Assembly: GCA_003327435.1 (NCBI GenBank)
Contig: QOQV01000002.1
Span: 1 to 64,000 of the forward strand
Origin: Ignavibacteriota bacterium
GTDB taxonomy: Bacteria > Bacteroidota > Ignavibacteria > UBA10030 > BY39
Reading direction: 5' to 3'
DNA: 64,000 nucleotides
Part shown: piece after piece, positions 1 to 64,000 of the stretch
Layout of the letters: every line of letters begins with the position of its first letter
Position numbering within the stretch: position 1 is the stretch's first letter
Made by a program: the position numbers and the translations under genes
The notes under the pieces: generated by a model
The model's database searches: none
The model's input: the letters and a program-made list of their open reading frames with translations, nothing else
What the model was told of the DNA's origin: nothing

Positions 1-231
1 GAAGTTATTTTTACTAAAAATGAAGATTTAAATGAATATATATGTTTTGACTTTGTTTTTAAAAACAATTTTTTGATTTTTTTTATTTATACACTTGACT
101 TTTATTTTTTTTTTTTTTTTTTAATTTTACATAGCCAGATTTGTTGTTAGTTAATGTGGTGGCATAAGTATATAATTAACTAAACTAATAACAATTAACA
201 ATCCGTTAGTTAACGGAAAAAGGAGGTTAAA

Positions 232-633
232 ATGAAAAAGTTTAGAGTTACTTTGTTGGGGATAGTAATTGTATCTCTGTATATATCATTCATGTTAACT
301 AAATGCAATTACGAAAACTTACCGCCCGATTATTTAAAGCAAACTAATAAACCAACTTTTAATAATCCGTATGCTTGGGTAGGTGAGGGGCATAATTGGA
401 TAATGGATAGGTTTGATAGTAAGGAGGTTGATTTTTCTTTACAGAACTCGTTTGAGTTAACAAAACAGTTCATGCGCAATAGAGGTATAGATGTTAATGA
501 CTTCGATTATCGAAGGGTAATGGAAAAAACCGGTGAACTATTGAAAATTAGTTTTCCCGGTTTTCCCGATTCGATCGATCACAGTAAGAGTGACATGAGT
601 TTAGAAGAAATTGTTCATCATTTATACAATTAA
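232..633 (+). CDS. Small exported protein, probable N-terminal half of a split gene
   Basis: A 133-residue protein with a very strong ribosome-binding site (AAAAGGAGG about seven bases before ATG). Residues 1-24 are a basic-hydrophobic export signal ending in a cysteine (LTKC), which is an imperfect lipobox, so it may be a lipoprotein or simply exported. Residues 46-56 read NPYAWVGEGHN, a motif I associate from memory with small Bacteroidota exported proteins that continue into a glycine-rich tail. Here that tail lies in the next open frame. Both frames are in the same register and only the TAA at 631-633 separates them, so this may be the front half of a broken gene. Function unknown. Confidence 0.6.
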   Translation: MKKFRVTLLGIVIVSLYISFMLTKCNYENLPPDYLKQTNKPTFNNPYAWVGEGHNWIMDRFDSKEVDFSLQNSFELTKQFMRNRGIDVNDFDYRRVMEKTGELLKISFPGFPDSIDHSKSDMSLEEIVHHLYN

Positions 634-672
634 CGCCAAATAGGCGACAACACAAAAATTAACCTTTTAGAG

Positions 673-1020
673 ATGGTGAGGATTATTGAGAGTTACAGTG
701 ATGCGAGAGAAAAACTTGCTGATTATTGCAATAACTTAAATGGATCTGTTGATGACACAACAAAATTAATTATCTATGTATCAGAATCTATATACCGTTC
801 AAGCTATGAATGTTGGAGTAGTAAATTTGTCAAAGTAAATAAAATAACCGTCCCGTTGTTAGTCAAAGTAGATGTTGGTGGAGCTATAATAGGTGGTGGA
901 GCATATGCTGGGTATTGTTTACTATCTCCCACCTGCCGATTCAATTATCGAGAGCTACTAGGGTCAGCAATTGGAACTGGGGCTGCAGCTAGCTTCGTAA
1001 GAAAAATTGGATGGCAGTAA
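673..1020 (+). CDS. Glycine-rich small protein, probable C-terminal half of the split gene
   Basis: A 115-residue frame beginning at an ATG with no convincing ribosome-binding site. It is in the same reading frame as the preceding gene, and the 39 bases between them (634-672) contain no stop codon. Residues 68-83 (KVDVGGAIIGGGAYAG) and a second stretch near the end (GSAIGTGAAA) look like glycine-zipper segments that could insert in or pack against membranes. An aromatic/serine-rich segment (YRSSYECWSSKF) precedes them. It could be translated only by readthrough of the upstream TAA, by weak reinitiation, or not at all. Function unknown; a bacteriocin-like role is speculation. Confidence 0.45.
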   Translation: MVRIIESYSDAREKLADYCNNLNGSVDDTTKLIIYVSESIYRSSYECWSSKFVKVNKITVPLLVKVDVGGAIIGGGAYAGYCLLSPTCRFNYRELLGSAIGTGAAASFVRKIGWQ

Positions 1021-1022
1021 AA

Positions 1023-1202
1023 ATGAACTGGTTAAAAATTAGACCTTACATTATTTACATCATAGTAGCTTATTTATCACTCTTTGCATCTATGCTACTA
1101 TTAGGAGAAGGAGATATATCTTTCGATCTTAAAGGTATTTTAATTGTTCCCGTTATTGTTATTCCACTTGTTTATTTTTTAAAGAAAATTAAATGGTTGT
1201 AG
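1023..1202 (+). CDS. Small two-helix membrane protein
   Basis: A 59-residue protein with two hydrophobic segments (roughly residues 10-27 and 38-53) and a lysine-rich end (KKIKWL). An in-frame ATG at 1011 overlaps the preceding gene, but ATG 1023 is preferred because the decayed tandem copy downstream starts at the equivalent methionine (MNISKIKLYI against MNWLKIRPYI). Its position directly after a glycine-rich exported protein resembles that of small immunity or accessory membrane proteins. That is inference from context only; the family is not recognised. Confidence 0.5.
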   Translation: MNWLKIRPYIIYIIVAYLSLFASMLLLGEGDISFDLKGILIVPVIVIPLVYFLKKIKWL

Positions 1203-1204
1203 AA

Positions 1205-1354
1205 ATGAATATCTCTAAAATAAAACTGTATATAATCTTCATCAATCTCTTGTATTTGGGATATATTTTATTCGACCAATTTACTTAAAGTATAAAAGGA
1301 ATTATTTTAGTACCTGCAGGTGCACCACCACTTGTATATTTTTTTGGGAAATAA
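1205..1354 (+). pseudogene. Decayed tandem copy of the small membrane protein
   Basis: Translation from ATG 1205 gives MNISKIKLYIIFINLLYLG, then a TAA at 1286-1288, then in the same frame SIKGIILVPAGAPPLVYF up to TAA at 1352. Both parts align with the intact upstream protein (MNWLKIRPYIIYIIVAYLS and DLKGILIVPVIVIPLVYF). The copy has a premature stop and lacks a few codons corresponding to the GEGD loop. It is read here as a tandem duplicate that has lost function, only three bases after the intact gene. Confidence 0.65.
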
Positions 1355-1411
1355 AATGGGATTAATATATTTTTAAAATTTCAGGATACTATAGTAAATG
1401 AGTTTAGTTAA

Positions 1412-1443
1412 TTTGTTTTTATCCATTCACGCAGTTATATTTT
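1412..1443 (+). promoter_or_regulatory. Predicted -33/-7 promoter of rel
   Basis: TTTG at 1412-1415, a 20-base spacer, then TATATTTT at 1436-1443, ending 15 bases before the rel start codon. This matches the Bacteroidota-type -33 TTTG / -7 TAnnTTTG pattern and recurs upstream of several other genes in the window. Confidence 0.45.
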
Positions 1444-1458
1444 TAATAGAGAAAATAT

Positions 1459-3657
1459 ATGCGTGATGGATTATATAAAAAGAAACTTGAGGATCTTCTA
1501 TCAAATTGTAGAAAGAACCTGAAAACTGTTGATGAAGACCTGATTCGCAGGGCATACGATTTTAGCTTAAATGCACATAAAAAGGATTTTCGTGCTTCGG
1601 GAGAGCCGTACTTCAACCACCCTTACGAAGTCGCAATGATTGTAGCAAAGGAAATTCCTCTGGATGATGTTTCAGTGGCAGCAGCTTTATTACACGATGT
1701 CGCCGAAGATACAGATTATGAAATAGATGATATTCGTAAAGAATTTGGAGATACAATCGCTGATATAGTTGATGGTGCGACAAAAATTACAGATATTTTT
1801 CAGAGTCATGAAGTTACCAAAGCCGAAAGTTTTCGCAAAATGCTGCTCTCTATGGTTAAAGATGTCAGAGTTATGCTGATCAAGTTTGCAGATAGATTAC
1901 ACAATATGCGAACCCTCGAATTTTTACCCGAAGAAAAAAGAGGTAGAATAGCAAAGGAAACACTTGATATTTATGCGCCCTTCGCAAACAGGTTTGGACT
2001 TGCAAAGTTAAGATGGGAATTGGAAGATTTAGCTTTTAAATATCTTCATCCTCAGGAGTATGAAGAGATTTCAAAGGCACTTAAAGCAAAAAGAGTGGCA
2101 AGAGAGAATTATATAAAAAAATTTATTGGACCACTTGTAAAAAAATTGAAACAAGAGAATTTTGGTCCTCCTTATGAAATTAGTGGCAGACCTAAACATA
2201 TTTACAGTATTTACAATAAAATGAAAGCAAGAGAGAAATCTATTGATGACTTACATGATCTCTTTGCTGTTAGAATCATTATAGAATCGGATTCATATTT
2301 TGATTGTTATCAGGCTTATGGCATTCTTTCGGATCTCTATACACCAATACCAGAGAAATTTAAAAATTATATTGCTGTTCCAAAAGCGAATGGGTATCAA
2401 TCCATACACACCACTGTCATCGGTCCTGAGGGTAGAATGGTTGAGGTACAGATTCGAACGCGAAAAATGCACGAAATAGCCGAAAAAGGAATTGCCGCTC
2501 ACTGGAAATATAAAGAAGGTGTAAAAGATAAAAATGCAGAAATTGAAAGCTGGGTTTCTTTAATTAGAGACATATTTGAACAGGCAAGTGAGGAAACATC
2601 ACCAAAACAATTCATTGAGAATTTCAAATTAAACCTATTTCAGGATGAGATATATGTCTTCACTCCGAAAGGTGATTTGAAAATTTTACCTAAAGGTTCA
2701 ACTCCAGTCGATTTTGCTTTTGAAGTTCACTCTAATGTAGGTTTCCACTGCATCGGTGCAAAAGTAAATGGAAAAATTGTACCTCTAAATACTGAACTCA
2801 AAAGCGGTGATCAGGTAGAAATAATTACATCAAAAACACAAAAACCGAGTCGCGACTGGGAACAATTCGTAATCACTAATAAAGCAAGAAATCATATACG
2901 AAGATTTTTAAGAGAAGAGCTTAGAGAGAAATTACAACTCGGTAAGGAGAGCTGGGAAAAAGCAATCAAAAAGAGAAAATTACACATTAACGAAGATGAA
3001 CTAAATAAACACATTCAGGATTTGAGTGTGTATAAAAGTTTACAGGATTTTTATGTTGCTATTGCAGATGGTGAGATTGACGCTGATGGATTTGCAGTAA
3101 GGGTAGAGGATCGCATAAAACATCCCGCTCCGGTGGAAAATAAAGAATCAAAAAAAGAAAATATAATAGAAAAGTTTATCGATACAGCTCGAAGTTTAAC
3201 AGGGGGTATTAAACTTTTTGGTGTGAAAGATAATTATTTGCACAGTTTTGCAAAATGCTGTAACCCTATACCAGGTGATAAAATAATTGGCGTTGTAACG
3301 GTCGGCGAAGGCATAAAGATCCATCGAAAAGATTGCAATAACATTCTTAATTTAAGCAAAAAGAGCGAAGAAAGATTGGTTGATGTTAGTTGGCCAGCTA
3401 CAGATGGAATGGAATTCGCAGTAGGTTTGTTCATATCTGGTGATGACAGACCAGGACTGCTCACAGATGTAACTCATGCCATTTCAACCTATCAAAATAC
3501 TAATATCCGAGCAGTAAATATTGAAGTGCATGATATGATGTTTGATGGCTCTATTATAATAAATGTTAAAAATATTGAGCATCTTAACAGAATCATTGAA
3601 AAAATAAAAAAAGTTGAAGGTGTTAAAGAAGTTACTCGATTGGGTGATAAAAGGTGA
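1459..3657 (+). CDS. rel: Bifunctional (p)ppGpp synthetase/hydrolase, RelA/SpoT family
   Basis: A 732-residue long RSH protein of normal length that makes and degrades the stringent-response alarmone (p)ppGpp in the cytoplasm. The HD hydrolase domain is intact: His54 (FNHPYEVA), His79-Asp80 (LLHDVAEDT) and Asp145 (KFADRLHN). The synthetase domain follows (about 240-350), with the GYQSIHTTV and VEVQIRT motifs. A TGS domain lies near 395-455 (VFTPKGDLKILPKGSTPVDF). A C-terminal ACT domain (DRPGLLTDVTHAIS) is near 660-732. Both catalytic domains look competent, so a bifunctional Rel is the best call. It is the first gene of an operon and overlaps ruvX by four bases. Confidence 0.95.
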   Translation: MRDGLYKKKLEDLLSNCRKNLKTVDEDLIRRAYDFSLNAHKKDFRASGEPYFNHPYEVAMIVAKEIPLDDVSVAAALLHDVAEDTDYEIDDIRKEFGDTIADIVDGATKITDIFQSHEVTKAESFRKMLLSMVKDVRVMLIKFADRLHNMRTLEFLPEEKRGRIAKETLDIYAPFANRFGLAKLRWELEDLAFKYLHPQEYEEISKALKAKRVARENYIKKFIGPLVKKLKQENFGPPYEISGRPKHIYSIYNKMKAREKSIDDLHDLFAVRIIIESDSYFDCYQAYGILSDLYTPIPEKFKNYIAVPKANGYQSIHTTVIGPEGRMVEVQIRTRKMHEIAEKGIAAHWKYKEGVKDKNAEIESWVSLIRDIFEQASEETSPKQFIENFKLNLFQDEIYVFTPKGDLKILPKGSTPVDFAFEVHSNVGFHCIGAKVNGKIVPLNTELKSGDQVEIITSKTQKPSRDWEQFVITNKARNHIRRFLREELREKLQLGKESWEKAIKKRKLHINEDELNKHIQDLSVYKSLQDFYVAIADGEIDADGFAVRVEDRIKHPAPVENKESKKENIIEKFIDTARSLTGGIKLFGVKDNYLHSFAKCCNPIPGDKIIGVVTVGEGIKIHRKDCNNILNLSKKSEERLVDVSWPATDGMEFAVGLFISGDDRPGLLTDVTHAISTYQNTNIRAVNIEVHDMMFDGSIIINVKNIEHLNRIIEKIKKVEGVKEVTRLGDKR

Positions 3658-4085
3658 AAAGAATCTTAGGAATCGATTATGGTGATAAAAGAATCGGAAT
3701 TGCTATTAGCGATCCAATGCAAATTATTGCAACAGCGTTAGATTATATTCCAAATAATGAACAAGCTGTTGATAATATTTTAGAACTTACAAAAAAATAT
3801 GATGTTGATATGATTGTAGTTGGCTTACCTCTAAATTTAAAAGGCGAAAGAGGTGTAAAATCAGCACAGGTAAATGATTTTATTCAGAATTTAAAACAGA
3901 AAACAGATTTGAAAATTTTAGAATGGGATGAGAGGTTCACAACTACAATTGCGCGGAAAACAATTATAGAGATGGGACTCAAAAAGAAACAAAGACAGGA
4001 TAAGTCGAAGATCGATTCTTTAGCAGCAGCTATTCTCTTACAAAGTTATCTCGATTCAAATTTTAAATCAAAAAATGGAAAATAA
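3654..4085 (+). CDS. ruvX: Holliday-junction resolvase-like RNase H-fold protein RuvX (YqgF)
   Basis: A 143-residue protein starting at a GTG that overlaps the rel stop codon (GTGA). The RNase H fold is recognisable from the first strand, LGIDYGDKRIGIAISDP, with acidic residues at Asp8, Glu93 (WDERFTT) and Asp121 (KIDSLAAAILLQSYLD). The family is linked to 16S rRNA 5'-end maturation and, by fold, to Holliday-junction cleavage. The Lys/Gln-rich loop before Asp121 (KKKQRQDKSK) is typical. Translational coupling to rel and mtgA places it inside the operon. Confidence 0.93.
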   Translation: MKRILGIDYGDKRIGIAISDPMQIIATALDYIPNNEQAVDNILELTKKYDVDMIVVGLPLNLKGERGVKSAQVNDFIQNLKQKTDLKILEWDERFTTTIARKTIIEMGLKKKQRQDKSKIDSLAAAILLQSYLDSNFKSKNGK

Positions 4086-4773
4086 ATTTTTAAACAGGAA
4101 AAGTTTAAAGAAGATATTTCTTTTTGGAATTTTGTTGTTTCTTTTAATCGAATATTTTTCAATTCCGAGTTACAGTATTCAGCTTTTGAAAAATAAAAAT
4201 CCAGGTAAAACAGCATTAATGCGACAGAGAATAAAGGAAAGTGATGGTAAAATAAAGATTAATCAGCGTTGGGTTTCTCTTACAAGGATTTCTCCTCATT
4301 TGATTCATGCTATAATTGTAGCTGAGGATGGTACATTCTTCGAACATGGTGGTATAGATTGGTATGAAGTTCAGGAGTCGATAGAAAAGAATATCGAAGA
4401 GGGTAGAGCAGCACGAGGTGCCAGCACAATAACTCAACAACTTGCCAAAAATTTGTACCTCTCTACTTCTAAAGACCCTCTTAGAAAAATTAAGGAACTC
4501 ATAATTACCTTACGGATGGAAAGGTATTTAAAAAAGAATCGCATATTAGAGATTTATTTGAATGTCATTGAATTTGGAGAGGGGATCTTTGGTGTTGAAA
4601 GTGCTGCAAGGAAATATTTCGGCAAATCCTCAGCAGAACTGGATCGCTACGAATCTGCAAGATTGGCTGCAATTATCCCAAGTCCGCTAAAACATTCCCC
4701 AGTCGAAAATTCCAGATGGCTAAATTATAGAACAAATATTATATTAAATCGAATGGAAGCAAGAGGTTGGTAA
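4075..4773 (+). CDS. mtgA: Monofunctional peptidoglycan glycosyltransferase MtgA
   Basis: A 232-residue GT51 enzyme that polymerises lipid II into glycan strands on the outer face of the inner membrane. A single N-terminal membrane helix (about 12-30) anchors it. The catalytic glutamate is Glu84 in AEDGTFFEHGG. The second motif RGASTITQQLAKNLYL is at about 114-129, and EIYLNVIEFGEGIFGVESAA follows. There is no transpeptidase domain and the length is that of MtgA. Its start lies inside the end of ruvX (11-base overlap), implying translational coupling. Confidence 0.93.
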   Translation: MENKFLNRKSLKKIFLFGILLFLLIEYFSIPSYSIQLLKNKNPGKTALMRQRIKESDGKIKINQRWVSLTRISPHLIHAIIVAEDGTFFEHGGIDWYEVQESIEKNIEEGRAARGASTITQQLAKNLYLSTSKDPLRKIKELIITLRMERYLKKNRILEIYLNVIEFGEGIFGVESAARKYFGKSSAELDRYESARLAAIIPSPLKHSPVENSRWLNYRTNIILNRMEARGW

Positions 4774-5439
4774 ATGAATTTACATGATGTGAAAAATTTA
4801 ATACAGGAAGGTGAAGGATACGAATTAGAATTTAAACGAAGAATTTCCTCGCCTGAAAAAATTGCTCGAACCTTAATTGCTCTTGCCAATACCAAAGGAG
4901 GGTATGTGCTTTTTGGCGTTGATGATGATGGTTCGATTGTGGGTGTTGAAAGCGAGAAATCCGAGATTGAATTAATATATTCTGCTGCACAGGATTTTTC
5001 TGATCCTCCAATCAACCCAATAATCGAAGTTGTGCCGTTTAATGGGAAAGATGTGGTTGTGTGCTACATCGAAGAAAGTAAAAATAAACCGCATTATTTT
5101 CTCGGTGAAAATAATATTGATGTGGGGGAAGTAACAAGGGTTTATATTCGTGTAAATGATAAGACGATGATGGCAAGTAAAGAGGTAGTGAAAATTTTAA
5201 AGAGCGAAAATCCTGATGCACCGCCTATGAAAATTTCAATTGGTGAAAATGAAAGACGCTTATTTAAATATCTTGAAGAACACGAGAGAATTACGGTTAA
5301 GGAATTTGGTCGTCTTGTGAATATTAGTGATAGAAGAGCGTCAAGGATATTGGTTCGACTTGTTCATTCGGGTGTTTTGAGGATTCATACAAATGAGAAG
5401 ACAGAATATTTTACATTGTCTTATGAAATAAAATACTAA
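4774..5439 (+). CDS. AlbA_2 (Schlafen-like) domain protein with C-terminal winged helix
   Basis: A 221-residue protein starting on the base after the mtgA stop codon. The N-terminal half is an AlbA_2 / divergent-AAA_4 type domain, with ELEFKRRISSPEKIARTLIA then NTKGGYVLFGVDDDGSIVG at about residues 17-58. The C-terminal part (about 155-215) reads as a winged helix-turn-helix (RITVKEFGRLVNISDRRASR). Proteins of this build are usually called putative DNA binders or transcriptional regulators, and their biochemistry is poorly known. Operon position suggests a link to stringent response or envelope synthesis, but that is inference. It meets the convergent methyltransferase gene end to end with a four-base overlap. 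Confidence 0.8.
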   Translation: MNLHDVKNLIQEGEGYELEFKRRISSPEKIARTLIALANTKGGYVLFGVDDDGSIVGVESEKSEIELIYSAAQDFSDPPINPIIEVVPFNGKDVVVCYIEESKNKPHYFLGENNIDVGEVTRVYIRVNDKTMMASKEVVKILKSENPDAPPMKISIGENERRLFKYLEEHERITVKEFGRLVNISDRRASRILVRLVHSGVLRIHTNEKTEYFTLSYEIKY

Positions 5440-5972
5440 ACGGATTTAAAAATTTTTACCAACTCAAAAACGGCAATTCCATAGGCGACTGCTGCGTTGA
5501 GTGATTGTTTCAAACCAAACATTGGAATATCGATAGCCAGATCAGCTAAATCTAAAATTTCTTTTGAAACACCAGTTAACTCGTTTCCCACAACCAGACA
5601 TATCGGAAAATCTTCTTTTGTTATAGTAAAATATGGTTTGCTCTCTGTGGTGTGTTCAAGTACACAGATTTTAACTCCCTGATTTTTAAGTTTCGTTAGT
5701 GCATCAACAGGATTTTTGAAATATTCCCATGGTACTGTTTCAGTTGAACCAAGAGCTGTTTTATCAATCTCCTTACGAGGTGGATGAGGTGTAAATCCAG
5801 TCAAAATTAGTTTTGATATACGTGCGCCATCTGAAGTTCTAAAGATCGAACCAACATTATATAAACTTCTGATGTTATCCAGAAGCACATATATCGGGAA
5901 ACGCGGTTCGTTTTTTAATTGCTCTTTCGTGAATCTGAATTTTGCAATTTCTGAATGTGTAAGCTTTCTCAT
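5436..5972 (-). CDS. SpoU/TrmH-family RNA 2'-O-methyltransferase
   Basis: A 178-residue SPOUT-fold enzyme that would methylate a ribose 2'-hydroxyl in tRNA or rRNA using S-adenosylmethionine. The three SpoU motifs are present: motif 1 NVGSIFRTSDG (39-49, with Asn39 and Arg45), motif 2 VVGNELTGVS (127-136), and motif 3 IDIPMFGLKQSLNAAVAYG (about 147-165), which forms the cofactor knot. It lacks an N-terminal RNA-binding extension, so the substrate cannot be assigned. TrmL- or TrmH-like roles are both possible. It is transcribed alone on the minus strand. Confidence 0.88.
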   Translation of the reverse strand: MRKLTHSEIAKFRFTKEQLKNEPRFPIYVLLDNIRSLYNVGSIFRTSDGARISKLILTGFTPHPPRKEIDKTALGSTETVPWEYFKNPVDALTKLKNQGVKICVLEHTTESKPYFTITKEDFPICLVVGNELTGVSKEILDLADLAIDIPMFGLKQSLNAAVAYGIAVFELVKIFKSV

Positions 5973-6069
5973 TATCTTTTCTTTGACTTAATTAAACCGT
6001 TTAAATAATAATCAAAATTTAAAGATTATCAAAAAAGTTAGATAAACTCAAGATTCACTATTCGTAATG

Positions 6070-6101
6070 TTTGTAATTAATGGTCAAATAGTTTATATTT
6101 A
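6070..6101 (+). promoter_or_regulatory. Predicted -33/-7 promoter of the secreted nuclease-like gene
   Basis: TTTG at 6070-6073, a 20-base spacer, then TATATTTA at 6094-6101, 34 bases before the start codon at 6136. Same architecture as the rel and mnmA promoters. Confidence 0.4.
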
Positions 6102-6135
6102 AAAAATTTTAATCAGTAATCATCATTAGTATTAA

Positions 6136-8349
6136 ATGAGACATTTTATTCTTATAATTTTACTGTTCCTACCAGAATTGGCTTTTACCTGGGGTTCTAC
6201 TGGACATAAAATCATTAATCGCAGAGCTACCCGGAATTTACCTGAAAGTATGTCGATTTTTCAAGCAGATAGTTTGTATTACGAAGCTCATGCTTCGGAT
6301 GCTGACAATCGACGTGATTATAACGATTTATCCCTTTATGCAGAGCAGTGGCGCCATTATATTGATATCGACGATTATCCAAATTTCCAGAATCTTCCAA
6401 AGGATTTGAATGTACTTATATCTATTTATGGACTGACTCGTGTTAAAGAAAATGGTACAAATCCCTGGGCTGTGATCTGGTTCTTAGATTCTTTGACCGC
6501 TCAATTAGCTCGAAATGATCTGGAAAAGGTCAAACAGACAGCAAGCGACATTGGTCACTACATTGCTGATGGATTCCAACCCTTGCATTGTACTGTAAAT
6601 TACAATGGTCAACTTACAGGTAACGATGGTATTCACTCACGTTACGAAACTACGATGCTTAATACATTTCAATCCCAAATATCTACTCAGGTTTCAGATA
6701 TTCAATATATTACTTCGCCAATCGACTATGTTTTTGATTACATTATATATTCTAATTCTTTAGTTGATTCTATCTTACAGGCTGATAATTATGCTAAAGC
6801 AGTTTCTGGTTGGAGCGGAAGTGGTACAGCTCCGTCGACTTATTACAATGCATTGTGGGATAAAACAAAAAATTTAACTATTGCTGCTTTCCAAAAGGCA
6901 ACTACTACACTCGCCAGTTTCTGGTATACAGCATATATTAATTCTGGTAAGTTACAAATATTACCTAACCCAGCGCAAATTAATTTTGCTAATATTCCAT
7001 TAGGCAGTAGTGTCACTGATAGTGTTATCATCAAAAACACAACAGCTGAAGAACTTATATTAAATGTCGTAAATCCTGATACTCAAAATTTTCAAATTGT
7101 TCCATCTTATGCTGTAATTCCAAAGGGAGTGTCACAAAAATTTTATGTTAACTTTAACCCATCACGTGTAAGTACATTTTCGGAGAATATAATATTCAAT
7201 CATAACTTACATATTCCTCCGATTTATTTGGATGTTCAGGGTAGTTCTTATCAGAGGACTTTTACAATCAATCAGAATACTATAAATTTTTCAAATCTTT
7301 TTGTCGGAGATATTCGAAAGGATAGTGTAATAATTAATAATACAAGTGGTACTAATTTGAATGTTTTTATAATTAATCCAGATACTTTAAACTTTAATGT
7401 AAATCCAATCAATTTGAGTATACCCGCTGAATCATCTGATAAATTTTATATAATATTCCATCCTAAAATTGAAAGTTCTTTCAATCTCCAATTTATGGTT
7501 AACCATAATCTGGGAACAGATGTGGTTACATTCAATGTTACTGGAAATTCGATTATCTATAGAATTAACTTTAGCACTAAAAATGACTGGAATTTAATAT
7601 CAATTCCACTCAAAACATTTGATAGTACAGTTACTTCATTATTTTCAAATTCGTTGATGGATTATTTTTACTCGTATGGAGAAAGTGGATATAAAACTGA
7701 ATACATCCTTAAAAATGGAATTGGATACTGGGCGAAATTTAGCCAATCACAAATAGTACAAATACCTGGTATTCCTTTATATACAGATACATTGGAACTT
7801 AATGCTGGTTGGAATATGATAGGATCTGTTTCAGGTGATATTCCAATTCAAAGTTTATTTACTGAACCTCCTGATCTGATGCTGAGTAATTTTTATGGTT
7901 ATGATGGGTTCTATTTTATTGCTGATACTCTAAGAAGTGGCTCAGCTTACTGGGTTAAAGCAAATTCTAAAGGTCAATTAATTTTGAATAGTTTTTCAAA
8001 TAACAAAAGGGGACTAAATATAAATTCCACACCACTTAATCCGCCACCTCCACCAGGTATATCTGAAGAAATAGTAAAAAACTATATTTTACATCAAAAT
8101 TATCCAAATCCTTTTAATCCAATTACACACATCAATTATTATTTACCAGAACCTGCAAACGTACGGTTAACGATTTATGATTTGTTAGGGAAAGAGATTA
8201 TTACTCTCTTTAATGGATGGCAGGAGGGTGGTAAAAAATCGGTTGAATTTGATGGAAGTAATTTACCAGCCGGAGTATATTTTTGTAAATTGAAAGTAAG
8301 TGGAGAAACAGGATATACAAGTGTCATAAAAATGGTGCTTGTAAAATAA
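6136..8349 (+). CDS. Secreted S1/P1-nuclease-like protein with T9SS sorting domain
   Basis: A 737-residue exported protein. A signal peptide (about 1-18) is followed at once by WGSTGHKIINRRA, the mature-end tryptophan/histidine arrangement of the zinc-dependent S1/P1 nuclease and phospholipase C fold. Further putative zinc ligands are in HYIDIDDYP, DIGHYIADGFQPLHC and GIHSRYET (to about 180). From about 275 to 475 there are two choice-of-anchor / Hydin-like immunoglobulin repeats (each with FANIPLGSSVTDSVIIKN-type strands). The last ~80 residues are a type A T9SS sorting domain with YPNPFNP and a terminal KMVLVK. Expected to be translocated across the outer membrane and act on the surface. 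Substrate (nucleic acid or phospholipid) is not determinable. Confidence 0.82.
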   Translation: MRHFILIILLFLPELAFTWGSTGHKIINRRATRNLPESMSIFQADSLYYEAHASDADNRRDYNDLSLYAEQWRHYIDIDDYPNFQNLPKDLNVLISIYGLTRVKENGTNPWAVIWFLDSLTAQLARNDLEKVKQTASDIGHYIADGFQPLHCTVNYNGQLTGNDGIHSRYETTMLNTFQSQISTQVSDIQYITSPIDYVFDYIIYSNSLVDSILQADNYAKAVSGWSGSGTAPSTYYNALWDKTKNLTIAAFQKATTTLASFWYTAYINSGKLQILPNPAQINFANIPLGSSVTDSVIIKNTTAEELILNVVNPDTQNFQIVPSYAVIPKGVSQKFYVNFNPSRVSTFSENIIFNHNLHIPPIYLDVQGSSYQRTFTINQNTINFSNLFVGDIRKDSVIINNTSGTNLNVFIINPDTLNFNVNPINLSIPAESSDKFYIIFHPKIESSFNLQFMVNHNLGTDVVTFNVTGNSIIYRINFSTKNDWNLISIPLKTFDSTVTSLFSNSLMDYFYSYGESGYKTEYILKNGIGYWAKFSQSQIVQIPGIPLYTDTLELNAGWNMIGSVSGDIPIQSLFTEPPDLMLSNFYGYDGFYFIADTLRSGSAYWVKANSKGQLILNSFSNNKRGLNINSTPLNPPPPPGISEEIVKNYILHQNYPNPFNPITHINYYLPEPANVRLTIYDLLGKEIITLFNGWQEGGKKSVEFDGSNLPAGVYFCKLKVSGETGYTSVIKMVLVK

Positions 8350-8393
8350 ACTTTTTTTCAAGTATTTGAGTTTTTTCAGGGAGATTTGAAAAA

Positions 8394-8424
8394 TTTGAAA
8401 ATACTTTCATATTTTCTATATTTA
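8394..8424 (+). promoter_or_regulatory. Predicted -33/-7 promoter of mnmA
   Basis: TTTG at 8394-8397, a 19-base spacer, then TATATTTA at 8417-8424, only 11 bases before the ATG at 8436. This implies a very short untranslated leader. Confidence 0.42.
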
Positions 8425-8435
8425 TTCGAATCATT

Positions 8436-9548
8436 ATGCTTGATCATTTAAAAAATAAAAGAGTTGTGGTTGCGATGAGCGGTGGTGTGGATTCATCAAT
8501 CGCAGCTGCATTGTTAGTCGAAAAAGGTTGTGAGGTGATAGGAATTACTATTAAAACACACAACTTCGAAGATGTGGGTGGTAATTTTGCTCAGGAATCG
8601 AGTTGTTGCTCGATTGATGGGATAAATGATGCAAAACTTGTTGCTTCAAAGTTAGGCTTTCCGCATTATGTTCTGGATTTTAGTAAGGAATTCAGAAAGG
8701 AGGTTATAGATAATTTCATCAAAGAATATCTATCTGGCAATACTCCAAATCCCTGTGTAATATGTAATCGTACAATCAAATGGGAAGCTTTGATAAGGAA
8801 GGCACTTTCACTCGGTGCAGATTATATAGCAACTGGCCATTTTGCAAAAATCCGTTATGATGAAACATCTAAAAGATATATACTCTCACGTGGGAAGGAT
8901 ATATTGAAAGATCAATCGTATGCTTTGTGGGGTTTGACACAGGATTCACTTAGCAGAACAATTTTTCCACTTTCTGATTATACAAAATCTGAGGTCCGTG
9001 AACTGGCATCAAAGTTTGGATTAAATAATGCAACAAAAGGTGAGAGTTTCGAAATTTGTTTTATTCCGGATGATGATTATGGAAGATTTTTAAAAGAACA
9101 GAATCCAGATATAGTGAATAAATTGGAAGGTGGAAGCTTTATCTTGGATGGAAAAGTTGTTGGAAAACATAAAGGTTATCCGTTTTATACAATAGGACAG
9201 CGTAAAGGTCTTGGAATTGTCTTAGGAGAACCTGTTTATGTTTCTAAAATAGATGCTAATGCGAATATAATTTATCTTGGTCGAGAAGTCGACCTCTTTC
9301 ACCGAGGTTTAATAGCCCGAGATGTTAATTTAATAGCAGTTGATAATCTGAAAAATGGAATGAGAGTTAATGCAAAAGTCAGATACAAAGACGAAGGTTC
9401 GGAAGCATTTGCCGTTGAAACTGAGCCGGGTAAGTTGCAGGTTGTTTTTGATAAACCAAAGAGGGCTATAACACCCGGTCAATCTGTTGTACTATATTAC
9501 AAAGATGATGTTGTTGGTGGTGGAATCATTGATAAAGTTATAGAATAA
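8436..9548 (+). CDS. mnmA: tRNA-specific 2-thiouridylase MnmA
   Basis: A 370-residue enzyme that thiolates U34 of tRNAs for Glu, Gln and Lys, using ATP activation and relayed sulfur. The PP-loop is VVVAMSGGVDSS (10-21). The cysteine pair lies at TPNPCVICNRTIKW (Cys107, Cys110), and the second catalytic cysteine is Cys208 in EICFIPDDDYGRF. The GQRKGLGI motif and C-terminal beta-barrel domains complete a full-length protein. Where E. coli MnmA has an aspartate (DxxC), this one has CxxC, the variant that can offer three cysteines for an iron-sulfur cluster. It is followed after 15 bases by a carboxyltransferase gene with its own ribosome-binding site. Confidence 0.95.
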   Translation: MLDHLKNKRVVVAMSGGVDSSIAAALLVEKGCEVIGITIKTHNFEDVGGNFAQESSCCSIDGINDAKLVASKLGFPHYVLDFSKEFRKEVIDNFIKEYLSGNTPNPCVICNRTIKWEALIRKALSLGADYIATGHFAKIRYDETSKRYILSRGKDILKDQSYALWGLTQDSLSRTIFPLSDYTKSEVRELASKFGLNNATKGESFEICFIPDDDYGRFLKEQNPDIVNKLEGGSFILDGKVVGKHKGYPFYTIGQRKGLGIVLGEPVYVSKIDANANIIYLGREVDLFHRGLIARDVNLIAVDNLKNGMRVNAKVRYKDEGSEAFAVETEPGKLQVVFDKPKRAITPGQSVVLYYKDDVVGGGIIDKVIE

Positions 9549-9563
9549 CAATAAGGAGTCGTT

Positions 9564-11111
9564 ATGTCAAAAGATAAAATCCAGCAATTGAGGGATTTAA
9601 AAGAGAAAGCAAAGTTAGGCGGGGGTTTAAACAAAATTGAAGAACAACATAAGAAAGGGAAGCTAACTGCTCGCGAAAGAATTGATTTACTCCTTGATAA
9701 AAATAGTTTTGTTGAAACTGATATGTTAGTCGAGCATCGTTCACATGATTTTGGTTTGGAAAAACAAAAATATCCTGGTGATGGAGTAGTGACCGGAAGC
9801 GGGACTATAGATGGCAGATTGGTTTTTGTTTTCAGTCAGGATTTTACTGTATTTGGTGGTTCTCTTTCGGAAGCGCATGCAGAAAAAATTTGTAAAATTA
9901 TGGATGCTGCAATGAAAGTCGGTGCGCCAGTAATTGGATTGAACGATTCAGGGGGTGCTCGAATTCAGGAAGGAGTTGTGAGTCTGGGTGGTTATGCAGA
10001 AATATTTTTACGTAACACACTTGCATCAGGTGTGATACCACAAATCTCAGCTATAATGGGACCTTGTGCTGGAGGTGCTGTTTATTCACCTGCCATTACA
10101 GATTTTATTTTTATGGTGAAAGATACCAGCTATATGTTTGTAACAGGTCCGAATGTAGTTAAAACAGTAACTCACGAAGATGTTACTTATGAAGAACTCG
10201 GAGGTGCTTTAACGCATGCAACCAAAAGTGGAGTTGCACATTTTGCATGTGAGAATGAAATCGACTGCTTGATGAAAATCAGAAAGTTAATGAGTTACAT
10301 ACCATCAAACAACATTGATGACCCACCGTTTGTAGAGCCAAAGGATGACCCTTATCGAGAAATTAAGGATTTAAATACTGTAATTCCAGAGAATCCAAAT
10401 AAACCATATGATATGAAAGAAATTATCCGCTTGATTGTGGATGATAATGAATTTTTTGAAATTCATGAATTATTTGCACCAAATATTATCGTAGGTTTTG
10501 CTCGTATAGGTGGATATTCTGTTGGTATTGTTGCCAATCAGCCGGCTGTACTGGCTGGTGTATTGGATAACGACTCATCCATTAAAGGTGCCCGGTTTGT
10601 TCGTTTCTGCGATGCTTTTAATATTCCGCTGATCGTGTTCGAAGATGTACCGGGCTTTTTACCAGGTACGGATCAGGAATGGAGAGGTATAATTAAAAAC
10701 GGAGCCAAGTTGCTCTATGCATTTTGCGAAGCAACCGTGCCAAAAATTACAGTTATTACCCGTAAAGCTTATGGTGGTGCTTATGATGTGATGAATTCAA
10801 AACATATTAGAGGCGATTACAATTTTGCCTGGCCTAGTGCTGAAATTGCCGTTATGGGTCCGAAAGGTGCTGTCGAAATTATTTTTAAAAAAGAAATAGA
10901 AAAAGCCCAGGATAAAGAACTCGCCTTACAAATTAAAGAAGAAGAATATCGGGAAAAATTTGCTAATCCTTATATCGCTGCTGCAAGAGGTTATCTGGAT
11001 GATGTAATTGAACCCTCTAAAACCAGAGAATATCTTTATAAATCCTTAAAAATTCTTGAAAATAAAGTGGATTCTAATCCTAAAAAGAAACATGGAAACA
11101 TCCCCTTATGA
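9564..11111 (+). CDS. pccB: Acyl-CoA carboxylase carboxyltransferase subunit (propionyl-CoA carboxylase beta type)
   Basis: A 515-residue crotonase-fold carboxyltransferase with ribosome-binding site AAGGAG seven bases before ATG. It would transfer carboxyl from carboxybiotin to propionyl-CoA (or a related acyl-CoA). Diagnostic stretches are [36 protein letters not shown] in the N-terminal half, and [20 protein letters not shown] plus [11 protein letters not shown] in the C-terminal half, giving the two oxyanion-hole regions of the family. Length matches PccB and also the alpha subunit of methylmalonyl-CoA decarboxylase. No biotin carboxylase, biotin carrier or membrane decarboxylase subunit lies nearby, so the choice between these cannot be made here. 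Symbol is tentative. Confidence 0.88.
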
Positions 11112-11159
11112 ATATTCATAGGTAATACAAACAATTCTGTATTTTTTCTAAACTATATC

Positions 11160-11190
11160 TTGATTTTTTTCCTGTAATACCTTATATTGA
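11160..11190 (+). promoter_or_regulatory. Predicted promoter of the lytic transglycosylase gene
   Basis: TTG at 11160-11162, a 20-base spacer, then TATATTGA at 11183-11190, 21 bases before ATG. A slightly degenerate version of the TTTG-N20-TATATTT pattern. Confidence 0.3.
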
Positions 11191-11211
11191 AATAAATTAT
11201 TTTTAAAATAG

Positions 11212-13371
11212 ATGAATATAAAAAACATTTTTTACATATTACTTGCTTTTTTACTTATTGCTTGCACAGGGAGCGAGACGGTGAAAGAAAATTCCGGGCA
11301 AATTGCTTCTAAGAACCTTAATTTAAGTGATACATCTGTAACATCACCTGCGGACACGAGCGAATATATTGATGCAGATATTGATACACTTGTTGAAGAA
11401 AATGGAAATGAAACTTTATTGTCAGATTTGCTTGAAAGGGCAAGAAGGCATTATTTAAATGCACTCGAAGCTGAAAACTCAGGGGATTCACTCAAAAGTG
11501 CAGCAGAGTTTGAATATGCAATAGCTATATTAAACGAGATTAGTTACTATCCAAATATAGAGAAAAACCAGGATTTTAATGATTTAAGTCATAGTATAAT
11601 TGAAGATTATGAAATATACATTGCCAATATAGATTCTCTTGGTGCAGAGTCTTCGATTTTTGCGCTTCGTGAAAAGTTAAACCAGCTTTTGGAATCTGCA
11701 GAATCTCCAGAGCAATACATTCCAAGAGAGGTGATACCTGGCTTAAGTGTTCCGCTTGTGATAAATGGACTTGTTCAGTTAAACATCGATTATTTCCTGA
11801 CTAAGGGTAGGCACCATATGGAGAGATGGATAAAAAGGTCTGGGAAATATTTTCCAATGATGAAAAAAATATTTAAAGAAGAGGGTTTACCTGAAGAACT
11901 GGTGTATTTATCGATGATCGAAAGTGGACTAAATCCTTTTGCACGTTCCTGGGCAAAAGCAGTAGGTATTTGGCAGTTTATAAAAGGTACTGGAAAATTA
12001 TATGGTCTGGATGGTAATTGGTGGTATGATGAAAGAAGGGATATTGAAAAGGCGACACGCGCTGCTGCTCAGCATTTGAGAGATCTTTATAATGAATTTC
12101 AGGATTGGCATCTGGCAATTGCTGCATATAATTCAGGAGCTGGTAGAGTTAAATCCGCAATTAGGAGATCAGGAACAAATGTATTTTGGTTTTTAAGAAA
12201 TCATCTACCAAAGGAAACCAGAAATTATGTCCCTCAATATATTGCAGCTGCAGTAATTGCAATGAATCCTCAAAAATTCGGATTTGATATTGAACCTGAT
12301 CCGCCACTTGAATATGAGAGAATTGAGATTAATGAGTGTGTTGATTTAAAAATTCTCGCCGATTGTGCTGAAACTGATGTTGAAACCTTGAGAGAATTGA
12401 ATCCGGACTTGATTCAGTTCTGTACACCTCCAGGTGTTAAAGGATATCAACTTAAAATACCTGCAGGAAAGGCAGAGATATTTAAAGAAAAATATGCACA
12501 GGTTCCGGATGAAAAGAAAAGGGATTGGGCTGTTCATATTGTTCGTAAAGGCGAAACAATTAGTTCAATTGCAAAGAAATACGGTTTACCAAGATCATTG
12601 ATTGCTGAAGTAAACAATATAACAACGGGTACAAAACTCCGCGCTGGAAGATCTATCATTATCCCCGGTCCTGTAAAACCAAATGTTAATCTTGCTCTGG
12701 ATTATGATGGAGAAAATAGAGTAGATAAAAAGAAAAATAAAAAAGTTAATGTCAAAGATCGTGTTAGAATTACATACAAAATTAAACCAGGAGATACACT
12801 TAGCGATATAGCGGAAAAATTTGGAGTAAGAATAAGTGATATAAGAAACTGGAATAATATACCTTATGGTAAAAAAATTAAAGCGAACTCCACAATTGAT
12901 TTATATGTGAGACCTGGAATTGCCAGTGAATATAATCTTGTTGAACAAGTAAATAAGAATACAACAGTTGAAAAATCTAAAAGAAGTGGAGTAAATAGTT
13001 CATTATGGAAAGTGCACAGGGTTCAACCTAATGAAACCCTTTCCCAGATCGCGAAGAAATATGGTGTAACAGCACAGGATATAAAAAATTGGAATGGCTT
13101 GAAAACTAATACCATTGTTGTTGGACAGGAACTTGAAATATACCTTATTTCTGATGGAGAAAATAATTCTGGAGCGATAAACCAGAGTAAGAATATTCAA
13201 GCAAATGGTAAAAAAATTATTCAACATAAAGTAAAGCAAGGCGAAACTTTATATTCAATTGCATCGCTATATAAAGTTAAGATATCTGAAATAAAAAAAT
13301 GGAATAATATCAAAAGCAATATATTGCGTGAAGGCCAACTGGTGATAATTTATGTTGACAGGGAAGCCTGA
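11212..13371 (+). CDS. Lipoprotein lytic transglycosylase with four LysM domains (MltD-like)
   Basis: A 719-residue lipoprotein with signal peptide and lipobox LIAC (Cys19). The SLT domain covers about 225-365, with catalytic Glu237 in [13 protein letters not shown], then [17 protein letters not shown] and [14 protein letters not shown], the usual family 1 motifs. It cleaves peptidoglycan glycan strands to 1,6-anhydro ends. Four LysM peptidoglycan-binding repeats follow at about 440-489, 520-568, 600-645 and 670-717, each beginning with an xHxVxxGETL-type core. A charged linker ([15 protein letters not shown]) separates the first two. A coiled segment (about 55-160) precedes the catalytic domain. 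It is likely outer-membrane anchored, facing the periplasm. Confidence 0.92.
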
Positions 13372-13444
13372 GATTTATTTTGTATTCTTCTTTAAATTTT
13401 CATATATTGATTTAACAAAATTTAAATATAATCGGAAAATTTAA

Positions 13445-15589
13445 ATGCGTAAAGTACTTTTATTATTTTGCATTGCGACAGGTGTATATGCGCAAAATTT
13501 AGATCAACCACTACCGTTCTCAAAACCCTCCGATAAAGATCAGCGTCAGGTTGTAAATGTTGGGAATTTGCAGTTAACAGTGACTAATTATGGAACACTG
13601 GGAACTCGTAATGCCTATTGGCCCCAGCAATTTGCAGCTGAATATCCAAAAGGTTCGCGAATTGAGCATCTTTATCAGGGTGGTGTGTGGTTTGGTGCAA
13701 TATCCAGAAAACGCGGTAGAGCGGGTGTATCAACAGGTGCTACAGACAGATGCGGAAGTGGTACTACAGGTTTACATTACGAATTCTCATCAGAACCAGG
13801 TGCATCAATTTTAAAAAGATCAATTGATCCTTTCTCAGGATTACAAACCGAAGGTGCTGTTAGCGAACTGGATTTTGTCTGTGAATATACAGACAAATAC
13901 ACTCGTGATCCAGTTACTGGCGATTCGATTCCTTATCATATGCCACTGGGTATAACAGTGCATCAGGAGAGTTATGCCTGGAGTTTACCAACGGCAGATT
14001 TTTTTGTCATCCTAAGTTATACTTTTACAAATACTGGTTATCGGGATCCAAACACAGGTGTTACAGTCAAAGATACACTTGATTCTGTTTATGTTGGACT
14101 ATGGAACAATTTTGTGGTTAGAAATACAAATTTTGTTAGACCAGGCACAACAGGATATTTTAATGTTGCAGCTGGTTATGATTCAGTTCGTCGTATGGCT
14201 TATGCATTTGATTTTGATGGTAATAACCAAGGACCACCAGCAAATAGCTATGTAGCAATGAAATTATTGGGGTCTAATCCATTCCCGAAAAACATTGATT
14301 CCTTAGCAGATCTCGCAACTAAGACATATTTCAATGCATGGACCTTTAGAGCTTCTACTGGTGAAGTTGAATATTATTCACCAACATTTGAAGATGAAGA
14401 TCCAAATCGTTGGGCTAATAGATATGCACGAATGACGGCAACAATGTATCCACAGAGTAAAATTGATGCACTGCGCCTTGCACCAAAGAATGTTACCTTA
14501 TTGCTCTCTACTGGTCCGTTCGAAACACTTTATCCTGATTCGAGTATGACTGTGGTTTTTGCAATAGTAACTGCAAAAAAATTCGGTCAGGATCATGCAA
14601 GGTTTGACACACCAGAACAAAGATCAATTCTCTTCACTAACCTCGACTGGGCTCAAAAAACTTATGATGGTGAGGATCAAAACGGAAATAATATTTTAGA
14701 TGAAGGTGAAGATTTTAATGGAAACGGAATTTTAGATCGTTATAGTTTGCCTCAACCTCCACGACGCCCAAAAGTTCGAGTTGAAATAGGTGATAGAGAT
14801 GTAACACTTTACTGGGATAAATCAGCCGAAAGCTCGGTTGATCCAATTTCTCAGGAAAAGGATTTCGAAGGTTACAGAATTTATAGAAGTAATCCTGGCT
14901 TGGATATTACTTCACCCGAAGAATTTCTCCTTAATATGTCATTAATTGCGGAATATGATATTCCTGAAAACAATATCGGCTACGATGTTGGATTCTCTAA
15001 GATATTGCTCCCTGAAGCAAAATATTTCCCAGGTGATACGGTTGCTTACTGGTACCGTTTTCCACCTCCAGATATGGGTTTAACTCACTTGAATGGTTGG
15101 CAGTATTTATATGGAATAACTGCATACGACAGGGGTGACTCTGTCAATAAATTGCCAAGCCTCGAAAGTGCAAAAGTTTTAAAAAGAGTAGTTCCAGGAA
15201 CTGCTCCAAGTTCTAATACTGGCACTGAAATTGGAGTTTATCCAAATCCATATTATGTTAGGGCATACTGGGAAGGTACAGGCGGAGAAAGAAACAGGAA
15301 ATTAATATTTTACAATTTGCCAGCTCGTTGTGAAATAAGAATATATACACTTGCAGGTGATATTGTTGCAACTATTCAGCACGACGCAGCAACATACGAT
15401 GGTTCAGATATCGAATGGTTCAGGAAATTCGAAACAATTCGAGAAAAAATCCAATTCTCGGGTGGCGAACATGCCTGGGATCTAATTTCACGCTATGATC
15501 AAACAATTGCAACTGGGCTTTATCTTTTTAGTGTAAAAGATTTAGACACAGGTGATATTAAAGTCGGAAAGTTTTTAGTAATTAAATAA
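13445..15589 (+). CDS. Large secreted surface protein with T9SS-like C-terminus
   Basis: A 714-residue exported protein (signal peptide to about residue 16, cleavage after VYA). No enzyme domain is recognised. Near residues 408-430 it carries paired acidic loops (EDQNGNNILDEGED, then DFNGNGILDRY) resembling calcium-binding EF-hand/dockerin-like loops. A fibronectin-III-like segment follows (RPKVRVEIGDRDVTLYWD and GYRIYRSNPG). The C-terminus has VYPNPYYV and ends YLFSVKDLDTG...KFLVIK, a divergent type A T9SS sorting domain. It is the first gene of a six-gene envelope operon and most likely exposed on the cell surface. Function unknown. Confidence 0.75.
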   Translation: MRKVLLLFCIATGVYAQNLDQPLPFSKPSDKDQRQVVNVGNLQLTVTNYGTLGTRNAYWPQQFAAEYPKGSRIEHLYQGGVWFGAISRKRGRAGVSTGATDRCGSGTTGLHYEFSSEPGASILKRSIDPFSGLQTEGAVSELDFVCEYTDKYTRDPVTGDSIPYHMPLGITVHQESYAWSLPTADFFVILSYTFTNTGYRDPNTGVTVKDTLDSVYVGLWNNFVVRNTNFVRPGTTGYFNVAAGYDSVRRMAYAFDFDGNNQGPPANSYVAMKLLGSNPFPKNIDSLADLATKTYFNAWTFRASTGEVEYYSPTFEDEDPNRWANRYARMTATMYPQSKIDALRLAPKNVTLLLSTGPFETLYPDSSMTVVFAIVTAKKFGQDHARFDTPEQRSILFTNLDWAQKTYDGEDQNGNNILDEGEDFNGNGILDRYSLPQPPRRPKVRVEIGDRDVTLYWDKSAESSVDPISQEKDFEGYRIYRSNPGLDITSPEEFLLNMSLIAEYDIPENNIGYDVGFSKILLPEAKYFPGDTVAYWYRFPPPDMGLTHLNGWQYLYGITAYDRGDSVNKLPSLESAKVLKRVVPGTAPSSNTGTEIGVYPNPYYVRAYWEGTGGERNRKLIFYNLPARCEIRIYTLAGDIVATIQHDAATYDGSDIEWFRKFETIREKIQFSGGEHAWDLISRYDQTIATGLYLFSVKDLDTGDIKVGKFLVIK

Positions 15590-15604
15590 AAAGGAATGTT
15601 AACA

Positions 15605-17839
15605 ATGAAAAATACTTTAAAAATAATTTTTGCTTTAATGATTTTATTTCAAGTTTCTTTGTCACAAGAATTATATCCATTAAAAAAGATTAGAGATATT
15701 CAATTTAAACCAATTGACTCTTTATTTTTAGCTGATCAGCTACAAAACAGCGTACCACAACGTTGGACTTTACAATCTTGCAATTTCTTGGGTGATACAG
15801 TGAGAATTGTTGGTGTTTGTGTCATTCCTCCAAAAGTTCTCACATACACAACCTTCGGTTACAATATGGTTGTTGCTGATACAGGTTATACTGGTGCTTT
15901 TGGTTATATATTTATAAGACCACCAATTTCAAGCACAACTAATCCAGGTGATACAATATATTATCAAAGCATACTTAATGTGGAAAGGGGGGACCTTGTT
16001 GAAATAGTTGGTAGAGTTTGGGATTTCCCTGGACCAGGTGAATCTGGTTTTCCGACTATGAATAGCATGACTCAAATAATTCCTTTAAGAGATCCAAATT
16101 TTACACTTTTGGGAACTGCTGAAGTACCACCTCCTATAAAGATGGAAACATCAGATTTTTATGAAGGAATTTTTCCTGGTGGTAAAATTAAATTTTCTAC
16201 AGGTGAACCTTTCGAAAGTGGGTATGTTGAGCTAACCAATTTGACTGTGAATTCCTGGTTAAATACAACAAATGGAACTGTAAACCTGATGGATGATTAT
16301 GGAAATATGATTTCAACCTATGATGCATCAAAATGGTGGACACTCAGAACATTCAGAGACCCGAATTCACCTTATACCTCAATTTTTCCAATTAATACTC
16401 GCATTGATACAATACGTGGTTGGATAACGACTGTATCTGGTTCTGAAAATCCGAGAGGTTATCGTATTGCTCCAGTATATACGAATGATGTCGTCATTGG
16501 TATCTCCCGTCCTCAAATATCATCTGTTAGAAGATATCCAGTTATAGTTACTCCAGATACCACAGCAAGGATTGAAGCTGTAATTAGGAAAAGTTACGGT
16601 GGGGTGGATGTTAGAGATAGATTAATATTTTATAGTTTTGACAACGGTCCTTTTATTGTTGATACAATGCAAGCAATTGTAAACGATTCTCTATATTATG
16701 GCATTATTCCTGCTCAACCACTTGGAACTTTTGTAAAATATTTTCTCAAAGCAGTTGATATTAACGACAACAGCACTATATCGGCGAGCGGTGCGGGTGG
16801 TGGGTTAGGTGCTGATACATCGAAAGGGTTCTATTTCTACAAAGTCACTGACGGAAACTTGACAATTAAAGATGTTCAATTTACTCCTTTTTCAAATGGA
16901 AGGAGTCCATTTGTAGGTGCTGTTACAACCGTTAGAGGTATCGTAACTGCTGATACAAGTGATATTGGTCCTTCTCCAAGGACATCTGGTGGTACAAGCT
17001 CCTGGTATCTGCAATCTGGAAATGCTCCTGCCTCTGGAATCTGGGTATATGGAATTATCCCAGAATTATATAATCTCCGAAAAGGAGATAGTGTCGCCAT
17101 AACTGGTACAGTTCAGGAAAACTTTGATGTTACAAGAATTGGTAATGTATCAGCAGTGGAAATTATCTCAAGCGACAATCCATTACCTGAACCTGTTAAA
17201 CTCACAACGGGAATATTCGGACCAAATGCTGGAAATGGTGATCTATTCGCCGAACCTTATGAAGGTATGCTTGTAGAATTTGATACTGTTACGGTAACAG
17301 ATATCTGGCCAACTTATGCAGATCCAACCGAATTCACTGTAAGTGATGGGACTGGTAATATTATCGTTAGGCGTGATGGTAAGAATTTTTATTCAAATGT
17401 TCAAAATGATACATTGTTTAATATGACGATTGTGAAAGTTGGTGATAAATTTTCCAAATTACGTGGTATAATTTTCTATAGTTTTAATAGATATAAAGTT
17501 TGTCCACGCACAAATGCTGATTTTGGTACATATTTGCCGACTTCCGTTGAAGATAAACTTGATGCACCAATACCTTTAAGATATGAACTTGCAAATAATT
17601 ACCCGAATCCGTTTAACCCCAAAACAACGATTGAATATGCACTTCCAAAAGAAGATTTTGTTACCTTGAAAGTATATAATCTATTAGGTCAAGAGGTTGC
17701 AACACTCAAGAATGAGTTTCAGAAACCAGGAAGATATAGAGTTACATTTGATGGTTCAAAATTTTCATCAGGCATTTATTTCTACAAATTGCAAACCTCA
17801 AGTTTCAATCAAGTTAAAAAAATGCTCCTTGTAAAATAA
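15605..17839 (+). CDS. Secreted T9SS protein with OB-fold-like domains
   Basis: A 744-residue exported protein. ATG 15605 is chosen over ATG 15596 because AAGGA at 15591-15595 abuts the earlier codon but is nine bases before the later one. The signal peptide ends near LSQE. Repeated segments such as VVGVCVIPPKV, AVTTVRGIVTADTSD and RKGDSVAITGTVQE look like OB-fold strands of the type found next to extracellular nucleases, but no nuclease active site was seen. The C-terminus is a classic sorting domain: NYPNPFNPKTTIEYALP, VYNLLGQEVATL, then SGIYFYKL and KKMLLVK. It lies 15 bases after the preceding gene in the envelope operon. Role unknown, probably surface binding. Confidence 0.78.
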   Translation: MKNTLKIIFALMILFQVSLSQELYPLKKIRDIQFKPIDSLFLADQLQNSVPQRWTLQSCNFLGDTVRIVGVCVIPPKVLTYTTFGYNMVVADTGYTGAFGYIFIRPPISSTTNPGDTIYYQSILNVERGDLVEIVGRVWDFPGPGESGFPTMNSMTQIIPLRDPNFTLLGTAEVPPPIKMETSDFYEGIFPGGKIKFSTGEPFESGYVELTNLTVNSWLNTTNGTVNLMDDYGNMISTYDASKWWTLRTFRDPNSPYTSIFPINTRIDTIRGWITTVSGSENPRGYRIAPVYTNDVVIGISRPQISSVRRYPVIVTPDTTARIEAVIRKSYGGVDVRDRLIFYSFDNGPFIVDTMQAIVNDSLYYGIIPAQPLGTFVKYFLKAVDINDNSTISASGAGGGLGADTSKGFYFYKVTDGNLTIKDVQFTPFSNGRSPFVGAVTTVRGIVTADTSDIGPSPRTSGGTSSWYLQSGNAPASGIWVYGIIPELYNLRKGDSVAITGTVQENFDVTRIGNVSAVEIISSDNPLPEPVKLTTGIFGPNAGNGDLFAEPYEGMLVEFDTVTVTDIWPTYADPTEFTVSDGTGNIIVRRDGKNFYSNVQNDTLFNMTIVKVGDKFSKLRGIIFYSFNRYKVCPRTNADFGTYLPTSVEDKLDAPIPLRYELANNYPNPFNPKTTIEYALPKEDFVTLKVYNLLGQEVATLKNEFQKPGRYRVTFDGSKFSSGIYFYKLQTSSFNQVKKMLLVK

Positions 17840-17851
17840 TTGGAGATATGA

Positions 17852-19636
17852 ATGTTTAAATTCATTAAATATTTATTCATCTTTGTTTCGGTAATATTTT
17901 TAATAAATAGTTGCCGTAAAGATGACACTATTACTAAACCAAAACCAAATCAGCCACCCAGGACATTTTTGTGGATACAAACAGATACAACACAAGAACT
18001 GAATCCGACAATTAGCAGACAAATTATTCGCTGGTGGGGTGAAGATCCAGATGGGTTAATTCGCGGTTACTTGTTTGCATATTTCAATACTGATAGTGTA
18101 CCTCCAAATACAATTCCTGATACATTGGGTTATAGCTGGGTTGTGAAGAATGACACTGCTATGGCTTTTCCGCTTTTTACGGCTCGTGAAAGGTTTACTG
18201 TAATAGTGCGCGCTGTGGATAATACATTTAAAGAACAACTTGATGTAGGTGCAATTGTTAGATTAAAACCTGTGCCTTTCTGGGATAAAAATATGAATAA
18301 ATTCCTAGATAATGGAGATGTAGAGTTGGTAACAATGAAGGAAGCAATTGATCCTACTGGTGCGAAGCAAATTTTTCCCATTAAAAACACACCTCCTGTT
18401 GTAGAGTTTGCAAAAGACCCACTTGATCCGTTGAAAACTATTCAACAACCGGATACAACTTTTCCTGTTGCTACCTTCAGCTGGGTTGGAACTGATTTAG
18501 ATGGTGATCAAACAATAAAAAGTTACAGGATTAATCTTAACGCACCAAATGATACGTCTCGTTGGTTTGAATTTCCAGCATATAATACAATGATTACGAT
18601 TGAAGCACCGCGTTCTAAAACAGATGGTGCAACCGGTGAAGTTACTGCTAATGTTTATTCTGGAATTTTCCCAACAATGTTTAAGATTGGTGAGGTTCAA
18701 GGGTTAAAGCTCAATGATACAAACCGTATATATTTACAGGCAAAAGATTTAGCTGGAGATTTTAGTCCTGTTGTATCTCTTCCAAGTGGGAATAAAATCT
18801 GGTATGTTAAAAAACCAACAAGTAAATTACTTGTAGTTTCAAATTACGGTTCAGCAGATTTGCCAACGATTATTGGAAATTATCGTAACTGGTTTAATGC
18901 TATAGATACTTTTCCTGGTGTAAGTTATCCTCGTAATTTTGGTAACTTCGACTGGCTTGATATTCGTCGTGGTGCTACTGACACAAAAGTTGGTGACTTA
19001 GTTCCACCAATTTTAAATCCAGCGATGGTTCGGACATTATTGTTATTTGACTATGTTTTCTGGTTCACTGATTATATCCCTGATACATGGGCACATATGT
19101 ATTCAGTAGCACAATTCCCATTGTACTTGTATAATGGAGCTGGAGGGAAAGTTGTTTATACAACACGATTTGGATATTATTTGGGCGATCCTCGCGGCTC
19201 ACTTGTCGATTTCGCTCCGGTGGACACGGTGAGAACAACTTTAATTGATACACGAATTCCAAATGATTGGCCAGTGTATCCAGATTCTACTTATCCGAGT
19301 GTACTGTTACCAAATCCATTCCCAACAATGCGGTTTAATCCTGCTCCAACTCAAGGTGGTGCTTTATCACTCTTTGTAAGAGATATATACAAACGTGCGG
19401 ATGCTAAATATATTTTAAAGATACCACCTGTCCCTGGCCGTGTTCCTCCTAACGCTTATTGGACAGGCCCAGTTAATATAGGAGTTATTGATGGTGCTAA
19501 AACATTTGTTTTCTTAAGTATGCCTCTTCATTTGATGAACGGAACAACCAAAGTTTGGCCAGATCGTCCTGGCGAAGATGGGAAAGGTGTACCCGCTTTC
19601 TTAAAACGTGTATTTATTGATGAATTTGGTGGCTAA
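17852..19636 (+). CDS. Surface lipoprotein of unknown function
   Basis: A 594-residue lipoprotein with signal peptide and lipobox INSC (Cys21), followed by RKDD, then a proline-rich linker (KPKPNQPPRTF). An immunoglobulin/fibronectin-like region is suggested at about 35-110 (IRWWGEDPDGLIRGYLFAY) and again at about 185-280 (SWVGTDLDGDQTIKSYRINL). The rest is not recognised. The first Ig-like region and the aspartate-rich W-x-DPDG motif recur in both, suggesting a duplicated domain. Twelve bases separate it from the preceding T9SS protein and about 20 from the TonB receptor, so it is probably an accessory lipoprotein of that receptor. Confidence 0.7.
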   Translation: MFKFIKYLFIFVSVIFLINSCRKDDTITKPKPNQPPRTFLWIQTDTTQELNPTISRQIIRWWGEDPDGLIRGYLFAYFNTDSVPPNTIPDTLGYSWVVKNDTAMAFPLFTARERFTVIVRAVDNTFKEQLDVGAIVRLKPVPFWDKNMNKFLDNGDVELVTMKEAIDPTGAKQIFPIKNTPPVVEFAKDPLDPLKTIQQPDTTFPVATFSWVGTDLDGDQTIKSYRINLNAPNDTSRWFEFPAYNTMITIEAPRSKTDGATGEVTANVYSGIFPTMFKIGEVQGLKLNDTNRIYLQAKDLAGDFSPVVSLPSGNKIWYVKKPTSKLLVVSNYGSADLPTIIGNYRNWFNAIDTFPGVSYPRNFGNFDWLDIRRGATDTKVGDLVPPILNPAMVRTLLLFDYVFWFTDYIPDTWAHMYSVAQFPLYLYNGAGGKVVYTTRFGYYLGDPRGSLVDFAPVDTVRTTLIDTRIPNDWPVYPDSTYPSVLLPNPFPTMRFNPAPTQGGALSLFVRDIYKRADAKYILKIPPVPGRVPPNAYWTGPVNIGVIDGAKTFVFLSMPLHLMNGTTKVWPDRPGEDGKGVPAFLKRVFIDEFGG

Positions 19637-19657
19637 AAATGAATTTCGGAGTATAAT

Positions 19658-22522
19658 ATGAAAAAATTTTTTTACTTATCAATTATTTTATTAACCCAAG
19701 TTGTTTATGCACAACGTGGCACTATTAGTGGTACTGTGGTTGATAAAAACACAAACGAACCACTCCCAAGCGTGAATGTAGTTGTAAAGGGTACATATTA
19801 TGGTGCTGCCTCTGATTTTGAAGGAAAATTTACAATCCCAAATGTTACACCCGGTTCTTACACTGTGGAAGTGACTTTGATTGGATACAAAACAGTTCAA
19901 TATACTGGTGTAAAAGTTAATCCAGGTGAAACCACAACCTTAAATGTGAAAATGGAAGAAACCGTTCTCTCGGTCGGTCAGGAAGTCGTTGTAATTGGGG
20001 AAAGGCCACTTTTTAACATCGAGGAAACGGCAAGTCGTAGATCCATTACAAGCGAAGATATCCAACTTGCTGTAGTTAAAGATGTTAGAGATGTTGTTTC
20101 GCTTCAGGCGGGAGTTGTAAGCTCCGATAACGAGATCTATATTCGGGGTGGAAGAAGTTATGAGAACGCTTACCTGATTGATGGAATCTCAGTTCAGGAT
20201 CCTTTGGCTGGGCAGGGTTTTGGTTTACAGATTGCTCCTCAGGCTATTGCTGAAATGGAAGTTATAACTGGAGGATATAATGCTGAATACGGTCAGGCAA
20301 CTTCAGGTGTAGTCAATATCACTACGAAAGAGGGAACAAAATCTTACTCTGGTTCTATCGGTTATAAAAGAGACCATTTCTGGTTTAACAAAAATTCCCT
20401 AACAAACGCTAATACGGATATATATGAGTTTAATTTAAGTGGTCCTGGTTTTCTTGGTGGAGAATATCTTTTCTCTACTTTATCATTTGGTAAAATTCCA
20501 CTTGAAGAACTAAAGAAGATTAGTTTCTTCATAAATTTCTATGCTAATATTACTGATGGATACACTAGATGGGTGGAAAATATTGTAGGTGGTAAGCCAG
20601 CTGGTTACAAATTGCTTGCCCCTAAGGGATTATATTCTTCAATATTTAATGGAAGGAAATTTGCACCAAAGAGAAGCAATAGTTATTCGTTTTTAGGTAA
20701 ATTAACCTATCGCCCAAGTTCAACCATTAAACTTTCATATGCCTTTAGTCAATCAGTTCAAATTGATCAAAATTCACAAACTATTCAGGCAACATTAGAT
20801 CGTGTTGAACCAAACCCGGGTTATCAGTTTTTATTTCAAAACATTCCAGATAGTGCAAACACTTTTACACAAGTCAATCAACAGAACAGTTTAAGCTGGA
20901 CACACACACTTAGTACAAAAACATTTTATGAATTGAAGCTTAGTTATTACACAGCTCATGTGCGTGGAGATGCAAATGGTAAAAGTTGGGATCAGTATTT
21001 TCAGCCAAAAGATATAGTAACATTTCCAGTTGAATACTTTTTTCCAAATCCAAATTCATATGATACAATTTATGTGATACCTGGTGATGGTTTCTACGAT
21101 TATGGAAGTCCTTCAACCTGGCGCGATCATCAATTAAACGAATTTACGTTTAAGTTTGATCTGACAAGTAATATTACGGAAAAAAACAAATTTAAATCCG
21201 GCCTGGAAATGAGATTTCAGGAAATGCAATTGATTGATATTTTCCAGCCATGGGTAAGGCCACTTGGTTTCGATAACGATATATTTAAAGTTTATCCTGC
21301 TTTTGGTGCGGTTTATGCACAAAATAGCTTAACTATGAGTGGTATGATTCTGAATTACGGTTTACGCCTGGATTACTGGTTGCCTGGTAAGTATGTAGAT
21401 GATGCTGTAGAAAAAGGTACCGCTATCCTGGTTCCAATTGGTTTATTAGAAAAATACAAAGAAGATTCTTATAAATGGTTTGGAAGATACTGGAAAGCTC
21501 GGATAAGTCCACGACTTGGAATCTCGCATCCTGTAACAGATAATCAGACGTTGTTCTTCTCTTATGGTCATTTTTCTAAATTACCACGTCCACAGTTTAT
21601 TTATTCAAAATTAGGAGGTTCAAGATCCCGTTCATCATTTCAAACAATTGGAAATCCAAACTTGAATCCAGAAACAACTGTAGCATACGAATTAGGTTTA
21701 AGAAATCAAATCACAGAAAATGATGTATTAACAATTACCGCATTTTATAAAGACATTTTTGATTATATTACTGCAAAACAATTTAGAGCGATAATTTCCG
21801 GAACTACAAGAGGACTTTATACAATCTATATAAATCAGGATTATGCTCGTGTGAGAGGAATTGAAATTGAATATAAAACCAGAATTTCAAAACTCTTAAG
21901 AATTAATATTTCTGGCTCATATAGTATTGCAACAGGAAAGAGCTCCTCCGCTAATGAGAATGTGTTCAATATTCAACAGGGTCTGGAAGAAAATTTAAAG
22001 GAAAATTATGTTATCTGGGATAGACCACTTCAATTATCAACAAATATTAACTTGTATGTTCCAAAGAACAAACCTCTATTTGATTTTGCTCAAGGAATAC
22101 TGGACGATTATAATGTATATGTGAGAATATTCTATCAATCAGGAAAACGTTATACCCCACAAATATTTTATCGGTATAATCCGACTACTGGTAGACCTGA
22201 ATATCGATCTGATCGCGATAATCCATACAGCAAAATTGGTCAGGATTGGTTTTACATTGATTTAAATTTTGAGAAATATTTTGATATTAAGATAGGAAAG
22301 TTAGTATTTTCTTTCGAAGTTCAGAATCTGTTGGACAGGAAAAATTCACAAATTCTAAATCCTGTCACAGGAAAAGCGTATGAATATGGACAACCTACAC
22401 CAGTGGATTGGAATGATCCACTATATCCAGATATTACCGCACCAATTGACCCATTCCCATACAATCCTGCCAGATATTTGAATCCAAGAACCTATAAGTT
22501 TGGTTTATCATTTAGATTTTAA
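19658..22522 (+). CDS. TonB-dependent receptor with carboxypeptidase-regulatory-like N-domain
   Basis: A 954-residue outer-membrane receptor. Signal peptide (about 1-18); carboxypeptidase-D regulatory-like beta-sandwich at about 20-105 (GTISGTVVDKNTNEPLPSVN, SDFEGKFTIPNVTPGSYTVE); plug domain at about 115-225 with VSLQAGVVSS, IYIRGGRSYENAYLIDG and GYNAEYGQATSGVVNITTK; then a large beta-barrel ending in aromatic SFRF. Such receptors import ligands with energy from TonB/ExbBD, a set of which lies at 37-39 kb. It resembles SusC-like or OmpA-associated TonB receptors of Ignavibacteria. The cargo is unknown. Flanked by a lipoprotein and a PorV-like protein. Confidence 0.92.
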   Translation: MKKFFYLSIILLTQVVYAQRGTISGTVVDKNTNEPLPSVNVVVKGTYYGAASDFEGKFTIPNVTPGSYTVEVTLIGYKTVQYTGVKVNPGETTTLNVKMEETVLSVGQEVVVIGERPLFNIEETASRRSITSEDIQLAVVKDVRDVVSLQAGVVSSDNEIYIRGGRSYENAYLIDGISVQDPLAGQGFGLQIAPQAIAEMEVITGGYNAEYGQATSGVVNITTKEGTKSYSGSIGYKRDHFWFNKNSLTNANTDIYEFNLSGPGFLGGEYLFSTLSFGKIPLEELKKISFFINFYANITDGYTRWVENIVGGKPAGYKLLAPKGLYSSIFNGRKFAPKRSNSYSFLGKLTYRPSSTIKLSYAFSQSVQIDQNSQTIQATLDRVEPNPGYQFLFQNIPDSANTFTQVNQQNSLSWTHTLSTKTFYELKLSYYTAHVRGDANGKSWDQYFQPKDIVTFPVEYFFPNPNSYDTIYVIPGDGFYDYGSPSTWRDHQLNEFTFKFDLTSNITEKNKFKSGLEMRFQEMQLIDIFQPWVRPLGFDNDIFKVYPAFGAVYAQNSLTMSGMILNYGLRLDYWLPGKYVDDAVEKGTAILVPIGLLEKYKEDSYKWFGRYWKARISPRLGISHPVTDNQTLFFSYGHFSKLPRPQFIYSKLGGSRSRSSFQTIGNPNLNPETTVAYELGLRNQITENDVLTITAFYKDIFDYITAKQFRAIISGTTRGLYTIYINQDYARVRGIEIEYKTRISKLLRINISGSYSIATGKSSSANENVFNIQQGLEENLKENYVIWDRPLQLSTNINLYVPKNKPLFDFAQGILDDYNVYVRIFYQSGKRYTPQIFYRYNPTTGRPEYRSDRDNPYSKIGQDWFYIDLNFEKYFDIKIGKLVFSFEVQNLLDRKNSQILNPVTGKAYEYGQPTPVDWNDPLYPDITAPIDPFPYNPARYLNPRTYKFGLSFRF

Positions 22523-22542
22523 AAATCAAAGTGAGTAGATAA

Positions 22543-23571
22543 ATGAAAAATAAATTAAAATATTCGAGTTTGTTAGTTGGTTTGATTTTAATATTTATTC
22601 TTAATTCCAGTATGATGGCTCAGTTAATTCCTAATCTTGGTGGACAGAGAGTAGGTATATCAGCTTATCAATTTTTAAAAATAGGTGTTGGTGCGAGAGC
22701 AACAGGGTTTGGAGATTCTTACATAGCAATAGCCAATGATGCATCAGCGTTGTTCTGGAATCCTGCAGGTCTGGTAAATATGGAACAAAGTCAGATAATG
22801 CTATCACATACCAATTATGTAGTTGATTTAGATCATGAATTCTTAGGTGCGGCTTACAAACTTACAGGTTCAGATGTTATAGGACTAAGCATAATCTCGT
22901 TAAGTACACCTAATATGCCTGTGACTAATGAGACAAATCCATTTGGAACTGGACAAACTTTTAAGTATGGTGATCTTGCCATTGGATTAACATATTCACG
23001 CAAGATGACGGCGCAGTTTAGTTTTGGTGCAACAGTAAAATATGTTGAGGAAACTCTTGATATTTTAAAAATGCGAAGTGTATTGGTTGATCTCGGAACT
23101 TATTACTGGACAGGTTTGGGCTCATTCAGATTTGGTGTTGTAGTAACAAATTTTGGAAATAATGTTTCACCATCAGGAACAGTTGAACTATATGATGGCA
23201 CTAAAATTAGCAGTTTCCAATCCTTCACTCCTCCAACTTTGTTTAAGGTTGGTTTAGCATTCGAACCCTATCAAACCGATGTTCATAGAGTTACAACATC
23301 TTTACAACTTAACCATCCAAATGATAATTCTGAAAATATTCGTCTTGGTGGTGAATATGCTTTTAAGGAGTTCTTTTTCGTCAGGTTAGGAATTAAAAGG
23401 ACTGTTGGTGAGAAACTCTTCGGCAAGGATGAAACATTAGAAGAAGACATCTCAATCGGTGCAGGTGTCAAAGTTCCATTAAGTATAAGTAATATTAATT
23501 TAGATTATGCTTTCACAAATTTTAACCGTTTAGGTGGAGTACACAGAATATCACTATTATTTACATTTTAA
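22543..23571 (+). CDS. PorV/PorQ-family outer-membrane beta-barrel protein
   Basis: A 342-residue outer-membrane protein with a signal peptide (about 1-28). The N-terminal part of the mature protein, QFLKIGVGARATGFGDSYIA followed by NDASALFWNPAGL, is the hallmark of the PorV/PorQ (UPF0164/FadL-like) family. The rest alternates as barrel strands and ends in LLFTF. PorV proteins shuttle or attach T9SS cargo at the outer membrane. Its presence in an operon with two sorting-domain proteins fits that role. This may be a dedicated paralog rather than the general PorV. Confidence 0.87.
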   Translation: MKNKLKYSSLLVGLILIFILNSSMMAQLIPNLGGQRVGISAYQFLKIGVGARATGFGDSYIAIANDASALFWNPAGLVNMEQSQIMLSHTNYVVDLDHEFLGAAYKLTGSDVIGLSIISLSTPNMPVTNETNPFGTGQTFKYGDLAIGLTYSRKMTAQFSFGATVKYVEETLDILKMRSVLVDLGTYYWTGLGSFRFGVVVTNFGNNVSPSGTVELYDGTKISSFQSFTPPTLFKVGLAFEPYQTDVHRVTTSLQLNHPNDNSENIRLGGEYAFKEFFFVRLGIKRTVGEKLFGKDETLEEDISIGAGVKVPLSISNINLDYAFTNFNRLGGVHRISLLFTF

Positions 23572-23575
23572 AAAT

Positions 23576-24718
23576 ATGAAAACTTTAAAAATAATATTCG
23601 CAGCAGTTTTAATAATTAATTATTTTGGTTGCCAGAAACCATACAATATCTCCGACCTGCCTATAGCTACTATCCAAACAGTTGGCGACACATCATATAT
23701 TGAAATCAATCCACCATTCTATGGCTTTAATAATCCTACAGCAATTTATGCTGGCGGTGATCAAATGTTATATGTGGCTGATACTGACAATAATCGAATT
23801 GTCCAGCTCAACGAAGCAGGTATTGTGATGGGAAGTCGAGAAATTTTAAGACCAATGGCAATTGCTCAGGATCTAAGACTTGATCTTTTAGTCACAGGTT
23901 TGATTTATAGAGAAGAAACTGGAGATACTATTGGAGCAATTTTCCGATTAAAAATGTATAATCTTAGTAAGGACTATCCCAATCACGATATTTCGCGGGT
24001 AAGAATGGATACTATTTATAGAGAAGACCGCAGGCCATATCGCAGGTTTAGAGGGATTGCACCACTAATTAATAACCAATATCTGGTTGTCAGAGATGGA
24101 CCTGATAATACCAGTTTTGTCGATCCAGATAGTCGTGTTCTCTGGTTCTGGACTCAAACTATTATTGATACAATCAGGGATACATCAGGCACAGTTATAG
24201 ATTTAAACCTTCGAGTAAGAGATCGTATGGTTACACCACTTGGAGATTTAGCCACGCGTTCTGGCTCAGGTGTTACTGATATACTTCGTCCAACAGGAAT
24301 AGCAACTTTCCCAAATAGCAATGATTTTGTAATAATTCAAAGTTCAGTTGGGGGTACTATGATTTACGGAGCTATCTGGATGGTTTATAAAAAAAGTTAT
24401 GATTTCGAAGGCTGGCTACCAAAATTTACTGTTCAAAACGAATTCTTGCGACCAAACAGGTTCGTGGAACCATCTGCTGTTGCGATCGACCGTTCAAGAT
24501 TGGATATATTTATAGTCGATAGCGCTCTGGATAGCGTGGTTATATTTAATCGTAATGGACTTCTAAAACCGGAATCATTTGGAAATTCAAAGCTAATATC
24601 TTACGGGAGTGCGCCAATGAAAAATCCTAAAGGTGTCACTCACCTGACGAGAACTCTGTATATTTCAGATAGTGGTAACAATTTGATTAGAAGATTTAGA
24701 TTATCAACCGAAAGGTAA
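23576..24718 (+). CDS. Lipoprotein with NHL-like beta-propeller repeats
   Basis: A 380-residue lipoprotein. ATG 23576 is chosen because it gives a proper signal peptide and lipobox (NYFGC, Cys19); an upstream in-frame ATG at 23534 would prepend a non-signal tail inside the preceding gene. NHL-like propeller blades are visible at NPTAIYAGGDQMLYVADTDN, LRPTGIATFPNSNDFVI, EPSAVAIDRSRLDIFIVDS and NPKGVTHLTRTLYISDSGNN. NHL propellers usually act as binding platforms. It closes the envelope operon and is followed by a clear terminator. Ligand unknown. Confidence 0.8.
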   Translation: MKTLKIIFAAVLIINYFGCQKPYNISDLPIATIQTVGDTSYIEINPPFYGFNNPTAIYAGGDQMLYVADTDNNRIVQLNEAGIVMGSREILRPMAIAQDLRLDLLVTGLIYREETGDTIGAIFRLKMYNLSKDYPNHDISRVRMDTIYREDRRPYRRFRGIAPLINNQYLVVRDGPDNTSFVDPDSRVLWFWTQTIIDTIRDTSGTVIDLNLRVRDRMVTPLGDLATRSGSGVTDILRPTGIATFPNSNDFVIIQSSVGGTMIYGAIWMVYKKSYDFEGWLPKFTVQNEFLRPNRFVEPSAVAIDRSRLDIFIVDSALDSVVIFNRNGLLKPESFGNSKLISYGSAPMKNPKGVTHLTRTLYISDSGNNLIRRFRLSTER

Positions 24719-24733
24719 TAGTTGAATGTAATG

Positions 24734-24771
24734 AAACCTCTTCGTAAATCCTGTGCGAAGAGGTTTTTTTA
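24734..24771 (+). terminator. Rho-independent terminator of the envelope operon
   Basis: An 11-base stem AAACCTCTTCG (24734-24744) pairs with CGAAGAGGTTT (24756-24766), an 11-base loop lies between, and the descending arm runs into a T tract to 24770. It ends the 13.4-24.7 kb operon, 15 bases before the next start codon. Confidence 0.9.
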
Positions 24772-24785
24772 TTTAATGGGTAATT

Positions 24786-26090
24786 ATGTTATTAAAAAAA
24801 ATCTTTAAACTCGATGAACTCGGCACCAATATGAAACAGGAGGTGGTTGCCGGTATTACTACATTCATCACGATGGCATATATAATCATAGTGAATCCAA
24901 AAATATTGGAAGCTGCTGGTATGCCGTTCGGCGCATCGATGACTGCAACTATACTAAGTGCTTTCTTTGGAACAATTTTAATGGGTGTGTATGCAAAAAG
25001 ACCATTCGCTATTGCACCATATATGGGAGAGAATGCGTTTGTAGCGTACACTGTTGTAAAAATTCTTGGTTATAGCTGGCAAACTGCGCTTGGTGCAATT
25101 TTTATCGGTGGAGTTCTTTTTACTTTGATCACAGTCCTGAAAATCAGAAGCTGGCTTGCTAATGCTATCCCGGAAAACATGAAGATTGCTTTTGCAGTTG
25201 GAATTGGTTTATTTCTGATATTTATAGGATTAAACGAATCAGGAATAGTACAGTTAGGTACACCAGGTGCTCCTGTCCGTGTAGGGAATATTGCAGATTT
25301 AAAAATTATTCTTTCTATAGTTTGTTTTCTCTTGATAGCTTTTCTAATGTACAAAAAAATTAAAGGAGCAATTCTAATCGGAATACTTACGATTACTTTC
25401 ATTTCAATTATTTCAGGGATTGTAAGTATTCCTAAACAAATAATAAGCTCACCACCGGATATATCTCCAATTTTTTTAAAACTTGATATTCCTGGTGCAT
25501 TGAGCTGGGGTTTCTTCTCCGTAATATTAACTGTATTTGTTATGGATTTTGTAGATACAATGGGAACATTAATAGGTGTATCCTACAAAGCTGGATTGCT
25601 TGATGAAAAAGGTAACTTACCTGAAATCGAGAAACCTATGCTGTGTGATGCATTAGCAACTATCGTGGGAGCTTTACTTGGTACTACTACGACAGGAACC
25701 TATATCGAATCTGCAGCGGGTATTGAATCGGGCGGAAAATCAGGGTTGACCGCAGTTGTTACAGCACTTATGTTTTTACTTGCACTTTTCTTTAATCCAA
25801 TTTTTGAAGTTGTTCCAGCATTCGCTTATGGTCCAGCTCTAATTATTGTAGGAATGTTGATGATCTCACCAATTAAAAAATTGGAAATGAACGACTTCAC
25901 AGAATTTGTTCCATCTTTTTTAATTATTGTATTGATGTCTTTTACATATAATTTGGGAATCGGTATGACCGGTGGTTTTGTCGCCTATCCAATTATGAAA
26001 ATAATAAGTGGCCGTATAAAAGAAGTACATCCAGGACTCTGGATTTTATTTCTGTTTTCATTGCTATTTTTTGTATTCTATCCTTATTGA
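24786..26090 (+). CDS. NCS2-family purine permease (AzgA/GhxP/PbuG type)
   Basis: A 434-residue inner-membrane transporter with about 12-14 hydrophobic segments. The N-terminal signature VVAGITTFITMAYIIIVNPK is typical of the AzgA-like branch of nucleobase permeases that import hypoxanthine, guanine or adenine by proton symport. Further matches are APYMGENAFVAYTVV, DFVDTMGTLIGVSYKAG and TTTGTYIESAAGIESGGKSG, the conserved NCS2 substrate-site segments. It starts 15 bases after a terminator, so it probably has its own promoter or depends on read-through; no clear one was seen. Exact substrate not determined. Confidence 0.9.
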   Translation: MLLKKIFKLDELGTNMKQEVVAGITTFITMAYIIIVNPKILEAAGMPFGASMTATILSAFFGTILMGVYAKRPFAIAPYMGENAFVAYTVVKILGYSWQTALGAIFIGGVLFTLITVLKIRSWLANAIPENMKIAFAVGIGLFLIFIGLNESGIVQLGTPGAPVRVGNIADLKIILSIVCFLLIAFLMYKKIKGAILIGILTITFISIISGIVSIPKQIISSPPDISPIFLKLDIPGALSWGFFSVILTVFVMDFVDTMGTLIGVSYKAGLLDEKGNLPEIEKPMLCDALATIVGALLGTTTTGTYIESAAGIESGGKSGLTAVVTALMFLLALFFNPIFEVVPAFAYGPALIIVGMLMISPIKKLEMNDFTEFVPSFLIIVLMSFTYNLGIGMTGGFVAYPIMKIISGRIKEVHPGLWILFLFSLLFFVFYPY

Positions 26091-26091
26091 T

Positions 26092-26122
26092 TTTGATATT
26101 AAGGGCATATTTTATATATTTG
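26092..26122 (+). promoter_or_regulatory. Predicted -33/-7 promoter of tRNA-Ser
   Basis: TTTG at 26092-26095, a 19-base spacer, then TATATTTG at 26115-26122, an exact match to TAnnTTTG. The tRNA begins 48 bases downstream. Confidence 0.5.
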
Positions 26123-26169
26123 AACGTCTTGAGAAATTTAATGATTTAATACTCATTAATTAATTTTCA

Positions 26170-26259
26170 GGAGAGGTGGCCGAGTGGCTGAAGGCAACGG
26201 TTTGCTAAACCGTCATAGCGGGTAAACTGCTATCGAGAGTTCGAATCTCTCCCTCTCCG
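26170..26259 (+). tRNA. tRNA-Ser (anticodon GCU)
   Basis: A 90-base class II tRNA. The acceptor stem GGAGAGG (26170-26176) pairs with CCTCTCC (26252-26258) with discriminator G. The anticodon arm ACGGT-TTGCTAA-ACCGT gives anticodon GCU, decoding AGC/AGU. A long variable arm (CATAGCGGGTAAACTGCTATC) marks serine. The T arm GAGAG-TTCGAAT-CTCTC is perfect. CCA is not encoded. Confidence 0.97.
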
Positions 26260-26353
26260 CTCTAAAAGTCCGCTTACCTTAGGTCCACAATTTTTGCATA
26301 ACTCACAACTTATTCTTATTTTTCCTAAAAATTTATATTTATTTTGAACATTT

Positions 26354-27811
26354 ATGATATCTGAACAAATAAGAGTTCGATTTGCTCCAAGTCCGACAGG
26401 CTTTTTGCACGTAGGTGGTTTGCGAACAGCTTTGTATAATTACCTGTTCGCCCGTCAAAATCATGGTGTGTTTATACTCAGAATTGAAGATACTGACAGA
26501 AGTCGTTATGTTGAAGGTGCAGTCGAAAACTTAATTAATACACTCCAATGGGTTGGATTGGATTATGACGAAGGTCCAATTAAAGGTGGTGCTTACGGAC
26601 CATATGTACAATCTGAACGACTTGAAATATACCGAAAATATGCAAAGCAACTTGTTGACGAAGGCAAAGCTTATTATTGCTTCTGCACGTCCGATAGGTT
26701 GGAACAAATGCGTACAGAATTGGAGCAAAAAGGTGAGTTCGCAAAGTACGATAGATTCTGCCTCAAACTATCACCATCAGAAATTGAACAAAAATTAAAA
26801 TCAAATTTACCTTATGTAATAAGGATGAAAGTCCCTGATAACACAACTATTAAATTTTACGACCTGATTAGAAAGGATGTTGAAATTTCAAGTGAGTTAA
26901 TTGATGATCAGGTGCTCTTAAAATCTGATGGCTACCCAACTTATCATCTGGCTAATGTAGTTGATGACCATCTTATGAAAGTAACTCATGTGATTCGAGG
27001 TGAAGAGTGGTTACCAAGTGTGCCAAAACATATATTGTTGTATCAATATTTTAACTGGGAAGTTCCAGTGCTTGCACATCTACCTCTGCTTTTGAATCCA
27101 GATAAGAGTAAACTATCAAAGCGGCAGGGCGATGTGGCTGTTGAGGATTATCGAGCAAAAGGATATCTTAGAGAAGGTCTAATCAATTTTATTGCTTTAC
27201 TCGGCTGGAATCCCGGTGATGAAAGAGAAATATTCACACTTGAGGAATTGATTAAAGAATTTTCTCTCGAAAGAGTTGGGAAATCAGGCGCAGTTTTTAA
27301 TATCGATAAACTAAACTGGATCAATCTCCAACATATCCATAGAAAAACTGAAAAAGAAATGTTACCAATTTTGAAAGAAATACTTTCAAGGTCAAAGTAT
27401 AAGGATTTGTTTTTCTCTGATGATTATCTTGAAAAAGTAATACATGCAATGCGTGAGAGGATTAACTACTTTGCTGGAATTCTTGAAAAGAGTCCATATT
27501 TTTTTGAACCACCCAAGGAATATGATTCAGTTTACATAGCAAAACATTGGAAAGCTGAAACACCCGATTGGTTGGGTAAATTAATAGAAGAATTTTCAAA
27601 ATTGAATAATCCCAAAAAAGAAGATTTTGAGAATGCATTGAATAGAACAGCAGAAGCTCTGGGTTTGGGGCGTGGAAAAATTATTCATGCGGTACGACTT
27701 GCAGTTTCGGGAATGGGTGAAGGTCCTGGATTATATGATATTCTGGATATTTTAGGAAAAGAAGAAGTAATTAAAAGAATTCAGCAAGCAATAAAAAATA
27801 TAAAATTATAA
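26354..27811 (+). CDS. gltX: Glutamyl-tRNA synthetase
   Basis: A 485-residue class I aminoacyl-tRNA synthetase charging tRNA-Glu. The HIGH-type signature appears as [20 protein letters not shown] (about 12-31) and the KMSKS-type loop as KLSKRQGD (near 255). Other family segments are RIEDTDRSR and [13 protein letters not shown]. It is full length with an anticodon-binding C-terminal domain. A single base separates it from glnS, so the two form an operon. Because GlnRS is present, this GltX need not mischarge tRNA-Gln. Confidence 0.96.
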
Positions 27812-27812
27812 T

Positions 27813-29504
27813 ATGTCAGAAAATAATAACACAACTCCTAAATCAAATTTCATTCGAGAAATAATTGATGAAGATATAAGAACCGGAAAATATGGAGGGA
27901 GAGTTCATACAAGGTTTCCTCCTGAACCCAATGGATATCTTCACATTGGACATGCAAAATCCATCTGTTTAAATTTCGGAATTGCAAGAGATTACAATGG
28001 ATTATGCAACTTACGTTTTGATGATACAAACCCCAGTAAAGAAGATGTTGAATATGTAGAATCAATCAAAGAAGATGTTCGATGGCTGGGTTTTGATTGG
28101 GAAGATCGTGAATACTATGCTTCTGATTATTTTGAACAACTTTATGATTACGCTGTTCAGCTGATCAAAATGGGTAAAGCATATGTTTGTGATCTGAGTG
28201 CGGATGAAATTCGAGAATATCGCGGTACATTAACTGAACCGGGTAAAGAAAGCCCTTATAGGAATCGCAGCATCGAAGAAAATCTTGATCTGTTTGAAAG
28301 AATGCGAAAAGGCGAATTTCCGGATGGTTCTAAAACACTTCGTGCAAAAATTGATATGTCCTCACCAAACCTAAATATGCGAGATCCCGTGATGTATAGA
28401 ATCTTAAGAGCAACCCATCATCGGACTGGTGATAAGTGGTGTATATATCCGATGTATGATTGGGCACACGGGCTCTGTGATTCGATTGAGCGAATAACTC
28501 ATTCTATATGCACGCTCGAATTTGAAGATCATCGACCACTATACGATTGGTTTCTGGATCAATTAGGTGTTTATCATCCTCGTCAAATTGAGTTTGCTCG
28601 TCTTAATCTAAGTTATACAGTGATGAGTAAGAGGCGTTTACTTCAGCTTGTTGAAGAGGGAATTGTTAATGGTTGGGATGATCCAAGGATGCCAACTATT
28701 TCTGGATTACGAAGACGTGGATATACTCCAGAGTCAATTAGATATTTTGCTGATAGAGTTGGTGTTGCAAAAAGAGAAAATATGATCGATGTGGCATTAC
28801 TTGAAGATTCACTTAGAGATGATTTGAATAAGAGAGCTCCACGTGCAATGGCTGTACTTCGTCCATTAAAAGTTGTAATAATAAATTATCCTGATGATAA
28901 GGTTGAAGAGATGGATGCAATTAATAATCCAGAAGATCCTTCAATGGGCAGCAGAAAGGTCCCATTTACAAAGGAAATATATATTGAAAGAGATGATTTT
29001 AGAGAAATTCCGCCTAAAAAATATTATCGGCTTTACCCAGGTAATGAAGTTCGATTACGCTATGCATACATTATAAAATGTGTTGATGTAATCAAAGATC
29101 CCCAAACTGGAGAGGTTGTAGAAATACACTGTACTTATGATCCTGAAACTCGAAGTGGTGAATCAAAAAGTCAGAAGAAAGTTAAGGCAACTATTCATTG
29201 GGTATCAGCTCGATATGCTATCGATGCAGAAGTTCGACTTTATGATAGATTATTTAATGTTGAAGATCCATCTGGAGAAAATTGGAAAGACCACATCAAT
29301 CCAAATTCTCTTGAAGTGCTAAAAAATTGTAAGCTTGAACCTTGTTTAAAGAATGTTAAACCACAGGATAGGTATCAATTTGAGCGGCTTGGTTACTTTT
29401 GTGTGGATTATGATTCAACACCAGAACATATTGTATTTAATAGAACAGTAACTCTTCGGGATACCTGGGCAAAAATAGAAAAAAGTGTTCAGGAAAATCC
29501 TTGA
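27813..29504 (+). CDS. glnS: Glutaminyl-tRNA synthetase
   Basis: A 563-residue class I synthetase charging tRNA-Gln. The [16 protein letters not shown] signature is at about 36-51, [11 protein letters not shown] follows, and the KMSKS-type loop reads VMSKRRL (near 270). The C-terminal half holds the double beta-barrel anticodon-binding domain of GlnRS. Its start is one base after the gltX stop codon. The enzyme implies direct glutaminylation rather than the Glu-tRNA-Gln amidotransferase route, or a mix of the two. Confidence 0.96.
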
Positions 29505-29552
29505 TTCTTATTTATAAAAATGATATATTTTTGAAAACAAATTCAATAAATA

Positions 29553-29924
29553 GTGGATACTGATATCATAAGAATAAAAAATGCGGTATTTTACGCATAT
29601 CATGGTGCAGACATTGATGAACAAAAATTAGGTGGAAAGTTTGAAGTTGATCTCGAGATTCATACCAATTTTAAAAGTGCAATAGCATCGGATAGATTAA
29701 AAGATACGATTGATTACGAAAAGGTTTACTCCACATTAAAAAATATTGTTAGTGAGAAAAGATATTTTTTGCTGGAAACTTTAGCAAATCGGATTGCAGA
29801 TGAAATATTGAATAGGTTTATAGATATAAATTTTTTAACAGTTAAAGTTCGTAAGCCCCATCCTCCAGTAAAAGGTGTAGTGGATTATGTAGAAATTGAA
29901 GTATCACGCAATAGAAGAATTTGA
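29553..29924 (+). CDS. folB: Dihydroneopterin aldolase
   Basis: A 123-residue enzyme of the folate pathway (dihydroneopterin to 6-hydroxymethyl-dihydropterin). It starts at GTG 29553; a stop codon (29547-29549) just upstream leaves no other good start. Family features are the opening IRIKNAVFYAYHGADIDEQK, the mid segment TIDYEKVYSTLKNIVSE, and VRKPHPPVKGVVDYVEIEV near the end. A -7-like TATTTTTG at 29526-29533 lies 19 bases before the start. It overlaps the region of the next gene's start, so folB and folK are translationally linked. Confidence 0.93.
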   Translation: MDTDIIRIKNAVFYAYHGADIDEQKLGGKFEVDLEIHTNFKSAIASDRLKDTIDYEKVYSTLKNIVSEKRYFLLETLANRIADEILNRFIDINFLTVKVRKPHPPVKGVVDYVEIEVSRNRRI

Positions 29925-29926
29925 AT

Positions 29927-30436
29927 ATGTTTCGTGTCTATTTGGGTTTAGGATCAAATGTTGGGGATAGGCTGAACAATTTAAAGAAAGCCATTGGCGA
30001 ACTGGAAAAAGTTGTAAAGATACTAAATATATCTTCGGTATATGAAACCGAACCGTGGGGTGTTCAAAACCAGGAAAGATTTTATAACTCAGTTGTTGAA
30101 GTTGAAACAGAGCTTTACCCAATTGAATTGCTTGAAAAGCTTCAACAAATAGAATTGAAATTAGGTAGAAAAAAATATACACATATGCAAGCCAGAACTA
30201 TTGATATTGACATTTTGCTTTATCATGGTTGGTCATACGAAACAAATAAACTTGCTGTACCTCACCCGGAGCTTGAAAGAAGGAGATTTGTGCTCGAACC
30301 AATCAGTGAAATTGCTCCTCTGGCTGTTCATCCAATTCTTGGCAAAACTATGATTTCACTTCTTAGACATTGTAGAGACAAAAGTGTCGTTATGAGAACA
30401 ATTTACACACTTAAAACAGATAACTTAAAAAAGTAA
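29927..30436 (+). CDS. folK: 2-amino-4-hydroxy-6-hydroxymethyldihydropteridine pyrophosphokinase
   Basis: An enzyme of about 169 residues that transfers pyrophosphate from ATP to 6-hydroxymethyl-dihydropterin, the step after FolB. ATG 29927 is preferred over TTG 29921, which overlaps the folB stop codon. The HPPK signature is clear: YLGLGSNVGDRLNNLK at the N-terminus, YETEPWGVQNQERFYNSV, and ARTIDIDILLYHG around the catalytic aspartates, followed by PHPELERRRFVLEPISEI. Typical length. Confidence 0.95.
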   Translation: MFRVYLGLGSNVGDRLNNLKKAIGELEKVVKILNISSVYETEPWGVQNQERFYNSVVEVETELYPIELLEKLQQIELKLGRKKYTHMQARTIDIDILLYHGWSYETNKLAVPHPELERRRFVLEPISEIAPLAVHPILGKTMISLLRHCRDKSVVMRTIYTLKTDNLKK

Positions 30437-30446
30437 AGGTGCAAAA

Positions 30447-31124
30447 TTGCAGGATTTAAAATCACTTATCGAAAACACAAATATTCGCTACATTGCAATC
30501 GAGGGTGTTATAGGCGCCGGTAAAACAAGCCTGGCACAAAAATTAGGTGGCGTTCTGGATGCGAAAGTTGTTCTGGAAAGATTTGAAGAAAACCCTTTCT
30601 TACAAAAATTCTATGAGGATCCAATCCACTATGCATTTCAGACACAGATATTTTTTCTTTTAAGTAGATTCAAACAACAGCAGGAACTTATGCAAGCCGA
30701 TTTGTTCCACCGCTTTCTTATTACTGATTATATTTTTGAAAAAGATAAAATTTTTGCATACCTCAATCTTGCAGATGATGAATTAAAACTTTATGAAATG
30801 TTAATTGGTAATATGGAACATAAAATTCCATCGCCAGACCTGGTGGTTTATTTACAATCAAGTGTTGAAAGATTAATGGCAAATATTAAAAAAAGAAATA
30901 GACCAATCGAAAAAAATATTTCAGAAGAGTATATTAGAGATTTAAATGAAGCTTATAATTATTTTTTCTTTCGATATAAAGATGCTCCACTATTAATTGT
31001 TAATGCTACTAAAATTGATTTTGTGAATAAAGAAAAAGATTTTGAAGATCTTTTAATCGAAATTTTACGGCCTGATAAACCTCCTGTTGAATATTATAAT
31101 CCCCCCGATAATAAGAGTATATAA
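30447..31124 (+). CDS. Deoxynucleoside kinase (dCK/dGK family)
   Basis: A 225-residue kinase that phosphorylates deoxynucleosides for salvage. It starts at TTG 30447, seven bases after AAAGG; no in-frame ATG or GTG fits. The P-loop GVIGAGKTSLAQKL (from Gly20) and the substrate/lid segments (RFEENPFLQKFYEDP, IKKRNRPIEKNIS) match the deoxyadenosine/deoxyguanosine kinase family common in Bacteroidota. It lies 10 bases after folK, and its stop overlaps the start of a tiny membrane protein. Confidence 0.9.
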   Translation: MQDLKSLIENTNIRYIAIEGVIGAGKTSLAQKLGGVLDAKVVLERFEENPFLQKFYEDPIHYAFQTQIFFLLSRFKQQQELMQADLFHRFLITDYIFEKDKIFAYLNLADDELKLYEMLIGNMEHKIPSPDLVVYLQSSVERLMANIKKRNRPIEKNISEEYIRDLNEAYNYFFFRYKDAPLLIVNATKIDFVNKEKDFEDLLIEILRPDKPPVEYYNPPDNKSI

Positions 31125-31291
31125 TGCTACGCTTTTTATTAATATTACTTGCCATTTATCTAATCTGGAGAATTCTTAAAAACTTAAAAATAATCATAAC
31201 AAAGAAACATTCTCCTATAAATAAAAAAAATTTTGATCATATAGAGGAGGCAGATTATGAAGATATTACTGATAAAAAAGATGAAGATTGA
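31124..31291 (+). CDS. Very small membrane protein, DUF4834-like
   Basis: A 55-residue gene whose ATG shares its A with the TAA of the kinase gene (TAATG), indicating coupling. Residues 2-18 form one membrane helix (LRFLLILLAIYLIWRIL). A basic linker follows, and the end is acidic: HIEEADYEDITDKKDED. The helix plus an EEADYE(D/E)I tail is a layout I associate with a small Bacteroidota membrane protein family (DUF4834-like). Function is unknown. It is compact, conserved in layout and easily missed by length cut-offs. Confidence 0.7.
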   Translation: MLRFLLILLAIYLIWRILKNLKIIITKKHSPINKKNFDHIEEADYEDITDKKDED

Positions 31292-31324
31292 TTACTTGAA
31301 CTGATATCACTGTAAGATTGTTCA

Positions 31325-31332
31325 TATCTTTG
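31325..31332 (+). promoter_or_regulatory. Predicted -7 element of nadA
   Basis: TATCTTTG, an exact TAnnTTTG match ending 20 bases before the nadA start. The nearest TTG (31296-31298) is 26 bases away, longer than the usual spacer, so the -33 element is uncertain. Confidence 0.35.
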
Positions 31333-31352
31333 AAATAAATATTAACGATATT

Positions 31353-32306
31353 ATGATAATCCAAGTTGAAGAAAAGGTACCTGTTGATTTAGAAACAGAA
31401 ATTTTGAAATTGAAAAAAGAACTGAATGCTGTAATTCTTGCTCATTATTATCAATATTCTGAAATTCAGGATATTGCAGATTTTGTTGGTGATAGTTTGG
31501 AATTGTCGCGTAAAGCAGCAAATGCAGAAGCTGATGTTATTGTTTTTGCTGGTGTACATTTTATGGCTGAAACAGCTAAGATTCTAAGCCCGAATAAACA
31601 GGTACTCCTTCCGGATCTTGAAGCAGGTTGTTCGTTAGCGGAAGGTTGTCCGTCTGATGCATTCAAAGAATTTCGTGAAGCTCACCCGGATCACATTGCA
31701 ATTACCTACATAAATTCTTCAGCGGAAGTCAAGGCATTAAGCGATATAATTTGTACTTCAAGCAGTGCTGAAAAAATTATAAAAAAAATTCCAACAGATA
31801 AACCAATCCTTTTTGCACCAGATAAAAACCTTGGAAAATACTTAATTAAAAAAACCGGAAGAGATATGCTACTGTGGCAGGGAAGTTGCATAGTCCACGA
31901 AACCTTCAATCAAAGAAAAATAATCGAATTGAAACTTAAACATCCAAATGCCAAGCTGATTGCACATCCTGAATGTGAGGAACCTCTTTTAAACGAAGCT
32001 GACTATATTGCTTCGACGAGCGGACTATTAAATTTTGTTAAGCAAAGTACTGACAAAGAATTTATCGTTGCAACTGAAGTCGGAATCATCCATCAAATGC
32101 AAAAAGCTTGCCCGGATAAAATTTTTATACCAGCTCCTAAAAATGATGAAGCCTGTTCCTGCAACGAATGCCCCTATATGAAATTAAATACTCTCGAAAA
32201 ACTCTATCTCTGTATGAAAAATCGTTCACCAGAAATAATTATCCCAGAAGACATCAGATTAAAAGCGCTCGTCCCCATACAGAGAATGTTAGAAATGAGC
32301 CTATAA
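31353..32306 (+). CDS. nadA: Quinolinate synthase
   Basis: A 317-residue [4Fe-4S] enzyme that condenses iminoaspartate with dihydroxyacetone phosphate to quinolinate in NAD synthesis. Candidate cluster ligands are Cys93 ([10 protein letters not shown]), Cys179 (QGSCIVHE) and a cysteine in [10 protein letters not shown] (268-273). Other matches are [20 protein letters not shown] and HPECEEPLL. Length is that of the short NadA form. No nadB or nadC is adjacent. It is followed by an intergenic gap and a new promoter. Confidence 0.95.
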
Positions 32307-32340
32307 TCCTCCTTATAAACCATAATTTTTAATGTTTTAC

Positions 32341-32371
32341 TTGAAATTCTGATTGTAATATATTATATTAC
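32341..32371 (+). promoter_or_regulatory. Predicted promoter of the Tol-Pal-like operon
   Basis: TTG at 32341-32343, a 20-base spacer, then TATATTAC at 32364-32371. The start codon is only nine bases further, so the first gene may be transcribed with almost no leader. Confidence 0.35.
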
Positions 32372-32379
32372 ATTAAGTT

Positions 32380-35300
32380 ATGAAAATTAAAAACAGATGG
32401 TATTACATATTGAGTAAGAAGATTATATCTTTATTGCTTTTTATTTTCGCATTATATTCATTCGTTTTTGCTCAACATCCTTTGCTTGAAGATAAAAAGA
32501 TAAATCTTAATCCTTTACAGGAAAGTAAAGAGCTAATCAATAATGGAATGTATCAGAAAGCACAATGGTTGCTTGAAGAATTTTTGCATAGCAGTGGTGA
32601 ATCTGAAAATAAATTTGAAGGTTACTATCTGCTCGTTTTATCATTTGTGGCTCAAAAAAAATATGAGGATGCTTATTTTACAAGCCAGGAATTGCTGAAG
32701 CAGAGTGTTCCAGAATATTATTCAACTCGTTTGCTTTATCTAAATGCAAACAGCGCTTTTTTTACAGATAGATTTAGTTCAGCAATTGAATCATTACAAA
32801 AGTTACTTGAGACATCTCGAGATAATGTAATTAAATTTAATTCATATTATTGGCTTGCAGCATCTTTTTTAAAAATTAATAATACAACTCAAGCTGAACA
32901 AAATATTCTTCTGGCATATCAGAATTATGATTCAAGCACATATGAGTATATTTATGATAATGTCGGTAAAGATGATGTGTTGTTCCTCTGGGCAGAAATT
33001 CTTGAACAAAAAGGGGACATTCAACAAGCCATAGCAAAACTGGAACAGCTAATTCGTGATTTTGAGAAAAGTGAATTGTCTGTTGATGCTAAGTTGAAAC
33101 TTGCAATTAACTTAATGAATATTGGTCGGTACGGTTCCGCTTTAAATCATCTGAATTCAGTGCAACCTAAAAAAGCCCAACAAAAAAGTTTATGGCTATT
33201 TTCAAAAGCTGAAGCTGAATACGCACTCGCAAATTACGAAATTGCATCCAAAGATTATAAATCATTCATAGCGAATTTCCCAGCAGGGAATCTAACCAGA
33301 AAAGCCAGATATGGTTTAGCCTGGTCGTACCTAAACTTAAAAGATTATCCTAATTCTGTAAAATATTTTAGGCAAACACTTGGTCAAAATGATTCATTAA
33401 CCGAAAGCTCACTTTTTCATATTGGGGTTTTGTTGAGTTTGTTGGACAGTACAGCATCTGCTGTTACAACTTTTGAGGAGTTAATTGAAAAATTCCCGTA
33501 CGGTCAATATACTGATAAAGCATATTATCAAATAGGTATGATTAGATTTAGAACGGGTCAATATCCTGAGGCAAGGCGAAGTTTTCAAATTGCGGCACGA
33601 CTTTTCCCAAATAGTGATATTCGTGCTGATTCTTACCGGATGTTAGGCGAATTAAGTTTAATTGTCGGTGATATATCTAACGCTCAGTTTGCTTTTGCTC
33701 AAGCTCAGAAGTTTTCAAAAGTTGATTCTCTCACAGCTACAGCTATGTTTCAGGAGGGTGTGGCACTTTATCAATTGGGCAGATTTAGAAGTAGCTCTGA
33801 AAAATTTTCTGAGTATGTCAGGAAATTTAAGAATCATAACAAATTTGCAGAAGGTTATTTCTGGTTGGCTGAAGCTTTATATCAGGATGGTAAGTATGGA
33901 GAATCGGAAAATGCATATTTGAATGCAGTTAAATTTTTAAACAGGGATAATCCTAAACGGATTTCTGCACTATATGGTTTGGCATGGACACTTTTTGAAC
34001 AGAAAAAGTTTCGTCAGGCAATAACTGCTTTTGACAATTTCATCGCCGAAAGTCCAAATGTAGCCGAAAAACTCGAAGCATCCCTTCGTAAAGCGGATTG
34101 CTATTTTTACTTGCGAGATTATGAAAATGCAACAAAAATTTATGCTTCATTGTCAGAAGATAAAAAGAATCAGCGGCTTGCTGAGTATGCAGCTTTTCAA
34201 CTGGCATTAGCTTATATCCAACGAGGTGAGATAACTAGAGGGATAGAACATCTTAAGAATTTTTTAAATAAATTTCCTGGTTCTATTTACTCGGAAGTTG
34301 TTCAGTTTAATATTGCCTGGGCATATTTTACAAACGAACAGTTTACAAACGCAAATGATGAATTCAATGTTTTCTTATCAAAATATCCTGAAAGTCAATT
34401 AATGCCAAGGGTACTTTTAAATAAAGGTGATGCTTTTTATAATCTCAATGAATACGATAGTTCAATAGTTTATTATAGGCGAGTAATTGAAGAATATCCC
34501 TCAAGTTTGTTACGAAGTGATGCAATTAATGGTTTGCAGTTTGCATATCAAGCACAGGGAAAATCATCAGAAGCCATTTCGGTTATCGAGGATTTAATAG
34601 CAAAGCAGTCAGATAACACAGCAAGTGAAGATCTGTTGATTCGAAAAGCAGATATACTTTTTGAGCAGGGTAATTTTGGCCAGGCAGCAAACGAGTATCT
34701 TAAAATTATAGGACTGCAAACCAGTGATTTGATTCAAGCAAAATCCTTATATCAACTTGGTAGATGTTTTGAGTATGAAAACAATCCTCAAAAATCAGCT
34801 GAGTACTTTAATTTAGTTATAAAAAAATATCCTGCGAGTGATTTCGCACCTCAATCCGCACTATCTCTTGCTTATCTTCTACAGAAACAAAAGCAATATA
34901 AGGAAGCAATTTATTATCTTCAGCTTTTTGAAACGGATTATCAAAGTTCACCACTTGTCTGGGAAGCAAGATATAATCTTGGAGTTGCCTTACTGAACCA
35001 GAAGGAACTTGATAATGCAAAAAAACAGTTTGAGAAAGTTATTGGTTTAGCTCCTTCCAATGAAGTATTTGCTTTTAGAAGCCGTTTACAAATTGCTCGT
35101 ATGCTTCAAAATCGTAAATTTTATTCTGCTTCAAATGATACTCTTACGGTTATTATTAACAATTTGAATGACGACATTGCAGCAGAAGCGCTATTGTTAA
35201 TGGGTGAAAATTATTTATTCCTCAAAGATCCAAAATCAGCGCTTGATGCTTTTAATCAAGTGGTGGAAGCATTTGCAAATTATCCACTTCTGGTTGAAAG

Positions 35301-35442
35301 AGCATTACTTGGTAGCGGAGAATGCTACGAAAGATTAAAAGATCGAAATCAGGCAAAAAAGATATATCAGCAAATTTTGCAAAATCCAATAGATCCAGCC
35401 GTGAAAAAAGATGCTGAGGAAAGATTAAGGAGGTTGAAGTGA
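32380..35442 (+). CDS. Large periplasmic TPR-repeat protein
   Basis: A 1020-residue protein with a signal peptide (about 1-31, FAQ). Almost the whole mature protein consists of tetratricopeptide-type helical hairpins, for example SAIESLQKLLETS, GQYTDKAYYQIGMIRFRTGQ and AKSLYQLGRCFEYENNPQKS. Many have the ...FPNSDIRADSYRMLGEL pattern of outer-membrane-lipoprotein/YbgF-like TPRs. It is the first gene of an operon with ExbB/D, TonB and OmpA-like genes. It occupies the position of CpoB/YbgF in a Tol-Pal layout, but is far larger. It probably scaffolds envelope proteins in the periplasm. It overlaps the next gene by four bases. Confidence 0.85.
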   Translation: MKIKNRWYYILSKKIISLLLFIFALYSFVFAQHPLLEDKKINLNPLQESKELINNGMYQKAQWLLEEFLHSSGESENKFEGYYLLVLSFVAQKKYEDAYFTSQELLKQSVPEYYSTRLLYLNANSAFFTDRFSSAIESLQKLLETSRDNVIKFNSYYWLAASFLKINNTTQAEQNILLAYQNYDSSTYEYIYDNVGKDDVLFLWAEILEQKGDIQQAIAKLEQLIRDFEKSELSVDAKLKLAINLMNIGRYGSALNHLNSVQPKKAQQKSLWLFSKAEAEYALANYEIASKDYKSFIANFPAGNLTRKARYGLAWSYLNLKDYPNSVKYFRQTLGQNDSLTESSLFHIGVLLSLLDSTASAVTTFEELIEKFPYGQYTDKAYYQIGMIRFRTGQYPEARRSFQIAARLFPNSDIRADSYRMLGELSLIVGDISNAQFAFAQAQKFSKVDSLTATAMFQEGVALYQLGRFRSSSEKFSEYVRKFKNHNKFAEGYFWLAEALYQDGKYGESENAYLNAVKFLNRDNPKRISALYGLAWTLFEQKKFRQAITAFDNFIAESPNVAEKLEASLRKADCYFYLRDYENATKIYASLSEDKKNQRLAEYAAFQLALAYIQRGEITRGIEHLKNFLNKFPGSIYSEVVQFNIAWAYFTNEQFTNANDEFNVFLSKYPESQLMPRVLLNKGDAFYNLNEYDSSIVYYRRVIEEYPSSLLRSDAINGLQFAYQAQGKSSEAISVIEDLIAKQSDNTASEDLLIRKADILFEQGNFGQAANEYLKIIGLQTSDLIQAKSLYQLGRCFEYENNPQKSAEYFNLVIKKYPASDFAPQSALSLAYLLQKQKQYKEAIYYLQLFETDYQSSPLVWEARYNLGVALLNQKELDNAKKQFEKVIGLAPSNEVFAFRSRLQIARMLQNRKFYSASNDTLTVIINNLNDDIAAEALLLMGENYLFLKDPKSALDAFNQVVEAFANYPLLVERALLGSGECYERLKDRNQAKKIYQQILQNPIDPAVKKDAEERLRRLK

Positions 35443-37040
35443 CGAGAATTATTTTCAAACTTATTTTCTTGTTCCCATTTTTATTGGTTGCTCAACAGCA
35501 AAAGGAAGAACAAAAGGAACTTCCAAAACTTGATATCCCTGAAATAACAATCGTAGGGAAAAAAGCTATTACATTACCATTTGCAAAAAAAGGTGAATAC
35601 AATATTATAGATTATGTTACCCCTCAAAAACCTGATTCATCAATGCTTGGTGTCAAACAGCTATTATTGGCTTCCGGAACAAGACATTATAGTGCAATTA
35701 ATTTCACTGAAAAACTGAATGGATATCTTGAAGCTGGTTTCGGAAACTTTTCTCGTGTTCATCTGCTTGGACTTATTCGCTATTCTGACGCCGTGTGGGA
35801 AGCTTCGTTAAGAACTGGTTATAATTCTACATCAGGTCATGTAAAAAACTCTGATGGAAATCGTTTTTCGATTGGTGTTGATTTTGGGACAATGATTAAT
35901 ACCGACAATGAATATTTGAGAAGTTTTCGTATTGTTAATCTTCTTGATTTTGCATCCGATAAATTTGGTATCTATGGTTTCAGGGATTCTACTGTGCGCC
36001 GTTCACGACAGATTTTAAGCTTTAAAACAAATTTAGCTTCATCAGAATTTAAGTCCATTTCGTTTAATTTCCTGCTTGGATTGAATTCCTTTAAGATTGA
36101 AGACAACGATAGATTTAATTCTTCAGTATTCTTACCGGAGTTCAGAATATCTTCATCTTTCAATGTTTCCAAAGTAAGCTTTTTATCTAAATTGTCGTAC
36201 GAAACATCGTTAATAAATTATTCCATTCCGACTGAATCACCGACTTTATTGCAAATTTCTCTTCTGTCACAAACCTATCTTAACGAAAATATTTATACAT
36301 CATTTGGTTTTAAATACATTAATGGTACTAATTCCGATGGTGGTTATCAAAGATTTTTTTATCCAGCTGGAATAATCAAGATAAATTTTGGTTCTAATTT
36401 AAAATTCTCAATCTGGTTTGAGCCTGATGTAATAAATAATTCATACATTTCTTTTATGCTCGAAAATCCTTTCCTGAGCCGCGAGTTGCTCCTGAGATTC
36501 TCTTTTAAACCTGTAAATCTTGGTGTGGGAGTGGACTATTCATATAAGTTTTTATCTTTATATACAAAATTATCGTATGCGAAACTTAACAATGCTTTTT
36601 ATCCATTCGTAAAGAATGAAGCAATATATTTAGGTTATGCAGATGTTGATGAATTTAAAATTGATATTAAGGGTATTTTTGAAATCACTAAACAAATTAA
36701 ACTTTATACAAATTGGGTTTATAACAACTCCAGAATGAAAAGTATAAAACAACAACTCTTTATGCGACCCGAATTTCAGATGCAAAATAAGATTGAGTAT
36801 GCTTTGGAATTTCCGTTAAAAGTTTTTCTGTCAGCTGACTATTACACTAAAAGGTTACTGGAGCAGTATCATAGTTTACCTGCTTATTTTGTTTTAGGAA
36901 TTGGAGCAAATACAAACATCATAAAGAAAACAATGATGAGCTTCGAATTAAATAATCTTTTAAATACAGATTACGATTATTTTTATGGTTATCCGGCACC
37001 TGGTGTAACATTAATGGTTAAATTTCAGTATAATTTCTAA
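35439..37040 (+). CDS. Outer-membrane beta-barrel protein, receptor-like without a plug
   Basis: A 533-residue exported protein starting at GTG 35439 within the TPR gene's stop (GTGA overlap). The signal peptide ends near LLVAQ. A segment PEITIVGKKAITLPFAKKGE (about 35-54) resembles the region before TonB-receptor barrels, but no plug domain is recognisable. The remainder is alternating aromatic beta strands ending FQYNF, as in outer-membrane barrels. A late motif (ELNNLLNTDYDYFYGYPAPG) matches the last strands of TonB receptors. The genes around it are TPR and ExbB/ExbD/TonB. Likely a small barrel partner of that energising complex; substrate unknown. Confidence 0.75.
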   Translation: MTRIIFKLIFLFPFLLVAQQQKEEQKELPKLDIPEITIVGKKAITLPFAKKGEYNIIDYVTPQKPDSSMLGVKQLLLASGTRHYSAINFTEKLNGYLEAGFGNFSRVHLLGLIRYSDAVWEASLRTGYNSTSGHVKNSDGNRFSIGVDFGTMINTDNEYLRSFRIVNLLDFASDKFGIYGFRDSTVRRSRQILSFKTNLASSEFKSISFNFLLGLNSFKIEDNDRFNSSVFLPEFRISSSFNVSKVSFLSKLSYETSLINYSIPTESPTLLQISLLSQTYLNENIYTSFGFKYINGTNSDGGYQRFFYPAGIIKINFGSNLKFSIWFEPDVINNSYISFMLENPFLSRELLLRFSFKPVNLGVGVDYSYKFLSLYTKLSYAKLNNAFYPFVKNEAIYLGYADVDEFKIDIKGIFEITKQIKLYTNWVYNNSRMKSIKQQLFMRPEFQMQNKIEYALEFPLKVFLSADYYTKRLLEQYHSLPAYFVLGIGANTNIIKKTMMSFELNNLLNTDYDYFYGYPAPGVTLMVKFQYNF

Positions 37041-37058
37041 AATTTTAAGGATGTAGCT

Positions 37059-37724
37059 ATGGATTTAATAACAATGTTTGTTAAAGGTGGTATAATGATG
37101 TATGCAATCTTGCTTACATCATTGGTAGCAGTTTACATTTTTATCGAAAGGTACTTAATTTTGAAGAAATCAAAACCCAGCACAGGCAGATTTGAAATGA
37201 GTTTGCGTATGATGTTGGGCAAAAACGATTTAGACCATGCGAAGGAATTTGCAATTCAGGATCGTTCACCATCTGGAAGAATTGTGCTTGCTGCTCTCGA
37301 AAAAGTGCATCATCATCCTGGAAGAGTTCGTGAAGCAATTGAAGATCAGGGCAGGGAAGAAGTGGCTCAATTAGAAAAACATTTGGGCATACTGGCTTCA
37401 ATTGCAGGAATTGCACCAATGCTCGGATTTCTTGGAACTGTACTGGGTATGATTGCAGCATTTCAAGCAGTCGCAGCTACTGGTGGTCAGGCATCCCCAG
37501 TTGAGTTAGCTGACGGTATATGGGAAGCTTTGATAACAACCGCTTTTGGATTGTTTGTTGGTATCGCTGCCTATGCCGCTTACAATTGGCTTGTCGCAAG
37601 AACTCAGGAAGTTGCAATTCAAATGGAAAGAATCGGAAGAGAAATCTTAGATATCATCGAAGAAGAATTGCATGCATCAAACAATTCTAAAACAAAAGTT
37701 AAAAATTTTGAGGAAGTGAAATGA
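37059..37724 (+). CDS. exbB: ExbB/TolQ-type proton channel protein
   Basis: A 221-residue inner-membrane protein with three helices: about 12-30, 108-137 (LGILASIAGIAPMLGFLGTV) and 150-180 (ALITTAFGLFVGIAAYAAYN). These match the MotA/TolQ/ExbB family, which couples the proton gradient to TonB or TolA. The Pro/Gly-rich second helix and the Thr-rich third helix are conserved. It overlaps exbD by four bases. Whether it belongs to the TonB or Tol subtype cannot be settled from sequence alone; the neighbour with a TonB C-domain favours ExbB. Confidence 0.92.
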   Translation: MDLITMFVKGGIMMYAILLTSLVAVYIFIERYLILKKSKPSTGRFEMSLRMMLGKNDLDHAKEFAIQDRSPSGRIVLAALEKVHHHPGRVREAIEDQGREEVAQLEKHLGILASIAGIAPMLGFLGTVLGMIAAFQAVAATGGQASPVELADGIWEALITTAFGLFVGIAAYAAYNWLVARTQEVAIQMERIGREILDIIEEELHASNNSKTKVKNFEEVK

Positions 37725-38122
37725 ACTTTCAGTTTCAAGCCCATAAAAAATATTTAAGTGCGTTTAATTTCTCTTCACTTACAGATATAGTACTATTGCT
37801 TCTGATTTTTTTTCTATTGACTTCAGTTTTTACGGTTATGCGGGGAATGGATATTACGCTTCCAAAAGCAACAACTGCACAACCTCCGCAAAAGAAAACT
37901 ATATCGGTTGCATACTCTAAAGACAAAAAACTTTTTGTGGAAGGTAAGCAAGTCACAAAAGAACAACTCGGAGAAAGTTTAAAAAAAATCTTTACTCCTG
38001 AACATCAAATCGTTATACAGGCAGATAAAAGTTTGATACTTGAAGAAGTTATTGAAATACTTGATATCGCTAAAGGTGTAGGTGCCACAAAATTATTTAT
38101 TGCAACTGAACAAGCAAAATAA
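37721..38122 (+). CDS. exbD: ExbD/TolR-type proton channel protein
   Basis: A 133-residue protein with one N-terminal membrane helix (about 20-38) containing the conserved proton-path aspartate, Asp22 in SLTDIVLLLLIFFLL, then ITLPKA and a periplasmic domain with QADKSL near its end. This is the standard ExbD/TolR build. Its start overlaps the exbB stop codon (ATGA) and its stop is one base before the TonB-like gene. It forms the channel stator with ExbB. Confidence 0.92.
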   Translation: MNFQFQAHKKYLSAFNFSSLTDIVLLLLIFFLLTSVFTVMRGMDITLPKATTAQPPQKKTISVAYSKDKKLFVEGKQVTKEQLGESLKKIFTPEHQIVIQADKSLILEEVIEILDIAKGVGATKLFIATEQAK

Positions 38123-38123
38123 A

Positions 38124-38837
38124 ATGGATAAGCAGTTTGAAATAACTTTATTAAATGAGAAGCAGATTCGTCTGATTTCAACTGCTGGAACTATAATTTT
38201 TCATCTTATCCTGTTCCTTCTGTTAGCATTACTAAGATTAAAATCGCCGCAACCTATGGAAATGATAGAACTTGAATGGGGAAGTAGTAGTGGTGCACCA
38301 AACCAAAGTTCTGTTCAGGAGCAAACGGAAATTCCACAGACAAAGACAGAAAAAGTTGTTGAAACAGGTGCTAAAGCCGAGAAAGCAAAAGTTGATTTAC
38401 CTGTTACAAAAAGTGAATCTGATGAATCAATTGCATTAAAGAACAAGAAAAAAGCAGATAAGATTGAACGAAAACCTTCGGAGGCAGTGAAGCCAGAACA
38501 TTCAAAAGTCCCGCGCGTTAATCGTTCCGCAGCTGCAGGTGCAGGAAAAACCACCGGTTATTCGATTGAATGGTCTGGTGTCGGCTTTAGAAAATTATTG
38601 AGTGGTAGAATGCCAGTTTATCCTGAAGGTACTGATAAAGAAATGCCAGTTGTGCTTCAGTTTACTGTTATGCCCGATGGAAGTGTAACCAGCATCGTTC
38701 CTGTTCGTAGAAGTGATGAAATTCTTGAACGCGAAGCAATTTCAGCTCTTAAAACCTGGCGCTTCGATCCTTTGCCTGCTCAATATGAGCAGGTACCGCA
38801 AATTGGTAAAGTAACTTTTAATTTTAAACTTGAATAA
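38124..38837 (+). CDS. tonB: TonB-like energy-transducing protein
   Basis: A 237-residue protein. ATG 38124 is chosen rather than an in-frame ATG at 38082 inside exbD because the downstream start gives a clean N-terminus and follows the exbD stop by one base. A membrane helix (about 20-38) contains a histidine (His27), as in the TonB family helix. A long Lys/Glu-rich periplasmic linker (about 45-145) follows. The C-terminal TonB domain (about 155-237) is indicated by VVLQFTVMPDGSVTSIVPVR and AISALKTWRFDPLP. It delivers ExbB/D energy to outer-membrane receptors, possibly the barrel protein two genes upstream. Confidence 0.9.
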   Translation: MDKQFEITLLNEKQIRLISTAGTIIFHLILFLLLALLRLKSPQPMEMIELEWGSSSGAPNQSSVQEQTEIPQTKTEKVVETGAKAEKAKVDLPVTKSESDESIALKNKKKADKIERKPSEAVKPEHSKVPRVNRSAAAGAGKTTGYSIEWSGVGFRKLLSGRMPVYPEGTDKEMPVVLQFTVMPDGSVTSIVPVRRSDEILEREAISALKTWRFDPLPAQYEQVPQIGKVTFNFKLE

Positions 38838-38870
38838 TTTAAAAAATAAATAAAAGAATGGAGATGATAT

Positions 38871-40748
38871 ATGAAAATAATTCTCAATTTTACTACTAGC
38901 ATCATAATTATTATTCTCTTCTTATTGTCAAGTTTGAATGGCTACGCCCAGGATGAATATGCACGGCCGCATTGGTGGTTTGGTGCCGGACTTGGCGCCA
39001 ATTATAATATTTATGGATTGGAACTTAAGAAACTGAATGATTCCTACTCTTCGCCTGAAGCATTCACCAAGGGCTCTGGCTTTGGTATTTTTGGAGCTGC
39101 ATTGATTGAATATAGACCTACTATTATGTGGGGTGGATTTTTAAATTTAGGATTCGATGGTAGAAGTGGAAAAATTTCAGATATCGATGTTGCAGGAAAA
39201 TATAAAATATCACCTGCGATAAATTATATTTCGTTAGAACCTAATCTCCGATTCAACCCAGCTGGAGAAGGATTCTTCTTATTCCTTGGTCCAAAACTCA
39301 ATTTTAATATTACAAAATCTTTTGATTATGAAACTCCAACAGAAAAAATTTCTGGCGATTTCAGTAATGTGCGCTCGACAAATTTTGGTGGACAAATAGG
39401 ATTGGGTTACGATTTACCATTAACATCACAGGAGAAAAATCTTCAAATTGTATTGGCTCCCACACTTGGATTACATTTTGGCCAGGGTGTTAGAGATATT
39501 GAAAAGTGGAATCTGACAACAGTTCGGTTTGGTATCCAGCTAAAATTTGGAAGCACCCCTATACAAAAAGAGGTATTAAAACAGGAAGTTGATTTTTCAA
39601 TTCAATCGCCACAGATAATTCCAGGCACAAGACGAGTATCAGAGACATTCCCGCTTCGTAATTATATTTTCTTTGATCAGAATTCAACAAAAATTCCATC
39701 CCGTTATATACAATTAAGTCCTGAACAGGCAGATAAGTTTAAAGAGGAAAATTTATTTGAACCAAAACTTCAACAACTTTCTGGAAGATCCGCAAGACAG
39801 ATGGAAGTGTATTATAACATACTTAATATTATAGGAGACAGAATGCGAAGATATCCGGATGCAATGATCAGTCTCATCGGTGCATCAAAACAGGGAAAGG
39901 ATACCGGCAAGGAAATGGCAAATTCTGTCAGAGAATACCTCGTTAATGTATTTGGAATAAATCCTGCAAGAATACTTACATTCGGAGTTGAAAAGCCGGA
40001 AATTCCTTCATACCAACCAGGCGGTACACGAGAATTGAGTTTGGTAATGGAAGAAGATAACCGTGTTGATATCAAAAGTGGTAACCTGGATCTCTTATTG
40101 CCAGTAAAAATTATAGCAATTCAGGAAGATCCAATTGATGCAGATGTAGTTTTCCAAGTAAATGATTCAAAAAACATTCTATCCTCATGGACATTACAAA
40201 TTACAGATGCAAAAGGCACTACTAAAACATTTGGACCTTTCATAACAAAACAGGAAAGAATTAGTGGAAACCAGATTTTAGGAAAAGAGGAAATTGGCGA
40301 TTATCAGATTGTTATGATTGGAAAAACTAAAGATGGTTCCACAATTACAAAAGAACAGAAACTTCGACTTGCCAAAGCAGAAGGTCCGGAAGAACAACCG
40401 GGTCTACGCTATAGTATCTTGTTTGAATTCGATCAATCTAAAACTGTTGCAACATATGAAAAATTCTTAAGCGAAGTTGTAGTCCCGACAATTCCTGAAG
40501 GTGCAAGTGTTGTTATTCATGGACATACTGATATTGTTGGTGAAGAGAGCCACAATTTGACGCTTTCTAATAACAGGGCTCAGGAAACAATGAATGTTAT
40601 TCAGAGGGAATTAAATAAAGCTGGTAAGAAGTATGTAAGATTTGATACTTATGGTTTTGGTGAGGATCCACGCCGTGCACCATTTGAGAATCGCTTACCC
40701 GAGGAAAGATTTTATAATCGAACTGTTATTATTGATATAATACCTTGA
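38871..40748 (+). CDS. OmpA-family outer-membrane protein with two OmpA-like regions
   Basis: A 625-residue exported protein (signal peptide about 1-26, GYAQ). Residues about 30-235 form a small beta-barrel-like region. Near 262-400 an OmpA-like region is recognisable (YIFFDQNSTKIPSRY, then IGDRMRRYPDAMISLIGA and SVREYLVNVFGINPARILT). A second, C-terminal OmpA peptidoglycan-binding domain spans about 515-620, with LFEFDQSKTVATYEKFL and IHGHTDIVGEESHNLTLSNN. An Ig-like segment lies between. It takes the Pal-like position at the end of the operon and should tie the outer membrane to peptidoglycan. It is followed by a perfect terminator. Confidence 0.88.
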   Translation: MKIILNFTTSIIIIILFLLSSLNGYAQDEYARPHWWFGAGLGANYNIYGLELKKLNDSYSSPEAFTKGSGFGIFGAALIEYRPTIMWGGFLNLGFDGRSGKISDIDVAGKYKISPAINYISLEPNLRFNPAGEGFFLFLGPKLNFNITKSFDYETPTEKISGDFSNVRSTNFGGQIGLGYDLPLTSQEKNLQIVLAPTLGLHFGQGVRDIEKWNLTTVRFGIQLKFGSTPIQKEVLKQEVDFSIQSPQIIPGTRRVSETFPLRNYIFFDQNSTKIPSRYIQLSPEQADKFKEENLFEPKLQQLSGRSARQMEVYYNILNIIGDRMRRYPDAMISLIGASKQGKDTGKEMANSVREYLVNVFGINPARILTFGVEKPEIPSYQPGGTRELSLVMEEDNRVDIKSGNLDLLLPVKIIAIQEDPIDADVVFQVNDSKNILSSWTLQITDAKGTTKTFGPFITKQERISGNQILGKEEIGDYQIVMIGKTKDGSTITKEQKLRLAKAEGPEEQPGLRYSILFEFDQSKTVATYEKFLSEVVVPTIPEGASVVIHGHTDIVGEESHNLTLSNNRAQETMNVIQRELNKAGKKYVRFDTYGFGEDPRRAPFENRLPEERFYNRTVIIDIIP

Positions 40749-40768
40749 AATAATTTTGTTTTATTGGA

Positions 40769-40797
40769 GGGTTGACTCGTTTGAGTCAACCCTTTTT
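40769..40797 (+). terminator. Rho-independent terminator after the Tol-Pal-like operon
   Basis: A perfect 10-base stem GGGTTGACTC (40769-40778) with GAGTCAACCC (40783-40792), a four-base loop GTTT, then a T5 tail. It ends the plus-strand operon facing the minus-strand glycosyltransferase gene. Confidence 0.95.
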
Positions 40798-40927
40798 ATT
40801 TTATATTGCCGAACCATATATTTTTCAATAATGTTTCATCCAGCCATCTGCTGTTCGTCTTCTTGTGATTACCTTCGATCAAGGATGATAATACACTTAC
40901 AAAATATTGTTGTAGAAACATTCTACT

Positions 40928-42079
40928 TTACTTTGATTTTTTTAAATACCATACTACCTCTTTTAAAATATTTTCAGCAGCATCGCCTCTGGCAAGATTT
41001 TTAGTCGCACGAACTGCATATTTTAGTATTTCGGGTTTCTCAATCACCTGGTTTAATCTATAACATAAATCTTTAACATTTATCGCTTTCCATCCTGCAC
41101 CGGCTTGTGTAATCAAATTTGCGTTTTGTACTTCCTGTCCAGGTATCGGATCAATAATCAGCATTGGTAATCCTTTTGCCATCGCTTCCGATGAAGTTAA
41201 ACCACCCGATTTTGAAATTAGTATATTACTTGCATCCATTAAATCATGAATATTTTCAACAAAACTAAATATTTTAGCTTTTACATTAAAGGGATAATCC
41301 ATTTTCGAGATTTTATTCATAAGCTTTTTGTTCTTTCCACAAACAACTAATAAGTTAAACTTTCTTCTTTCTATTTTTTGTAGTTGATTATTTATATGCT
41401 TAACAATATTTGAGATTTTACCAACACCAAATCCTCCTGATAAAACTAAGATAGTGAAATTATCCGGCTCCAATGAAAGTTTTTTTCTAATTGATTTCTT
41501 ATTTAAGTTTTTATTAAATTCAGGCAATATTGGAATGCCGGTAATTGAAATTTTGTTTTCGGTGATACCTTTAAATACCAATCTTTTTTTTGATTCTTCG
41601 TGGTATACGAAATATTTTTCGACAATTGGATCAATCCACATTGTGTGTATGTCGAAATCCGTCGTTGCTGCAAATATCGGAACATTAAATTTCTCCTTTC
41701 GCAATTCCTCAGAAATTGATACATATGGTAAAAAGTGTGTGCATATAATTGCATCTGGTTTTAATTTTATAATTGTTTGGAGATATTTTTTATAATTGAT
41801 TTTATCAAAGAATTTGATTAGATGATTCTTAGAATAATTTTTTAATTCTAATTTATCGTAAAAATAACCCCAGAAGTTTGGAGTTAACCTGACTAAATTA
41901 ATGTATGTTTTTGCATATAGATTTTTGAAAAATTTTGGTGTAAAATCAAGTATATTGTAATGTTCTGTTTGAATTGGGAGATTTAGAAGCTGGGCAGTTT
42001 TATGGAGTGCTTCGGCTGCACGAATATGTCCAGAACCACCAGTGCAGGATATTATTAAAACATAGTATTTTTTGCTCAT
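40928..42079 (-). CDS. MGDG synthase / processive diacylglycerol glycosyltransferase-like enzyme
   Basis: A 383-residue GT28-type glycosyltransferase on the minus strand. The N-terminus VLIISCTGGSGHIRAAEALH is the MGDG-synthase acceptor-domain signature. The region DFTPKFFKNLYAKTYINLV and, in the C-domain, LVLSGGFGVGKISNIV and KSGGLTSSEAMAKGLPMLII followed by DPIPGQEVQNA, form the nucleotide-sugar donor site. It likely adds galactose or glucose to diacylglycerol at the inner membrane. Monogalactosyldiacylglycerol or glucosyldiacylglycerol are both possible. It is transcribed alone, convergent with the Tol-Pal-like operon. Confidence 0.88.
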   Translation of the reverse strand: MSKKYYVLIISCTGGSGHIRAAEALHKTAQLLNLPIQTEHYNILDFTPKFFKNLYAKTYINLVRLTPNFWGYFYDKLELKNYSKNHLIKFFDKINYKKYLQTIIKLKPDAIICTHFLPYVSISEELRKEKFNVPIFAATTDFDIHTMWIDPIVEKYFVYHEESKKRLVFKGITENKISITGIPILPEFNKNLNKKSIRKKLSLEPDNFTILVLSGGFGVGKISNIVKHINNQLQKIERRKFNLLVVCGKNKKLMNKISKMDYPFNVKAKIFSFVENIHDLMDASNILISKSGGLTSSEAMAKGLPMLIIDPIPGQEVQNANLITQAGAGWKAINVKDLCYRLNQVIEKPEILKYAVRATKNLARGDAAENILKEVVWYLKKSK

Positions 42080-42313
42080 TTTATGGTTTTTTGTTTATAA
42101 TCTAAGGAATTGTTGTTAATTTTGCTATAAAATTTTTTCATTATTGAGTATTGTTTGCAACTTTAAAAAAGTAGTATTATATTGAATCAGCAAGTAACTA
42201 AAGTTTTGTTAGTCTTCTTTCCGCTATTTCACTATTGTATTGAGGTTAATAAATTTAGTTACAGAAAAAAATTAGTTTCAATTAAACAATAACAAATTAA
42301 AAGGAGTTTTACC

Positions 42314-42664
42314 ATGAAAAAATTATTAACAATTTTAGTTTTTGTATTTGCAGTGTTTTTATCATATCAGATGTCATCTGCTCAAACATTGCTATTAAAT
42401 GAGAATTTTGATTATGGAGCTTCCGATAATGCGGATATATTAAATGTAACCACAAATTGGACAAGACATGGTGGAAGTCAAGGGCCTGCATACAAATCGT
42501 CAGGTTTGGTATATTCAGATTATCCATCTTCTAATATTGGTGGTTCATGTGAATTTACTCAGGGTTCATCAGGAACAAATGATGGAGATATTAATAGAAC
42601 TTTTACTGCATTTGATACTTCATCAAATAAAAATGTATATGTATCATTTCTATTCAACCTATAG
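42314..42664 (+). pseudogene. Truncated secreted protein, N-terminal fragment
   Basis: A 116-residue frame with good ribosome-binding site (AAAAGGAG) and a signal peptide (about 1-24, SSAQ). The mature part opens LLLNENFDYGASDNADIL and goes on NWTRHGGSQGPAYKSSG, a beginning I know from long Bacteroidota/Ignavibacteria secreted proteins (LamG-like domain then a T9SS tail). Here the frame ends at a TAG after VYVSFLFNL, and no sorting domain or further beta-sandwich is found in the next 200 bases. It therefore looks like a truncated gene. It could still be made as a short exported peptide. Confidence 0.55.
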
Positions 42665-42823
42665 GGTTCATTGATGAAATAAAGAAGAATTTGTAGTTGC
42701 TTGATATTAAAAGTTACTTCGATTTTTACAATACACATAAGTGCCATAGTTTAAATTGGAAGATAACGGGAAGAGCGAATTCAATATGACATTTAAAAGG
42801 CTGATTTGATAATCGGTTTTCTT

Positions 42824-42854
42824 TTTGAAATTTAACAAAAATACATTAAATTAA
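42824..42854 (+). promoter_or_regulatory. Predicted promoter of the exopolysaccharide locus
   Basis: TTTG at 42824-42827, a 19-base spacer, then TAAATTAA at 42847-42854, 16 bases before the start of the SLBB export gene. A weaker match to the -7 consensus than rel or tRNA-Ser. Confidence 0.3.
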
Positions 42855-42869
42855 AGCAAATTAATAAAA

Positions 42870-45362
42870 ATGAAAATAAAAATGAGAAAAATTACTATCC
42901 TTTTTGTCATAATTCTTGCCGTTACAACAACACTTTTTTCTCAGCAAGAACAGTATACCATCGAACGACTTCTTGAATTAGCCCGCAGTGGTGGTCTCTC
43001 ACAATTTTCACCTGAGCAAATACGACTTAAAATTTCCCAGGCAGGACTCTCCGAAGCCGAAGCAATTCAGCTTGCAAAGGAAAAGGACATTGATCTCGAA
43101 CAATACCTCCGACAGGAAAGGGCTGCTCAAGCTACGATAACAACACCCACTGAAACAATGCTCGAGCAACAAAAACTCAGATTGCAAATCCCAATCCGTC
43201 CTAAAATAACGAATGTTCCGGCATTTAAAAATCGTGAAATTGCCGACACATTACCACCATTTGGCTTCGATTTGTTTCGGCTCTCACCAGCTGCTTTTGA
43301 ACCAAATATCAATATCCCAACACCTGCCTCATATCTAATCGGTCCTGGCGATGAAATTATTATAAATGTATGGGGACAAACACAACTAACCTACCAGTTA
43401 ACTGTAGCTCGCGATGGATATGTTGTGATACCAACAGTTGGTAAAGTTCAAATATCGGGACTCACAATTGATCAGGCAAAACAAAAACTCTTACAACAGA
43501 TGACACTTGTTTACGAGGGACTTCGAAATGGTGGACCTGATGCTAATACATTCCTGGATGTTTCGCTCGGTAAGTTGAGAACAATCCAGGTATTTGTTAT
43601 GGGTGAGGTAATTCAGCCTGGTGGTTATGCACTCAGCGGATTATCAACCGCTTTTACTGCATTATATTATGCCGGAGGACCTAATGTTAATGGTACTCTG
43701 CGAAATTTACAAATTATCCGTGATAATAAAGTTATTTCACAAGCCGATTTCTATGAGTTTGCTCTATATGGTAGAAAAACTGGAGATGTACGACTTCAGG
43801 ATGGAGATGTACTTTTCGTTTCACCAGCTGGTAAAAGGGTTGCAATCCACGGTAGCGTTATGCGTAACGCTATTTATGAATTAAAACAAAACGAAACCAT
43901 TTCTGACCTGATTAAAATGGCTGGTGGACTTGCATTTGATGCATATACCGACCGAATTCACATCGAACGGGTAATTCCATTCGAACAGAGAAATCAATAT
44001 TCAAAGAATTTCCTTGATATTGATTTAAATTTTAATTCAAAAGATGAATTGCTTTCAAGTAATTATTTACTTGAAGATGGTGATGTGGTATCAGTACTCT
44101 CAATTAACAGAGAGCGAGAAAATCTTGTCATAATTCAGGGAAATGTCTGGAAACCAGGAAAATATGCAATCACACCTGATATGACCGTGCGCGAGCTTAT
44201 ACTTAAAGCTGATAGCTTAAAAGAAAACACATTTATGGAAAAAGCCACAATTCTCCGCACTCGAATTGAAGATAAGAAGAAGGAAATTCTAAATTTTAAT
44301 CTCGCACTCGCACTCGAAGGAGATGAACAAAACAACTTAAAGCTTCAGCGACTTGATGTTGTCACGATTTATGATAGGGATTTCTTCATACCTCGCCATC
44401 CAGTAAAAATTTATGGCGCGGTAAACAAACCCGGAACTTATGAAAGAACCGAAGGTCTGACGGTCTCAGATTTAATAATCCTTGCTGGCGGTGTTCAAAC
44501 TGGAGCGGATCTCTCAAGAATTGAAGTTGCTCGCCTCGATACATCTAAAATTAAAAATATATCTAAGTTAATTTATACTTCACTACCAAACGATTACTGG
44601 AATGCTGATCGCTCCAGATGTATCCTGCTCGAAGATTTTGATGTGGTTTCAGTTCGTATGAAGCCTGAATTCAAAACAACAAAAACCGTTACAGTTCGTG
44701 GAGAAGTTAAATATCCCGGTACCTATGCTATTGAATTCGAAGGTGAACGACTTTCAAGTTTGATAAAACGCTTTGGTGGGTTTAAGGAAACTGCATATCT
44801 CGAAGGTGTACGCTTTTTCCGCTCAACAGCTGTTGGTGGTATCGACTTAAAGAATATCTCACAAACAGTAACTCAGGTTTTAGATACAACGGGAAGACCA
44901 CTTCCAGTTCCAATGCGTCTGGCTCAGGAAGATGTCCCAATTGATATTAGAGATGTATTAAGTAATCCAGGTGGAAGATCCGATTTGATACTTGAAGATA
45001 GCGATGAGATAATCGTTCCGCGCGATCCGGGTGTTGTCTATGTTCAGGGTCAGGTGCACCTCCCTTCATCTGTACCGTATAAAAAAGGTGCATCATTAAA
45101 ATATTATTTAAAACAAGCTGGGGGCGTTACACCCAATGGCGATGCTGATAATATCGTGGTAATTCTACCAAATAAACAAAAATGGGAATCCAGCGGATTC
45201 TTCCTTATTCCTGATCCAGAAATACTTTCTGGTTCTACAATAATGGTTCCGTTTAAGATGAAAGAGCCAAGCACAACCCTACAAACTTTGCGCGAATGGG
45301 CTTCAATATCACTCAGCACCGCAACAATTGGTGTACTTATCTGGCAGGTACTGAAAAAATAA
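42870..45362 (+). CDS. Polysaccharide export protein with six SLBB domains (Wza-like)
   Basis: An 830-residue exported protein (signal peptide to about 24, LFSQ), larger than Wza. A Poly_export domain at about 153-235 (SYLIGPGDEIIINVWGQTQL) is followed by six SLBB repeats, near 240, 322, 416, 509, 604 and 720. Typical cores are VFVMGEVIQPGGYALSGL, VKIYGAVNKPGTYERTEG and VTVRGEVKYPGTYAIEFE. A C-terminal hydrophobic helix (ISLSTATIGVLIWQVL) may cross the outer membrane. It should form the outer-membrane channel for the polysaccharide made by the downstream genes. ATG 42882 is an alternative start. Confidence 0.92.
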   Translation: MKIKMRKITILFVIILAVTTTLFSQQEQYTIERLLELARSGGLSQFSPEQIRLKISQAGLSEAEAIQLAKEKDIDLEQYLRQERAAQATITTPTETMLEQQKLRLQIPIRPKITNVPAFKNREIADTLPPFGFDLFRLSPAAFEPNINIPTPASYLIGPGDEIIINVWGQTQLTYQLTVARDGYVVIPTVGKVQISGLTIDQAKQKLLQQMTLVYEGLRNGGPDANTFLDVSLGKLRTIQVFVMGEVIQPGGYALSGLSTAFTALYYAGGPNVNGTLRNLQIIRDNKVISQADFYEFALYGRKTGDVRLQDGDVLFVSPAGKRVAIHGSVMRNAIYELKQNETISDLIKMAGGLAFDAYTDRIHIERVIPFEQRNQYSKNFLDIDLNFNSKDELLSSNYLLEDGDVVSVLSINRERENLVIIQGNVWKPGKYAITPDMTVRELILKADSLKENTFMEKATILRTRIEDKKKEILNFNLALALEGDEQNNLKLQRLDVVTIYDRDFFIPRHPVKIYGAVNKPGTYERTEGLTVSDLIILAGGVQTGADLSRIEVARLDTSKIKNISKLIYTSLPNDYWNADRSRCILLEDFDVVSVRMKPEFKTTKTVTVRGEVKYPGTYAIEFEGERLSSLIKRFGGFKETAYLEGVRFFRSTAVGGIDLKNISQTVTQVLDTTGRPLPVPMRLAQEDVPIDIRDVLSNPGGRSDLILEDSDEIIVPRDPGVVYVQGQVHLPSSVPYKKGASLKYYLKQAGGVTPNGDADNIVVILPNKQKWESSGFFLIPDPEILSGSTIMVPFKMKEPSTTLQTLREWASISLSTATIGVLIWQVLKK

Positions 45363-45379
45363 TTAATTAAAATATATAT

Positions 45380-46384
45380 ATGAATCAAGAAATATTAACA
45401 GAAAATAATCAATCACAAAATAAAAACACGGTTGATTATATTGAAATTCTATCACTCCTCTGGAAAAAAAGAAAAAGCATAATCCTGATAACTTTAATAT
45501 CCGGTGTCGTGTTTACATTGTTATCGTTTTTAATAACTCCTACTTATCTTTCTACTGCATCTATTCTTCCAGAGATGGATAAAGGTAAGCTTGGTCCGCT
45601 TGGCGATTTAGCATCGCTTGCAGGAATAAACATAGGTGGGGAAGTAATAATGGTAAAACTGTATCCTGATATCATTCAGTCGGAAGCAGTTTTAAAACCC
45701 GTTATAGAGAAGAAGTACAAATCTCGCTTTTTCGATAAACCGGTAAATTTGTATGAATATTTTGATATCGAAGAAGAAACGCCTCGCCGGACACTTGAAG
45801 TTGCATTAAAAACATTGAGAAAAAAATTGGATATTAATTTAAGTGCAAAGACGGGTTTGCTGACATATTCACTTGAAACACGGGATCCTGAAGTTACAGC
45901 CGAGATTTTAAACACAATAACACAGGAATTAAACAATTTTTTACTTACGAAGCGCACTACTAATGCTGGTGAACAAAAGAAATGGATAGAGAAGCGTCTG
46001 AAGGAAGTGGAAGAGGATTTAAAGAAGGCGGAAAACAATTTAAAGGAGTTTCGAGAGCGTAATCGTAGAGTTAGTGATTCGCCACAACTGTTATTGGAGC
46101 AGGAGCGTTTGGTACGAGAGGTTGGAATACAGACAAGTATATTCACGACATTGAAGCAGCAATACGAGGTAGCGCGGATTGAAGAGATTAAGAATGTTCC
46201 AATCATAAATGTACTTGATGAGGCAAAACCCGCTGCAAAAAAGAATAACCCTAAAAGAAGATTATTCGCATTATTCGGTTTGTTTTTGGGATTTGTGATT
46301 TCAACTGGAAATGTATTATTGCAAAGTAAATATAAACCAGTTATTCAAGAATATTTAGCTATTTTTAAAAGTAATAAAAAATGA
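45380..46384 (+). CDS. Wzz-like polysaccharide chain-length determinant / co-polymerase
   Basis: A 334-residue inner-membrane protein with the Wzz N-domain: an early segment DYIEILSLLWKKRKSIILIT, a first membrane helix (about 32-54), and LDKGK-like PEMDKGKLGPLGDLASL. A coiled-coil region (about 195-245, LKEVEEDLKKAENNLKEFRE) follows, then a second helix near 295-315. No tyrosine-kinase domain is present, so it is the short co-polymerase type. It follows the export gene by 17 bases and controls polymer length together with the Wzy-type protein at 49.3 kb. Confidence 0.9.
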   Translation: MNQEILTENNQSQNKNTVDYIEILSLLWKKRKSIILITLISGVVFTLLSFLITPTYLSTASILPEMDKGKLGPLGDLASLAGINIGGEVIMVKLYPDIIQSEAVLKPVIEKKYKSRFFDKPVNLYEYFDIEEETPRRTLEVALKTLRKKLDINLSAKTGLLTYSLETRDPEVTAEILNTITQELNNFLLTKRTTNAGEQKKWIEKRLKEVEEDLKKAENNLKEFRERNRRVSDSPQLLLEQERLVREVGIQTSIFTTLKQQYEVARIEEIKNVPIINVLDEAKPAAKKNNPKRRLFALFGLFLGFVISTGNVLLQSKYKPVIQEYLAIFKSNKK

Positions 46385-46503
46385 TTGGAGGTGAAATTAT
46401 AGATAAAATAAAAGCTTACACAGATAATGACAATAAAATTGTGTTTGCAAACATAATTTATTTTTTAAATTATGTTGAGGAAATAAAGAAATACTTAGAC
46501 TAA
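46381..46503 (+). CDS. Hypothetical 40-residue peptide after wzz
   Basis: The ATG overlaps the wzz stop codon (ATGA), and the frame runs 40 codons with an aromatic stretch (FANIIYFLNYVEEIKKYLD). It could be a coupled small gene or the remains of a lost gene. No family is recognised, and two other short remnants follow directly. Confidence 0.25.
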   Translation: MIGGEIIDKIKAYTDNDNKIVFANIIYFLNYVEEIKKYLD

Positions 46504-46505
46504 AA

Positions 46506-46550
46506 ATGAAAATTTTCCACCTCGCTAACATCTCACATATTCCAATTTAG
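46506..46550 (+). pseudogene. Possible N-terminal remnant of a glycosyltransferase or epimerase
   Basis: ATG 46506 opens MKIFHLANISHIPI and stops at TAG. The peptide resembles the first beta strand of Rossmann-type glycosyltransferases (MKIxHLANIS). Only 14 residues are left, so it can only be a remnant; identity is tentative. Confidence 0.3.
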
Positions 46551-46559
46551 TTTTTATAC

Positions 46560-46631
46560 ATGAAACCATTCATAAAAAATTGGTCCTATTTAGTTACATC
46601 TGATGTTATTAATAACTTTAAGGTTATTTAA
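46560..46631 (+). pseudogene. Possible N-terminal remnant of an oligosaccharide flippase
   Basis: ATG 46560 opens MKPFIKNWSYLVTSDVINNF and stops 23 codons on. That start is characteristic of Wzx-type flippases, which usually begin M-K-x-x-(L/I)-K-N-x-S-Y-L. The intact flippase gene starts six bases later, with a different N-terminus. It may be the stub of an earlier flippase replaced by recombination. Confidence 0.4.
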
Positions 46632-46637
46632 CATAAT

Positions 46638-48011
46638 ATGAATGTAATAAATCTGATGGTAGAAAAAATAACTGATTATTTTACCAAGGGGCATGGAAGA
46701 TCAATTATAATTAAAAGGAATATTCTAATATCTTTTATTTTGAAAGGCATTAGTGTAGTAATTAGTTTCATTATGGTACCCATAACATTAAATTATTTAA
46801 ATGTAGAACGATATGGAATATGGTTAACTCTAAATTCTATTATTAGCTGGTTTTATATTCTTGATATAGGATTAGGAAATGGTTTAAGAAATAAATTTGC
46901 AGAGGCGGTGGCACGGGGTGAAAAAGAATTAGCAAAAAAATATGTGAGCACAGCATATACAATTTTATTAATTATTATAATTTTCTTCTATGTATTTTTT
47001 CTATTTATAAATCCTCATATTGATTGGACAAAAATACTAAATACTAATAAATCAATGGATACAGAATTAATTAATTTAGTTTTAATTGTGGTTACATTTT
47101 TTTGTATCCAATTTATTCTGAAATTGATTGGGACTATTTATATTGCTGATCAAAAACCAGCATTGAGTGATTCGTTGAATGTTATCAGCAATGCTATATC
47201 TTTAATCATAATATTCATACTAACTAAGACGACAGAGGGCAACTTAATTTATGTAGGAGCAGTTTTTACAATATCACCAGTAATAATTTATTTATTAGCT
47301 AGTATAATATCATTTTCTACTATTTATAAAAGTTATAGACCTTCTATCTATTATATAGATTTTTCTAAAGTGAAAGATATTGGTTTATTAGGAATTAAAT
47401 TTTTTATAATTCAAATTTCTGGAATAGTAATATATTCAACAAGTAATATAATTATAACTCAAGTTTTAGGCCCTGCAGAAGTTACACCATACAATATTGC
47501 TTATAAATACTTTAACACGGTTATGATGTTTTTTATGATAATAATGACACCTTTCTGGAGTGGGTTTACTGATGCTTATAGTAAAAATGATTTTGAGTGG
47601 ATAAAGAGTACTATGAAGAAATTAAATAAATTTTCATTAGGTGTAATAATTATTGTTATAGTAATGATATTACTTTCCGATACAATATATAAGATTTGGA
47701 TAGGTTCGCAAGTAAAAGTACCTTTTTTATTGACTTTATTTATGGGTTTCTACATAATGATAATCAGTTGGGGAGCGCCATTTGTACACTTTATAAATGG
47801 TGTTGGTAAAATAAAACTTCAACTGTATTTTAGTGTATTTCAGGCAGTGGTTTTTTTGATTTTAGCGGTTTATTTTTCGAAATATCTTGGATATGGAAGT
47901 ATAGGTGTTATTACTGCAATGTGCATACCAATGTTACCATCAATATTTCTCTGGCCTATTCAATATAAAATGATAATTGAAAATAATAAATCGGGAATAT
48001 GGAATAAGTAA
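46638..48011 (+). CDS. Wzx-type polysaccharide flippase
   Basis: A 457-residue integral membrane protein with about twelve hydrophobic segments. The opening (IKRNILISFILKGISVVISF, then MVPITLNYLNVERYGIWLTL) is that of the MOP/PST flippase family. It moves undecaprenyl-linked repeat units across the inner membrane. The neighbouring Wzz, O-antigen ligase/polymerase-like gene and glycosyltransferases support this role. Visibly more A/T-rich than the housekeeping genes, like the following 10 kb. It shares one base with the next gene (TAATG). Confidence 0.9.
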   Translation: MNVINLMVEKITDYFTKGHGRSIIIKRNILISFILKGISVVISFIMVPITLNYLNVERYGIWLTLNSIISWFYILDIGLGNGLRNKFAEAVARGEKELAKKYVSTAYTILLIIIIFFYVFFLFINPHIDWTKILNTNKSMDTELINLVLIVVTFFCIQFILKLIGTIYIADQKPALSDSLNVISNAISLIIIFILTKTTEGNLIYVGAVFTISPVIIYLLASIISFSTIYKSYRPSIYYIDFSKVKDIGLLGIKFFIIQISGIVIYSTSNIIITQVLGPAEVTPYNIAYKYFNTVMMFFMIIMTPFWSGFTDAYSKNDFEWIKSTMKKLNKFSLGVIIIVIVMILLSDTIYKIWIGSQVKVPFLLTLFMGFYIMIISWGAPFVHFINGVGKIKLQLYFSVFQAVVFLILAVYFSKYLGYGSIGVITAMCIPMLPSIFLWPIQYKMIIENNKSGIWNK

Positions 48012-49273
48012 TGAAAGTTCTTTGGTTTATAAACGTACCAACAAATGAAGCAGCTGAATACTTAGGCTACCAGGGCTTAAATATAGGTGGCTGGTTTGAA
48101 GCTCTAAAAGAAGAATTAAGAAAAATAAATGATATTTCGTTAGCCATTGCTTTTAGTAACTACGATTCAAGAGAAGAAAGTTTTGTTATAAATAACATTA
48201 AGTACTATAAGATACCATATTTGCTACCTACTAAAGGTATTAAATCAATTATAGTCAGGTTAACACATAGGTTAGAACCTTTAGAATGTGTTAATTATTA
48301 CCTGAAAGTAGTTGAAGATTTTAAACCTGATGTAATACAAATATTTGGGACTGAAAGAAATTATGGATTAATAATAAATAAAGTAAATGTTCCATGTATT
48401 ATTCATATTCAAGGTGTATTAAATGAAATTATAAAAAAATATTTTTCTGGTATTAGTAAGTTAGATATTATATTTAAGGGAGACTTTCGTAGATTATTAT
48501 ATGGAAATTCTGTATTGCATTATTACTATTATTTAAAAAAACAGTCTAAAAGAGAACTAGAAATATTTAAAACTTGTAAATATTTTATAGGGCGTACAAA
48601 TTGGGATGAAAATATAGTAAAGCAATTATCTCCTAACTCTCTGTACTACCATTGTGACGAAATAATGCGTGAAGAGTTTTATACTGTGTCATGGAAAGCA
48701 AATAAAAATAATTTTAAAAGGATATTTTCAACTTTTGGTGCTCAAAATTATAAAGGACTTGAAATTTTATCTCAAGTATCTTTGATTTTAAATAAAATAA
48801 AGAAAATAAATGTTACTTTTAGAATTGGTGGTTTATCTGAAAGGGATGAGGTATTCAAAATTGTTGTAAATAAATATGGAAAAGAAGTAAAAAATTATAT
48901 AAAACCGTTAGGTAGATTAAAACCAAACGAAATAATTTCAGAAATGTTGAAATCTGATTTATTTTTACACGCATCACATATTGATAATAGTCCTAATAGT
49001 GTTTGTGAAGCAATGTTAATTGGAGTTCCGGTTGTTAGTACTGATGTGGGCGGGATATCAAGCCTTATTGAAAATAATGTGGATGGATTATTAGTCCCGA
49101 TTGGTAATATTGAAATGTTAACTGAATCAATACTAAAAATATTGAATAACAAAGAATTAGCTATTAAGTTATCAAATAATGCGAAAAACCGTGCTCGTGC
49201 ACGACACGACAAAAGCAGTATAGTAAAAAATTTAATTTCAATATATAGAAAGCTATTGGATCAAAACAAATAA
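48011..49273 (+). CDS. Glycosyltransferase family 4 enzyme
   Basis: A 420-residue GT-B enzyme. The N-domain opens MKVLWFINVPTNEAAEYLG, and the GT4 C-domain has ESMCEAM-like NSPNSVCEAMLIGVPVVSTD followed by VGGISSLIENNVDGLLV, the E-x7-E nucleotide-sugar site. It should add one sugar to the lipid-linked repeat unit in the cytoplasm. It is in line between the flippase and the polymerase gene and shares a base with the flippase stop. Confidence 0.9.
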   Translation: MKVLWFINVPTNEAAEYLGYQGLNIGGWFEALKEELRKINDISLAIAFSNYDSREESFVINNIKYYKIPYLLPTKGIKSIIVRLTHRLEPLECVNYYLKVVEDFKPDVIQIFGTERNYGLIINKVNVPCIIHIQGVLNEIIKKYFSGISKLDIIFKGDFRRLLYGNSVLHYYYYLKKQSKRELEIFKTCKYFIGRTNWDENIVKQLSPNSLYYHCDEIMREEFYTVSWKANKNNFKRIFSTFGAQNYKGLEILSQVSLILNKIKKINVTFRIGGLSERDEVFKIVVNKYGKEVKNYIKPLGRLKPNEIISEMLKSDLFLHASHIDNSPNSVCEAMLIGVPVVSTDVGGISSLIENNVDGLLVPIGNIEMLTESILKILNNKELAIKLSNNAKNRARARHDKSSIVKNLISIYRKLLDQNK

Positions 49274-49280
49274 TATTATT

Positions 49281-50471
49281 ATGAAGCATTTTGCAAAAAT
49301 AATATTTCTTTATTTCATATGGTTGCAAGTATTATATATTTATTTCGGATGGGAACTAGATCAATTTAGATTATTTAAATTTACTTTATTTCAGGTAGGT
49401 ATTTTGTTCATCTCATTTTTTGTTGTATATGGTATGTTTAAAAAATATTATAAAAAAGAGGAAAATAAAACCAATAAATTAATTCTAAAAATTATTTTCA
49501 TATATATTTTTTATCAAATATTTGTATTGTTTCCTATCAATTATTTTGACAAGGGAGCTGCCTTAGGAACAATAATTCAAGAAATAATAAAAAGGTTTTC
49601 TTTCTTATTAATACCTTTTATTTATGGGTTTGTACTTTCTTCCTTTGAATCAATTATTATCACAATTCGTTGGATAAATTATACCAGTATTGCTTTATTT
49701 ATAATAGCTATTTATAATTTTACAACTGATAATTATATGCTTACAAGCACAGGGGATCTACGGGTAATTTCAGGTGTTTCTGCAATAATATTTATCTTCA
49801 CCTTCGTTACTAACCTATCAATTTTAGGTGCACAAAAGAATAATATTTTTTATATAATTATTTCATTGTTGGGTTTAGTTTTTGTAAATCATCGGTCGGC
49901 TTATTTAGGTTTAGCATTAATATTATTTATAGCTTTATATATATCAATATTTTACACCTTAAATTTTAGAAAGCTACTATTTTCATCAGTTCTTATTATT
50001 TTACTATTGTTTCCAATATCGAGGATTCCTTACATACAGGAAAACTTTTTTAGTAGAGTAACAGCATCATTCGATGTTGAAGATCCAAATGCACGAGACA
50101 GGATGATGCGTTGGGGTATGTCGTTCGCTTATTTTTTATCAAATCCAATCAATGGTTCTATGTTAGAAAATAAGTATTACGGTGATGATGAAGCTTTGAA
50201 AGAGTTGTATCCTCCACACAATTTTATATTAGAAATTCTTGCTACACAAGGATTAGTTGGATTTATTTTTATTTTATCAATAATTTTCTATATTTATAAA
50301 GTATTTTTTAGGAATAGGAATGATTATATTTCTTTACAGATGTTTTATTTTGTTACATTTTATTTATTCTATGCTTTCTTTAATGTGACATTTTTTAATC
50401 CGTGGAATGTATTTATGCTTATGTTTTGTTCTAGTGTAATATTATATCGTAACAAACTATTAGGATTATAA
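49281..50471 (+). CDS. O-antigen ligase/polymerase-like (Wzy-type) membrane protein
   Basis: A 396-residue protein with about ten to twelve hydrophobic segments. The C-terminal part has the Wzy_C/WaaL signature: HRSAYLGLALILF, then a periplasmic loop ending PPHNFILEILATQGLVGFIF. These proteins link repeat units or ligate polymer on the periplasmic side. In a locus with Wzx and Wzz, polymerisation is more likely than lipid A ligation. Sequence identity of such proteins is low, so this rests on topology and the short motif. Confidence 0.82.
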   Translation: MKHFAKIIFLYFIWLQVLYIYFGWELDQFRLFKFTLFQVGILFISFFVVYGMFKKYYKKEENKTNKLILKIIFIYIFYQIFVLFPINYFDKGAALGTIIQEIIKRFSFLLIPFIYGFVLSSFESIIITIRWINYTSIALFIIAIYNFTTDNYMLTSTGDLRVISGVSAIIFIFTFVTNLSILGAQKNNIFYIIISLLGLVFVNHRSAYLGLALILFIALYISIFYTLNFRKLLFSSVLIILLLFPISRIPYIQENFFSRVTASFDVEDPNARDRMMRWGMSFAYFLSNPINGSMLENKYYGDDEALKELYPPHNFILEILATQGLVGFIFILSIIFYIYKVFFRNRNDYISLQMFYFVTFYLFYAFFNVTFFNPWNVFMLMFCSSVILYRNKLLGL

Positions 50472-50488
50472 ATAATAATGGATTTTAT

Positions 50489-51415
50489 ATGAAAAATATT
50501 TTAGTAACAGGTGGGCGCGGTTTCATAGGTACAAATTTGGTAAACGAACTCAGAAGCCGTGGACATAATGTATTTACATGCGATATTCTTCAAGGTGAAG
50601 ACCCACAACATTTTAAGGCAGATTGTAGTGAATATCAACAGATGGATGTTTTATTTAGTAAGCAAAAATTTGATTTTGTGTATCATTTAGCTGCTGAGTA
50701 TGGAAGATGGAACGGTGAGGATCATTATCAAAATTTATGGCGAACAAATGTTATAGGTACAAAAAACATACTTCGACTACAGGAAAAGCATAGATTTAAA
50801 ATGATATTTTTCAGTAGTGCCGAAGTGTACGGTGATTATGATGGCTTAATGACAGAAGATATTATGGAAAAAATACCTATTAAACAAATGAATGATTATG
50901 CAATTAGTAAATGGGCTGGTGAATTACAATGTTTAAATAGTGCTGCTATGTTTGGAAACGAAATAGTTCGTGTACGACCGGTTGGATGCTATGGACCTCA
51001 TGAGTATTATAGCCCATACCGTGGTGTAATTCCAATATTTACATATCATTGTTTAATGAATAAACCATTCAAAGTATATACAGGACATAAAAGAATTTTT
51101 GATTATGTCGAAGACACCTGCAGAACTTTTGCAAATATAATTGATAATTTTATACCGGGTGAGGTTTACAATATAGGAAGCAATGAAGATTGGGTAACTG
51201 ATATTGTGGATTTAGCAAAAATTATTATTGAACTAACTGGTGCAGATCCGAAGCTTGCCACCTATCTTGGTGAAGAAGGGTTTACAACAAGAGTAAAGAT
51301 TGTCGACTTCTCTAAATCAAGGAGAGATTTAAAGCATGAAGCTAAAATTGATTTAAGAGAAGGGCTTAGAAGATACATCAATTGGATGAAAAAAGTTTAT
51401 AATATTAATAAGTAA
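50489..51415 (+). CDS. NAD-dependent sugar-nucleotide epimerase/dehydratase (extended SDR)
   Basis: A 308-residue extended short-chain dehydrogenase. NAD(P)-binding TGGRGFIGTNLVNELRSRG at the N-terminus, active-site FFSSAEVYGDYDG and DYAISKWAGE (Tyr-x3-Lys), and RRIFDY-like KRIFDYVEDTCRTF near the substrate site. It acts on a nucleotide-bound sugar; epimerisation or dehydration cannot be told apart here. It is followed after 17 bases by another epimerase, so the two may act in sequence. Confidence 0.88.
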   Translation: MKNILVTGGRGFIGTNLVNELRSRGHNVFTCDILQGEDPQHFKADCSEYQQMDVLFSKQKFDFVYHLAAEYGRWNGEDHYQNLWRTNVIGTKNILRLQEKHRFKMIFFSSAEVYGDYDGLMTEDIMEKIPIKQMNDYAISKWAGELQCLNSAAMFGNEIVRVRPVGCYGPHEYYSPYRGVIPIFTYHCLMNKPFKVYTGHKRIFDYVEDTCRTFANIIDNFIPGEVYNIGSNEDWVTDIVDLAKIIIELTGADPKLATYLGEEGFTTRVKIVDFSKSRRDLKHEAKIDLREGLRRYINWMKKVYNINK

Positions 51416-51431
51416 AAAAGAAAATAAAATT

Positions 51432-52457
51432 ATGGAAGACTATAAAAAGTTTTATGAAAACAAAATTGTTTTGATAACTGGTGGAGCTGGTGCAATTGGT
51501 TCTAATTTAACGGCATCCATTGCAAAATTAGGTGCAAAATTAGTAATTGTTCTAGATAACTTGACAGCTGGCTATGAATGGAATATTCCCCGGCTGAATA
51601 ATATAATGTTTGTAAAGGGTGATATAAGAAATGATGTAGATTTGAAAAGGGTATTTTTTGAGAAACCAGACCTTGTGTTTCATTTAGCTGCCTTCTTTGC
51701 TAACCAAAATTCGGTAGATTTTCCAGAGAAAGATTTAGAAACAAATGGAATGGGTACACTAAAAATTTTTGAATATGCAGTATTAAATAAAACAGAGCGT
51801 GTAATATATGCATCTTCTGGATGTTCTATTTACGGTTCACAAGCACCATTACCGTTAAAAGAAGAATTTATGTCGATGCATCTAACAACACCTTATCAAA
51901 TTACAAAAATGCTTGGTGAATTGTATTCAAATTTTTTCTACCATCATTATGGATTGAGAGTTGTTAAGACAAGATTTTTTAATTCATATGGGCCTGGTGA
52001 AGTCCCAGGACAATATAGAAATGTAATACCAAATTTCATATACTGGGCACTAAATGGATTGCCACTTCCAATTACAGGAAATCCGGAAGCAACAAGGGAT
52101 TTCACCTATGTTGGTGATATAGTGGATGGCCTTTTACGCGCTGGATATTATGATAATGCAATTGGCCAAGAAATGAATTTGGCTTCAGGAAGAGAAATAA
52201 AAATAGGTTATTTAGCTGAACTTGTTAATAATTTAACAGGAAATAAAGCAGGGATTAAATTAGTCGGTAAACGAATATGGGATACAAAAAATAGATTATT
52301 GGCAAGTATTGATAAGGCACGAGATTTAATTGGTTATAAACCAGTAATGGATTTTGAAGAAGGTTTAAAAATTACAATAGATTGGTTTAGATCAAATTGG
52401 GATAATATTGAAAAAAGTGCATCTTTCCCACCTGGTGTGTCATCAGCTGTGAGATAG
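51432..52457 (+). CDS. NAD-dependent sugar-nucleotide epimerase/dehydratase (extended SDR)
   Basis: A 341-residue extended SDR with TGGAGAIGSNLTASIAKLG, the catalytic region SSGCSIYGSQAPLPLKEE, and PYQITKMLGE (Tyr-x3-Lys). RDFTYVGDIVDGLLRAG near the C-terminus is the usual nucleotide-sugar binding strand. Most like UDP-glucose 4-epimerase or dTDP-glucose 4,6-dehydratase relatives. Function in the polysaccharide pathway is inferred from position; it ends just before the next glycosyltransferase. Confidence 0.88.
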   Translation: MEDYKKFYENKIVLITGGAGAIGSNLTASIAKLGAKLVIVLDNLTAGYEWNIPRLNNIMFVKGDIRNDVDLKRVFFEKPDLVFHLAAFFANQNSVDFPEKDLETNGMGTLKIFEYAVLNKTERVIYASSGCSIYGSQAPLPLKEEFMSMHLTTPYQITKMLGELYSNFFYHHYGLRVVKTRFFNSYGPGEVPGQYRNVIPNFIYWALNGLPLPITGNPEATRDFTYVGDIVDGLLRAGYYDNAIGQEMNLASGREIKIGYLAELVNNLTGNKAGIKLVGKRIWDTKNRLLASIDKARDLIGYKPVMDFEEGLKITIDWFRSNWDNIEKSASFPPGVSSAVR

Positions 52458-52461
52458 ATTG

Positions 52462-53679
52462 ATGAAAAATGTTGTTTTTATTACACGTGAGAAGATTATT
52501 AAGGGATCTGGTGCTCCATCTTCAAGAAATTTTTTGTTGGCAAAAATGTTTTCTGAAGAAGGTATTTTTGTACATTTATTTTCATTTGATATGCGTTGTA
52601 AATTAAAAGAGAAGACAACAAATGAAGACATTTATATCAGTATATATGGTGTGGAGCCAAAAAATGAACGTTTATTGATAAGGCGAATTGCACGAAAATT
52701 TTTTATGTTGTTACCAACTTTACTGTTTTTATTCCGTGTGGTAAATATAGTTAAAGTTTTAAAAGGAAAAACAGTCATTTATCAGGATTGGACTACTACA
52801 AAATCGATGGATTTAGGTGTATTGCTTATTTTTCGATTTATATATGGTTATAAGGTTTATACCGATCCAAATGAAGTCTTCGCATATTTAGTAGAATATC
52901 AATATGAAAATAGTTGCTTTTTTTTAAGATATTTTAATATGCTAAAGCAATTTTTGGGTGATTTACTATTACGTTACTATACTGGTTTAATTATTATATC
53001 ATCGCAGTTAGAAGCGAAGTATTCAAAAATTAATAAAAACTATTTAAGAATTCCTATAATCTCAAAATTATATAGTAGAAATAACAAAGAATTGTTATCT
53101 TATGAAAAATATGAAGTATTTAAAATAGGATATTTTGGAACACTTCAAATATATAAAGAAGGATTGGATTTACTCCTGAGTGCGCTCGAAGCACTTAAGA
53201 AAAAAGGGTATAAACTTGAGATTCATTTTTATGGGAAAATTAATAAGTACGAAACAAAAGAAATATATGCTATGATAGATCGTTCGAACGGTAGTGCTAT
53301 TTATCATGGACTATTATCAAATGAGGAAGTACTTAAAATTATGGGAAAATATCATCTTTTAATTTCTACAAGAAGATTGAATAAACAAACTCAATATGGA
53401 TTCTCAACAAAGCTTGCAGAATATATGGCTACAGGGGTACCATTTCTTGTAACAAATATTGGTGATAATTCAAAATATATAAAAGATGGTATTAATGGTT
53501 ATATTATTGAGCCTGATTCACTACAACAGCTTATAGACAAACTGGAACACATCATTATAAATTATAATAAAGAATCTATTATTATATCAAAAAACTCTAT
53601 TGAAACAGCAAATAAGTATTTTAATTATCAGAATTATAAAAATAGAATAATCGAGTTTTTTTTTAGTGATAAAACATAA
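52462..53679 (+). CDS. Glycosyltransferase family 4-type enzyme
   Basis: A 405-residue GT-B glycosyltransferase. Start ATG 52462 (an in-frame TTG three bases earlier is not preferred). The N-domain opens MKNVVFITREKIIKGSGAPS, and the C-domain has GYFGTLQIYKEGLDLLLSAL, then KLAEYMATGVPFLVTNIGDN, the donor-binding region of GT4. It should transfer a sugar in repeat-unit assembly. Sits four bases after the second epimerase gene. Confidence 0.85.
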   Translation: MKNVVFITREKIIKGSGAPSSRNFLLAKMFSEEGIFVHLFSFDMRCKLKEKTTNEDIYISIYGVEPKNERLLIRRIARKFFMLLPTLLFLFRVVNIVKVLKGKTVIYQDWTTTKSMDLGVLLIFRFIYGYKVYTDPNEVFAYLVEYQYENSCFFLRYFNMLKQFLGDLLLRYYTGLIIISSQLEAKYSKINKNYLRIPIISKLYSRNNKELLSYEKYEVFKIGYFGTLQIYKEGLDLLLSALEALKKKGYKLEIHFYGKINKYETKEIYAMIDRSNGSAIYHGLLSNEEVLKIMGKYHLLISTRRLNKQTQYGFSTKLAEYMATGVPFLVTNIGDNSKYIKDGINGYIIEPDSLQQLIDKLEHIIINYNKESIIISKNSIETANKYFNYQNYKNRIIEFFFSDKT

Positions 53680-53685
53680 AATATT

Positions 53686-54651
53686 ATGAATATAGTACCA
53701 ATTTGTTTTTTCTTCGACCATAAAATTGTTATACCGGCAGGTGTATCAATATCTACTCTTTTAGAATCTGCTAAACCCGACACATTTTATGAGATATATA
53801 TTTTTCATCCAGGGGATCTTGTCGGTCACTATGCAGAAACAATTACCAAATTGAAAGCAAAATACAATAATTGCAATTTTACTTTCTTAGATATGCATGA
53901 CAAATTTAACAATGCACACGTTTTACGTGGAATACCAAACGTTACATATTATCGCCTATTAGTTCCCGAAGTTCTACCACAATATGATAAAATTATAGTT
54001 TCTGATGTGGATATCATCTTCAATGTAGATCTGGCTGATTTGTATAATGAAATTGAATTTGACGGTTGTTATTTAGCCGCTGTGAAAAATGCTATTGTAA
54101 AAAATAGTTATGTAAAATCGATTGGTTGTGATCCTTTATTGTATGTTAATTGTGGTTTTTTTATATATAATTCTTTGCAAATAAGAAAAGATGAAATATA
54201 TAAAAAATTTTATGAATTAGTCGGTAAAAAATATTTTTACTTGGATCAAGATATTATTAATATAATTTGTAAAAATAAAATAAAGTATATTCATCCAAAA
54301 TATAATTTGTCTCAATCTTTCTATCAAAAGTATTATCAAGATATTGATTGGTTAAAAAAACTTTATTCTGATATTGAAATCCAAGAAGCATTCAATGCTC
54401 TTTTTTCATATGATGAGGGGATAATTCATTATAATGGTATTAATCCATGGGAAAATATTTGCTGGAGGCACGATTTATGGTGGGAAAAATATAGATATTC
54501 AATGTATTTTGATGATAAATATTATTATCGTTATTATATGATGCTTCAAAACCCAAATATAAATTATATGTTCAAGAAGCTTATTAAGATCTCGTTAAAG
54601 AAATATATTGGAAATATAAAGAAAAAAATTTTTGATTGGAGGCAAGAATGA
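53686..54651 (+). CDS. Glycosyltransferase family 8 enzyme
   Basis: A 321-residue GT-A enzyme. The metal-binding DxD is Asp107-Val-Asp109 in IIVSDVDIIFNVDLADLY, and LDQDIINI follows as in GT8 lipopolysaccharide galactosyl/glucosyltransferases. The C-terminal HYNG motif is present as IIHYNGINPWE. It uses a UDP-sugar. It is coupled to the next gene by a four-base overlap (ATGA). Confidence 0.88.
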   Translation: MNIVPICFFFDHKIVIPAGVSISTLLESAKPDTFYEIYIFHPGDLVGHYAETITKLKAKYNNCNFTFLDMHDKFNNAHVLRGIPNVTYYRLLVPEVLPQYDKIIVSDVDIIFNVDLADLYNEIEFDGCYLAAVKNAIVKNSYVKSIGCDPLLYVNCGFFIYNSLQIRKDEIYKKFYELVGKKYFYLDQDIINIICKNKIKYIHPKYNLSQSFYQKYYQDIDWLKKLYSDIEIQEAFNALFSYDEGIIHYNGINPWENICWRHDLWWEKYRYSMYFDDKYYYRYYMMLQNPNINYMFKKLIKISLKKYIGNIKKKIFDWRQE

Positions 54652-55598
54652 ATATTTTGATTACAGGTGGAGCTGGATTTATTGGTTCTTCGTTGACTGA
54701 TAAACTCCTAAAACAAAAAAATTATATTGTCTGTATAGACAATTTAGATGATTTCTATAGTCCAGAAATAAAATTAAAAAATATTAATTCATTTTTGAAT
54801 GACAGGAATTATGTGTTTATTCAAGGAGATATTCGAGAAGAAAATATTTTAAATAATATTTTTAAAAACTATTCAATCGATGTTGTTATACATTTAGCGG
54901 CTAAGGCAGGTGTTCTACCATCTTTAAAAACACCACAAATATATTATGATGTAAATGTTTTAGGTACATTGAAGTTATTAGAAGCAATGAAATTGTTTAA
55001 TGTAAAAAAGCTAATTTTTGCATCATCGTCATCAGTATACGGAAATAGCAAAAAAATTCCTTTTAGCGAGGAAGATAATGTAGATTTTCCTATATCCCCT
55101 TATGGTGCATCAAAAAAAGCGTGCGAATCACTATGTTATACATATCATTATCTATATAACTTCGATATTTTCTGTTTGAGATATTTTTCTGTTTATGGTC
55201 CTAAACAGAGACCTGAGATGGTAATATCTAAATTTGCAAGAAGTATAATTTTAAATGTTCCAATTCCAGTTTATGGTAATGGAAATTCAAGAAGAGATTA
55301 TACTTACATTGATGATATTGTAGAGGGTACTATATCCGCAATTAAATATTTAAAGGGTTTTGAGATCATCAACTTGGGAGAATCAAAAAATTATGATCTA
55401 AATACTGTAATTGAACTTCTAGAAAAGTACATAGATAAGAAAGCAATAATTAATTATCTACCAGAACAACCAGGTGATATTAAAACGACTTTTGCTGATA
55501 TAAGTAAAGCTCGAAAGTTGATTAATTATAATCCATCAACTGATCTTGAAACTGGAATAAAAAAATTTGTAGAGTGGTTAATAAATAATTCAATATGA
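54648..55598 (+). CDS. UDP-sugar 4-epimerase-like enzyme (extended SDR)
   Basis: A 316-residue extended SDR. Start ATG 54648 follows a GGAGG ribosome-binding site by six bases and overlaps the GT8 stop. N-terminal LITGGAGFIGSSLTDKLLKQ binds NAD. The active site region reads SSSSVYGNSKKIPFSEED, then SPYGASKKACESLC. The segment SVYGPKQRPEMVISKFARSI is of the type found in UDP-glucuronate/UDP-glucose 4-epimerases. The exact sugar is undetermined. It is translationally coupled to the next glycosyltransferase. Confidence 0.9.
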   Translation: MNILITGGAGFIGSSLTDKLLKQKNYIVCIDNLDDFYSPEIKLKNINSFLNDRNYVFIQGDIREENILNNIFKNYSIDVVIHLAAKAGVLPSLKTPQIYYDVNVLGTLKLLEAMKLFNVKKLIFASSSSVYGNSKKIPFSEEDNVDFPISPYGASKKACESLCYTYHYLYNFDIFCLRYFSVYGPKQRPEMVISKFARSIILNVPIPVYGNGNSRRDYTYIDDIVEGTISAIKYLKGFEIINLGESKNYDLNTVIELLEKYIDKKAIINYLPEQPGDIKTTFADISKARKLINYNPSTDLETGIKKFVEWLINNSI

Positions 55599-56860
55599 GA
55601 ATATTAATTATAAATTACAGGTATTTTGTATCCGGGGGACCTGAAAGGTATTTGTTTAATTTAAAATCTTTACTTGAATCTAAAGGTCATGTTGTTATTC
55701 CATTTTCTATTAATTATTCGAAAAATGTTCCTTCCGAATATAGTAAATATTTTGTTACACCGCTTTCTGGTTTTGATGAAATCTATTTTAAAGATCAGAA
55801 ATTAACATTAAAATCTATATACAAAACTCTGGAAAGATCATTTTATTCTTATGAGGTTTTTAATAAAATGAGTCTATTAATTAATGAACAAAAACCCGAT
55901 TTTGCCATTGTTTTACATTATTTAAAAAAATTATCACCATCGGTATTATCGGCTTTACATAAATCTAAAATACCTTTCGTTGTAAGATTGTCGGATTTTT
56001 TAATGATTTGTCCCAATGCGCATCTTTTTAGAGATAATCAAATTTGTGAATTGTGCATAAAAGGAAGTTTAATCAATAGTGTAAAATATTCTTGTGTACA
56101 AAATTCCAAAGCAGCAACTATAGTTCATTATTTTGCAACTAAATATCACAATTTTAAAAAGTATTTCAATTTAATAAAATATTTTATAGTTCCAAGTAAA
56201 TTTACAATGGAGAAAATGATCGAAGCTGGTTATGAACAAAATAGGTTTATTCATATTCCAACATTTGTATATTTAAATTCAACTCCAGGAGAAAAAGAAA
56301 ATATAATTTCTTATGTAGGCAGAATAGGCTACATCAAGGGCGTTCATATTTTAATAAAAGCTTTGAGTTTAATAAGTGATCGTTTGAAAGATTTTAGAAT
56401 AATCATTATGGGAAATGGTAATAAAGATTATATGCAAACGTTGATTGAGATGAAGGAAAACTATAATCTAACAAATTTAGAATTTACAGGACATTTAGCA
56501 AAGGATGAAATACTTGGCATTTTAAAAAAATCATTATTTTCTGTTTCTCCTCAATTATGGTACGAAAACATTCCCAATTCAGTATTGGAAAGCTTTTCTG
56601 TTGGAACAACCGTTATAGGGTCTGAATTGGGATCCTTAAAAGAATTAATAAATGATGGGAAAACCGGTATCTTTTTTAAAAGCGGTGATTTCAAGGATTT
56701 ATCAAATAAAATGTTGTACTTAATTAATAATAAAGATATCGCTATAAAATTGGGGTATAATGCATATAATTATGTAGGAGAATTTCATAATCCTGAAGTA
56801 CATTATAATAAATTAATGGAAGTTTACTATAGACTGGTTAATACGAATAAATCAATTTAA
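55595..56860 (+). CDS. Glycosyltransferase family 4 enzyme
   Basis: A 421-residue GT-B enzyme. The N-domain begins MRILIINYRYFVSGGPERYL with the acceptor-side glycine loop (SGGPERYLFNL). The donor domain has ISYVGRIGYIKGVHILIKAL, then ENIPNSVLESFSVGTTVIGS. A small four-cysteine segment (CPNAHLFRDNQICELCIKG) lies near residues 143-161, as in some GT4 relatives. It starts within the stop codon of the epimerase gene (ATGA). An about 170-base gap follows before the toxin-antitoxin pair. Confidence 0.88.
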   Translation: MRILIINYRYFVSGGPERYLFNLKSLLESKGHVVIPFSINYSKNVPSEYSKYFVTPLSGFDEIYFKDQKLTLKSIYKTLERSFYSYEVFNKMSLLINEQKPDFAIVLHYLKKLSPSVLSALHKSKIPFVVRLSDFLMICPNAHLFRDNQICELCIKGSLINSVKYSCVQNSKAATIVHYFATKYHNFKKYFNLIKYFIVPSKFTMEKMIEAGYEQNRFIHIPTFVYLNSTPGEKENIISYVGRIGYIKGVHILIKALSLISDRLKDFRIIIMGNGNKDYMQTLIEMKENYNLTNLEFTGHLAKDEILGILKKSLFSVSPQLWYENIPNSVLESFSVGTTVIGSELGSLKELINDGKTGIFFKSGDFKDLSNKMLYLINNKDIAIKLGYNAYNYVGEFHNPEVHYNKLMEVYYRLVNTNKSI

Positions 56861-57029
56861 TTTAACTTAAATTGGGCGACAAAAAATGAAGAGGTTTGGT
56901 GTTAAATTATTTACTAAACTGACACATATTTAACCCAAAAAATAAATAAAATTTTTTGCAAGCATTCATCCTCTCACAAAATCATTTGTTAAAATATTAT
57001 ATTTTCTTTATCTTATTGCCATAATATTT

Positions 57030-57422
57030 ATGGTCAGCGAAAGAAAAATAAAACAACTTATTGAGTTAGCATCTCAGGATGATGATGTTGTATCTGTTCT
57101 TTTGTTCGGTAGTACTGCAAGAAATGAACAAAGTGTTAATTCAGATGTTGATGTTTGCGTTGTCCTTAAAATGGGTAATTATACAAAATTATTCCTGTCA
57201 GAGAAAAAACTCAAGTATTTGTCTTTATCTGGGAATATAGATGTTCAAATTTATCAGCAACTGCCTATTTATATACGCCAGCGAATACTGAAGGAGGGTA
57301 AAATATTATTTTGTAAAAACGAAGATGAACTGTACGAAATTGCATTCGATACAATTCAAAAGTATGAGGATTTTAAGCATATTTACGATTACTATCTCAA
57401 TGAGATAAAAAATGATAGATAA
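57030..57422 (+). CDS. mntA: MNT-domain nucleotidyltransferase, MntA-type antitoxin
   Basis: A 130-residue minimal nucleotidyltransferase with the GS-x10-DxD motif complete: Gly27-Ser28 and Asp39-Val-Asp41 in LLFGSTARNEQSVNSDVDVC. In type VII toxin-antitoxin systems, MntA blocks its HepT partner by transferring AMP to a tyrosine. The next gene is HepT-like and overlaps by 11 bases, which supports the pair. A -7-like TATATTTT at 56998-57005 suggests an own promoter. It sits inside the polysaccharide locus. Confidence 0.85.
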   Translation: MVSERKIKQLIELASQDDDVVSVLLFGSTARNEQSVNSDVDVCVVLKMGNYTKLFLSEKKLKYLSLSGNIDVQIYQQLPIYIRQRILKEGKILFCKNEDELYEIAFDTIQKYEDFKHIYDYYLNEIKNDR

Positions 57423-57825
57423 GCAGAGAATTTTAGCTAAAATAGATGAACTCGATAAGTATTTATATGAAATACAGTCCATCGCACCAAAGGATTTTGA
57501 AGATTTTAAAAGGATAGAAATCAAAAGAAGTAGTGAAAGATTACTACAATTAAGTATTGAATGTATTATAGATATTTGTAAAATAATTGTATCTAATTTA
57601 AAATTGGGTTTACCTTCGGAGGAAAATGACCTTTTCGATAAAATGGAAAGGGAAAAAATAATCACAGAAGAAATGGCTTTGATATTGAAAGAGATGAAAG
57701 GTTTCAGGAATATTTTAGTACATGAATATACCGAAGTGGACGACGAAATAGTTTATTCTGTTATTAAAAATCGTTTAGATGATTTTAAAAAATTCAAGAA
57801 ACAAATAATTGATTGGATGGGTTGA
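57412..57825 (+). CDS. hepT: HEPN-domain (DUF86) HepT-type toxin
   Basis: A 137-residue all-helical HEPN protein. The putative ribonuclease motif R-x4-H-x-Y is intact: Arg99, His104 and Tyr106 in RNILVHEY. HepT toxins are RNases whose motif tyrosine is AMPylated by MntA. The 11-base overlap with mntA means both are made together. With the full motif, the toxin should be active if not modified. It ends three bases before the radical SAM gene. Confidence 0.85.
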   Translation: MIDKQRILAKIDELDKYLYEIQSIAPKDFEDFKRIEIKRSSERLLQLSIECIIDICKIIVSNLKLGLPSEENDLFDKMEREKIITEEMALILKEMKGFRNILVHEYTEVDDEIVYSVIKNRLDDFKKFKKQIIDWMG

Positions 57826-57828
57826 TAA

Positions 57829-58956
57829 ATGGATCTTTCAATAATTCTTACATATCGTTGCGATTCAAAATGCTCTATGTGCTATATCTGGAAGTATCCA
57901 ACAAAACCCGATGAAGAAATTTCAAAAGAAATTCTTGAAAAACTTCCAGATAACTTCGATAACTTAAATGTGACAGGTGGAGAGCCTACATTAAGGAAAG
58001 ATTTACCCGAAATTATAGATATTCTTTATCCTAAAGCCAAAATCACAGAAATCAGTACGAATGGCTTACATACAGATAAAATACTTCCGATAGTAAAAAA
58101 ATATCCCAACATAAAAGTAAGATATAGCCTTGAAGCAATCGGAAAGAAAAATGATTTAATCAGGGGTGAAGAAAATGGTTTTGAGGAAAAATTAAAAGGA
58201 TTAAAATTACTTAAAGAAGCTGGCGGTAAGGATTTAGGATTTGCTACTGTTATTCAGGACGATAATGTAAACGAAATTATGGATATTTATAATCTATGCA
58301 GAGAAATTGGTGTCGAAATGGCTACTTCTACCTTGCACAATGCATTTCAGTTTCACAAAAACGACAATTATTTCTATGAGCGAATAAAAGTAGCAAAAGA
58401 AGTGGAAAAATTAATTGAAGCAATGCTGAAAACAAATTCTGTTAAAAACTGGTTTAGAGCATATCTGAATTTGGGATTAATCGAAAAAATTTTAGGACAT
58501 GAGCGATTAATACCCTGTACTGCTGCAACCGATTTTATTTTTATTGATCCCTGGTCAAATGTTTATGCCTGTAATGTAAGACCGGATTTGTTTATGGGTA
58601 ATCTTGAGAAACAGAGCTGGGATGAAATTGTTTATGGAAAAAAAGCTACTGAAATTCGTAAAAAGGTAGCAGAGTGTTCACAAAATTGCTGGATGGTTAC
58701 AACCGCACGAACCGCTATGCGAAACCCTAAACTTACTTTTTTACCAAAATCAGGTCCTCTTAAATGGGTAATTGTAAATAAATTGAAATCTCTACTTGGA
58801 AAGAAAATCTGTTTTGAAAGATATATTGATTATAACATTATTGAAAAAAGTAATAACCAGAAAAAAAGAGAGTATTTTCTTGGCATTCCAGTAAAGAGGA
58901 ATATCCAGAGTAAATCTGATCAACACTATTCAATGGGGGATTTTTTCAATAAGTAA
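57829..58956 (+). CDS. Radical SAM protein with SPASM-like C-terminal cysteines
   Basis: A 375-residue radical SAM enzyme. The [4Fe-4S] motif CDSKCSMC (Cys11, Cys15, Cys18) and VTGGEPTLRKD are clear, and TNGLHTDKI follows. In the C-terminal part, PCTAATDFIFIDPWSNVYAC and ECSQNC suggest an auxiliary iron-sulfur site of SPASM type. It lies between a toxin-antitoxin pair and a glycosyltransferase. Similar proteins are found in polysaccharide loci, but the substrate is not known. There is a ~70-residue C-terminal extension with no recognised domain. Confidence 0.82.
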   Translation: MDLSIILTYRCDSKCSMCYIWKYPTKPDEEISKEILEKLPDNFDNLNVTGGEPTLRKDLPEIIDILYPKAKITEISTNGLHTDKILPIVKKYPNIKVRYSLEAIGKKNDLIRGEENGFEEKLKGLKLLKEAGGKDLGFATVIQDDNVNEIMDIYNLCREIGVEMATSTLHNAFQFHKNDNYFYERIKVAKEVEKLIEAMLKTNSVKNWFRAYLNLGLIEKILGHERLIPCTAATDFIFIDPWSNVYACNVRPDLFMGNLEKQSWDEIVYGKKATEIRKKVAECSQNCWMVTTARTAMRNPKLTFLPKSGPLKWVIVNKLKSLLGKKICFERYIDYNIIEKSNNQKKREYFLGIPVKRNIQSKSDQHYSMGDFFNK

Positions 58957-60067
58957 AGTTAAAAAAATAGTTTGTATTGGTGCTCGGGCATTACCTTACA
59001 CCGCCGGTATTGATGGTGTGCTAACTGAATTAGCACCAAGGTTGGTAAATTCAGGTTACGATGTAACTGTCTATGTTCGTAATCCTTATACGGGGGGAAA
59101 AAAAGGTCAATGGGAGTACAATGGAGTTAAGTTAATTTCATTGCCATGTATCAGGAATAAATATCTTGAGACGCCAATTTTTACATTTGTGGCTTTATTT
59201 CATAGTTTGAAATATAATTTTGATGTTTATTATTTTCATGCAGTTGTTACGGGAATGTTTATTCCATTTGCAAGATTGTTCGGTAAGAGAGTTTTATTAC
59301 AAACTCATGGCCTTGATTGGAAGCGAGAAAAATGGGGAATCATATCAAAAGCAATTATAAAGCTATCTACTTTTTTGGGGATAAAATTTGCAAATATAGT
59401 GACATCGGTTAGTTTAGAGGAAGTAAATTATTTTAGTGAAAGATACAGAAAGTTAATTTATCATACTCCAAATGGTATATCAATGCCAGAAACCGTAACT
59501 ATGACTGATGAGATAAAAAAATTTAATATTGAAGCTGATAGGTATATTTTGTTTTTATCGCGTTTGGTACCTGAAAAAGGTTGCCATTTCCTTATTGAAG
59601 CGTACAACAAACTTGAAAATAATCTGAAAAAAAAATATAAACTTGTAATAGCAGGTGATACACAATATAAAGATAAATATTATTATTCTTTGAAATCAAA
59701 TGAATCTGAAAATATAATTTTTACGGGTTTTGCAGTTGGTGAATTGAAAAGGCAGTTATTGTCGCACGCAGCTGTATTTGTACAGCCTTCAACTATGGAG
59801 GGTATGCCACTTGCTGTTCTTGAGGCAATGGCATATGGTTTACCTGTTATTGGATCCGATATACAAGAAATTTCAGATATAATTGTTGATAAATCGCTTT
59901 TATTTAAAAGTGGGAATACTGCTGATTTAACCGAAAAATTGAACCTTGTATTAACCAATCAATCGTTTTATAAAAGTTTAGCGGAGTTGAAAAAGAGTGA
60001 GGTGATTAATAAATATGATTGGAATAGTATTACTAAAATTATTTCAAATCTAATCGAAAAATTGTAA
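58949..60067 (+). CDS. Glycosyltransferase family 4 enzyme with a non-AUG start
   Basis: A GT-B enzyme of about 372 residues. The first ordinary start codon in frame is GTG 59018, but this would remove the N-terminal strand and glycine loop (KKIVCIGARALPYTAGIDGV) that open the Rossmann fold. Between the stop at 58892 and 59018 there is no in-frame ATG, GTG or TTG. ATA 58949, nine bases after a GGGGG run, is the likeliest place (one base from ATG). The donor domain has LFLSRLVPEKGCHFLIEAY and PSTMEGMPLAVLEAMAYGLP. It overlaps the radical SAM gene's end by eight bases. A homopolymer sequencing error is an alternative. Confidence 0.8.
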   Translation: MSKVKKIVCIGARALPYTAGIDGVLTELAPRLVNSGYDVTVYVRNPYTGGKKGQWEYNGVKLISLPCIRNKYLETPIFTFVALFHSLKYNFDVYYFHAVVTGMFIPFARLFGKRVLLQTHGLDWKREKWGIISKAIIKLSTFLGIKFANIVTSVSLEEVNYFSERYRKLIYHTPNGISMPETVTMTDEIKKFNIEADRYILFLSRLVPEKGCHFLIEAYNKLENNLKKKYKLVIAGDTQYKDKYYYSLKSNESENIIFTGFAVGELKRQLLSHAAVFVQPSTMEGMPLAVLEAMAYGLPVIGSDIQEISDIIVDKSLLFKSGNTADLTEKLNLVLTNQSFYKSLAELKKSEVINKYDWNSITKIISNLIEKL

Positions 60068-60081
60068 CTTTAGCAGAATAT

Positions 60082-60113
60082 TTTGTTTTTATCGCTCATT
60101 TTTATTATAATAT
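60082..60113 (+). promoter_or_regulatory. Predicted promoter of the sugar-phosphate transferase gene
   Basis: TTTG at 60082-60085, a 20-base spacer, then TATAATAT at 60106-60113. It is followed at 60138 by the ribosome-binding site AAAGGTGG. Same architecture as elsewhere in the window. Confidence 0.35.
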
Positions 60114-60149
60114 TTTACAATTCGTTTGTAAAAATTTAAAGGTGGTTAT

Positions 60150-61625
60150 ACGAAAGGGTCGCAAAAAATATTTAACTTTGTAAACCGAAACTGGAAAAGC
60201 ATTTTCGTATTGCTTTTGTTTATCTTCGATTTATTTGCCATTATCCTCTCAGCAGTAAGTGGATATTATTTCCGTCAATTTATCCCCAATACTCCGAACT
60301 ACCCCTGGAAACTTTTCATCGGTTACACGATCTACTATGCAATAGTTATTCTGTCATTTAATACATTGATCGGACTATATCGTTCGGCTTTCCGACTTAA
60401 GATTCGGCAGCAATTTCAATTAGCCGCAAAAAGTTATCTGTTTTCCGTCGTTTTCATCCTATCCACTCTTTATATTTTTCAGCATGATGTCTTTCCCAGA
60501 AGATTTACATTCATTCTCCTTCTGGTCTATCCTGTTTATTATATGCTTGCAAGAGCCGTTTTATATACATTAAATAAAAAAGCTCGCTCTAAAGGTTTTG
60601 GTATCTCCAGATGTCTTGTGATTGTTAACGATTTAAAAGAGGGCAAATTTCTTCGGAGATTGGTTAATTCCCCTGAATTAGGTTATAATATTTTTGGCTA
60701 TATTGCTTTAAACGGACTTCCTGAAAAACTTGAGCCATCATTTAAAATCGAAGATTTGAGTAATATTGTAAATAAAGATAGAATAGATACGATTATAATT
60801 TATGATGAAAAAATTGATGGATTTGCCTCGCTTAATAATGAATTACTGAGGAATGGACTTTCGAATTTATCGGAAATATGTGAAGAAAAAAATATTAAAC
60901 TTAAACTTGTCTCACCTGAAACCGAAAGCATCCTTCGCTTTGCATACATACGCGATATTGGAGGAATACCGCTTTACATCCCTTCAAGAAAGAAGATTAC
61001 ACGGTTAAGGAATTTTACCAAACGTGCATTCGATTTGTTGGCAACTCCATTGTTGATGATTTTGCTCTCACCTCTTTATATATTGACAGTAATTGCAATA
61101 ATGATTGAAGATGGTTTACCAGTTCTTTATAAGCAGAAAAGAGCTTTAATTAGCGGGAAAGGCGAGTTTGATTTTTATAAATTTAGAAGTATGATAAAAG
61201 GTGCTGAGAATATGCAGGCGGAGCTTTACAATAGAAATAAAACGAGTGGTGGATTGTTTTTGCTGGAGGATGATCCAAGAATAACAAAAGTTGGTAAAAT
61301 TATTCGTCGATTTAGTATCGATGAGTTACCGCAATTGATGAATGTGATTAAAGGTGAGATGAGTTTGGTTGGACCAAGGCCTCTGTCGTTATCCGATTTA
61401 AATAACATTGCACCAGAGAATAGGTTGGGTGGTTTTTATAAATTGCGGGCTAATGCAAAACCGGGAGTAACAGGACTCTGGCAGATATCTGGTAGAAGGA
61501 CAGTAAGTTTTAAAGAAATGGTTTTGTTGGATTTGTATTATATCGAGAATCAATCGTTTGCATTGGACCTTGAAATACTTTTTGAGACAATACCTGTGGT
61601 TTTATTCGGTCGTGGAGCGTATTAA
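60150..61625 (+). CDS. Initiating sugar-phosphate transferase (WbaP/WcaJ-type polyprenyl-phosphate)
   Basis: A protein of about 491 residues, or 471 if it starts at TTG 60210. It transfers a sugar-1-phosphate to undecaprenyl phosphate, the first step of repeat-unit assembly. The N-terminal part has about four membrane helices and a CoA-binding-like domain. The C-terminal bacterial sugar-transferase domain shows KRAFDLLATPLLMILLSPLY, LYKQKRALISGKGEFDFYKF, RRFSIDELPQLMNVIKGEM, then SLVGPRPL and KPGVTGLWQISGRR. TTG 60210 is in the middle of a hydrophobic segment, so translation probably starts earlier. No in-frame ATG/GTG/TTG exists between 60132 and 60210. ACG 60150, five bases after AAAGGTGG, is the best candidate. 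Confidence 0.88.
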   Translation, partial: TKGSQKIFNFVNRNWKSIFVLLLFIFDLFAIILSAVSGYYFRQFIPNTPNYPWKLFIGYTIYYAIVILSFNTLIGLYRSAFRLKIRQQFQLAAKSYLFSVVFILSTLYIFQHDVFPRRFTFILLLVYPVYYMLARAVLYTLNKKARSKGFGISRCLVIVNDLKEGKFLRRLVNSPELGYNIFGYIALNGLPEKLEPSFKIEDLSNIVNKDRIDTIIIYDEKIDGFASLNNELLRNGLSNLSEICEEKNIKLKLVSPETESILRFAYIRDIGGIPLYIPSRKKITRLRNFTKRAFDLLATPLLMILLSPLYILTVIAIMIEDGLPVLYKQKRALISGKGEFDFYKFRSMIKGAENMQAELYNRNKTSGGLFLLEDDPRITKVGKIIRRFSIDELPQLMNVIKGEMSLVGPRPLSLSDLNNIAPENRLGGFYKLRANAKPGVTGLWQISGRRTVSFKEMVLLDLYYIENQSFALDLEILFETIPVVLFGRGAY

Positions 61626-61670
61626 AGGTGGTTTGAGGATATAGGAAAACCTTTCGTCTATTTATGGAAT

Positions 61671-62015
61671 GTCATCCTGTTTCGCCTCTAATGTCATTCT
61701 GAACGAAGTGAAGGATCTGACTTCGCGTTCATTGTCATGTTGAGCGAAGCGAAACATCTGACAATATTTAGTCAGATTCTTCGTTCGTCCGTTTACCAAC
61801 GGACTCACTCAGAAAGATAGTCAGCAGGTCATGCTGAGCGCCAGCGAAGCATCTGACTTTAATCATTGTGCGAAGCGAAGCATCTGTCAGTGCTTCAGTC
61901 AGATTCTTCACTCGTCCGTTTACCAACGGACTCACTCAGAAAGACAGTCGGCAGGTCATGCTGAGCATTAGCGAAGCATCTGACTTTAATCATTGTGCGA
62001 AGCGAAGCATCTGAC
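61671..62015 (+). repeat. Cluster of dispersed GTCATxCTGAGCGAAGCGAAGxATCTGAC-type repeats
   Basis: About 500 bases lie between the sugar transferase and asnS without a gene; most of it is this repeat. Units of 29-30 bases recur at 61693-61721, 61734-61762, 61828-61857 and 61955-61984, with partial units at 61671 and at 61863 and 61990. Each runs GTCAT..CTGAGCGAAG...ATCTGAC. This repeat type is familiar from intergenic regions of many Bacteroidota-related genomes. It has no coding capacity here. Confidence 0.85.
61771..62015 (+). repeat. 127-bp tandem duplication within the repeat cluster
   Basis: The stretch from 61771 (GTCAGATTCTTC) recurs at 61898 with an exact 127-base offset, up to CATCTG at 61881-61886 and 62008-62013. 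About seven base differences separate the copies over ~116 bases, no indels. Each copy includes a perfect hairpin GTCCGTT-TACC-AACGGAC (first at 61787-61804). Confidence 0.85.
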
Positions 62016-62076
62016 AACAGGTTCACTCTGATTCTGAATGCCACCGATGTTCCTCACACACAAATATCCCCCATTA

Positions 62077-62108
62077 TTTGAAGATTAATCACACATTTCG
62101 TATATTCA
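62077..62108 (+). promoter_or_regulatory. Predicted -33/-7 promoter of asnS
   Basis: TTTG at 62077-62080, a 20-base spacer, then TATATTCA at 62101-62108, 24 bases before ATG 62133. Confidence 0.4.
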
Positions 62109-62132
62109 ATAAAATTTAATTATTTGTGGATT

Positions 62133-63428
62133 ATGACTAAATACTACATTGAAGAACTATCAAAATACGACGGACAGGAAGTCGAAATAAAAGGCTGGGT
62201 TTATAACAAACGCTCCAGCGGTAAAATAAAATTCTTACTTGTACGCGACGGAACTGGCATTGTCCAGTGTGTAATAGTAAAAAACCTTGTTCCAGAAGAT
62301 GTCTTTGAAAAATTTGATTTATTAACTCAGGAATCTTCTTTAATTATAAGAGGGAAAGTTCGCAAAGAAGATAGAGCACCCGGCGGTTATGAAATAGACA
62401 CCACCGATATTCAGATAGTTCATATTGCAAAAGATTATCCAATTACTCCAAAGGAACACGGCATAGAATTTCTCGCAGATATCCGTCACCTCTGGCTCCG
62501 TTCCACGCGTCAACATGCAATAATGCGTGTTCGTCACGAAATAATCCGCTCCATAAGGGAATTTTTTGATAGTCGCGGTTTCACACTAATAGATGCACCA
62601 ATCTTTACACCTGCCGCCTGCGAAGGTACAAGCACTCTCTTCGAAACAGAATACTTTGACCTTGGTAAAGCTTATCTCACACAATCAGGTCAACTTTATG
62701 GTGAAGCAGGTGCAATGGCTTTCGGAAAAATTTATGTATTTGGACCAACATTTAGAGCGGAGAAATCGAAAACGCGCCGGCACTTGACTGAGTTCTGGAT
62801 GGTAGAACCGGAAGTTGCATGGAATGATCTGAACGATAATATGGAACTTGCAGAAGAGTTTCTCGAACATATTGTGGCTTCTGTTTTAAAAAATCGTGAT
62901 AAGGAATTAAAGATTTTAGAAAGAGATATAACATTACTCCAAAAAGTTAAAAAACCTCTTCCAAGAATTAGTTACTCGGAGGCGGTGGATATTTTAAAGA
63001 AAAACGGAATAGATTTCCAGTGGGGCAATGATTTTGGTGGAACTGATGAAACGGTGATATCAAGTCAGTTTGACAAACCCGTTATTGTACACAGGTATCC
63101 AGCCGAAGTTAAGGCATTTTACATGAAACGGGATCCTGAAAATGAAAAGCTTGCTCTCGCAATGGATATACTCGCTCCAGAAGGTTATGGTGAAATTATA
63201 GGAGGAAGTCAGAGAGAAGATGATTATGATACACTTGTTCAACGCATCAAAGAGCACAATCTACCAATGGAAGCATTCGAGTGGTATCTCGATTTAAGAA
63301 GGTATGGTTCTGTTCCTCATTCCGGATTTGGCTTGGGTGTAGAAAGAACCGTTGCCTGGATATGCGGACTTGAGCATGTGCGCGAAACAATTCCATTCCC
63401 GAGGATGATTTACAGGTTAACTCCATAA
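62133..63428 (+). CDS. asnS: Asparaginyl-tRNA synthetase
   Basis: A 431-residue class IIb aminoacyl-tRNA synthetase charging tRNA-Asn. Start ATG 62133 is preferred over TTG 62124. An OB-fold anticodon domain (about 15-100) is followed by the class II core: motif 2 [20 protein letters not shown] and motif 3 [20 protein letters not shown]. The ending [14 protein letters not shown] with IPFPR is typical of AsnRS rather than AspRS. It implies direct asparaginylation. Five bases separate it from the next gene. Confidence 0.94.
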
Positions 63429-63433
63429 AATAT

Positions 63434-64000
63434 ATGCTGAAAGTTGAAAATATAAGAAAAGAATATGCTACAGTTGTTGCAGTCGATGATGTTTCTTTTG
63501 AAGTAAAACCTGGTGAGATATTCGGACTCTTGGGTCCAAACGGCGCAGGTAAAACAACAACAATCCGAATGATACTTGATATCATAAAACCAGATAAAGG
63601 GATAATTTTATTTGATGGAAAACTTATTGATGATGAAATTAGAAACAAAATTGGCTACCTCCCCGAAGAAAGAGGACTTTACCGAAAGAATAAATTAATT
63701 AATACCATAGTATACTTTGCAACTTTAAAAGGATTAAGTCAATCCGAAGCACGAAAGCGAGCATATAGTTTGCTTGGACGTCTGGATTTGCTGTCCTATG
63801 CTGAAAGAAAAGTTGAAGAATTATCCAAAGGTAACCAACAAAAGGTTCAGTTTATTATATCAATTATTCATGATCCACAGATTGTAATACTTGATGAACC
63901 GTTTTCAGGACTTGATCCTGTAAATCAAATTGTATTAAAAGATTTGTTTATGGAACTGAAGGATAATGGTAAAGCCATTATATTTTCCACACATATGATG
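63434..64000 (+). CDS. ABC-transporter ATP-binding protein (cut by the window end)
   Basis: A partial ATPase subunit, 189 codons to the window edge. ATG 63434 begins MLKVENIRKEYATVVAVDDV. Walker A is GLLGPNGAGKTTTIRM, the signature is ELSKGNQQKVQ, Walker B with D-loop is IVILDEPFSGLDP, and the H-loop STHMM is at the edge. The GNQQK signature and MLxVxNIxKxY start are like NatA/YhaQ-type exporters, often paired with a multi-span permease downstream. The permease is outside the window. A single ATP-binding subunit of an ABC-2-type exporter is likely. Confidence 0.9.
   Translation, partial: MLKVENIRKEYATVVAVDDVSFEVKPGEIFGLLGPNGAGKTTTIRMILDIIKPDKGIILFDGKLIDDEIRNKIGYLPEERGLYRKNKLINTIVYFATLKGLSQSEARKRAYSLLGRLDLLSYAERKVEELSKGNQQKVQFIISIIHDPQIVILDEPFSGLDPVNQIVLKDLFMELKDNGKAIIFSTHMM

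Follow-up and report, generated by a model that had tools for sequence, protein, structure and literature searches.

In this study, we found that a six-gene operon of an Ignavibacteriota bacterium sets a dedicated ExbB-ExbD-TonB set beside an outer-membrane barrel that models as a 22-strand TonB-dependent-receptor type without a plug. On balance, we lean towards the view that the operon encodes a trans-envelope, usually motor-driven tether, in which TonB holds the tail of a barrel that does not transport. The best reading of these parts is that the operon works like Tol-Pal without being a member of that system, a function that we infer. More tentatively, it could be the missing Bacteroidota equivalent of Tol-Pal, a TonB-type motor that, diverted from nutrient uptake, holds and pulls the outer membrane by way of a receptor barrel lacking a plug.

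Results

The window, i.e., the whole 64,000-nt stretch of DNA analysed, belongs to contig QOQV01000002.1 of assembly GCA_003327435.1, a genome of 98.6% completeness. The gene order given by the first-pass annotation (TPR, barrel, ExbB, ExbD, TonB-like, OmpA) is present at 32380–40748, with all six genes on the same strand (Table 1). The barrel gene starts with GTG and overlaps the TPR stop codon. The open reading frame of the TonB-like gene opens at 38082, but the ATG at 38124 is the more likely start. Promoter-like matches in the region numbered 41, compared with 34.5 expected.

Table 1. Features of the operon and its flanks in the window
Feature	Position	Strand	Basis
Promoter-like site	32341..32369	+	Weak, upstream of TPR gene; consensus match alone
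TPR solenoid protein, 1020 aa	32380..35442	+	Pfam TPR families, best 9.6e-74
Plug-less receptor-type (TBDR) outer-membrane barrel (predicted), 533 aa	35439..37040	+	AlphaFold2 model, fold comparison
TonB-box-like motif IPEITIVG codons (barrel residues 33–40)	35535..35558	+	Conservation in disordered tail
ExbB/TolQ-type motor subunit, 221 aa	37059..37724	+	PF01618 5.7e-33
ExbD/TolR-type motor subunit, 133 aa	37721..38122	+	PF02472 2.9e-26
TonB-like transducer	38124..38837	+	Membrane helix with His and TonB C-domain, PF03544 5.4e-11
Outer-membrane barrel protein with C-terminal OmpA domain, 625 aa	38871..40748	+	PF00691 2.8e-10, PF13568 2.1e-7
Terminator-like stem-loop, operon end	40766..40795	+	13 pairs, 6 G-C, T-rich tail after

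In the AlphaFold2 model of the barrel, residues 1–89 are disordered except for a short N-terminal helix and are followed by 22 main strands. The model aligned with BtuB (VIA Z 24.6, 412 residues, 3.0 Å), and its best 50 fold matches were all receptor-type, while no family in Pfam or NCBIfam fits the barrel well. The barrel had been described as plug-less, and this was borne out: none of the 31 aligned barrels matched the Plug domain, and the AlphaFold2 model holds only a barrel after the tail. The predicted structure thus has the 22-strand barrel of a TonB-dependent transporter and lacks the plug domain. Such a barrel would be leaky unless its lumen were filled by something.

The disordered tail carries the motif IPEITIVG, which ranked first for conservation among 526 8-mers in A2 and second in A1. 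Of 80 held-out tails, 50 scored above 12 bits for the motif, compared with 0.67% of shuffles. An iterated motif score was not strict enough (a null rate of 11% at 7 bits) and gave way to this held-out test. The strict box pattern occurs in only 67 of 119 tails, so that no single motif is asserted for all loci; L035 is truncated. Bacteroidia tails carry the variants EIEIVK, EITVEK, and VNVVK, with weak motif scores. IPEITIVG resembles the pre-plug motifs QEVVVIG and QEVVVTA seen in two receptors that this genome encodes; it is a candidate TonB box that may be bound by the TonB of the operon. In genus g11 (L042, L063, and L064), the box and the local ExbB, ExbD, and TonB are all missing; a coupling of box loss to motor loss was considered and set aside, its support being weak and limited to this single lineage.

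The ExbB, ExbD, and TonB domains of the operon all score above the Pfam cut-offs. The transducer had been credited with a TonB-type C-domain, in agreement with TIGR01352 (38.0 bits, above the cut-off of 27.1) as well as PF03544, and its membrane helix holds the sequence TIIFH, i.e., a His. The membrane segment of ExbD carries an Asp in 56 of 56 relatives. Only two ExbB genes are present in the genome, one of them in the operon, and a search for other ExbBD sets, as the first-pass annotation had proposed, revealed a separate general set (ExbB-ExbD-ExbD-TonB) encoded elsewhere; the set beside the plug-less barrel is indeed a dedicated one.

The TPR protein, put at about 1000 residues before and measured here as 1020, has a helical, signal-peptide-like N-terminus and was modelled by AlphaFold2 (mean pLDDT 88.3) as a solenoid with helices from 45 to 1019, which gave no functional clue. 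It exceeds the cut-offs of the BamD model TIGR03302 (146.6 bits against 81.4) and the YbgF model TIGR02795 (294.1 bits against 90.1), both scores being sums over generic TPR stretches (many for BamD, 11 for YbgF). It falls below what is required by the CpoB model NF008068 (82.9 of 383 bits) and the T9SS PorW/SprE model NF052312 (112.7 of 250 bits).

The last gene encodes an N-terminal outer-membrane barrel and a C-terminal OmpA domain of the peptidoglycan-binding type, the sole OmpA-domain match in the genome. It had been called Pal-like, which has to be withdrawn, as the product is an OmpA-type barrel protein whose N-terminus has no Cys lipobox rather than a Pal lipoprotein. The usual partner is a SPOR-domain protein, whose gene in most lineages lies between barrel and ExbB in place of OmpA; OmpA is a lineage-specific one.

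Mapping of the gene order, likewise proposed earlier, demonstrated that the cluster is kept across many families, with 29 sampled. The TPR gene adjoins the barrel gene in 104 of 111 loci and in 27 of 29 families; because these loci were picked by the barrel alone, the adjacency places the cluster far beyond chance. Motor, TonB, and peptidoglycan-binding partner usually come after this pair. Among 89 well-flanked loci, 78 have a peptidoglycan-binding partner near the barrel, and 73 have an adjacent TPR gene too. Neighbouring genes outside the cluster vary among families, with no constant substrate gene. Profile A4, applied to 15 families, missed the barrel in seven (f25, f26, f28, f30, f41, f43, and the tested f44 genome), and since other f44 genomes do have the barrel, the sensitivity of this profile is limited. 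The phylum-wide matches (368 of 395) are not a presence count, as ordinary receptors may account for the partial matches in Bacteroidia.

The motor is variable, and the TPR protein, the barrel, and the peptidoglycan-binding protein form the more conserved core. No ExbB, ExbD, or TonB was found nearby in 14 of 89 loci flanked by 7 kb on each side, including five of the six loci of family f32, and energisation is therefore not universal. The TonB-helix His is present in 46 of 49 loci with a local ExbB versus 12 of 29 without (raw counts, with no phylogenetic correction). The dedicated ExbB was found in nine of nine genomes that keep the local copy, whereas 28 of 29 genomes without a local copy have none at all, the other being ambiguous; relatives that lost the dedicated type retain the general one. 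The box is kept in 17 of 17 loci lacking both the dedicated ExbB and the TonB His, which favours tethering over transport. The retention of box, transducer, and barrel in lineages that lost the dedicated motor suggests static tethering as the core role.

Membership of Tol-Pal was not supported. No PF04052 (TolB) match was found in the genome, in line with the claim that TolB is absent. In relatives, PF04052 gave weak matches in 14 of 100, and the two best TolB_N relatives were rejected as TolB, being CsgG/LpoB-type with no propeller match. The motor subunits scored below the tolQ and tolR equivalogs (103.1 of 221 bits and 54.7 of 127.3 bits, respectively), and the C-domain of the transducer is TonB_C PF03544 rather than TolA-type. 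The idea that the operon mirrors Tol-Pal holds for the presence of Tol-Pal-like parts in one operon and fails for TolB, Pal, TolQ/TolR, and the TolA-type C-domain. Similarly, the phrase "barrel in place of TolB" is right about TolB, but the barrel, a receptor type with a TonB-box-like tail, is no simple substitute. The two findings that could have overturned the first-pass annotation, a canonical tolB-pal locus elsewhere and a lack of conservation of the cluster, did not emerge.

Discussion

In the mechanism that we propose, ExbB-ExbD would be powered by the proton gradient, and the TonB-like protein would couple to them via its transmembrane histidine, span the periplasm, and bind the TonB box on the barrel's flexible tail, probably by beta-strand addition. 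Lacking a plug, the barrel differs from ordinary TonB-gated transporters; traction on its tail would draw the outer membrane toward the wall and the inner membrane. The TPR solenoid may dock on the barrel, and the peptidoglycan-binding partner, OmpA-type here and SPOR elsewhere, would set the machine on the wall, in the case of SPOR presumably at the division septum. We infer a Tol-Pal-like role, and of the two functions suggested earlier, envelope maintenance fits better than transport.

TPR proteins and barrels also work together in exporters such as AlgK/AlgE and BcsC. A dedicated transport machine, with the open barrel as channel, the TPR protein as periplasmic gate or substrate adaptor, and ExbBD-TonB as the opening device, would agree with the TPR and barrel genes being the tightest pair, with the transporter fold of the barrel, and with the ORFs downstream in the window (42870–48011), which by their sequence we take to be polysaccharide-export-like. 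It is nevertheless unlikely, given that the flanks differ between families without a constant substrate gene, that the usual third member is a peptidoglycan-binding partner, and that box and barrel outlast the dedicated motor and the TonB His. An accessory role in outer-membrane biogenesis, in which the TPR-barrel pair inserts or scaffolds OMPs or lipoproteins while TonB and SPOR coordinate this with wall growth, could draw on the BamD/CpoB-type repeat matches and the wide conservation of the cluster; we judge it improbable, because those scores are summed over generic repeats and the barrel has its 50 best fold matches among receptor-type proteins.

The Agl-Glt gliding complex of Myxococcus has a TolQ/R-type motor, TPR proteins, TonB-like C-domains, and outer-membrane barrels. 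A similar engine for motility or for moving adhesins would account for the alike parts list, but the likeness is one of shared domains, and in the sole Glt-side comparison, a weak AgmX/PglI C-domain match (7.1e-4), the score of 19.6 bits is below the cut-off of 40 and the TonB model scores better, making this very improbable. The 12 plug-domain matches in the genome would suit an ordinary Ton system that powers many transporters and has the TPR, barrel, and OmpA genes as chance neighbours. This is the least credible explanation: the genome has a second ExbB-ExbD-ExbD-TonB set, whose general type is kept in relatives when the dedicated one is lost, and a synteny too wide for chance largely contradicts it.

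The tether that we favour shares with Tol-Pal (TolQRA-TolB-Pal-CpoB) a PMF motor, a transducer, a TPR protein, and a peptidoglycan-binding outer-membrane protein in one operon, and probably also a flexible N-terminal strand that passes force to the outer-membrane partner. It differs in having no TolB or Pal lipoprotein, a TonB-type C-domain, and an outer-membrane partner that is a receptor-type barrel, and CpoB is far shorter than its TPR protein. With the Ton system and BtuB or FhuA, it has in common ExbB-ExbD-TonB, the 22-strand barrel, and a TonB-box-like tail, but it differs by the missing plug, the dedicated motor, and the recurrent TPR and SPOR/OmpA partners. TolA-TolB binding is reported to resemble TonB-TonB box binding (PMC7391070).

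In the literature searched, we found no description of the operon itself. According to a 2025 study, no tol-pal loci are identifiable in Bacteroidetes, and PorE was proposed as an outer-membrane-wall tether, a partial answer that leaves further systems to be revealed (PMC12204202). PorE, as described there, resembles the operon as a proposed filler of the Tol-Pal gap with TPR and OmpA domains, but is a single fused lipoprotein that includes a TolB-like domain and lacks motor genes (PMC12204202). The search for PorE gave one weak match in this genome (5.6e-5, below the cut-off), hence no full-length PorE, and none above the cut-off in 100 relatives, and PorE was discarded as the tether of this genome. 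The same study describes vWA-type force transducers encoded alongside TPR and TolQ/R-like genes, likewise an uncharacterised motor-transducer-TPR cluster, whereas the operon has a TonB-like transducer and a plug-less barrel as partner (PMC12204202). Cytophaga hutchinsonii genes named tolA and tolB could reportedly be deleted with normal growth, and this tolA may or may not correspond to the TonB of the operon (PMC5891637); the result was weighed against the tether explanation.

The six-gene cluster may be the counterpart of Tol-Pal reported missing in Bacteroidota, and it offers a concrete, widely conserved candidate for the gap left in the 2025 survey (PMC12204202). Outer-membrane attachment during division in Bacteroidota thereby becomes a directly testable question. 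The operon would also be a case of TonB-type force acting on a barrel with nothing to gate; natural versions with and without a motor are available for comparison, and the motor-less lineages hint at how a TonB system could become a Tol-like one.

The SPOR partner of many lineages is located in the inner membrane and has a long cytoplasmic portion, which is HU-like (DNA-binding type) in the tested, clear cases L112, L115, and L117. If the proposed tether is real, one complex would, in such lineages, link the nucleoid to the inner membrane, the septal wall, and the outer membrane.

Organization and conservation of the operon

The six-gene operon of the window (see table) is real and conserved. 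A literature search, which did not extend to subscription papers and preprints, turned up no description of it. It is Tol-Pal-like in working design yet does not qualify as a member of Tol-Pal; it is a Ton-family motor whose outer-membrane partner is of a new kind. Barrel start and TPR stop overlap, and so do ExbB and ExbD at their ends; nadA lies upstream, and a terminator-like stem of 13 pairs lies 3' of the last gene.

Features of the operon and of related loci (L, fetched locus; f, family)
Feature	Position	Length	Strand	Remark
Operon	Window 32380-40748		+	Six genes in series
TPR protein	First gene	1020 aa	+	
Barrel protein	Second gene	533 aa	+	GTG start
ExbB, ExbD, TonB-like protein	Third to fifth genes		+	Domain matches
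OmpA-domain protein	Sixth gene	625 aa	+	
Promoter-like site	Window 32341-32369			Consensus match only
Polysaccharide-export-like genes, downstream	Window 42870-48011			Putative, from sequence: SLBB-type export protein, chain-length regulator, flippase
General Ton set, own genome (C22)	L073 7433-10415			Small ORF, ExbB, two ExbD, TonB in a row
HU-type + SPOR proteins	L112 11241-12911; L117 11208-13106; L115 7823-9073			
TonB without His, dedicated ExbB gone (f10, f11, f14, f21)	L122, L123, L124, L126, L129, L173, L174, L177, L179, L181, L182, L184, L190			
TonB without His, dedicated ExbB gone (f6)	L043, L165, L167, L168			
ORF with TPR match beside barrel	L173 10723-15849	1708 aa		May be a TPR protein that is fused or extended
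TPR + CsgG/LpoB-like proteins	L142 1138-2334; L143 967-2172	~400 aa		

Synteny was sampled at 119 loci from 119 genomes, picked by the barrel alone and a subset of all barrel matches; the ten relatives that have names are MAGs filed under Ignavibacteria, Bacteroidota/Bacteroidetes, Chlorobiaceae or uncultured bacterium. A TPR gene lay on the same strand within 1.5 kb of the barrel in 104 of the 111 loci with at least 3 kb upstream, the seven exceptions falling in f34 (five), f20 (one) and f32 (one). Among the 89 loci flanked on either side by 7 kb or more, all six functions were present in 37, TPR plus a peptidoglycan-binding partner in 73, and some of ExbB, ExbD and TonB in 75; TonB was found in 68, SPOR in 68 and OmpA in 10. 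Counted by family (n = 29), TPR was adjacent in 27, ExbB local in 18, and SPOR or OmpA present in 22. Within the order, 76 of 98 genomes had the barrel at 1e-20 (64 of the 75 good genomes). A Bacteroidia profile detected it in 8 of 19 genomes from 15 families, once only as weak fragments, and missed it in f25, f26, f28 (0 of 5), f30, f41, f43 and one f44 genome; other f44 genomes (L112, L113) have the barrel, so such misses do not prove absence.

Three f32 loci (L193, L194, L200) have about 1 kb between the TPR and barrel genes, no motor genes nearby and VNVVK-type tail motifs. Three loci of one genus (L042, L063, L064) keep TPR, barrel and SPOR and lack the box-like tail motif and local ExbB, ExbD and TonB.

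The barrel and its tail

The window barrel matched no Pfam family and, against NCBIfam, gave only sub-cut-off matches, to receptor C-termini. Among 31 aligned barrels, the window's included, PF00593 (the TonB-dependent-receptor barrel model) was matched by two (best 2.5e-10), OMP_b-brl by three and Plug by none; six more relatives from other families hit no model in Pfam or NCBIfam. AlphaFold2 gives a structure (mean pLDDT 76.5, built from 11 sequences) that is disordered up to residue 89 except for a short N-terminal helix, and thereafter has 22 main strands, counted from the listed elements. Foldseek and VIA group it with TonB-dependent receptors (best VIA match BtuB, Z 24.6, 412 residues, 3.0 A); it is thus a receptor-type barrel without a plug.

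Although its region is predicted to be disordered, IPEITIVG (residues 33-40) is conserved, ranking first of 526 8-mers in an alignment of 12 barrels and second in that of 31. A motif score trained on 32 motifs from the order exceeded 12 bits, the threshold, in 50 of 80 held-out tails versus 0.67% of shuffled tails; those below it were mostly from Bacteroidia, where the tails have other short strand-like motifs. With 12 Plug matches, the window's genome also codes for ordinary receptors, and QEVVVIG and QEVVVTA precede the plug in two of these, the only ones of the eight receptor loci examined whose N-terminus was readable. By this resemblance IPEITIVG would be a TonB box, and we infer that it binds TonB. 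The barrel lacks a plug that could be moved, and the box is most simply read as a handle by which the outer membrane would be pulled or held. The TPR protein, modelled as a solenoid that is helical throughout (pLDDT 88.3), probably docks on the barrel, because their genes are the tightest pair.

Loss of the dedicated motor

Two ExbB genes are present in the window's genome, the operon's and that of the general Ton set, which opens with a small ORF that we take to resemble an anti-sigma-antagonist (STAS) protein and whose TonB matches PF03544 at 8.6e-20. When the operon ExbB was used as a query in 40 genomes, all nine with ExbB beside the barrel had an operon-type copy at about 1e-54 or better plus the general one, and two Flavobacterium-like genomes (f32) were intermediate. 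In 28 of the 29 genomes lacking a local ExbB the distant general type alone remains; the other (G087) has an ambiguous fragment, 44% identical, at a contig start. The dedicated motor has thus been lost rather than relocated.

PMC12204202 describes a transmembrane histidine as essential if TolA and TonB are to interact with the motor. Of the 78 TonB proteins from these operons, 46 of the 49 with a local ExbB have this residue, versus 12 of the 29 without (Fisher p 5e-7, relatedness of loci ignored). The 17 loci lacking both (f10, f11, f14, f21 and a subset of f6), whose genomes were all within the ExbB search, retain a box-like motif in every barrel (17/17), and their TonB-like proteins are candidate unpowered tethers. 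That the box is kept where ExbB and histidine are both gone argues that tethering outlives energisation. The f2 genomes without a local ExbB retain the histidine, and there the general motor may serve instead.

The peptidoglycan-binding partner

In the window's family and f2 an outer-membrane barrel carrying an OmpA domain serves as the partner; most other families have a SPOR protein (Pfam) instead, encoded between barrel and ExbB. SPOR domains generally bind septal peptidoglycan. A simple hydropathy scan found one strong membrane helix in each of 74 operon SPOR proteins. N-terminal to this helix, those of L112 and L117 carry an HU-type DNA-binding domain, and in L115 SPOR is accompanied by two HU-CCDC81 domains, a possible link of the chromosome to the septal wall. 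Three SPOR matches lie elsewhere in the window's genome; one of them, L211, scores 147.6 bits against the profile of operon-type SPOR proteins.

Relation to known systems

In Tol-Pal, TolA binds the TolB N-terminus by strand addition, a contact that PMC7391070 presents as structurally like that of TonB with the TonB box; the handle here would be of the same kind but on a plug-less outer-membrane barrel. For Bacteroidetes, PMC12204202 states that no tol-pal loci or pal genes are identifiable, proposes PorE as an outer-membrane-wall tether and expects other systems. By contrast, a pal-like gene, tolA and tolB are named for Cytophaga hutchinsonii in PMC5891637, where tolA and tolB deletions gave wild-type-like growth. 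The window's genome has no TolB_N match, no OmpA-domain gene besides the operon's own and one weak PorE match (5.6e-5).

TolB_N gave weak matches in 14 of 100 relatives, the best two of which we rejected as TolB, as they are CsgG/LpoB-type. The TolB_N model picks up the proteins at L142 and L143, which annotation could mistake for TolB.
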